Positions 1 to 34,536 of a stretch of 34,536 nt of DNA are shown piece by piece. Position 1 is the stretch's first letter. Each line of letters starts with the position of its first letter. The position numbers and the translations under genes were made by a program. Source of the DNA: a bacterium. Its GTDB lineage: Bacteria > UBP4 > UBA4092 > JAOAEQ01. A model generated the notes under the pieces. The model saw only the letters and a program-made list of their open reading frames with translations, made no database searches and was not told the DNA's origin. The stretch lies in the NCBI GenBank assembly GCA_026416715.1, contig JAOAEQ010000026.1, positions 1-34,536 of the forward strand, written 5' to 3'.

Positions 1-484
1 ATTGATACTAGCCCAGCCATTCATGGCTGGGTGGTTGTAAGGTACCAAACCGTAAGTCCCGCTCAGGGACGACTGAATCCCCAGGTGAACCACGAGATTA
101 TTCTCAGCCGTCCCGAACGGGACTTTTCCGTTGATTTTGTTCCATGCACCCCAGCATTCCATGCTGGGCTAAATGCAATCATCCCTACGGGATTGATTTT
201 TGTTAATCCGCAGAATGCGGATGATTGATACTAGCCCAGCCATTCATGGCTGGGTGGTTGTAAGGTACCAAACCGTAAGTCCCGCTCAGGGACGACTGAA
301 CCCCCGATAAACCACGAGACTATTCCCAGCCGTCCCACACGGGACTATGATTTGGTTTTGTTCCATTCACCCCAGCATTCCATGCTGGGGTAAATGCAAT
401 CGCCCCATTCGGGGCTCACCACCATCTATCAATCCTCTTTCCCAGCATTCTATACTCGGTTAAATCCTTACATCCCTACGGGAT
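1..484. repeat. Dense palindrome array with a ~223-bp tandem duplication
   Basis: This gene-free stretch is built from short hairpins. Clear ones are 12-31 (CCCAGCCAT/ATGGCTGGG), 56-70 (GTCCC/GGGAC), 110-123 (GTCCC/GGGAC), 150-168 (CCCAGCAT/ATGCTGGG), 181-193 (ATCCC/GGGAT) and 206-222 (ATCCGCA/TGCGGAT). The order then restarts at 224: bases 1-77 and 224-300 are identical, and the rest of the second copy, to about 416, is diverged but keeps the hairpin order. The array ends with a degenerate copy and an ATCCC/GGGAT hairpin at 472-484. A short open frame crossing 31-228 is explained by the repeats and is not called as a gene. Confidence 0.85.
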
Positions 485-515
485 TGTCTCTCGTGAGTTT
501 AATTTTATATTTGGG

Positions 516-2009
516 TTAACTTATTTTCCGAAACTGTATATCTTGCGTGCTTGGTTCGAACGGAATCGCGATGGATGCAACTCTTCCGGATTTGCGCAAT
601 ACAAAGCTTACCCGATACTTTTCGCCACCGGATATCTGCTCAACCATTTTAAACTTATCTTTCTCGAGATGAATCAACCGAAACCGCGCGCGATTATAAC
701 TAAGATTGAGTTTCCCATTCTCGACCGTGATAACCACCTTCCCATACGCCGGATGTTTATATACCCCCGAATAGTCGGATAACGATAACGATGGTTTGCT
801 TCCCGGTTTATGCGCAAACTCTTTCCTCTGTTTCAGCCGCAGGTCGCGTTCATCTTTTTTCGCTTCAAGTTTTTTCCGTTGATTCCAATCAATGGGTTCC
901 AACCCTAACATCCGGTCATAGAAATAGAGCGGGATAATCGGGTCGAGCGGCGACATCCCGATATTAGTTGTCATAACGATACCGAGATTCCGTTCCGGCA
1001 TAAACGAAATATGCGAACTGAACCCGACGAGATTCCCGCTATGTCGAACCAACCGTTCCCCACGATACGATTCAATCATCCAACCGAGCCCAGTGCAATT
1101 GTTTAACCGTTCCGGATAAGAATATATCGGCGGATTGATAAACTGTGGAGTATGCAGTTCTGCAAGATTCTTTTTGGAAATAAGCTGTTGGCCACCAATT
1201 TTACCCTGATTTAACTGGAAAATTATCCAATGACATAAATCTGCGATGGTTGATACCATCCCACCAGCGGGCGCTACCGCACCAATCAACTGCGATATTC
1301 CAACATCTTTCAACCAACCACGTATCCTCGGATAAACCCGGTTCCCGACCTTCTGATAACTCACTGCAAATTCCGGGTCATCCTGGAGTTGGTCGGTATA
1401 GAAACAGGTATGATGCATTCCGAGCGGTATAAATATCCGCTCGCAGATAAACTGTTCATAGTTCATCCCGCAAACTTCTTCTATTAGCACTCCAGCGAGA
1501 ATATACATCAGGTTATTGTACTGATATTTATTCCTGAAATCATACGGGTTATGTTCATCTCCGGTTTTGCTCGGTTCGAGATACTTCAGTCGCTGCGCGA
1601 TTTCTTTCCGTGAGAGCGGGTTATTGAACCAGACATAATCATGCCGAGGTAACCCGCTCCGATGACATAACAAATCACGAACCGTTAATCGTTCGGTCAT
1701 AACCGGGTCATACATCCGAAACCACGGTAGATATTTCCGCACCGGAGTATCCCAATCCAATTTCTGTTCATCAACGAGGATACCGACCGCAGTTGCAGTG
1801 AACGATTTCGTGCACGAAGCGACCATAAATTTCGTCTGCTCGGTTACCGGCAGATTCCGAGCGATATCACGCACCCCATACGACCGCTGATATACGATGC
1901 GGTTCCCCTGAACGATTCCGAGCCCAACTCCTGGCGCTAACCATTCTTTCCGCATCCGGTTAACGAACCGGTCGAATTCTTTACATAACGTTTTGTTTAT
2001 AAATTTCAT
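516..2009 (-). CDS. Beta-lactamase-fold serine hydrolase with C-terminal DUF3471-like domain
   Basis: The 497-residue protein belongs to the class C beta-lactamase / penicillin-binding-protein-like family (PF00144), whose members are esterases, D-aminopeptidases or peptidases more often than true beta-lactamases. Visible catalytic motifs are SxxK (S65-C-T-K68), YxN (Y164-N-N166) and HSG (323-325) in the place of KTG. The catalytic domain covers about residues 10-380. A charged linker rich in K, E and R follows, then a beta-rich tail (about 405-497, starting near LSDYSGVYKHP) that resembles DUF3471, commonly attached to this family. No signal peptide is visible, so the protein may be cytoplasmic or the annotated start may be off. 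The ATG at 2009 has a modest GAAGG about 11 bases upstream. The gene lies alone between palindrome-rich spacers. The substrate cannot be predicted. Confidence 0.9.
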   Translation of the reverse strand: MKFINKTLCKEFDRFVNRMRKEWLAPGVGLGIVQGNRIVYQRSYGVRDIARNLPVTEQTKFMVASCTKSFTATAVGILVDEQKLDWDTPVRKYLPWFRMYDPVMTERLTVRDLLCHRSGLPRHDYVWFNNPLSRKEIAQRLKYLEPSKTGDEHNPYDFRNKYQYNNLMYILAGVLIEEVCGMNYEQFICERIFIPLGMHHTCFYTDQLQDDPEFAVSYQKVGNRVYPRIRGWLKDVGISQLIGAVAPAGGMVSTIADLCHWIIFQLNQGKIGGQQLISKKNLAELHTPQFINPPIYSYPERLNNCTGLGWMIESYRGERLVRHSGNLVGFSSHISFMPERNLGIVMTTNIGMSPLDPIIPLYFYDRMLGLEPIDWNQRKKLEAKKDERDLRLKQRKEFAHKPGSKPSLSLSDYSGVYKHPAYGKVVITVENGKLNLSYNRARFRLIHLEKDKFKMVEQISGGEKYRVSFVLRKSGRVASIAIPFEPSTQDIQFRKIS

Positions 2010-2133
2010 AATGCAAAAACCTTCACTGCAAAGATGCCAAGAAATAAAATCCTGTTCATTCTACCACAAACCAATAGTTCCTGAAAATATTTCGTCGTTC
2101 CTGCCACCCTATTCTTCCACTCGGGAGACTGGC

Positions 2134-2170
2134 GTTGAACCAGTGTGGGTTAAAGGCACACTGGTTCAAC
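2134..2170. repeat. Perfect 14-bp-stem hairpin with GTTGAAC/GTTCAAC ends
   Basis: The left arm 2134-2147 (GTTGAACCAGTGTG) is the exact reverse complement of 2157-2170, with a 9-base loop. No T-run follows on either strand, so it is not a standard intrinsic terminator. It lies upstream of the serine hydrolase gene. Its GTTGAAC ends resemble the palindrome at 2673-2686 and the cores of those at 24309-24380. Confidence 0.85.
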
Positions 2171-2223
2171 TACGATATTGATAGGCTAAGATGGTAATAA
2201 CGCAAGTAGATTTAGGTGGATAG

Positions 2224-2243
2224 CCCCGAGTTTTAACTCGGGG
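2224..2243. repeat. CCCCGAGTT/AACTCGGGG palindrome
   Basis: A perfect 9-bp stem with a 2-base loop, in the context TAGCCCCGAG...CTCGGGG. Similar sequences occur at 9356-9374 (opposite orientation), 14826-14845 and 15031-15050, which suggests a small dispersed intergenic palindrome family distinct from the CCCAGC arrays. Confidence 0.7.
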
Positions 2244-2259
2244 ACTTAAGAATATAAAA

Positions 2260-2610
2260 TTATGCGGGTTTTAACCCAAGTTGAGCAAAATATTTTAGGC
2301 TAAATCCCTCAGAGGTGGAGGAGATAATTTCATTCTCCCTATCTAACAAGATAGGGTTATTCAAGATATTCAGTATCAATTCCAGTTTGCTGAGAGCAAC
2401 CGCAGCGTCAAGCTCTACCTTCTGTTTCCTGATTTCATTCGGGATGCTTTGCAGTGCGCAAGCAAGCTTGCTGGCGCTTTCTCGTTCGGGAGCTTGCTCC
2501 CGAACGAATAACCTATACAGACTCCGAAGTAAGCTTCGGTACAAGCATAGCGGTAGCGAGCTACCGCAGTCCAAAGTTAATTTTCTTTTGTTATAGCAGA
2601 GATAAAGCAA
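2260..2610 (-). CDS. Doubtful hypothetical ORF interrupted by palindromes
   Basis: A 116-codon open frame that I do not recognise. The last 60 or so residues (from about IPNEIRKQKVELD to the end) look protein-like: alternating charged and aliphatic residues that could form helices. The first half is encoded by a run of palindromes (2456-2567) and reads as low-quality R/L/S-rich sequence. The two opposite-strand frames across the same palindromes are also open, so an open frame here is weak evidence. It could be a small gene invaded by palindromes, a degraded fragment, or chance. Neighbouring genes give no functional hint. Confidence 0.25.
   Translation of the reverse strand: MLYLCYNKRKLTLDCGSSLPLCLYRSLLRSLYRLFVREQAPERESASKLACALQSIPNEIRKQKVELDAAVALSKLELILNILNNPILLDRENEIISSTSEGFSLKYFAQLGLKPA
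2456..2567. repeat. Cluster of four different palindromes
   Basis: Four consecutive inverted repeats: 2456-2477 (core AGCAAGCTTGCT with GCGC flanks), 2483-2506 (CGTTCGGGAGC TT GCTCCCGAACG, perfect), 2524-2539 (CCGAAG/CTTCGG) and 2550-2567 (GCGGTAGC GA GCTACCGC, perfect). Three of the four share an AGC-NN-GCT type centre while their outer arms differ. They are spaced 6-17 bases apart. Confidence 0.8.
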
Positions 2611-2672
2611 TCGAACTGAAATCGTTTATGAAAATCTGAATTGTAGTCAAAAACAATACTCAACAGTAATCA

Positions 2673-2686
2673 GTTGAACGTTCAAC
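2673..2686. repeat. GTTGAACGTTCAAC palindrome at the antiporter gene end
   Basis: A perfect 14-base palindrome overlapping the last five bases of the antiporter gene. It shares the TTGAAC/GTTCAA core with the larger palindromes at 2134-2170 and 24309-24380. Confidence 0.6.
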
Positions 2687-4478
2687 TCTTTTCTGGAGTA
2701 TCAGATGCAGGTTGACCTGATACATCGGATTTCGTGCGCAGATGCGGTTGAAAACATATACCCGGCTCTAAACAAGGGCTACGTAACATTTCGTATCGGT
2801 CACTCCGTATCTCGGTAATGATTCGTTCGATTTCATCGCGTGGAACCGCATACGCTGATAATACCCGGGTGAATATCTCTATTGAAGTTTCATAATCTTC
2901 CGCAACGACTTCATTCGCTCCGATAGCGTATAACTGTTCCATCTGATGCAGATATTGCGTTCGGGCGATAATATATGCGGTCGGATTCAACCGATGCGCA
3001 AGTTCGGTAACCCGCACCGCAGCAATCGGGTCGTTAATCGTTATCGCAACGACCATTGCGGTATCAATATCCGCATGATGAAGGACGGCTTCTTGCGTCG
3101 CATCACCGAAATATATCGGTTCATTATTCGCTTGTTCCGTTCGAACTGTTTCCGGATTCAACTCGATGACAATATACGGGATACCAAACGATTTCGCTGC
3201 CCGAGCGACATTCCGTCCGTTAATACCAAACCCGATGATAATCAAATGGTCTCGCAGTTTATTTTTTCGCGGTGCCGGTATCGGGAATAGACCGGCATGC
3301 AAGAGTTTCGGTAATGGGAATCGTGACATACGCTCAGCAAATTTCGGCGCTGCATAGAGGATCAGCGGGGTTGCCATCATCGTTAAAATGGTTGCAGAAA
3401 GAAACATTTGGTTGGTAGTTTCGGAAATTAACCCATAGGAAATTCCAACTTGCGAAAGGATGAATGAGAATTCGCCTATTTGACATAACGCTAACCCGAC
3501 GAGAATCGCGGTACGTAACGGAAACCCTAATACCAACGCACTTGCGCCCATAATGACCGCTTTCAAAACCAAGATAGCTATTGCAATTACAATAATCAAT
3601 CCCGGATGCTGGATAACATATCCGAGGTTGAGCAGCATGCCGATAGAAACGAAGAAAATGCTGAGAAAAGTATCCCGGAACGGAATGATATTGCCGATCG
3701 CCTGCTGGCTATATTCCGATTCGGAAATAATCAATCCGGCTAAAAACGCACCTAATGCTAATGATAACCCTACCTGAGAAGTTATCCACGCTACAGCTAA
3801 ACATATCGCAATGATGCTTAATAGAAACAATTCCCGACTCCGGGTTTTAGCGATTTGAAATAGCAGCCACGGTACAATCCATTTTGCGCTCACGAGCGTT
3901 GTCAGAATAATGCCAATAGTTTTTAGAACTAAAATAACCAGTTCTTTTCCAAACGCAATCGTATTCCCAGCAATAAACGGTGTAACTAATATCATCGGAA
4001 CAACGATAATATCTTGGAAAATCAGGATTGATAAAGCTATCTGACCATGAGGAGTATCAATTTGCGCTTTCTCTTGCAGGAGTTTGAGAACGATTGCCGT
4101 GCTACTTAACGATATCAAAAACCCGATAAACAGCGCTTGCTGAACCGTATATCCGAATAGTTTGAGAATCGTTAACGTCGCTAAAATAGTATAGGAAACT
4201 TGCAGGATTCCGCCTATTACCGCAATCTTTTTAATCTGCCATAAATTGCGTAACGAAAATTCAATACCGATTGTAAACAGCAGGAAGATAACGCCGATAT
4301 CCGCTAATATTTCTACTTCAGGTACCGCTTTAATCAGACCGAGTCCATAGGGACCTACGAACATCCCGGTAACTAAAAACCCGATAATACTCGGAATACG
4401 AAACCGGAAACAAAATAAGAAAATAACGATGGAAAGACTAAAAATAACTAGAATATCTTTGATAATCTGCAGTTCCAT
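2682..4478 (-). CDS. CPA2-family cation:proton antiporter with RCK (TrkA-N) domain
   Basis: The 598-residue inner-membrane protein is of the KefB/RosB type and exchanges K+ or Na+ for protons. Residues 1-385 hold about 12 hydrophobic segments of the Na/H exchanger domain, including the family's conserved QD pair (Q155-D156) that carries the transported proton. Residues 410-535 form a cytosolic Rossmann-type RCK/TrkA-N domain with GFGINGRNVARA (415-427), which binds NAD(H) or another nucleotide to gate transport. No TrkA-C domain is evident; the tail ends shortly after the RCK domain. The ATG at 4478 starts directly into the first helix, although no clear Shine-Dalgarno sequence is seen. The gene is separated from the degraded methyltransferase upstream by 157 bases. 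Whether it exports K+ under electrophile stress, as Kef does, cannot be told from the sequence. Confidence 0.93.
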   Translation of the reverse strand: MELQIIKDILVIFSLSIVIFLFCFRFRIPSIIGFLVTGMFVGPYGLGLIKAVPEVEILADIGVIFLLFTIGIEFSLRNLWQIKKIAVIGGILQVSYTILATLTILKLFGYTVQQALFIGFLISLSSTAIVLKLLQEKAQIDTPHGQIALSILIFQDIIVVPMILVTPFIAGNTIAFGKELVILVLKTIGIILTTLVSAKWIVPWLLFQIAKTRSRELFLLSIIAICLAVAWITSQVGLSLALGAFLAGLIISESEYSQQAIGNIIPFRDTFLSIFFVSIGMLLNLGYVIQHPGLIIVIAIAILVLKAVIMGASALVLGFPLRTAILVGLALCQIGEFSFILSQVGISYGLISETTNQMFLSATILTMMATPLILYAAPKFAERMSRFPLPKLLHAGLFPIPAPRKNKLRDHLIIIGFGINGRNVARAAKSFGIPYIVIELNPETVRTEQANNEPIYFGDATQEAVLHHADIDTAMVVAITINDPIAAVRVTELAHRLNPTAYIIARTQYLHQMEQLYAIGANEVVAEDYETSIEIFTRVLSAYAVPRDEIERIITEIRSDRYEMLRSPCLEPGICFQPHLRTKSDVSGQPASDTPEKS

Positions 4479-4530
4479 ATTAAATTATCTAATTAGTATC
4501 CTATACAAATGATAACTGTTCACCTGCTTC

Positions 4531-4584
4531 AGCCGAGGTTGAGTTCATGGTTGGAATCCCTTCCATCAGGTTTAACCCTCGGCT
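4531..4584. repeat. Long-loop inverted repeat upstream of the antiporter
   Basis: AGCCGAGGTT at 4531-4540 pairs with AACCCTCGGCT at 4574-4584 with one bulged base, enclosing about 33 bases. It sits between the methyltransferase pseudogene and the antiporter start. It could be a structured leader of the antiporter mRNA or a repeat remnant. Confidence 0.4.
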
Positions 4585-4635
4585 CAAAATGGTTTACATC
4601 AGCGCTTCTCGAGACCGAATAAATTCTGTAATCGC

Positions 4636-5395
4636 TTAATTTCTTACAATATTCATCAAATTCGCCTGATGATTCGCTAATATATATTGTACAGTATCAT
4701 TAATCCGTTGTCGAAAACTTTTGCTACCATTTCTAACCCGGGTTTCGTAACTCGTTCTATCGAATAACTCTGAATCCCATAATTCGCGGAAATAATCCAA
4801 AGTATGTTGTTGCGTCAGATATTCACCGCCGGAACCGAATTCGTTAATAACCGCTGTCGCTAGATGTTCAGAATCAGCGGTAACTCCTTGCAGGATGCGG
4901 TTCAGCAAGCTGATAATCTCGCTGGTCATAAGAATCAAGTCGAACGAGGTAGTCATTCCGCTCTCTAAACATCCGATACCGTGAATCAGATTCGCGCCGC
5001 CTAACAACTGGAACGTGCAGGAGACGCAGCGGTTATTGCCGCTTGTTCGTCCGGTAGTTTAGAATCTGTTGCGGCTGCCATACTCCACAACGGATGACGT
5101 TGACCGGTGAACGGGTCGAGGATATTCGGGCAATCAGTTCCGTTGCCGTAATAGGTATTGAACCCGGATAACCGCATAGCCGGTTCTCCGTCTCGGGTAT
5201 AGATTAGGATTCCTTTCGGCGTAGTAGCGAGCGATTGTTCAACTAATGTAGTAGAGATATACACGCGCGTTCCGTCAATTTTCGTACAGCATCTGCTAGA
5301 ATTTTGATAGTTTTTTCTTCAAAGATACTGATTCCGGTTTTTGCAAGAACATCCAGCGCTGCGGAAAAGAACTTCCCGCAGGATTCGGGTGGTAG
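4636..5395 (-). pseudogene. Degraded MttB-family (trimethylamine/betaine methyltransferase-like) gene
   Basis: Translation of the minus strand gives pieces typical of the MttB family, corrinoid-dependent methyltransferases acting on methylamines or glycine betaine. The pieces are an N-terminal stretch with ALDVLAKTGISIFEE (about 5365-5318), a TRDGEPAMRLSG...NGTDCPNILDPFTGQR segment, an ATDSKLPDEQAA segment and a C-terminal GGANLIHGIGCLESG segment. The frame is broken twice: near 5283 one base is missing in an A-run before KIDGTRVYIS, and near 5027 one base is missing before SCTFQLLGGANL. About 190 residues of the normal ~480 are also absent, between TGQRHP and the AATDSK segment (near 5090). 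The gene is almost certainly dead. No in-frame UAG at a pyrrolysine position can be judged because the centre is gone. No corrinoid protein partner lies nearby. Confidence 0.85.
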
Positions 5396-5470
5396 TATGG
5401 TAAATATGGATGGAACATAATGGTATTATTATATTATTAATTGTTCACGCCTTAATTTACCTTATGGAGT

Positions 5471-5746
5471 TCAGCCGTCCCGAAAAGGGACTATCATTTT
5501 GTTTTGTTCCTTTGTGCCCCAGTATTGCATACTGGGCTAAGTTCAGCCATCCCTACGGGATTGATTGAATTCTCGCATTCCATCTCCCCAGCATTCTATG
5601 CTGGGCTAAATGCAATCGCCCTTGCAGGGCTTGTATAATGCTTTTTGTTAATCCCGTAGGGATGATTGAAATTAGCCCAGCCATTTATGGCTGGGAAACT
5701 ATTAGGGAAACCACAACCATAAATCCCGCTTAAGGGACGACTGAAC
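5471..5746. repeat. Second CCCAGC-type palindrome array
   Basis: The spacer between the methyltransferase remnant and carB carries GTCCC/GGGAC (5477-5491), CCCAGTAT/ATACTGGG (5518-5536), an ATCCC/GGGAT hairpin, CCCAGCAT/ATGCTGGG (5587-5605), GCCC/GGGC (5618-5630), ATCCC/GGGAT (5651-5663) and CCCAGCCAT/ATGGCTGGG (5676-5695). TCCC/GGGA (5724-5737) with GACTGAA after it closes the array. The pair 5651-5695 is the inverted orientation of the pair 5587-5630. Stem changes are compensated (CCCAGTAT with ATACTGGG). Confidence 0.85.
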
Positions 5747-5815
5747 TTCACCCATCTTCCTTCCGGTTGAAATCAAACAACATTTTTAAGATATTGCACG
5801 AAATTAATAGTAAAT

Positions 5816-5862
5816 GATAAACTGTATAGCTAATTTTAAGCTAGTAGTTTATCGTTTTTTTT
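5816..5862 (+). terminator. Terminator-like hairpin in the carB leader (possible attenuator)
   Basis: GATAAACT (5816-5823) pairs with AGTTTATC (5846-5853). Inside, TAGCT (5827-5831) pairs with AGCTA (5839-5843). The stem is followed by G and eight T residues (5855-5862). The structure ends 36 bases before the carB ATG, and no plus-strand gene precedes it, so it may act on the carB transcript itself. The stem is AT-rich and therefore weak. Confidence 0.5.
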
Positions 5863-5898
5863 ATGATAATTTTGTTTTTATGGTAAAAGGAGTTATAT

Positions 5899-8800
5899 AT
5901 GCCTCGGCGGGATGATATCAAAAAAGTGATGATAATCGGGTCAGGGCCGATTGTTATCGGGCAAGCGTGTGAATTCGACTATTCCGGTACGCAGGCGTGT
6001 AAAGCGTTACGCAAACTCGGGTATGAAATTGTTCTGGTTAACTCGAATCCGGCAACGATTATGACCGACCCCGGAATGGCAGATAAAACCTATATCGAAC
6101 CGTTAAATGTTGAAACGTTAACCGAAATTATTGCAAAAGAACGGCCGGATGCGATTCTGCCGAATCTCGGCGGGCAGACCGGGCTGAATTTGTCTTCAGC
6201 GTTAGCGAACGCTGGTGTACTCGATAAATATGGAGTTAAAGTTATTGGAGTCGAACTGGATGCGATTAAACGCGGGGAAGACCGGATCGAGTTTAAACAG
6301 ACAATGCAACGACTCGGGTTAGATATTCCGAGAAGTGCGCCAGCGGTTAGTGTTGAAGAAGCGGAACGGATTGTAGCTGAACTCGGGTATCCAGTCGTTA
6401 TTCGACCGGCATATACGTTAGGGGGTACCGGCGGCGGGTTGGTATATAATTTAGAAGAGTTACGAACCGTAGTTAGTCGCGGGTTATCCGCAAGTATGAT
6501 TGGCCAGGTCTTGGTTGAAGAATCGGTGCTCGGTTGGGAAGAACTGGAACTGGAAGTTGTTCGCGATGCGAAAAACCAGATGATTACCGTTTGTTTCATC
6601 GAGAACGTTGATGCGATGGGCGTGCATACCGGCGATTCATATTGTGTCGCGCCGATGTTAACCATTGCGCCGGAACTGCAAGCGAAACTGCAGGAGTATT
6701 CCTATCGAATCGTTGAAGCGATAAAAGTTATCGGCGGAACGAATATCCAGTTTGCGCATAATCCAGAAACAGGGCGCGTGGTTGTTATTGAAATCAATCC
6801 GCGAACTTCGCGGTCATCTGCGCTCGCTTCGAAAGCGACCGGATTCCCGATTGCTATGGTCTCATCGATGCTCGCTGCGGGAGTTACGCTCGATGAAATC
6901 CCGTATTGGAAAGAAGGAACATTAGAGAAATATCAACCGTCTGGCGATTATATCGTCGTGAAATTTGCGCGCTGGGCGTTTGAAAAGTTTAAAGGAATTG
7001 AAGATAAACTGGGTACGCAAATGCGGGCTGTCGGTGAAGTGATGGCAATCGGTAAAAATTATAAAGAAGCGTTCCAGAAATCTATTCGGTCACTCGAAAT
7101 CAAACGCTACGGACTCGGGTTTGCAAAAGATTTTAATAAGAAATCGTTAGACGAACTGCTTTCGATGTTAAGTTATCCGACTAGTGAACGGCAGTTCATT
7201 ATGTATGAAGCCTTGCGGAAAGGCGCATCGGTTGAAACGTTGTATAAGAAAACGTATATTAAACCGTGGTTTATCCAGCAGATGAAAGAACTGGTCGAGT
7301 TGGAAGAGAAAATTCTACAGTTTAAAAATCGAGAATTACCTGATGAACTGTTAATTCAGGCGAAAAAAGATGGGTTTGCGGATAAATATCTCGCGCAACT
7401 GTTGAATACATCGGAACCTGAAATTCGTAACCGCCGGATTAAACTCGGGCTACAGGAAGCATGGGATGCGGTGCCGGTGAGCGGGGTTGAGAACGCAGCG
7501 TATTATTATTCAACGTATAACGCGCCGGATACCGTCGAATCGAGTAATAAACGGAAAATCATGATACTCGGTGGCGGACCGAACCGTATCGGGCAAGGGA
7601 TAGAGTTCGATTACTGCTGTGTCCATTGCGCATTTGCGCTTCGCGATGAAGGAATTGAATCGATTATGGTCAACTGCAATCCGGAAACAGTTTCAACGGA
7701 TTATGATACGGCTAACAAACTCTATTTCGAGCCATTAACTGTTGAAGATGTTCTGAGTATATATCATAAAGAGAAACCGGAAGGGGTGATTATCCAGTTC
7801 GGCGGACAGACCCCGTTGAATCTGGCGAATGATTTAGCGCAAGCTGGCGTTAAAATTCTTGGAACTTCTCCGGAAAGCATTGATATCGCAGAAGACCGAA
7901 AACGGTTCAGCGAAATTATCCGCAAACTCGGTATTCCACAACCTGATTCCGGTACTGCTACCAGCGTGCAGGAAGCGTTACGCGTTGCTGACCGGCTCGG
8001 ATATCCGCTAATCGTCCGTCCCTCATTTGTTCTCGGCGGGCGTGGGATGGAAATTGTCCATGATGAAGAAATGTTACGGGAATATGTCACCGCAGCGGTT
8101 GATGTTACGCCGGAACGACCAATTCTAATAGATAAATTTCTCGAAAATGCGCTTGAAGTTGAAGTAGATGCGATTAGCGACGGAACCGATGTCCTTATTC
8201 CGAGCATTATGGAACATGTTGAACTTGCTGGGATTCATTCCGGGGATTCCGCTTGTGTTATTCCACCGGTAAGTATCTCACCGGAACATATTCAAACAAT
8301 TAAAGAATATACTACAAAAATTGCACTTGAACTCCATGTTGTCGGCTTGATGAATATCCAGTATGCGATTGCGGATAATAAAGTTTATATTCTGGAAGCG
8401 AACCCGCGCGCTTCGCGAACTGTTCCGTTAGTTTCGAAAGTATGTAATATTTCGATGGCACGAATCGCTACCCAGCTGATTATCGGCAAAAAAATAGCTG
8501 AACTCGGTTTGCAAGAGCGACATATCCCGCATTTCGGCGTGAAAGAAGCGGTGTTTCCGTTCAATATGTTTCCGGAAGTCGACCCGATACTTGGACCGGA
8601 AATGCGCTCTACCGGAGAAGTGCTTGGGTTAGCGGATTCGTTTCCGTTAGCCTATTTTAAATCGCAAGAAGCTGCTGGTCAGAAGTTGCCGGAACAAGGA
8701 ACTGTTCTCATCACCATCGCTGACCGTGATAAAAAATATTTATACGAGATAGCAGCAGCGTTCCATAACCTCGGATTTAAAATTCTCTCAACTAAAGGAA

Positions 8801-9099
8801 CGCAAGCGTATCTTATGCAGCATAATATCCCGGCAAAACCGATTCTGAAATTGCACGAAGGGAGACCGAACATCGTTGATGCGATTAAAAATGGTGAAAT
8901 CCAGCTGGTGATTAATACTCCAGCAGGGAAATTGAGTGAATTTGATGATTCGTATATTCGGAAAACGGCGATAAAATATAAAATCCCGTATATTACGACG
9001 TTAGCTGGTGCGCTCGCTGCCGCGAAGGGAATCGAAGCGGTTCGTAAAGGACATAGTAAGGTTAAAAGTTTGCAGGAATACCACGCCGGGATAAAGTAG
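5899..9099 (+). CDS. carB: Carbamoyl-phosphate synthase large subunit
   Basis: CarB makes carbamoyl phosphate from bicarbonate, two ATP and ammonia channelled from the glutaminase subunit CarA, feeding pyrimidine and arginine synthesis in the cytoplasm. The 1066 residues match the usual length. The first ATP-grasp half (about 1-400) opens with [21 protein letters not shown] and holds the GGTGGG loop. An oligomerisation region follows (about 400-545). The second ATP-grasp half (about 550-930) opens with [19 protein letters not shown] and contains GGRGMEIV. A methylglyoxal-synthase-like allosteric domain closes the protein (about 935-1066, [12 protein letters not shown] to NTPAG). The start has AAAAGGAG 8 bases upstream. 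carA is not adjacent on either side, so the two subunits are probably encoded apart or carA lies outside the window. Expression may be attenuated by the leader hairpin. Confidence 0.98.
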   Translation: [1066 protein letters not shown]

Positions 9100-9355
9100 A
9101 AATCTCATGTATTGAAAGCCCGTTCGTAATCAAGCTTGATAAATCAATCTTCTTCTTCTACCCAGTCACGCGATACTACGGCATAAACTCTAGTCGATGG
9201 TTGCAAAGCTTCAGTTGAGATTAGAAAATTTTAGCTTGATAAATGAATAACTCCTATTTTTAGATAGAGGAAAAACATCAATACATCTTTGATAGCTTTA
9301 GCGCAGGGTTCAATCTTATGGGTTAAAACCTAAAATTACCATATTACTTTGATAC

Positions 9356-9374
9356 CCCGAGCTAAAGCTCGAGG
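9356..9374. repeat. CGAGCT/AGCTCG palindrome
   Basis: CGAGCT AA AGCTCG (9358-9371) with CC/GG flanks lies just past the stop of the metalloprotease gene in the carB/metalloprotease convergent spacer. Read on the minus strand it resembles the 2224-2243 element. It has no T-run, so it is not a convincing terminator for either gene. Confidence 0.5.
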
Positions 9375-9386
9375 CTAACCAAATAT

Positions 9387-10250
9387 TTAGGGAAACCGTA
9401 GGGTCAAAACAAACGATTCCCATTTCTTTTTAAACGCATCCATATCAGGTTCATCGAGAACTTGTTTCAAGGTGTTATACCCCGTCGGGTCGGATTTCAT
9501 ATTCTTGGCAAACTCATGATAGAATTTAACGAGTAGCCCTTTCTCTTGCAGATAATAACAGAGATATCGCGCTTGCGCATAGTTATCGTTATACTTTCCT
9601 TTATCATTCCGGTTATAGAATGTATCATCATCCATTGCAGTTAATGTCTCAAATGAAATAACCTCTCCATTTCGAATCGCTTGGTGCAATCCGTTCAATC
9701 GCCAGTTGGTAAGTCCGACGATATGCCCGTTTCGTTCCGCAGATTGCTCATATAACGATGCCAACCCTTCATTAAACCACGGCGGACATTTCGGCAAATT
9801 CGCTCGCATAAACGGATGGATAAGTTCATGCACTAATGTTCCCCCACCGGTAGCAACGTTCATAATTAGCGAATTATCCTTTGCGGAATAATAGCCGAAC
9901 GGAGTCGTTGGAGTATCATTAAACAACTCTTTAGCATACTTAATATAACTATCATTATCTTTAAATAGCCAGATGTCAATAATCTTGTTCGGGTCTTGCT
10001 TAAAATAATCCTGTTTGAGTTTATCCACTGCCCAGCGCACGACGTCAATCGCCCAATATCGAACTCGTTCCGGCGATTCATTTCCAATAACTACAAACGG
10101 CGGTTCTGTAACCACGGTGAATCCATCAGGAATCTTCGCGTTTAATTGTTTAAGATGTTCATATAATGTGGGATTAATACTAACTTCAGCCTTTCCAATA
10201 GGAATCATTAAACAATAAAAGATTGCAAGAACTACTATTATAAATCGCAT
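9387..10250 (-). CDS. Secreted HExxH zinc metalloprotease-like protein
   Basis: A 287-residue protein with a signal peptide (hydrophobic residues about 3-18, likely cut near GKA21). It carries a zincin motif H141-E-L-I-H145 followed 16 residues later by NEG (E161), the arrangement of gluzincin/MA-clan peptidases with E as third zinc ligand. The region before it (45-130) resembles DUF1570/peptidase MA-like proteins. It is probably an exported peptidase of unknown substrate; the fold also occurs in domains with no shown activity. The ATG at 10250 has AGGA about 8 bases upstream. It is the last gene of a minus-strand run that starts with the DUF917 gene, but 134 bases separate it from the lipase-like gene, so it may have its own promoter. 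Confidence 0.75.
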   Translation of the reverse strand: MRFIIVVLAIFYCLMIPIGKAEVSINPTLYEHLKQLNAKIPDGFTVVTEPPFVVIGNESPERVRYWAIDVVRWAVDKLKQDYFKQDPNKIIDIWLFKDNDSYIKYAKELFNDTPTTPFGYYSAKDNSLIMNVATGGGTLVHELIHPFMRANLPKCPPWFNEGLASLYEQSAERNGHIVGLTNWRLNGLHQAIRNGEVISFETLTAMDDDTFYNRNDKGKYNDNYAQARYLCYYLQEKGLLVKFYHEFAKNMKSDPTGYNTLKQVLDEPDMDAFKKKWESFVLTLRFP

Positions 10251-10384
10251 AGGTATTCCTATCGAGCTGTTCCGCCGTATTGAGTATCACTGGCTTTCCG
10301 GTAGTATCAATTTTAACTATAACAACATCTCTAACAGGAGAACAGCCTGCGCTACGTCAATATAATCGAAAATAATCGCCAGCG

Positions 10385-11761
10385 TCATTCAAGTAGGATA
10401 TGTAAGATATTATCTAAAAATGTTGGATTTTTCGTTAAATCCCCGTGACTTTCGCTAATGAAAATCTTATATTCAGATGGCATCCGAATAGATGGTGCTG
10501 CTCGAATACCCATTAAACTTTCTTTCGTCACCGTTCCATCACCTAACCCATACATTTGTTTCATTAGCTTCCGATTCGATACGCGATATATGGTTTGATA
10601 TCCGGTAGGGGTAGATTTAATCATCGCCCGTTGTAAAGTCGGGATACAATCTGAACCGAAAAGAATATATGTTACCAACTGTTTCTCCTGATGTACGTCT
10701 CCTGACCATAACGCTTGATGGAATCGGTTCGCCCGAGTTAATGCTGTATTTAAAAACTGTCGCTGGGTAGCTAGACATTCAGCGTATTCTTGTTCACCGC
10801 GCTGTTTTCCATGTCGTTTGATAAATTTCCGGTAGATGTTCTGCTGTATCGTCGGGTGGAATACCGACCATTGATATTTCTCCCAATTCGCTGGGGCATA
10901 TATATTGATGGCGATCGGATTCCCTTGACTATCAATGAAAATCTGGTCATCCTGATATGGTAATAAGGCATATAATGATAACATCGTAAACGTTGTTTCC
11001 GGCGGTATCTTGCCGATGAACGGTAGCCATAATCCTTGGTCGAGCCGATGGAACGCTTCGAGTGACCCAGCGTTCGGTGTTCCGAGCATAATTACTTTAT
11101 TGATATTCTTGGCGCCGGCATACGTCGGTTCTGGTACCGGGTCTTGAGCTAAAACATCTGCGGTACCGAATTTAATATAATATCGTGCGATTAATCCGCC
11201 TAGACTATGACAGACAAGGTTCACTTTCAGGTTTGGGTTCCCAGAACGCTGTTTAACCTGTTCAATCAGTGCGCCGAGCTGTTGCGCCGCTACAACCGGG
11301 TCTTTTCGCCAGTCGTATGAAAACGCAAACGCATCGGTATCTTTCGTAAATCCGCCTGCTTTCATTGCGACTGTCCGAACTTTATTATAGACTTCAATTT
11401 CAACTAATCCGGGGAATAAAGTATATTTATCCAGGATACCTGCCGGAACGAGATTATCACTGCCGGTAACCAAGTTCACCGCTTGAAACGGCGCATTTAC
11501 CGGTAGCGCTATTAGACGGGATACCCCCATACTGAACCTACCCCAAACCAGTTTATTCGTAGATTGGTCTTTCAGAATCGAACCCATTATCCCTGGAATG
11601 AAGATGACCGGATATTGTTTCGGCTGATTCCGTTTATCGGCATAAATATCCATCAGGGTTCGTTCGTTTACCTGATGAACAGTCGCACAGCCGGAAATTA
11701 TGAGTATGATAAAGATACCGAGTTGTATAACTATCGGAAACCAGAATTTATTTTTGCGCAT
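10385..11761 (-). CDS. LCAT-like alpha/beta-hydrolase lipoprotein
   Basis: A lipoprotein (lipobox LIISGC with Cys25) of 458 residues related to lecithin:cholesterol acyltransferase / group XV phospholipase-type hydrolases. The pattern is the GIMGS oxyanion segment after VIFIP (about 51-61), the nucleophile elbow CHSLGG (Ser186), GDGTV carrying the likely acid Asp, and a C-terminal SHGDL carrying the likely His. It should be anchored in a membrane facing the periplasm or outside and act on lipids or other acyl esters; the exact substrate is unknown. I start it at the ATG at 11761 (MRKNKF) because an in-frame TTG at 11773 has no ribosome site either and would only add four residues. It begins 18 bases after the esterase stop, indicating co-transcription. 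Confidence 0.82.
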   Translation of the reverse strand: MRKNKFWFPIVIQLGIFIILIISGCATVHQVNERTLMDIYADKRNQPKQYPVIFIPGIMGSILKDQSTNKLVWGRFSMGVSRLIALPVNAPFQAVNLVTGSDNLVPAGILDKYTLFPGLVEIEVYNKVRTVAMKAGGFTKDTDAFAFSYDWRKDPVVAAQQLGALIEQVKQRSGNPNLKVNLVCHSLGGLIARYYIKFGTADVLAQDPVPEPTYAGAKNINKVIMLGTPNAGSLEAFHRLDQGLWLPFIGKIPPETTFTMLSLYALLPYQDDQIFIDSQGNPIAINIYAPANWEKYQWSVFHPTIQQNIYRKFIKRHGKQRGEQEYAECLATQRQFLNTALTRANRFHQALWSGDVHQEKQLVTYILFGSDCIPTLQRAMIKSTPTGYQTIYRVSNRKLMKQMYGLGDGTVTKESLMGIRAAPSIRMPSEYKIFISESHGDLTKNPTFLDNILHILLE

Positions 11762-11779
11762 AAGAGTAACCAATTCAAT

Positions 11780-12784
11780 TTACCATTGAGCATATAGAGA
11801 ACTACAAAATAATCGTTTTTTCCGGATATGCTCGAAGTTTTCTATGGTTAGGTTCTGTTGTGAATATAATTGCCAGATTTTTTCTATTTTCGTCGGAGTA
11901 GCGCTGGAATGAAATAAGTTTGCAATGAATATTATAGAATTATATCCTTCCGCAGCTATAACCTGCGATACAATATGGACGCTGGTTGTTTCGGTATACG
12001 CCGGATAGATCGATAAGCTATTCAGATAATCACGATACTCCCGATTATAACTGGTTATCGCTGCGACAACTATTCGGAGACTGGTTCTTGATTGGAATAG
12101 CGCTGCATTTTCCCCAGCATATCTCCACGGAGAATATTGGTTGAAATACGCTTCGTTATTTCCGAAAATCTCTCGTGCGGTATCCGGTAATAAAGTAGTC
12201 AACGTTGACCATGGGAATAATGCTGCGTCGTAGAGTATAGCGCCGTTAAATAAATTCGGGAATTTAGTGATATATAACGCTGCACCGAATCCGCCCATCG
12301 ACCACCCTTGCACAATCCGATATTTCCGCTGCGCTATCGTTCGATACGTTGAATCGATATGCGGGATAAGTTCGTAGATAACGTTGGTTTCTGCAGGTTT
12401 AGTTGAATCGATACTATCCGCCCAGAAGGTATATCCATAGCTATTCGGGTAAACGATGATTACCGAACCGATAACTCCGGAATCGCGCGCGTATTCAAAC
12501 GGTTCTGCGATCGTAATATTATGGCTGCTGGGAGTATCCCCTAGTCCATTAAGATGATAAATGACTGGATATCGTTCGGTACTTGTTGCATATCCTTCTG
12601 GTAGATAGATGTTATAGAGAACTGTTTTCTGGCTCAGGTGACCGATGAAACTATGCGATTCGATGGTTCCTTTCAGACTCTGTGCAAGACATACGGTTCC
12701 TGATAGAACAGAACATAGCACCGATAAGATAAAAAACAACGGTATTCCTGTTCGGATGTGCGTTGTAAAATATTTACGTATCAC
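11780..12784 (-). CDS. Secreted esterase (PF00756-like alpha/beta hydrolase)
   Basis: A 334-residue protein with a signal peptide (hydrophobic 14-33, likely cut after CLAQ35). It belongs to the putative esterase family that includes esterase D, feruloyl esterases and enterochelin esterase-like proteins. The start of the domain shows the YLPEGY...YPVIYHLNGLGD pattern (60-83), the nucleophile elbow is GWSMGG (Ser162), and LFHSS near residue 297 is the best candidate for the catalytic His. The usual HxW after the His is not seen, so the last third is divergent. It starts with GTG at 12784 and overlaps the aroM-like gene by 11 bases, which suggests translational coupling. The substrate is unknown; with the lipoprotein next door, a shared ester or lipid substrate is possible but unproven. 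Confidence 0.8.
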   Translation of the reverse strand: MIRKYFTTHIRTGIPLFFILSVLCSVLSGTVCLAQSLKGTIESHSFIGHLSQKTVLYNIYLPEGYATSTERYPVIYHLNGLGDTPSSHNITIAEPFEYARDSGVIGSVIIVYPNSYGYTFWADSIDSTKPAETNVIYELIPHIDSTYRTIAQRKYRIVQGWSMGGFGAALYITKFPNLFNGAILYDAALFPWSTLTTLLPDTAREIFGNNEAYFNQYSPWRYAGENAALFQSRTSLRIVVAAITSYNREYRDYLNSLSIYPAYTETTSVHIVSQVIAAEGYNSIIFIANLFHSSATPTKIEKIWQLYSQQNLTIENFEHIRKKRLFCSSLYAQW

Positions 12785-13481
12785 ATTTCTTATTATAATT
12801 TACAACAAGCAGTTTTAGATAATAGGCAAGTATCGTTCGCGGTAGCAAAACCGGTTTTCCGGTTAAAAAAAGGATATCCCAAGCTAATCCAGCTGAATAA
12901 CCGAAACAATCTAAAACAATAATACTAATATCTGGGGATTCACATCGTGCGAGTAATACATCAAATTCTGCTTCCTGGTCTAATGGATTAAATGGAATAA
13001 ACAGCAGTTGCACTCCAAGCGGCGCCCATTTCTTCTGCATAGATTTGGTTTGTATCTCTAGCGGATAAATAATGGCTACAGTTCGGTTCTGGTGGAATTT
13101 ATTCACCGTATTGTGCAGAATCGTTTTAGACGCAACTAAAAGTCTATGTGGAGTTAACCCGGTAAACTCTTCAGTACAAAGTAGTCCAATCAATGTAACC
13201 TCATGCTGTTCTAATCGCGCTATCGCTTGATTGAGAAAGGGAACAATATTATTTTTCCCAATGATAACCGGAGCCCCATCATTCAATCGGGTAAATAACG
13301 GAATTTCGGATTCGTTCGGCCGTAATCGTTCTATTTCTTTCGGAGCAAGACCATCTAATGCGCCTGCTTGGATAATTTCGATAGTATTCCCGAGAATCAA
13401 CCGCATCTCTGAAACAATATCTTCTCGCGGCGATTGACCGATAGTCACCAATCCGATTTTAACTGTTTCTACTTTTTTCAT
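12774..13481 (-). CDS. aroM: AroM family protein
   Basis: A 235-residue cytoplasmic protein of the AroM family (PF07302), recognised by IGLVTIGQSPRED near the N terminus, QAGALDGLAPKEIERLRP, the IPLFTRLNDG stretch, LLCTEEF in the middle and VLDCFGYS near the end. The two Cys positions (about 102 and 192) and the fold recall Asp/Glu/hydantoin racemase-like proteins, but no reaction is firmly established for AroM; the name comes from its place near aroL in Escherichia coli. I use the ATG at 13481 rather than the in-frame TTG two codons earlier. AroM genes elsewhere often lie near DUF917 genes and peptide or amino-acid utilisation genes, which fits the DUF917 gene just upstream here. Confidence 0.85.
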   Translation of the reverse strand: MKKVETVKIGLVTIGQSPREDIVSEMRLILGNTIEIIQAGALDGLAPKEIERLRPNESEIPLFTRLNDGAPVIIGKNNIVPFLNQAIARLEQHEVTLIGLLCTEEFTGLTPHRLLVASKTILHNTVNKFHQNRTVAIIYPLEIQTKSMQKKWAPLGVQLLFIPFNPLDQEAEFDVLLARCESPDISIIVLDCFGYSAGLAWDILFLTGKPVLLPRTILAYYLKLLVVNYNKKCDT

Positions 13482-13606
13482 AACCAAAACATTTGTTTAG
13501 CTTAATAACGCAGGAACGGTTATCGTCGCGCCTGCTGTTATTCCTGTGCAATTACAAATCGGGTAAAGAAATGCTCTGCCCTTATAGCAGTTAACAAGCA
13601 AAAACG

Positions 13607-14671
13607 CTAAATTCGGCTGATCATATCCCAGATTCGGGATAACAGATTTTTATCTTTAACTCCGGAACCGAGAATCAAATATTTTTTCGGAACCGATATC
13701 AGATATATTTCCATCCCTTCTTTCAGTTCCGCGCTAATCAGCGGTAGTCCGGTATCAGCCGAGAAGGTTATAATCAAATCCGGAAATGCCGCAAACCGTT
13801 TCCCTTCGGCATCAAGTGCCATATATTCGTTCCAAAACGGAATATGCAGTATCAGGTTTCCAACTTCCAATTCGAATTTGCCTACATCTAGTCCATCCAT
13901 GGTTTTCAGAATAACAGATTTAATTTTTCCTTTAACCATCATTTCTTCCGGAAGATTATAGAAATCAAGTAGAACACGAACGCGTCGTTCCGGGCAATCT
14001 GCCGGTTGCGAAACAAACCGATTCCCGAGTTCAATCGCTCGCTGGATCGCGCCCGGTGCACCGTTATATTTAACATACTGCGCTGGAACCGGATTCCGCG
14101 CTACCGCTACCAGTCCGCCAGCTTGTATTGCGGATTCCAGCACCTGGGTTGCGGTCTGCTCAACGGTTCCCTGAAAAAACGATTCAACCCGATTTTTACC
14201 GTACCCACCAACAGCAGTCTGCGCGGTCAGATACCCTTTCTGACAATGCAATCGCATCGAACCCATTAATCCGAGCGGATGCGCTCTACCGTTAGCAGGC
14301 GCATCAATAACCGGAATATTGAATACTACGGATTGCAACCAGCCGTTAACGATACCGAACGCACCGAGTTCGCTGGAAATCAGCCCGCTGATTTTCAACC
14401 CAGTTTTTTCGAGGAATAATTCTACTGCACGAAGATAATCTTCCGGCTGGAGCCTGATTTCTTTCCCCGCAGAGGGAGAACCAACCGCAGAAACGGTTAT
14501 CAGTATAGCATCGTTAGGCACGTCGTCAATAGATAAGATGTGGTTGAATCCTTTTTCAATTGCGCGTTGGGCAAGTTTTCTTCCATCTTCAATCCATCCA
14601 CCGCCACCACCACCGAATATCGCTCCACCGATCAGTACGGATTCAAGGTTAGATTTATCTATTTTCAACAT
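13607..14671 (-). CDS. DUF917 family protein (S-methyl-thiohydantoin desulfurase-like)
   Basis: A 354-residue protein of the DUF917 family (PF06032), also described as the S-Me-THD domain from thiohydantoin degradation. It shows the family's glycine-rich opening FGGGGGG (about 17-23), GSPSAGKE, the SSELGAFGIVNG segment, IDAPANGRAHPLGLMGS in the centre and a beta-rich C-terminal part (about 230-354). It is cytoplasmic: no signal peptide. Members are found beside hydantoinase, AroM and transport genes, and the AroM gene here follows after 125 bases. A role in hydantoin, thiohydantoin or cyclic dipeptide catabolism is an inference. I choose ATG 14671 (MLKIDK) over an in-frame GTG four codons earlier, because GGTAAAG lies just upstream of the ATG. 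Confidence 0.85.
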   Translation of the reverse strand: MLKIDKSNLESVLIGGAIFGGGGGGWIEDGRKLAQRAIEKGFNHILSIDDVPNDAILITVSAVGSPSAGKEIRLQPEDYLRAVELFLEKTGLKISGLISSELGAFGIVNGWLQSVVFNIPVIDAPANGRAHPLGLMGSMRLHCQKGYLTAQTAVGGYGKNRVESFFQGTVEQTATQVLESAIQAGGLVAVARNPVPAQYVKYNGAPGAIQRAIELGNRFVSQPADCPERRVRVLLDFYNLPEEMMVKGKIKSVILKTMDGLDVGKFELEVGNLILHIPFWNEYMALDAEGKRFAAFPDLIITFSADTGLPLISAELKEGMEIYLISVPKKYLILGSGVKDKNLLSRIWDMISRI

Positions 14672-15164
14672 AATCTTTACCACGAATTAACCCAAATTTT
14701 GTTTGAAAAACGATCCCTCGCTTGCTTGCGTAAGCATGATATTGTATCGATGAAAATCCGTTACTCTTGATGACACTTTAGCCCTCTATCTGAAGATAAG
14801 AATGAATCAGTTCAGCGGATGAAATAGCCCCGAATTTGCGTTCGGAGAATAAATGCATAAACAAATCCCTTGATAAAGAAAAACGCCGATGGTAAAACTT
14901 GGGTTTAACATCGATCCATCGTTTCCGTTTCAAAAACTGAAAAATGGTAGAACGAAATATCAGAAGAACATTGTTTTCTTCTCTTGTTTCGTATCATAAT
15001 AATATTATCTAACTCACCGCATTTTTTCGACCTGAACTTTAGCTCAGGGCTAGTATCCTGTAGGGGTAGGTATCTCTAGAGAATATAGCGCAAAAAGGTT
15101 GGTTTAGCAAGTTACGAAAGCTTGACGCGGGTTAACCATACGGCCGCATTACCTACAATTTACG
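14672..15164. other. Gene-free spacer with weak palindromes
   Basis: This spacer precedes the DUF917 gene and follows the phosphodiesterase gene. I see no credible ORF or RNA gene. It holds the palindromes CCGAA/TTCGG (14830-14845, context TAGCCCCGAA) and CCTGAACTTTAGCTCAGG (15031-15048), which resemble the element at 2224. A promoter for the DUF917 gene run should lie near 14700-14800, but I cannot identify it. Confidence 0.5.
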
Positions 15165-16772
15165 TTATGGAACCGTGGTGGTGGTCGAATAAGTGGTAGT
15201 AGATTTTGCTGCTTGTTTATTCAATTGGTATACCTTCATCTCGTTAAACGTTATACTTCCGTCGTTATCAGCGTCCATTTGTTTGAATACTTTCGGGCGT
15301 GGAAATTCTGCTGCGGTCAATTTACCATCAGCGTTCGTATCAAATTTTTTGAACCGTTCTTCAACCGTTAATTGTTTCTGCTGGTTTTGCGGTTGCGGTT
15401 CCGTCTGTTTTTTAGCTGGTTGAACATAGTCTGACGGTTTAATTTCCCGTGGTGCGCCAGTCAATTCTGTCCCGATAAGTTTCGGCTCCAGTTTGCTGAT
15501 ATCGATTCCAAATCGAACCATAATTGTTGCCGGTACATCAGCGATAATCCCACCGCGAGTGACCTTTTTATCATTAGTTACCAGCCAAGAATGCGGAGCG
15601 AACCGATGCGATTTGCTATGTTCATCAAATCCATGGTCGGTCATAACATACATCAAGGTCTGGTTATATATCCGTTGTTCTTTCAGATAAGTTAGAATCT
15701 TCCCGAGCTGTTCATCGCAGGCAATCGCTGCATCCCGATATTCTTTACTATCAATTCCGAACCTATGTCCGGCATGGTCTGGGTCAGAAAAATGTAAAAA
15801 TGCGAAAAACCGCGTTTGGGTATCCTGTGCTAAATATTTTAATGATAATGTACCGACTTCATCCGCATTCCGCTGCGCTATATCGCAGATATCAAGATGG
15901 TTTTTCGTTAAATAGAACGGTTCCCCTTTAACACTAACAATCGTAGCATCTACACCGGTAGGAACTTGCGAGTCAGCTTGTTGTTTCGCTTTCTTTTTCT
16001 TCTGGTTAAGTGATTTCTGCACTTCTTCCGGACCACGAGCGCCAACATGCGCTAGTTTCCCGGTAACCATAATCGTTCGGATTTTATCTTTCCCGCCGAA
16101 ATGGTTCTGTAACCGTTCGAAAATCGTATATCCTTCTGGAATCGGCTGGAATTTAGTATTCGAATATACTCCGGTCTGGTCTGCGCTTAATCCGGTTAAC
16201 ATTTCCGCATGGCTCGGTTTTGTACAGGTTAAATGTCCGACAACTTCTATCTCCTGGATTGACCCTTCGCGAATCAATCGCGCCAGATTGATTAGTTCTC
16301 TTTTCTCCAATAATTCGTTAACAACGCTCCGGTCAAGGCCATCCCAGGAAATAAGGATAACATTCTTCGGGAATACCCGCGGTTCGCGAATAATCGGGGT
16401 GATTATCGGCGTCGGGGTAGTATCCTGTGCGGTGGTATCAGTTGACTCACGTTGACGCCGACCACGGAACTGCGCCATCGCTTCCATAAATTCCGCTAGG
16501 GTTACTGAACCATCATTATTCTTATCAATCTGTTGAAAAAATTCCGGTCGCGGGAATTCGCTTTCAGTCAGTTTCCCATCGCCATTTCTATCCATCTGTT
16601 TGAACCGTTCTTCCGGCGAGAATCGCGGCCGCTGGTCAGCTGTTCGCTGCCCGTAAGTTCGCTGGTCAAATGAACGCGGTTCTTCTTGCGCAACTGCGGT
16701 CGTGATTGGAATTATACTGAGTAGAGAGATTATTCCTGAAAGTAAGATAAAACGCTGCAACGGTTTAACCAT
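15165..16772 (-). CDS. Secreted phosphodiesterase/phosphatase flanked by EF-hand pairs
   Basis: A 535-residue exported protein; the signal peptide (1-28) ends near TTAVA. The catalytic domain (about 135-440) is of the alkaline-phosphatase superfamily, nucleotide pyrophosphatase/phosphodiesterase branch. It has ISWDGLD (metal Asp144), TCTKPSH (probable nucleophile Thr184), DPDHAGH (330-336) and MTDHGFDEH (377-385), which supply the two-metal site. Before it are EF-hand loops at 61-72 (DRNGDGKLTESE) and 83-94; after it are loops at 478-489 (DTNADGKLTAAE) and 500-511. The two pairs are so alike, both containing EERFK and EFPRP, that one copied the other. A Pro/Thr linker (109-134) and a Gln-rich linker (452-468) join the parts. 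Calcium binding outside the cell is likely; the phosphoester substrate is unknown. Its ATG has GAGGAGG upstream. The C terminus is Thr-rich. Confidence 0.88.
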   Translation of the reverse strand: MVKPLQRFILLSGIISLLSIIPITTAVAQEEPRSFDQRTYGQRTADQRPRFSPEERFKQMDRNGDGKLTESEFPRPEFFQQIDKNNDGSVTLAEFMEAMAQFRGRRQRESTDTTAQDTTPTPIITPIIREPRVFPKNVILISWDGLDRSVVNELLEKRELINLARLIREGSIQEIEVVGHLTCTKPSHAEMLTGLSADQTGVYSNTKFQPIPEGYTIFERLQNHFGGKDKIRTIMVTGKLAHVGARGPEEVQKSLNQKKKKAKQQADSQVPTGVDATIVSVKGEPFYLTKNHLDICDIAQRNADEVGTLSLKYLAQDTQTRFFAFLHFSDPDHAGHRFGIDSKEYRDAAIACDEQLGKILTYLKEQRIYNQTLMYVMTDHGFDEHSKSHRFAPHSWLVTNDKKVTRGGIIADVPATIMVRFGIDISKLEPKLIGTELTGAPREIKPSDYVQPAKKQTEPQPQNQQKQLTVEERFKKFDTNADGKLTAAEFPRPKVFKQMDADNDGSITFNEMKVYQLNKQAAKSTTTYSTTTTVP

Positions 16773-17018
16773 AGATTTGTCCTCCTCGAAAATCTACTAT
16801 ACGTTTTACCATTTAAGACGAACCGCAATTGCGTTCGGTTCCTTTTTATTCCAACGTAAAATCACATATAATATTGTATTTGATACTGGAAACTAAAACC
16901 AATATGCTTATGGTATTGGTATCGGGACAATTTCTTGAACCCTATAGTTCACCTGATACATCGGAGGTAATCAATCAAACCCTTACCCTATCTAACCGCT
17001 AAGATGGAGGAGAATAAT

Positions 17019-17558
17019 ATGACTCGAGAAGAAGGATGGGAGTTGGTTTGCGCGCATGTACAGAATAAGAATCTGCGCAAACATATGCTAGCAACAGAAG
17101 CGGTATTAAAATCGCTGGCGCAACGGTTGAATGAACCGGTAGAAATCTGGTCATTCTGCGGGTTAGTCCATGATATCGATGTTGAGAAAACCGATGCTGA
17201 CCAGCATACGCTGGTAACTGCGCAGATTTTGCAAGAGAAAGGCGTTGCGCCGGAAATCATCCATGCGATTAAAGCGCATAACCAGAAAGTCCCTATCGAA
17301 AGCAAACTTGACCGCGCATTATTCGCTACTGATTCGTTAACCGGTCTAATCGTCGCTTGCGCATTAATTCATCCGGATAAAAAGCTGAAATCAATCAATC
17401 CGCAGTTTGTTCTGAACCGATTCGCTGAAAAACGTTTCGCTGCCGGCGCTCGTCGTGAAGATATCCAGACCTGTACGGAACTTGGATTAACGTTAGAGCA
17501 GTTCATCGACCTCGCATTAACCGCTATGCAGCAGATTGATCAAGAGTTGGGATTATAA
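17019..17558 (+). CDS. HD-domain metal-dependent phosphohydrolase
   Basis: A 179-residue cytoplasmic protein with the HD pattern: His22 in LRKHMLA, His51-Asp52 in GLVHDID, later His residues in DQHTLVT and KAHNQ, and an Asp in FATDSLTG. Members of this small HD family are often annotated as hydrolases of nucleotides or phosphate esters, but no substrate is fixed by sequence. The start is placed at ATG 17019 because GGAGGAG lies 6 bases before it; an in-frame ATG at 17004 would put that ribosome site inside the gene. It is divergent from the phosphodiesterase gene and convergent with the phosphorelay operon, so it appears to be a single-gene unit. Confidence 0.85.
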   Translation: MTREEGWELVCAHVQNKNLRKHMLATEAVLKSLAQRLNEPVEIWSFCGLVHDIDVEKTDADQHTLVTAQILQEKGVAPEIIHAIKAHNQKVPIESKLDRALFATDSLTGLIVACALIHPDKKLKSINPQFVLNRFAEKRFAAGARREDIQTCTELGLTLEQFIDLALTAMQQIDQELGL

Positions 17559-17626
17559 TCCTTACCACCAAGATATAAAGAAACTAAAACAACTGTTCGA
17601 GTGAACATTTTAACTCTATATTTTGT

Positions 17627-18715
17627 TTACTCAGGAGATTTTGGTAAGGGAAGTGCGAACCAGAAGGTTGCGCCTTTATCCGGATTATTCCGTGCACCGA
17701 TTTCTCCCTGATGTAACTCGATAATTTTCTTACAAATCGCTAAACCTAGTCCGGAACTTTTTTCACCGCCAGTTGGTTTATTACTTAATCGAGCGTATTT
17801 AACAAACAATTTCTGCATATCTTCATCTTTTAGTCCCGGACCAGTATCGCTGACTTCAACAAGAGCTTTTTCGGATTCAATTCGAGTGCGAACAGTAACC
17901 TTACTCCCTTTTTCACCAAATTTAATCGCGTTACTAACGAAATTCTCAATCACCTGCTGAATTCGATATTGGTCAGCATGAACTTGTATTGGAGTTGAAG
18001 GAATTTCATCCAACATTTCAATCTCTTTACTTTTCGCATAATCGAAATTATTGATTACCGCCATGCGCGCTATATCGTTGATATCGAACGATACGGGTTC
18101 AAGTTTCATCTGGCCATCTTCCATCGCTTGGAAATCGAGGAAATCGGTGATAATCCGTTTCATCATCTGCGCAAGGTTCGCTACTCGGCTAATCGAATTC
18201 TTCAATTCCGCAGGAACCTGTTCAATCGGAGCGAGCATGGAGTTCAGTAACGAAGTATACCCGATGATTCCGGTTAACGGATTTTTTAAATCATGACTGG
18301 CGATACGCAGAAATTCATCTTTTAATTCCGCAAGTCGTTTTAACGTCAATTGGGTTTGTACCCGAGCGTTGACCACCGGGAAATCTATCGGTTTCGTTAC
18401 ATAATCATTCGCACCGAGATTCAGCGCTTCAACGATATCTTCCGATTGGTCTTTTGCCGTTACCATAATAATCGGAAGTTCAGCAATGGTATATTTCTCC
18501 CGGAGTTTTTTTAATACTTCAATTCCGCTAATTTCCGGCATCATAATATCGAGCAGAATCAAATCGAATGATTGCGTTGCGGTCATTTCGAGCGCTTGTT
18601 TCCCATCAACCGCAACTTCAACCGTATGCCCGAGACGTTTCAACCGTCGGGATAACATATCCCGATTCATTTCATTATCATCTACGACCAGTAGTTTACC
18701 GAGCTCTTTTTTCAT
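17627..18715 (-). CDS. Receiver-histidine kinase fusion protein
   Basis: A 362-residue cytoplasmic protein in the order receiver (about 7-122, phospho-acceptor Asp56 in LILLDIMMP), short coiled linker, HisKA (about 130-200, phospho-donor His141 in ASHDLKNPLTG) and HATPase (about 240-360, with an N-box NFVSNAIKFG, DTGPGL and SSGLGLAI). There is no membrane segment or DNA-binding domain. A receiver at the N terminus means the kinase is probably switched by another kinase, most simply the hybrid kinase two genes upstream. Its ATG overlaps the stop of the lone-receiver gene in an ATGA (4 bases), which suggests translational coupling. It is the last gene of the operon. Confidence 0.95.
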   Translation of the reverse strand: MKKELGKLLVVDDNEMNRDMLSRRLKRLGHTVEVAVDGKQALEMTATQSFDLILLDIMMPEISGIEVLKKLREKYTIAELPIIMVTAKDQSEDIVEALNLGANDYVTKPIDFPVVNARVQTQLTLKRLAELKDEFLRIASHDLKNPLTGIIGYTSLLNSMLAPIEQVPAELKNSISRVANLAQMMKRIITDFLDFQAMEDGQMKLEPVSFDINDIARMAVINNFDYAKSKEIEMLDEIPSTPIQVHADQYRIQQVIENFVSNAIKFGEKGSKVTVRTRIESEKALVEVSDTGPGLKDEDMQKLFVKYARLSNKPTGGEKSSGLGLAICKKIIELHQGEIGARNNPDKGATFWFALPLPKSPE

Positions 18716-19101
18716 ATACCATTGTTCCTATCTGTTGAACGATTGAGTAAGTTCTGGATTTTTTCCAGTAATCGTGTTAAATCTATCGGTTTGGTATCAT
18801 AATCATCGCATCCAGCATCAAGCGCTTTCTCACGGTCGGAAACCATTGCATGCGCTGATAAGCCGAGTATCGGGATATGTTTCGTTGTTTCATCGGATTT
18901 GAGTAGTCTCGTTGCTTGCCAGCCATCCATCACCGGCATACTCATATCCATTAAAATCAAATCCGGCGATTCTTGTTTCACCATCCGGAGCGCCTGCTCG
19001 CCATCGCTCGCAACAACGATGGTATACCCACGCCGTTCTAACCGCCGTTGCAGCATATCCCGATTCATTTCATCATCTTCAACAAGAAGAATTTTTACCA
19101 T
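18712..19101 (-). CDS. Stand-alone receiver-domain response regulator
   Basis: A 129-residue protein that is only a CheY/DivK-like receiver: EDD acid pocket (8-10), phospho-acceptor Asp52 in LILMDMSMP, the Ser of LSAHA as switch residue, and Lys in DTKPID. With no output domain it should pass phosphate or bind a partner rather than DNA. It sits between the hybrid kinase (19 bases upstream) and the receiver-kinase (4-base overlap downstream), so it is likely the relay or brake between the two. GGGAG lies just before the ATG. Confidence 0.95.
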   Translation of the reverse strand: MVKILLVEDDEMNRDMLQRRLERRGYTIVVASDGEQALRMVKQESPDLILMDMSMPVMDGWQATRLLKSDETTKHIPILGLSAHAMVSDREKALDAGCDDYDTKPIDLTRLLEKIQNLLNRSTDRNNGI

Positions 19102-19120
19102 AGTCTCCCTAATACCATTC

Positions 19121-20998
19121 TCATTTTGATTTTAATTTACCAACAGCTAATACTTGGTTCTTGATTTCTCGCAGTAAATCTTCTTTTCCATAATCACCTT
19201 TTTGCAAAATCCGTTGTACCGACCCTTCTAATCGCTGACGGTCCTGGTGCGATAAATCTTTTGCGGTGATAACGACAACGGGAATCGACTGCCATTTCTG
19301 TTGTTTCCGTAGTTCCGCTAAAAATTCGAATCCGTCCATTTCCGGCATCATTAAATCCAGCAGAATTAATGCCGGAATAGTCTGTTCTAACTGCATTAAC
19401 GCAACCCGCCCGTTTTCTGCAGTGAATACTTTCCATCCTTCTTTCAACAACATGCGGGAAATCATCTCCCGCGTAGCCGGGTCATCTTCAACGACCAGCA
19501 CCGGACATGGCGGATGCTCACAACGGTATCTCCGGAGAATCGAAACCAGTTGCTCTTTTTCCACCGGTTTCATTAAATAATCGGTTGCACCAAGCGCATA
19601 GCCGATATTCTTCTCATCTACCATCGTTAACATGATGACCGGAATATCCGCTATCGCCGGATTCGCTTTAATAGCGCTTAACACCTGCCATCCATCTATA
19701 TGCGGCATCATTACGTCCAGCGTGATAACTTTCGGTTTAACCTGTTCCGCGAGTTTCAATCCTTCTTCTCCGCTTGATGCCGTTACGACACGATACCCTT
19801 CTTTCTCGAGAAACCGGCGCATTAACTCCAGCACTTCCGGGTCGTCATCAATCGCTAGGATAGTCTCTTGCGGTTGAACTACCGGAACCGGCTCAGGTTG
19901 AGGTTTCACCGACGGTGGTGTTGGGGTTGGTTTCGGCTTTGATTCAGTTGGCGCAACTTCTGCCGGAATACGAACGGTAAACTTTGTTCCTTTTCCCGCT
20001 TCACTTTCTACCGATATCGTTCCGCCCATCATTTCGCAGAACCGTTTGCTGATAACTAACCCTAGCCCTGTTCCGCCATATTTCCGTGTGGTTGACGAAT
20101 CCGCTTGCGAGAATTCCTTAAACAATTTCTGCAGTTGTTCCGGTGTCATCCCGATACCGGTATCCGCTACCGTTACACTTATCCAATCTTGATAATTGAA
20201 CGTTTCCCGAGAAACCGTTAACGTTATGTTCCCTTTTTCCGTAAACTTACTTGCGTTACTGATGAGATTAAACAGTATCTGGCGGAACTTAGTCATATCT
20301 GCGCGCATCGTTCCGAGGTCTCCGGAAACTTGCAAGGATAACGTATTTGAGTTCTTATCGATCAGCGGTTTCGAGGTGGTTATGACATCTTCAATCACAT
20401 TCCGCACATCAAACGTTTCCAGAAACAATTCCATTTTCCCGGCTTCTATTTTCGACAAATCAAGGATATCATTGATTAACGCAAGCAGATGTTTCCCCGC
20501 AGAATTGATTTTTTTCAGGTCGGGAATGAAATCAGTTTGCCCGATATCTTGTGCTTCTTCCTGCAACATTTCGCTATATCCAATAATCGCATTCAGTGGC
20601 GTCCGCAGTTCATGACTCATTTTCGCGAGAAACTGGCTTTTCGCTTTATTCGCTTCTTCCGCAGCTTCTTTCGCAATCCGCAGTTCTTCTAAGATTTTTT
20701 TCCGTTCCTCCAATTCTTTCGCTAACGCTTTTTGTGACCGGTCGAGTTTCTGGTTCAGCTTGAATATATAGAGAACTCCGAGCAGTAAAAGAATGAAAAA
20801 GATAGCGAATAGCCGTAAATCTATCTTTCCTTCAACCGACATATTGGTTAACGTGTCGATAATATCTGACCAGAATCCCCTCGATTTAACTTGATTCGCT
20901 AAATTCGGATTTACCGTAGCAACGATACCCTGCGGATAACCGATATTCCACAACAGAACGATGAACATCCATACAACGAATAATTTTTGTTTGGTCAT
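19121..20998 (-). CDS. Membrane hybrid sensor histidine kinase with two receivers
   Basis: The 625-residue protein starts with a signal-anchor helix (about 6-18), a short periplasmic stretch (about 25-60) and a second membrane helix (62-79). A coiled coil (82-120), HisKA (His129 in [13 protein letters not shown]) and HATPase (about 235-346; N-box [22 protein letters not shown]) follow. A Pro-rich linker (351-377) leads to receiver 1 (about 379-490, Asp428 in TLDVMMP) and receiver 2 (about 499-617, Asp548 in LLDLMMP). Receiver 2 ends with ILQKGDYG in place of the usual TKP motif. The periplasmic part is too short for a known sensor domain, so the signal may come through the membrane or a partner. 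The start has AGGGATAG upstream. It is the first gene of a three-gene phosphorelay operon. Confidence 0.95.
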
Positions 20999-21304
20999 AT
21001 CTATCCCTACATTAATGTTAGGATGGCAATTCTATAATTATTGTTATGCAAAATTAACCTGATGTCAATCTAATTTCTGCGTAATTTAATTATATTTGTT
21101 CTATTAAGTATAATGTATAATAGTATAGGTCAATTCTTGGTAACTAACAGGTTTTTTATCGATAAGCTAGGGGTGAAGGAACATAGATAGTTTTTCTATC
21201 AACCCATTCTCTCTGAAGCGCTCAAACGCTCAAACAGTATAATTTACCTTAATACGATTTTATACTAGAATATTACTTTAGATTTTATCAGGAGGAATTA
21301 TCGT
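20999..21304. other. Divergent promoter region
   Basis: This spacer separates the minus-strand phosphorelay operon from a plus-strand small membrane protein gene. It is AT-rich with TATAAT-like hexamers at 21109-21114 and 21116-21121, but no well-spaced -35 box could be assigned. GCTCAAAC is repeated twice in tandem near 21220-21236. No ORF is supported. Confidence 0.4.
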
Positions 21305-21619
21305 ATGCAAAAACAATTGTTATCTGATATGTTAACCAGTAGCAAAGTTAAATATAAACCTGCGATTCTGGTAGCAATTATTATTATCTTTTTTGGGTCA
21401 GTTTGTATTGTTATCCAATTATTTCCAACGAGATTAGGGAATATTGTTGTAGATTATTTTGCGTTCGCTGCTGGGATATTGCTAATCAGTGATGCGCTCT
21501 ATAAACTCCGGACGGAGCCGGAGAAACCGTGGAGTTATCAACTCGTCCGACTATGCCGATTGATTATTGGAGTCTGTATTTTTACAATCCACGCGCTGCA
21601 GTTTATTTATAAGGTTTAA
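21305..21619 (+). CDS. Small hypothetical membrane protein
   Basis: A 104-residue protein I do not recognise. It has three predicted membrane helices: about 20-41 (rich in I and F), 51-64 (DYFAFAAGILLISDAL) and 80-101. The loops are basic (KVKYK before the first helix, YKLRTEPEKP after the second). A strong AGGAGG sits about 9 bases before the ATG, and the sequence has normal codon use, so I consider it real. It stands alone, upstream of a palindrome array and convergent with the subtilase gene. The function is unknown. Confidence 0.7.
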   Translation: MQKQLLSDMLTSSKVKYKPAILVAIIIIFFGSVCIVIQLFPTRLGNIVVDYFAFAAGILLISDALYKLRTEPEKPWSYQLVRLCRLIIGVCIFTIHALQFIYKV

Positions 21620-21656
21620 CGAACGTTGAGATGAAGGAATAAAGACCGGAAATAGA

Positions 21657-21753
21657 TTCCCCCTGTAAGGGCGACTGAATTGAGCCCAGCATACAATGCT
21701 GGGTAGGTAGAATGTGATAGGTTAATCAATCCCGTAGGGATGACTGAATGTAG
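21657..21753. repeat. Third CCCAGC-type palindrome array
   Basis: Between two convergent genes lie a CCCCTGTAAGGG-type hairpin followed by GACTGAAT, CCCAGCAT/ATGCTGGG (21685-21703) and ATCCCGTAGGGAT followed by GACTGAATGTAGCC, where the partner CCCAGC hairpin is missing. The last unit is therefore a truncated element abutting the end of the subtilase gene. Confidence 0.8.
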
Positions 21754-21763
21754 CCTTTGCGGA

Positions 21764-22966
21764 TTAGCGGAAAAGCGGTTCATTCGCCCAATTAGGATTT
21801 GCATTCGCAAAGAAGAACAGCGGATATTGAACTACCGCTTCCGCATTAACCAACCCTGCACCTTGTTTCTCTGCGGATAATCCTAAATTCGTTGCCGTTG
21901 TCTGAAGAACGGATTTAATTTCTGCCGGTGATTGGTTCGGATACTGTGCTAGTCGTAATGCTACTACGCCGGTAACATGCGGAGTAGCCATCGAGGTTCC
22001 GGACATCGTGGTATATTCGGATTTTTTATACGTCGAATATATTTGTGCGCCCGGTGCAGTGATATCTACTTCCGGTCCGTAACTACTAAAACTCGCTAAA
22101 TTCAGATTCGCATCGAGTGCGGAAACAGCGATAACTTCCGGATATGCACCCGGATAATCGACGCTATTCGGCGCTCCGTCATTCCCAGCAGCGGCTACTA
22201 ACGTTATTCCGGCACGATATGTTTTCGTTATCGCTTCCTGTTCAGATACATTCGACGCATTGCTCCCGAAACTCATATTGATAACCTTAATCTGGTTATC
22301 GATACACCATTGCAATCCTTCAATGATATCAGATAACCAGCCGGTTCCAGCAGCGTTAAGCACTTTCACCGCATACAGATGCACTTCCGGCGCTACTCCA
22401 ACCACGCCGATAGCGTTATTCACCGCAGCTACGATACCCGCAACATGGGTTCCGTGCCCATTATCATCATTAGCGGATTTTCCGGGTTTGATAGTATTAA
22501 TTCCGCCTTTAATGTTCGCTTTCAAGTCCGGATGCGTTAAATCTATCCCAGTATCCATAATCGCTACTTTAACCGCAGTTCCTTTACTAATCGACCACGC
22601 TGCAGGCGCTCGCACCGTAGCGATACCCCACGGGATAACCTGTGCCGGTGGTGGCGGTGGTTGTGGTTTTCCTGTCGCATAGAATACAATATCGTCATCA
22701 ATCCGTTTAATTTCAGCGCGTTTTGCGAGCGCAGATTTAACCGTATCGTTCGGTAATACCACTGCGCTACCGTTAATCAACCGCAGATGTTTGACTACCG
22801 TTCCGCCAGCATTTTGTATCAGACCGGATTTAACTTCATCAGGTATCGGTTTCTCAAACACGACAATATATTTCCCATTCGGCTGCGCTCCCGCTACTCC
22901 AATCCACCATAAACATATACTGATTAATATTGTGAACAACATTATTATTTTATTGCGGTGGTTCAT
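21764..22966 (-). CDS. Secreted subtilisin-like serine protease (S8)
   Basis: A 400-residue exported subtilase. A signal peptide (1-27, ends GVAGA) is followed by an I9-type inhibitor propeptide (about 31-97) and a linker with five prolines in a row (102-109). The catalytic domain (about 112-385) has Asp138 (IMDTGI), His171 (NGHGTHVAG), oxyanion Asn262 (AAAGNDG) and Ser325 (GTSMATPH). All catalytic residues are present, so it should be an active endopeptidase after propeptide removal. The start is ATG 22966 because AGGAGGAG lies just before it; an in-frame ATG 11 codons upstream would include that ribosome site. It is not operonic. Its role may be nutrient or surface protein processing. Confidence 0.95.
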   Translation of the reverse strand: MNHRNKIIMLFTILISICLWWIGVAGAQPNGKYIVVFEKPIPDEVKSGLIQNAGGTVVKHLRLINGSAVVLPNDTVKSALAKRAEIKRIDDDIVFYATGKPQPPPPPAQVIPWGIATVRAPAAWSISKGTAVKVAIMDTGIDLTHPDLKANIKGGINTIKPGKSANDDNGHGTHVAGIVAAVNNAIGVVGVAPEVHLYAVKVLNAAGTGWLSDIIEGLQWCIDNQIKVINMSFGSNASNVSEQEAITKTYRAGITLVAAAGNDGAPNSVDYPGAYPEVIAVSALDANLNLASFSSYGPEVDITAPGAQIYSTYKKSEYTTMSGTSMATPHVTGVVALRLAQYPNQSPAEIKSVLQTTATNLGLSAEKQGAGLVNAEAVVQYPLFFFANANPNWANEPLFR

Positions 22967-23145
22967 AGCGTATTCTCCTCCTGATTGTTTATAGTCCATA
23001 AAGCTATATTGTTACCGGTAATGTATATTATACTATATGCCTATCTTATCCATCTTGTCAAGCAAAGAGATTTAGGTTCGGTTTTCTTAACGGAACGGAG
23101 CAGTTGAACGGAACGCTAGTTACGATTCACGGTTAGTATTTTGCT

Positions 23146-23169
23146 ATTGACTTTTTATCATTGGTCAAT
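23146..23169. promoter_or_regulatory. ATTGAC/GTCAAT inverted repeat upstream of the DAHP synthase gene
   Basis: ATTGAC (23146-23151) and GTCAAT (23164-23169) are separated by 12 bases and lie about 45 bases before the ATG. The left arm contains TTGACT, a fair -35 box, although no good -10 is seen at the right distance. It could be an operator or a promoter; the evidence is slight. Confidence 0.25.
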
Positions 23170-23212
23170 TTCATTTTTTGATAGGTTTTTAGATTTCTAA
23201 AAGGATAGTAGT

Positions 23213-24250
23213 ATGGGATTCGAATATTTACGTAAAATCCCGACTCCAGCGGAAATCTTGCAAGAGATGCCGCTCGATGTCGCGCTAAAAAAAATCAAAC
23301 TGAACCGGGATAAAGAAATCCGGGCGATTTTCGAACGAACAAGTGATAAATTCCTGATTATCATTGGTCCGTGTTCTGCGGATAACGAAGATGCGGTCTG
23401 CGAATATGTTAACCGTCTTGCACGATTGCAGGAGAAAGTAGCTGACCGCCTGCTACTTATCCCACGAATATATACCAATAAACCACGCACGACCGGCGCA
23501 GGATATAAAGGGATGGTTCACCAGCCGGATCCGAACGATTCGCCGAATATCGTTGAAGGATTGAAAGCGATTCGGAAACTGCATCTACGGTCATTGCGGG
23601 AATCGCATCTCCCCGCAGCGGATGAAATGCTCTATCCGGCGAATTATCCTTATTTAGAAGATGTGTTGAGTTATGTCGCGATTGGCGCTAGGTCGGTTGA
23701 AAACCAGCAGCATCGGTTAACCGTTAGCGGACTGGATATCCCGATTGGAATGAAGAACCCGACCAGCGGTGATTTGAACGTTATGCTGAACTCGATACAA
23801 GCGGCGCAACTTCCGCATATTTTCATTTATACCGGCTGGGAAGTTCGTACCAGTGGGAATCCGTTAGCGCATGCGGTGCTACGCGGTGCGTTCAATCAAT
23901 ATGGACAAGCGATTCCGAACTATCATTATGAAGATTTAATCCGGTGCGCTGAACTCTATCAGAAACGGGAACTCGCGAATCCAACCATCATCGTTGATAC
24001 CAACCATTCGAATTCGGCGAAACAGTATCAGGAACAACCACGAATCGCTATGGAAGTTTTGCATAGCGCAAAGAATTCGTCGACGCTCCGCAAAATGGTT
24101 AAAGGATTGATGATTGAAAGTTATCTGGTTGATGGTGCGCAAGATGCTCCCGGCACAGTTTACGGGCAATCAATCACCGACCCTTGTCTCGGCTGGGAAA
24201 CTACGGAACGACTTCTGTTCGATATTGCCGAATATTTAGCTACTTTTTAA
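23213..24250 (+). CDS. 3-deoxy-7-phosphoheptulonate (DAHP) synthase, class I
   Basis: Joins phosphoenolpyruvate and erythrose 4-phosphate to make DAHP, the first step of the shikimate pathway to aromatic amino acids. The 345-residue length matches AroF/G/H-type enzymes. Visible are IGPCSA (metal ligand Cys54), NKPRTTGAGYKG (substrate phosphate-binding region), AIGARSVENQQHR, TNHSNS (metal His), MIESYLVDG (metal Glu) and ITDPCLGW (metal Asp). The PRTTG..YKG and DTNHSNS variants differ from the Escherichia coli PRTTVGWKG and SHANS forms but are compatible with a related subgroup. Whether it is feedback-inhibited cannot be read from the sequence. Its ATG has AAAGGAT upstream. It is a single-gene unit. 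Confidence 0.96.
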   Translation: MGFEYLRKIPTPAEILQEMPLDVALKKIKLNRDKEIRAIFERTSDKFLIIIGPCSADNEDAVCEYVNRLARLQEKVADRLLLIPRIYTNKPRTTGAGYKGMVHQPDPNDSPNIVEGLKAIRKLHLRSLRESHLPAADEMLYPANYPYLEDVLSYVAIGARSVENQQHRLTVSGLDIPIGMKNPTSGDLNVMLNSIQAAQLPHIFIYTGWEVRTSGNPLAHAVLRGAFNQYGQAIPNYHYEDLIRCAELYQKRELANPTIIVDTNHSNSAKQYQEQPRIAMEVLHSAKNSSTLRKMVKGLMIESYLVDGAQDAPGTVYGQSITDPCLGWETTERLLFDIAEYLATF

Positions 24251-24631
24251 TCTAACCCCGAAACATACACGAATTTACGCTAATAACATACCTACCGCCT
24301 ACGGAGTAGAATGAGAATTGAACCGTTCAATTCTCATTCCGCTACGGGGTAGAACCCGAGTTGAACGGTTCAATTCGGGTATCTCTACCGGTTGAGTACA
24401 TTAATGTTATCGGTTAATAGGATAAACGGGTTAGGAAAAAATTATATTGATTTTATTGGAGTTAGATTAACTATCGAGCAAAATCCGAACTTCGGACTCT
24501 GCACGAATAAAAAATAAATCATATCGACCCAGGGTTAATTTGATTTTTGGTGAGATAGGGATTTGATACATCTAACGTTAACGGGTAAACTGCATAGGTT
24601 AACCGTATCTATCCGTGGTTAAGCAGGGAAG
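24251..24631. other. Gene-free convergent spacer holding twin palindromes
   Basis: This spacer lies between the DAHP synthase gene (+) and the namZ gene (-), which converge. It holds the twin palindromes described separately and a short palindrome TCCGAA C TTCGGA (24484-24496). No ORF and no T-tailed terminator were found. Confidence 0.6.
24297..24380. repeat. Two tandem palindromic units with a shared TTGAAC-GTTCAA core
   Basis: Unit 1 has CTACGGAGTAGA followed by the palindrome at 24309-24339, in which a 14-base arm (GAATGAGAATTGAA) pairs perfectly with its partner around CCG. Unit 2 has CTACGGGGTAGA followed by the palindrome at 24354-24380 (ACCCGAGTTGAA paired with TTCAATTCGGGT, one G-T). 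The left flank and the core are conserved between the units, whereas the outer arms differ yet stay self-complementary. Confidence 0.8.
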
Positions 24632-25879
24632 TTAATATAGCAGATATTTTTTCCGCACTTGAATAAATTTATCTAACGCTGGCTGCCATTTTTTTATGAT
24701 TTCTTCCGGAGTTAGCTTTTGTTCCGCTAGCATCTTCCAGGTTTCTGGGTCGCCAGTTTCGGTTTTAAACCCGTCTCGCGCTTTAAATTTATCCGGTGCA
24801 GTTTCATAAATCGCTTGCGCTAAATGTAATCCAGCAAGAACTGAATTCAGTTTATCCCGGTCGGTGATTATCGCAAAAACACCATAGCAGGTCTGGTCTT
24901 TAAACTGATGATATTTTGCCGTCGGAACGAAAGTATAAGGAACAAACCGCACTCCTGGGATATTTCGGTTCGCGAGGTTCTCCGCAAGTTTCCGACTATC
25001 AATATACGGTGCACCATACATCTCAAACGGTCTATCCGTCCCACGGCCAGGAGATAATATCGTGGTTTCTAATGTTCCGGGACCAGGATATAAAATTGCA
25101 CCGTTTAATGTTTTCATATTCGGGCTGGGATTAACCCAGAGTAATCCGGTCTGGTCGTAATACATCCACCGCTGCCAGTTTTTCATCGGGATAACTTCTA
25201 AATCGCAACCGATACCGAAATAATCATTGAACATCAGCGCTAGTTCACCGATAGTCATCCCATGCCGAGTTGCTATCGGATAAATGCAGGTAAATTGACC
25301 GCAGAGTTCTTTCGGTGGGATAGCTCCTTCAACTTTCAATCCGCCAATCGGATTCGGTCGGTCGAGTACGATAAATTTAATCTTATTTTCTTTCGCCGCT
25401 TCCATACAATGCGCCATAGTCGCAATATAGGTATAAAACCGGCAGCCGATATCCTGCATATCGAATACCAGTACATCAATTCCTTTAAGCATCTCCGGAG
25501 TCGGTTTGCGTGTTCTCCCGTAAAGACTATATACCGGTAGACCAGTTCGGGTATCTTTTCCCGATTCAACCGCTTCATCAGCGGTTCCGGTCAGCCCATG
25601 TTCCGGACTGAATAATGCGACTAACTTGCAGGTTTTATTGCTAAACAACAATTCGATAGCGTGGATTCCGTTTCGGGATAATGCGGTATGATTGGTTATT
25701 AGCCCGACCCGTTTCCCAGCAAGTGGCGCGCAATCTCTTTCAAGCAGTACATCTAATCCGGGATATACATTACCTAATACATCGGTTTGTTCAGATTTAC
25801 GAGGCATAAATTCTGGTTCTCCTAAACTATATTGAATGAGTGAAAAGAATATGATAACGAGCGTTAGTATAATGTTCAT
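24632..25879 (-). CDS. namZ: Exo-beta-N-acetylmuramidase NamZ-like (DUF1343)
   Basis: A 415-residue exported protein of the DUF1343 family (PF07075; GH171), which includes NamZ, an enzyme that removes terminal N-acetylmuramic acid from peptidoglycan fragments. A signal peptide covers 1-20. The catalytic domain shows GLDVLLE, GLITNHTA (59-66), FSPEHG with Glu93 in the position of the family's catalytic acid, DMQDIGCRFYTYI, LDRPNPIGG, RHGMTIGE and SPGRGTDRPFE. The C-terminal part (about 330-415) is the family's second domain. It likely serves cell-wall recycling or scavenging in the periplasm. No N-acetylglucosaminidase or muropeptide transporter gene is next to it. The start lacks a clear Shine-Dalgarno sequence, but the signal peptide supports it. 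A palindrome array lies just upstream of the start. Confidence 0.92.
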   Translation of the reverse strand: MNIILTLVIIFFSLIQYSLGEPEFMPRKSEQTDVLGNVYPGLDVLLERDCAPLAGKRVGLITNHTALSRNGIHAIELLFSNKTCKLVALFSPEHGLTGTADEAVESGKDTRTGLPVYSLYGRTRKPTPEMLKGIDVLVFDMQDIGCRFYTYIATMAHCMEAAKENKIKFIVLDRPNPIGGLKVEGAIPPKELCGQFTCIYPIATRHGMTIGELALMFNDYFGIGCDLEVIPMKNWQRWMYYDQTGLLWVNPSPNMKTLNGAILYPGPGTLETTILSPGRGTDRPFEMYGAPYIDSRKLAENLANRNIPGVRFVPYTFVPTAKYHQFKDQTCYGVFAIITDRDKLNSVLAGLHLAQAIYETAPDKFKARDGFKTETGDPETWKMLAEQKLTPEEIIKKWQPALDKFIQVRKKYLLY

Positions 25880-25908
25880 AAAATAATCCGAATTGGTGGA
25901 TTTCAGTC

Positions 25909-25992
25909 ATCCCTACGGGATTGATTAACCGTTCGCTTGCTTCCTCCCCAGCATTCCATGCTGGGCTAGATTCAATCGCCCCATTCGGGGCT
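25909..25992. repeat. Fourth CCCAGC-type palindrome array
   Basis: ATCCC/GGGAT (25909-25921), CCCAGCAT/ATGCTGGG (25947-25965), the linker CTAGATTCAATC, and GCCCC/GGGGC (25978-25991). The last two hairpins with their linker repeat the arrangement at 370-416 and 5587-5630. The array lies upstream of the namZ-like start on its minus strand. Confidence 0.85.
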
Positions 25993-26114
25993 AATAACAA
26001 TCTTCCAACCTAATGTATTGAATTCTACCTAATGATGTAGCAATTATAGAGGGATACCTTAATTATTGTCAAGCAATCTTTCGAACGTAACGGAAGAACG
26101 AAAGAATAATTACC

Positions 26115-26155
26115 AAAAAAAAAAGCAAACTCACCGATGGTAAGTTTGCTTTTTT
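26115..26155. terminator. Strong bidirectional intrinsic terminator
   Basis: AGCAAACTCACC (26124-26135) pairs with GGTAAGTTTGCT (26139-26150) with one mismatch around a 3-base loop. Ten A residues precede it, giving a U-run for minus-strand transcripts, and six T residues close it on the plus strand. It lies 124 bases past the stop of the secretin-like gene and should end the sigma/anti-sigma/secretin-like unit. An 82-codon open frame running through it is not a gene. Confidence 0.9.
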
Positions 26156-26278
26156 CTGTCCCGTTATGGGGAGAGAAAATGTTCGGGACATTGTGCGGGA
26201 GAAAATCTATTTCGGATGCGAATAACCTACCTCGTTTTTGCGTTTTTCTGTTCTTCCATTCTTTCATTACCACAGAAA

Positions 26279-27706
26279 TTATGGCAGGAGTATACTCGGC
26301 GTAATCAAGAGTATCAAATCTATTGACCCATATTTTAGGTTCTGCGAGTCATCAAGAACAATCCCGCTGATACTACCTAACGGTAACCGCCGGATATCTT
26401 CCGTTACTAAAGTATATCCTTCTTTAATCCGAGCATTATCCACGTTAATAGAATACGTTATTCGATTCCCACTTTCTGGTAATACCCCATCAACTTTATA
26501 GTTTAACTGGATAGTTTTCTCTTTTTCATCAATACCCGATTGCACCAGGAAAGTATAGGTGAATCCGGAATCAAAGGTATTCCGAGTTGACATTACCGGT
26601 TTGGTGGTATCTACCGCTGGATAATTGATAATAACCTGATATTGCGCTCCTTCACGAACCGAAACCTGATTTCCAGGCACCACAGTCGTTTTTTTCCGAC
26701 TAATCAATTCTGCTTCTCCGAATATTTTCAACCAATCAAGCAATTTGTTCAAATCAACATTTTTCAGATATACGCCAGTTTTTGCGCTTAACTCTCGCGT
26801 GAGAAATGGGCAGGTAGTCCAGTCGATTCCAGCTGTATATTTCTGAGTTAACGCTACTTTGATAATATTGCAATCTATATTCACCTGCGGGATAGATCGC
26901 GCATTCTCTTCAAACTGAGCGATGATATCTTCCATCCTTTTTATCGTTTGTGGCGTATCGGTGATAATCAGATTATTCTTTTTATCTCGGGTAATATTCC
27001 CAAACAGCGTCCGTTTCTTTTCGAGAACTTCCATGAGATTCTCAATATTGCTATACCGAATCGGAATGATTTTCGTCTCATACGGTATATCTAAATTCGC
27101 GATAACCTTCTCGATTTCAGCTAAAACATTTGGAGTATCAGTGACAATAAGCTGATTGTTCAATTTATCCACACGGAAACTTCCCCAATTGGATACTATT
27201 GGCTGAATACCTTCCGCAATATTCACAGCTGGGCGATACTTAATCGCAAAAATTTTCGTGGTAATCCGCTGTTTCATTTCGGTTTGATATTCATCTCGGG
27301 TCAGGAGTGTAATCGTTTTACCATCGTCGATGTATTCCCACCCTTGCGGAAGCGTTATTGCTTTCACCGTTTCATCGAACGTCGCTTTGGATAATGAGAG
27401 ACTGATTTTTTTCCCTTTAATCGTTGGGGAAACATTCACTTTCTTATCGAACTGTTTCCCGAGTTTCGCAGCAATAACTTCAACAGATTCATCTTTAAAA
27501 TTTGGCGACCAAGTAGTCTCTTCTGCAATCGCAACCGGTTTCCCACTTGATTTTTTCTCTGCAGCTGATTTCAATTCAACCGTATAACTGGTTTCTTCCG
27601 CAATCAACTTCGCTTTCGGTTGTGCAAAACCCATTGATACCAAGAGTCCCGTGACTACTAAACCTAAAACGGCAAGATATCCCTTACTTTTTTTACTCCA
27701 ACTCAT
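26279..27706 (-). CDS. Exported STN/secretin-like protein
   Basis: A 475-residue exported protein (signal peptide 1-28, ending GFA) with type II/IV secretin features. An STN-like domain (about 66-137) is followed by two secretin N repeats (151-206 and 212-265), each ending with an NNxLIxTDTP signature. A C-terminal beta-rich part (about 275-475) has a VPGNQVSVREGAQYQV segment and ends with SIDLILLITPSILLP, like the last strand of secretins (ITPxI). The usual VPxLGDIPxLGxLF signature is replaced by RRLPLGSISGIVLDDSQN, so pore formation is uncertain. The start is ATG 27706 because GGGAGGAAAT lies just before it; an in-frame ATG six codons earlier covers that site. It follows the anti-sigma gene by 91 bases. 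No pilus or secretion ATPase or platform gene is present in the window. Confidence 0.85.
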   Translation of the reverse strand: MSWSKKSKGYLAVLGLVVTGLLVSMGFAQPKAKLIAEETSYTVELKSAAEKKSSGKPVAIAEETTWSPNFKDESVEVIAAKLGKQFDKKVNVSPTIKGKKISLSLSKATFDETVKAITLPQGWEYIDDGKTITLLTRDEYQTEMKQRITTKIFAIKYRPAVNIAEGIQPIVSNWGSFRVDKLNNQLIVTDTPNVLAEIEKVIANLDIPYETKIIPIRYSNIENLMEVLEKKRTLFGNITRDKKNNLIITDTPQTIKRMEDIIAQFEENARSIPQVNIDCNIIKVALTQKYTAGIDWTTCPFLTRELSAKTGVYLKNVDLNKLLDWLKIFGEAELISRKKTTVVPGNQVSVREGAQYQVIINYPAVDTTKPVMSTRNTFDSGFTYTFLVQSGIDEKEKTIQLNYKVDGVLPESGNRITYSINVDNARIKEGYTLVTEDIRRLPLGSISGIVLDDSQNLKYGSIDLILLITPSILLP

Positions 27707-27797
27707 ACGTATTTCCTCCCTCATATTTATTCATTCCAACAATGTTTGGGGTGCGAAATCCCTGAAAATATTGGGACTACCGCACTCTCCATAATTG

Positions 27798-28490
27798 TTA
27801 ACTTTTCCCAAGGATTTGCGCAATTTGTTTATCAACATTAAATTCGTCAAACGATTTCTGCAACTCTTTCTGCATCTGTTCAATCTGCTGTCGAGTCAAC
27901 AGATCCGGTGCCGGTTCCGCAGTCGGTGTCGCGACGGCGATAACCGACGCAGCGGAGCCATTGGTCGCTGGCGGTGATAGCGGAACAGATTCTTTCGCCG
28001 GTTCGAGAATAACATATCGAACCCGATATTTCGGTTTTTCAATCAATTTCGGCACTTCCTGATATTGGATAACCGTTTTTTCAATCGGTTTAACCGTAAC
28101 GATTTGTTGTGGTGCGATTGGTTTCGGCTGGAACAGATACCCGCCAAGGATTAACCCGAAACAGAATACAGCTGCGGTATATGCCAGTCGCGCAATCTGG
28201 AACTGCGCCCGCAGAATTTCCCAGAATCGTTCGAACATCCCGATACCTTGCGGTTGGGTAGCTATCCGCTGTGCAATTTTCTGCCAAGCGGAATCCCAAT
28301 AGGGTGCATCCGCTGGCGGTATCGGGAGCGGTTCGTGTCGCGCGAGTTCACCGACTCGCGCTAATTCCAGATATTCCGCTTGACAGGAAGCACAGGTTCG
28401 CAGATGGTCGGCGATTTCATGTCGTAATTTCGGGGATAAATCGCCATCAAGATAATCCTGGAGTTTAAGTTTTATATGCTGGCAGTTCAT
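27798..28490 (-). CDS. Anti-sigma factor with zinc-finger (ZAS) and membrane anchor
   Basis: A 230-residue protein that should hold the neighbouring ECF sigma factor inactive at the inner membrane. The N-terminal putative zinc-finger domain shows the ZAS pattern (Cys3, His29, Cys33, Cys36 in DHLRTCASC) typical of ECF anti-sigma factors. A single membrane helix spans about 103-118. The outside part (120-230) has a Lys/Pro-rich start (KPKPIAPQ), a Pro/Ala-rich centre and a Gln-rich helix (LLTRQQIEQMQKEL) at the end, with no known sensor fold. GGAGTT lies before the ATG. It begins 78 bases after the sigma gene, as in sigma/anti-sigma operons. The signal is unknown; the secretin-like gene downstream is a possible target or partner. 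Confidence 0.92.
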   Translation of the reverse strand: MNCQHIKLKLQDYLDGDLSPKLRHEIADHLRTCASCQAEYLELARVGELARHEPLPIPPADAPYWDSAWQKIAQRIATQPQGIGMFERFWEILRAQFQIARLAYTAAVFCFGLILGGYLFQPKPIAPQQIVTVKPIEKTVIQYQEVPKLIEKPKYRVRYVILEPAKESVPLSPPATNGSAASVIAVATPTAEPAPDLLTRQQIEQMQKELQKSFDEFNVDKQIAQILGKS

Positions 28491-28568
28491 AGGGAACTCC
28501 TTTCATCATAAAACCATCGTTATTACTAGCGTGAATAATCATCGTAAAATTAAAAACGTTGCTGCTAA

Positions 28569-29126
28569 CTAGGTAACCAGTTCTTTCAGTTTATTTCGCA
28601 GTTGACTCCGAGCGCGATGTAGATGCGTTTTCACCGTGCCAACGGAACAGTTTAATTGAACTGATATCTCTTCCAAGGTTAATCCTTCAATTTCAAACAG
28701 GATGAAACTTAACCGCTGTTGTTCGGATAACTCGCTTATCGCTTGATGGATAAGCTGACGGTTAGCAAGCTGGTCAATATTCTCGTTCGGTTCAGACATT
28801 CCCGGCTGGTCGCTCGTAAACGATTCTAATCCCGTGGATTGCGATTTCTGTTTTCGGAGCCAATCCCGACCGAGGTTAAGCACAATGGTTCGTAACCAGG
28901 TATAAAATGAATACTGTGCATTATACCGCCGCAAATACCGATACGCACGAACGAAACTCTCCTGCATCAATTCATCTGCATCCGCCGGGTTTCGCATCAG
29001 CCGATATGCAAGCTGATACACCGCAAGCTTATACCGTTCATACAGTTCGCCGAACGCTGCAGTATCACCCTGCTGACTTCGTCGGATTAAATCTAGTTCA
29101 CTTCGGGCAAATTCTTGTTCTGCCAC
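28569..29126 (-). CDS. ECF-type RNA polymerase sigma factor
   Basis: A 185-residue extracytoplasmic-function sigma-70 factor that redirects RNA polymerase to a small regulon. Region 2 (about 24-95) shows LYERYKLAVYQLAYRLM and ADELMQESFVRAYR. Region 4 (about 120-180) shows AISELSEQQRLSFILFEIEG, the recognition-helix part SVGTVKTHLHRAR and a basic end. The start is GTG at 29126 with AAGGA about 11 bases before it. The anti-sigma gene follows 78 bases downstream and the secretin-like gene after that. The divergent GAF kinase gene starts 210 bases away, so the spacer may hold both promoters; an autoregulated ECF promoter is plausible but I could not identify it. Confidence 0.95.
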   Translation of the reverse strand: MAEQEFARSELDLIRRSQQGDTAAFGELYERYKLAVYQLAYRLMRNPADADELMQESFVRAYRYLRRYNAQYSFYTWLRTIVLNLGRDWLRKQKSQSTGLESFTSDQPGMSEPNENIDQLANRQLIHQAISELSEQQRLSFILFEIEGLTLEEISVQLNCSVGTVKTHLHRARSQLRNKLKELVT

Positions 29127-29336
29127 GAAATTTCGGTTCCTTTTTTCTTTATAAAATATATACTAATAAACAATCGAAAAAGATGACAGAAACAATGAAT
29201 AGCATAGGTTATTACTCGTTCCATATCCTATTGTATTGTATCATTATCTAGCTGCATTAAGCGAGACGGATGCTATCGAACAGCGATTCCGGTTGCTTAG
29301 GTTCAATAATTGATGGTAGGATTATAGAGAAAAATT

Positions 29337-30779
29337 ATGACACATTCTGACCAAGATACCGCAACGTTAATTAAAACAATTGAAGAGACCAACCGCCGAC
29401 TGAAAGCGAAAGTAGACGAACTTTCGATTCTTCTGGATATTAGTCAAGCGATGCAGAGTACGCTCGATTTAGAAGAGGTGTTGTATATCATTCTCACCGG
29501 GGTAACCGCCGGGTTTGCGCTGGGATTCAATCGAGCGATATTATTTCTCGTAGATGATTCCGGAAAAGAGTTGGTTGGGAAAATGGGAGTCGGTCCGTCA
29601 AGTGCTGAAGAAGCCGGGAGAATCTGGGCTTCGTTAAGCAGTAGTGCGCCTGGGTCATTCGACCGGATTATTACCGATGAAGCGCTGGCACAGAGTCGGA
29701 ACTCGCGGTTAAATGAAATCGCAACTCAGATCCACGTTCCCTTAACTCCGGAAGGTGGAATTCTTGCATTAACCGCCCTGGAAAAAAAACCGTTTTTAGT
29801 TCCGGATGCGCATGCTGACCCGAGAGTTAACCCGCAGTTAATTCATCTGCTTGGCAGTCGAACGTTCGCTACGGCTCCGTTACTTGCGAAACAGCGAGTT
29901 ATCGGTGTTCTCTGGGTAGATAATCTCTATAGTAACGAACCGATTACGGAAGAAGATATCCGGTCATTAATGCGGTTCGCTGCTCAAGCGGGACTCGCGA
30001 TCGAAAATGCGCAGTTATACCAACGAATAGAACATTTCAATGAACAACTCGAATCTGAAATAGAACGCGCGACGGAAGAATTGCGACAGACGGAAAAAGA
30101 ACTTGCCCATCGGGAGAAACTCGCTGCACTTGGAGAAATGGCTGCATCGGTAGCGCATGAAATGCGGAATCCGATGACAGCATTACGTGGGTTCGCTCAA
30201 CGGATGCACCGTCGGATGCCAGCAGATGACCCGAATCGGAAATATGCTGAAATCATTATGGAAGAAGTTGACCGATTAGCGCGGTTGATCCGTGATGTAT
30301 TAGATTACGCACGATTACCGGAACCGGAACCGGAACCGCATAATCTGAACGAACTGATTCTTGAATGGCTAGATTTAATTAAAGAGGATTTGAATAAACA
30401 TCGGATAACCTTAAAAACCGAGTTGCAGGATATACCGATATTTTCGTTTGATGCTAGACAGATTAAACAGGTGTTTCTAAATATTGTCTCGAACGCTATT
30501 CATGCGATGCAGGATAACGGCGGAACGTTGACCATAACCACAGCGGGTGAAAATGATACTGTCAAACTCAATATTACTGACACCGGTCCAGGCATCTGGC
30601 CTGAAATTATGAAAGATATATTCAATCCATTTTTTACGACAAAACCGTCTGGAACCGGACTCGGATTATCGATTGCGCATCGAATTCTGGAAGACCATGG
30701 CGGCGATATTAAAGTTACAAGTCAACCAGGTCAAGGTGCAACGTTTACGGTCATTTTACCGCTTAGGCGGAAAGAATGA
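29337..30779 (+). CDS. GAF-domain sensor histidine kinase
   Basis: A 480-residue soluble kinase: coiled N terminus, GAF domain (about 40-228; PFLVPDAHADPR and VIGVLWVDNLYS typical), long coiled coil (230-262), HisKA (His274 in VAHEMRNPMTALRGF, NtrB-like) and HATPase (about 365-478; N-box NIVSNAIHAM, DTGPGIW, FFTTKPSGTGLGLSIA). The absence of membrane helices suggests a cytosolic ligand or redox signal sensed by GAF. The next gene downstream is a receiver-domain protein after 167 bases, its likely partner. The ribosome site is poor (AGAGA). The divergent neighbour is the ECF sigma gene. The target regulon is unknown. Confidence 0.95.
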   Translation: MTHSDQDTATLIKTIEETNRRLKAKVDELSILLDISQAMQSTLDLEEVLYIILTGVTAGFALGFNRAILFLVDDSGKELVGKMGVGPSSAEEAGRIWASLSSSAPGSFDRIITDEALAQSRNSRLNEIATQIHVPLTPEGGILALTALEKKPFLVPDAHADPRVNPQLIHLLGSRTFATAPLLAKQRVIGVLWVDNLYSNEPITEEDIRSLMRFAAQAGLAIENAQLYQRIEHFNEQLESEIERATEELRQTEKELAHREKLAALGEMAASVAHEMRNPMTALRGFAQRMHRRMPADDPNRKYAEIIMEEVDRLARLIRDVLDYARLPEPEPEPHNLNELILEWLDLIKEDLNKHRITLKTELQDIPIFSFDARQIKQVFLNIVSNAIHAMQDNGGTLTITTAGENDTVKLNITDTGPGIWPEIMKDIFNPFFTTKPSGTGLGLSIAHRILEDHGGDIKVTSQPGQGATFTVILPLRRKE

Positions 30780-30946
30780 CCGCAAAAGAACACGAATCCG
30801 TAATCCAAATGTCAAATCCGGAGTTCGTAGGAGTTCGTAAAAATACGTCATTTAACACCTGATACCTCGGGATAAATGGAATCTAAACTACGTGGGAAGT
30901 GGTTACCGTTTTGAAATTTGATATTTATATAGGAGGTTCGTATCCT

Positions 30947-31342
30947 ATGCTCGATAAAACTATACTCGTTGTTGACGATGAAAAAAATATTCGTATGTTA
31001 TTTGAAGATGAATTAACTGAAACCGGTTTCCATGTTATCACTGCTGAAAACGGAAAAGAAGGACTGCGGCTTGCCCAGCAAGCGAAACCGGATTTAATCC
31101 TGCTCGATATCAAGATGCCGGATATGCATGGGGTCGAGGTGCTCCAGAAACTGCGAGAAACTGATAAAACCACACCGGTGATTATGGTCACGGCGCATGG
31201 CGCACGCAGTCCGTTATCGCGGTCTATGACCGAATGGGCGATTCGGAGTAAAGAACTGAATATAGCTGACTATATCACGAAACCGGTCGATTTAGATGAA
31301 TTGATAGCAAAAATCAAAAAAATTCTGCGCATTACGCCATAA
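30947..31342 (+). CDS. Single-domain response regulator
   Basis: A 131-residue receiver with the acid pocket DDE (10-12) and phospho-acceptor Asp54 in LILLDIKMP, the switch Thr in MVTAHG and Lys in ITKPVD. Between MVTA and the KP motif lies a segment about 8 residues longer than usual (HGARSPLSRSMTEWAIRSKE), an insertion near helix 4. No output domain is present. It is the probable partner of the GAF kinase. The start is ATG 30947 because AGGAGG sits 10 bases before it; an in-frame GTG/ATG start upstream would add 16 residues unlike the family. Confidence 0.92.
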   Translation: MLDKTILVVDDEKNIRMLFEDELTETGFHVITAENGKEGLRLAQQAKPDLILLDIKMPDMHGVEVLQKLRETDKTTPVIMVTAHGARSPLSRSMTEWAIRSKELNIADYITKPVDLDELIAKIKKILRITP

Positions 31343-31440
31343 CGCAATCAAGGTTACCACAGCGTATCTCTAGACAAGCAGATGGATTATTGTTTATGAT
31401 GTATTATAATAAATTAAATATATAACGGAGTTACAAATCT

Positions 31441-31965
31441 ATGTTTAAACCCGGAGACATCGTGGTGCATCGAACACTCGGTGCGGGTCAGGTGCTGGCG
31501 ATAGAAGAGAAAAAAATTGATGGTAAACTGCAGAAATTTATTCGTGTCCATTTAAAATTGCGGGAGGGAGATATTTTGCTACCCTGCACCGAACATGGTT
31601 GTGATGATTTACGCCCCGCAATTACCACCGACCAAATAGACCAGATTGAACGAATTTTACAGACGAAAACCGCGTTTCGTCCAGGCCTACCGCAAACTGC
31701 GGACGAGATGATGTCTCCAGAAGATTTAGTTAAATCGCAGGATCCGTTTAAAATCGCAAAAGCGATACGCCGGTTAGTGGATGAAAGTAAAGGACCGGAC
31801 TTTTCCGAACTCCATCGTGAGCTATTAGCGAAAGCGCGTGCAGCGTTAGCGAGTGAATTGATGCAGGTAAAAAAAATCAGTCGCGCGGCTGCGTATACTT
31901 TTATCACTCGCGCCCTGCGAGCTGGCGATATTAAAGCGAAAGAACAGAAGAAGAAATCACGATAA
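31441..31965 (+). CDS. CarD/CdnL-like transcriptional regulator
   Basis: A 174-residue protein of the CarD_CdnL_TRCF family. The N-terminal RNA-polymerase-interacting domain (about 1-60) begins with MFKPGDIVVHRTLGAGQVLAIEE, the family hallmark, and resembles the RNAP-binding module of TRCF (Mfd). The C-terminal helical part (about 85-174) is rich in Lys/Arg and ends in a basic tail; in CarD proteins it contacts DNA just upstream of the -10 element and stabilises open complexes. It may modulate rRNA or housekeeping promoters. CGGAG lies before the ATG. It follows the response regulator after 98 bases and need not be co-transcribed. Confidence 0.88.
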   Translation: MFKPGDIVVHRTLGAGQVLAIEEKKIDGKLQKFIRVHLKLREGDILLPCTEHGCDDLRPAITTDQIDQIERILQTKTAFRPGLPQTADEMMSPEDLVKSQDPFKIAKAIRRLVDESKGPDFSELHRELLAKARAALASELMQVKKISRAAAYTFITRALRAGDIKAKEQKKKSR

Positions 31966-32280
31966 CTTACCTAAATATATCAATAGAATTGTCACTATCG
32001 TTAGACAGTAGATGAAACATCATTGGGATCCAATGAAATTTCTGGATATATAGCTAATTGATGGAGCGAACGTTCATCGGTTCGACCTAAAATTGATAGA
32101 TTAGTTCAAGTTAATTCGATGCAACTCGGCGTTCGTATGAACCTCAGGTTAACCTTAAAAGAGTATCGCGCATACGTTGGAGCGCCGTCGAAGCTAATGA
32201 TGTGATGTCGGGGTAAAACCAAGTTGGACGTTGCGTAGGACTTATCCTGCGAACTACATTCAGAGCGATACATATACATT
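31966..32280. other. Gene-free spacer before the molybdenum hydroxylase operon
   Basis: I see no ORF, no strong palindrome and no clear T-tailed terminator here. A promoter for the FAD-subunit gene should lie in this stretch but no convincing -35/-10 pair was found. Confidence 0.5.
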
Positions 32281-33120
32281 ATGTACGAAAATATCCGAGA
32301 ATACTACTTCCCGAAATCGATACCAGATGTAATCCGGAAACTCCATCAGTATCCTTCAGGTAGCGCGCTCATTTCAACAGGCACAATTCATCTAACCTGG
32401 CGGAAACTCCCAAAAGTGCATACCATCATAGATATCTCCCGACTTGGATTAGATTATATTAAAACTGAACCAAACCGGTTCCGTATCGGCGCGACGACAA
32501 CACTTCAGGAATTAATCGATTCGAAACCGTTAGCGAACTTTGCTGACGGTATCATTGCACGAACTGCAGCATGTTGGTCATCGCGACTCCAGCGGAATTT
32601 AACTCCGCTTGGTGGTATCTTTGAAAACTTTTTGCCTACTGCGGATATTATTCCGGGATTACTCGCGTTGGATGCGCAACTCGTTGTTCAGGGGAAGAAA
32701 AAACGATGTATCCCATTATCAGAATTCTATCTTGCGCCATGGCGCACCGCATTAAAACAAGAGTTTATGGTAGAACTGATTATTCCGAAACCGAAACATT
32801 CGGTTTCTGCTGGATTTGACCGAGTAGCGATAATCGAATCCGATATTGCCATTATGAACGTTGCCGTAGCAATGCAGATACATAAGGGAATAGCTGATAA
32901 TGTTCGGATAGCGGTTGGTGGCGGGCTTCCGTTCCCGAAACGTATTCCGGAATTAGAACGAGAACTTGCTGGGAAAAAGATAAATCAGTCGCTAGTTAAC
33001 CAAGTAAGTAACAAAATGGCAAAGTATATCGAACCAATTTCAGATTATCGGGCGTCTGCAGCGTATCGGAAAGAAATAGCTGGTATTCTACTGCAGCGTA
33101 TATTATTGCATATTATGTAA
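32281..33120 (+). CDS. Molybdenum hydroxylase FAD-binding (medium) subunit, divergent
   Basis: A 279-residue protein of the FAD_binding_5 family (CoxM/XdhB type), which passes electrons from the [2Fe-2S] subunit to FAD. It has the order of the family: N-terminal FAD-binding half (about 5-175) and C-terminal CO_deh_flav_C half (about 180-278). The two FAD loops are altered: ISTGTIH (31-37) stands in for the usual AGGTD, and TPLGGIFENFLPTAD (108-122) for TIGGNxxxxSPxAD, so flavin binding may be changed or weak. PGLLALDAQL after the second loop is normal. It starts the operon, with the iron-sulfur gene 38 bases downstream and the molybdopterin gene third. No clear Shine-Dalgarno sequence precedes the ATG. 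The substrate cannot be inferred. Confidence 0.85.
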   Translation: MYENIREYYFPKSIPDVIRKLHQYPSGSALISTGTIHLTWRKLPKVHTIIDISRLGLDYIKTEPNRFRIGATTTLQELIDSKPLANFADGIIARTAACWSSRLQRNLTPLGGIFENFLPTADIIPGLLALDAQLVVQGKKKRCIPLSEFYLAPWRTALKQEFMVELIIPKPKHSVSAGFDRVAIIESDIAIMNVAVAMQIHKGIADNVRIAVGGGLPFPKRIPELERELAGKKINQSLVNQVSNKMAKYIEPISDYRASAAYRKEIAGILLQRILLHIM

Positions 33121-33158
33121 TAAGTGGATTTTACCATTTGTCATTGAATAAAGATTGT

Positions 33159-33611
33159 ATGAATATCCAGGTTACGATAAATAAACACAAGAAGACTATT
33201 TCGATTGCGCCGAACGATATCCTACTTGATGTCCTTAGACGAGAAGGGTATCACGGAGTGAAACGAGGTTGCGGGCAAGGGGATTGCGGTGCTTGTGCCG
33301 TGCTGCTGGACGGAGTTGCGGTCAACTCCTGTTTAATTTTTGCGGCGCATTGCGATGGTATGGAAATAACCACGATTGAAGGAATCGGTTCAGAAACCGA
33401 GCTCCATCCATTACAGAAATCGTTTCTTGACCATGGAGCGAGCCAATGCGGATTCTGTACACCTGGGATGTTGATAGCTGCAACTGCGTTATTCAAGAAA
33501 AATCCGAAACCAACTGAAGCTGAAATCCGCGATGCGTTATCTGGTAATTTATGCCGATGTACTGGATATATTAAACCAATTGCTGCAATTAAATCTTTAC
33601 AAAGACGCTGA
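33159..33611 (+). CDS. Molybdenum hydroxylase [2Fe-2S] (small) subunit
   Basis: A 150-residue iron-sulfur protein of the CoxS/XdhC type carrying two [2Fe-2S] clusters. The plant-ferredoxin-like half (about 1-75) has Cys38, Cys43, Cys46 and Cys58 in GCGQGDCGAC...NSC. The helical half (about 80-150) has Cys97 and Cys100 in QCGFCTPGM and Cys132 and Cys134 in LCRCTGY. All eight ligands are present, so both clusters should form. The start at ATG 33159 (MNIQVTI) is chosen over an in-frame TTG seven codons earlier. It carries electrons from the molybdenum centre of the large subunit to the FAD subunit. Confidence 0.95.
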   Translation: MNIQVTINKHKKTISIAPNDILLDVLRREGYHGVKRGCGQGDCGACAVLLDGVAVNSCLIFAAHCDGMEITTIEGIGSETELHPLQKSFLDHGASQCGFCTPGMLIAATALFKKNPKPTEAEIRDALSGNLCRCTGYIKPIAAIKSLQRR

Positions 33612-33666
33612 GTACTGTAGCAATATTATCCGCATTACGCTACGAACAGCTACGGTGTAGTTGCAT

Positions 33667-34536
33667 ATGGTTAATAAAATTATTGGTAAAAACTACTGGA
33701 AGGTTGATGGGGTTGCGTTGGTTACCGGCGAAGCGCAATATGTTGATGATATATCGTTACGGGATATGCTCTATATCAAAATCTTGACCAGCCCGTATGC
33801 GCATGCACGAATCACCTCAATTGACACCCGCGCCGCTGAGAGACTTGCCGGCGTGCATGCGGTACTCTGCTACAAAAATGTACCGCGCATTATCCATACG
33901 ACTGCTGGGCAGGGTTATCCCGAACCGTCACCGTATGATGCGGTAATGTTCGATTCGAAAGTTCGGTTCGTTGGCGATCGGGTAGCTGCAGTTGCTGCAG
34001 ATACACTAGCGATAGCGAAACAAGCGGTTAAATTGATTAAAGTTACCTATAAAATTCTGCCAGCAATATTCGATCCGCGCGATGCGCTCAAACCTAATGC
34101 ACCGATTATCCACGATGAACCGGATTTAAGCGGAGTATATGACCCGAAACGGAATATCGCTGCACATACCGCCGTCGAAATCGGTAGTGTCGCGCAAGGA
34201 TATCAAGAAGCGGATGCGGTTTGCGAAACGGAAGTCGCGATTCCGTATTATCAGCATGCGATGCTTGAACCGCATATCTGTATAACCTATTTAGATGAAC
34301 AGCATCGGCTCGTCATCCGAACCAGTACTCAGGTTCCGTTCCATTGTCGGCGGATAATCGCGCAGGTGCTCGAAATCCCGATTAGCCGAATCCGGGTAAT
34401 TAAACCCCGTATTGGCGGCGGTTTCGGCGGAAAACAGGAAATACTGCTTGAAGATATCTGCGCATTAGTTACGTTGCGAACCGGTCGTCCTGCACGATTA
34501 GAATATACTCGCGCGGAAGAGTTTATCCTGTCTCTT
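33667..34536 (+). CDS. Molybdenum hydroxylase large (molybdopterin) subunit, partial
   Basis: The gene opens at ATG 33667 and runs without a stop to the window edge (290 codons seen; the family is about 750-800 residues). The start MVNKIIGKNYWKVDGVALVTG and the segment SPYAHARI match the N-terminal aldehyde oxidase/xanthine dehydrogenase a/b hammerhead domain. The GGGFGGKQ motif (about 249-256) belongs to the molybdopterin-binding part. Catalysis is hydroxylation of a carbonyl or aromatic substrate using water; the residues that would define the substrate (xanthine, CO, nicotinate or other) lie outside the window. It follows the [2Fe-2S] gene by 55 bases. Confidence 0.92.
   Translation, partial: MVNKIIGKNYWKVDGVALVTGEAQYVDDISLRDMLYIKILTSPYAHARITSIDTRAAERLAGVHAVLCYKNVPRIIHTTAGQGYPEPSPYDAVMFDSKVRFVGDRVAAVAADTLAIAKQAVKLIKVTYKILPAIFDPRDALKPNAPIIHDEPDLSGVYDPKRNIAAHTAVEIGSVAQGYQEADAVCETEVAIPYYQHAMLEPHICITYLDEQHRLVIRTSTQVPFHCRRIIAQVLEIPISRIRVIKPRIGGGFGGKQEILLEDICALVTLRTGRPARLEYTRAEEFILSL

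Follow-up and report, generated by a model that had tools for sequence, protein, structure and literature searches.

Insertion sequences of the IS200/IS605 family, such as IS608 and ISDra2, have ends that form hairpins and that are not known to be inverted repeats of each other. The REPINs or BIMEs of E. coli and Pseudomonas, which are associated with RAYT (TnpA-REP) transposases, are high-copy, intergenic palindromes arranged in inverted pairs that also flank the single-domain HUH/Y1 gene. In the classification of TnpA-Y1 proteins by Quentin 2018 (PMC6006769), subclass 1.2 comprises proteins of about 148-150 aa with the motifs DH[IV]H, WQ and Y---Q--HH, is found chiefly in Cyanobacteria and Bacteroidetes, and is listed with 'no' for REP and, as a rule, without terminal hairpins. 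Class 3 proteins of the same classification are ~178 aa long with a Y----Q motif; their genes are flanked by high-copy atypical secondary structures with a CnGA foot, and they occur in Planctomycetes and Acidobacteria. Weinberg et al. 2010 (PMC2864571) describe Acido-Lenti-1, from Acidobacteria and Lentisphaerae, as an sRNA whose role is unknown.

The repeats of the window analysed here, a contig of 34,536 nt, share with REPINs their high copy number, intergenic location, inverted pairing, flanking of single-domain HUH/Y1 genes and a TAG foot at one hairpin. They differ in that each end has three hairpins, GTAG is not strict and the enzyme, missing from this genome, is of another subclass. Part of the repeat belongs to Acido-Lenti-1 by covariance model score; in contrast with the described RNA, it is included in a three-hairpin unit found at transposase genes in many phyla.

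Identity and anatomy of the repeat

The original prediction described a recurring unit of two hairpins, A and B, joined by a linker, and left the family unnamed. The Rfam covariance model identified the A-linker-B core as RF01687 (Acido-Lenti-1), with four copies above the gathering cut-off in the window and 14 in the genome. All the copies initially noticed were recovered, and 5518-5562 proved to be a further one. The A-linker-B unit is thus real, but its description as two hairpins only was incomplete. Comparison of 30 genome copies with their flanks revealed a third hairpin, C (TTCAGYC-GTCCC..GGGAC-TA), located about 25-30 nt 5' of A. The full unit consists of three hairpins in the order C-A-B, spans ~105 bp and is frequently repeated in arrays and in inverted pairs. 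Hairpins B and C, each preceded by TCARYC, appear to be variants of a single module. By rough mapping, the outer ends of the unit stop sharply at GGGACT in some hosts, but run on for about 30-45 bp in others.

With a covariance model derived from units of this genome, we detected at least 76 C-A-B units in its 2.96 Mb, a lower bound since 150 of 884 candidates were scored. The initial caveat that a genome-wide covariance search might return only the few copies already seen therefore does not apply.

In the window, eight C-A-B units were found at E < 1e-8, and the genome-wide scan added those at 384-487 and 5531-5633, each of which has a hairpin in common with its neighbour. The first unit, on the minus strand and cut by the contig start (1-88; A' 12-31, C' about 56-70), scores 48.7 bits with covariance model R1, being cut off at its 3' end, and has a weak Rfam score of 20 bits. 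It is followed by a plus-strand unit at 92-196 (C 110-123, A 150-168, B 181-193; R1 93.6 bits) with an RF01687 match above gathering at 150-194 (38.8 bits), an inverted, minus-strand unit at 203-311 (B' 206-222, A' 235-254, C' 279-293; R1 67.1 bits, RF01687 24 bits) and a plus-strand unit at 314-418 (C 332-345, A 371-389, B 402-415; R1 88.9 bits). The unit at 384-487 (+) is a decayed array unit (A 441-459, imperfect; B 472-484; 56.7 bits in the genome scan) that shares a hairpin with the preceding one.

A second group starts with a plus-strand unit at 5459-5564 (C 5477-5491, A 5518-5536, B 5549-5561; R1 81.3 bits), whose RF01687 match at 5518-5562 scores 42.3 bits. The main copy of the original prediction, 5531-5633 (+), uses 5549-5561 as its hairpin C (A 5587-5605, B 5618-5630; 89.9 bits in the genome scan; RF01687 match at 5587-5631, 38.6 bits), and next to it is an inverted, minus-strand unit at 5648-5756 (B' 5651-5663, A' 5676-5695, C' 5723-5738; R1 80.9 bits; RF01687 match at 5650-5695 on the minus strand, 46.5 bits). 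These three matches also lie above gathering. Further on, the copy near 21657-21753, first taken to be truncated, is a complete inverted unit (21657-21759, minus strand; A' 21685-21703, C' 21729-21741; R1 84.1 bits) that ends 5 bp from the 3' end of the ORF 21764-22999(-). The last unit is at 25891-25994 on the plus strand (C 25909-25921, A 25947-25965, B 25978-25991; R1 95.4 bits).

Units 92-196 and 203-311 are in the inverted phase CAB-B'A'C', as are 5531-5633 and 5648-5756, and units 203-311 and 314-418 are in the phase B'A'C'-CAB. Positions 206-415 have the order of the transposase loci of other genomes, C' and C being 38 bp apart with no gene between them; this pair corresponds to the transposase element without its gene. 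As initially claimed, the copies are intergenic: none of 24 sampled copies overlaps an ORF of at least 150 aa, vs 226 of 480 random positions at the same loci.

Other features were noted in passing. A second repeat, CACCGCAGAG..CGCAGAG, adjoins several own-genome copies (L001, L002, L003, L014, L016 and L021), a few tens of bp past hairpin B. One intergenic region of the window, 2212-2530, contains other palindromes (CCCCGAGTTTTAACTCGGGG; GTTCGGGAGCTTGCTCCCGAAC), with a weak score of the C-A-B model at 2212-2296. Two tandem inverted-repeat units of ~43 nt (GAATTGAACCGTTCAATTC type) at 24299-24384 have no relation to the C-A-B family, and neither does a weak, below cut-off match to Rfam PYLIS_3 at 4974-5072(-). 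A broken reading frame at 4600-5420(-) resembles a remnant of a trimethylamine methyltransferase (MttB) gene.

Covariation of the stems

In 29 units of this genome, standard pairs occupy 98.4% of the stem cells. Stem cells changed on both sides number 51, vs 16.6 expected, a count that none of 500 shuffles reached, in agreement with the compensatory changes initially reported, although the relatedness of the copies and their detection by a structure model weaken the strict meaning of this shuffle control. The double-changed cells of these units also far exceed a slid-partner control.

We therefore performed a second test on copies that a search pattern, with the inner five pairs of hairpin A left free, detected in 37 other genomes. 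On average, 4.11 of these five pairs are formed, vs 2.18 after random reassignment of the arms (at most 2.57 in 1000 rounds). A-T, G-C, C-G and T-A interchange at the pairs; thus, the shape is conserved and the sequence is not.

Association with transposase genes in other genomes

A pattern scan of named genomes detected the unit in Verrucomicrobia, Planctomycetes, Hydrogenedentota, Sumerlaeota, Lentisphaeria, Acidobacteria, Desulfobacterota and Calditrichota. Each of the 37 other carrier genomes, from eight phyla, contains 20 to over 122 scored copies of RF01687, and Y1 transposases were found in 35 of these genomes. The proteins associated with the repeat are ~150 aa long, belong to Pfam Y1_Tnp and have the motifs HuH, WQ and Y-I-x-x-Q-x-x-H-H. 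They carry the marks of subclass 1.2 (HuH, WQ, Y---Q--HH, about 150 aa), to which we provisionally assign them by motif rather than by the original HMMs. They differ from the described subclass by their C-A-B flanks and by their presence in Verrucomicrobia, Planctomycetes, Acidobacteria, Sumerlaeota, Calditrichota and Desulfobacterota. Structured, high-copy flanks and the hosts Planctomycetes and Acidobacteria are reminiscent of class 3, but its foot, motif and length are different.

When the best Y1 locus per carrier genome was considered, RF01687 was found to adjoin 18 of 23 Y---Q--HH transposase genes, vs none of the seven other Y1 genes. The downstream copy starts 42-56 bp past the stop codon on the gene's strand (12 loci), and the upstream copy ends 40-94 bp ahead of the start on the opposite strand (eight loci). 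On both sides, hairpin C lies between the gene and A, which gives the order B'A'C'-ORF-CAB, locus L181 being a clear example. This REPtron-like arrangement, with hairpins flanking a transposase gene at fixed geometry, was found in other genomes; no gene was found in the window's own genome. Gene-flanking A stems are closer to the dispersed copies of their own genome than to foreign ones (2 of 10000 shuffles).

A sequence-blind scan found perfect C-A-B stems on one or both sides of 33 of 69 genes placed in subclass 1.2 by motif and none at the remaining 36. The most frequent geometry at genes is an A stem of 8 bp with a loop of 4, a gap of 12 and a B stem of 5 bp with a loop of 3. Such stems are absent from all 11 genes of these genomes that we counted as class 2, one of which (L195) later fell inside the 1.2 group on a tree. 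One genome has two identical IS200-type genes that gave a one-sided C-A-B score with atypical dimensions, which we take as chance or proximity. Among the subclass 1.2 lineages without C-A-B in the scan are L207/L211, L212/L216, L189/L203 and L171/L194/L204. The loci L207/L211 and L189/L203 lie within runs of other repeats, which may represent ends of another kind. Among congeners of one carrier, intergenic DNA was too diverged for an empty-site comparison.

We also analysed 195 Verrucomicrobia genomes, chosen independently of the repeat except for the carrier at the group's centre. RF01687 and the enzyme profile occur together in 33 of them, the repeat alone in 11, the enzyme alone in five and neither in 146 (Fisher p=1.1e-22, or 4e-22 without the carrier, values that are inflated by the shared ancestry of the genomes). 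The enzyme is thus missing in 11 of the 44 repeat-bearing genomes of this set. Weak enzyme matches in genomes G110 and G218 were left out, as they are other Y1 classes or fragments. The physical linkage stands apart from the p-value: 19 of 30 enzyme loci in the Verrucomicrobia set, one of which is the carrier's own gene, have RF01687 in the flank analysed.

These observations bear on the current annotation of Acido-Lenti-1 as a gene family for small non-coding RNAs, which would function as transcripts. Rfam catalogues it as an sRNA, PMC2864571 has 'RNA? probably', and G-U pairs are tolerated in some stems. However, the repeats are present in dozens to more than 100 copies per genome, in both orientations, in arrays and inverted pairs, and at fixed distances on both flanks of transposase genes. 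Moreover, promoter-like sites around one array number 1 vs 2.1 expected. It is therefore very improbable that the function of these sequences lies in a transcript.

Relationship to IS200/IS605 and REP systems

The nearest PDB structures to the enzyme are IS608-type TnpA and its relatives, and the member examined scores above the NCBI IS200 cut-off and below that of REP_Tyr_transpos. In a quick tree, the enzymes separate both from the class-2 RAYTs and from the IS200 proteins of the same genomes. With IS200 TnpA as the nearest relative and hairpin ends as in IS608 and ISDra2, the units might represent the termini of an ordinary IS200/IS605 insertion sequence, together with copies of it that have lost their interior, and not a REP-type system, and some genomes do have related transposase gene copies with the same ends (G007, L161 and L181). 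We give this little credence, since here one end is the inverted repeat of the other, and the TnpA genes are few and diverse, whereas the small, non-autonomous units are far more numerous in each genome. A further difference from IS608 and ISDra2 is that no tnpB was noticed. Subclass 1.2 itself has 1.7 copies per genome at 36% identity (Quentin 2018, PMC6006769).

It is extremely unlikely that the repeats are classical REPs of a class-2 RAYT, even though they are intergenic, multicopy palindromes in inverted pairs, and hairpin A has a TAG foot at its 5' side on the complementary strand. In a search that did not require it, NTAG was found directly at the A stem on that strand in 35 of 46 gene-flanking A hairpins, with GTAG in 12 of the 46. 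In the own genome, the foot is TTAG in 16 and CTAG in eight of 29 units, not the 5' GT[AG]G of class-2 REPs. Furthermore, the class-2 genes of the same genomes are devoid of C-A-B flanks, the own genome has no class-2 gene, and the associated enzymes lack Y---NP, the member examined falling on the IS200 side of the NCBI cut-offs. The original prediction of REP- or REPIN-like elements with a RAYT was thus correct as to genome-wide, covarying, inverted palindromes linked to a Y1/HUH transposase; the enzyme is not of class 2 (Y---NP) but IS200-related, of ~150 aa, with Y---Q--HH.

CRISPR and attC readings were dropped in view of the fixed three-hairpin unit, the inverted pairing and the transposase flanks, as was, on the same grounds, a terminator reading, the terminator-like matches in one array (3 vs 0.6 expected) being the B and C hairpins themselves; CGTC-tagged REPs, in which CGTC is an unpaired tag ahead of an 8-9 bp stem (PMC3733652), were rejected because GTCCC is here the stem itself.

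Search for a transposase in the window's genome

The RAYT-type Y1/HUH gene that was expected to accompany the repeats is not detectable in the window's genome or in the one other genome of its phylum examined. Neither genome gave a match to Y1_Tnp or to the profile of the relevant enzymes, and the same profile does detect enzymes in the Verrucomicrobia set. Contigs C21, C43, C44, C46 and C48 of the assembly (G000), as well as the window at its start, begin or end within repeat arrays, and therefore a transposase gene located between repeats could be missing from the assembly. Either the units are orphans, or the assembly has lost the gene. As the enzyme is missing from this genome, its repeat population is probably a relict, unless the enzyme gene sits in an unassembled contig.

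Proposed nature of the repeat and implications

Since the hairpins flank a small transposase gene on both sides in many phyla, they are most likely its short mobile elements. We thus propose, with a probability of roughly 0.8, that the C-A-B units are a non-autonomous, REPIN/MITE-like mobile element of single-stranded DNA that depends on a HUH/Y1 transposase of the subclass 1.2 type, Acido-Lenti-1 being its A-B part.

In such a system, the parent element would consist of an IS200-related HUH/Y1 gene of ~150 aa with three-hairpin ends (B'A'C'-gene-CAB), intact in other phyla, and the small form would be both ends without the gene. When the DNA turns single-stranded, e.g. as the lagging-strand template, the hairpins would fold and be bound by the transposase. 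Its tyrosine would then nick close to the outer end, and the excised piece would be pasted at another place. What we observe is the copy number, the structure, the covariation, the flanking geometry and the co-occurrence, whereas mobilisation and the strand involved are inferred, as are binding, nicking and pasting, for which the enzyme family is our basis. Hairpin A, on the strand with the 5' foot NTAG, is the best candidate for a recognition hairpin similar to that of GTAG-REPs.

It is also likely that Acido-Lenti-1 is a three-hairpin DNA end rather than an sRNA, and that with subclass 1.2 HUH transposases it forms a separate REP-type system in at least six phyla, in which the hairpins diversify with the enzyme; the subclass would then have REPs. 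A full-text search of the openly readable literature returned no report tying Acido-Lenti-1 to a transposase, although an earlier report of the link between hairpins and enzyme may exist elsewhere. Regulatory guesses now rest on Acido-Lenti-1 as an sRNA, for example in PMC13298647.

If our proposal is correct, a 16-year-old orphan 'RNA' family would be reassigned to mobile DNA, and its annotation as an sRNA would end. The HUH proteins of subclass 1.2, reported to be without REPs, would gain a defined substrate amenable to in vitro assays. Finally, the many natural pairs of enzymes and hairpins with covarying stems would serve to study how HUH proteins read DNA hairpins.
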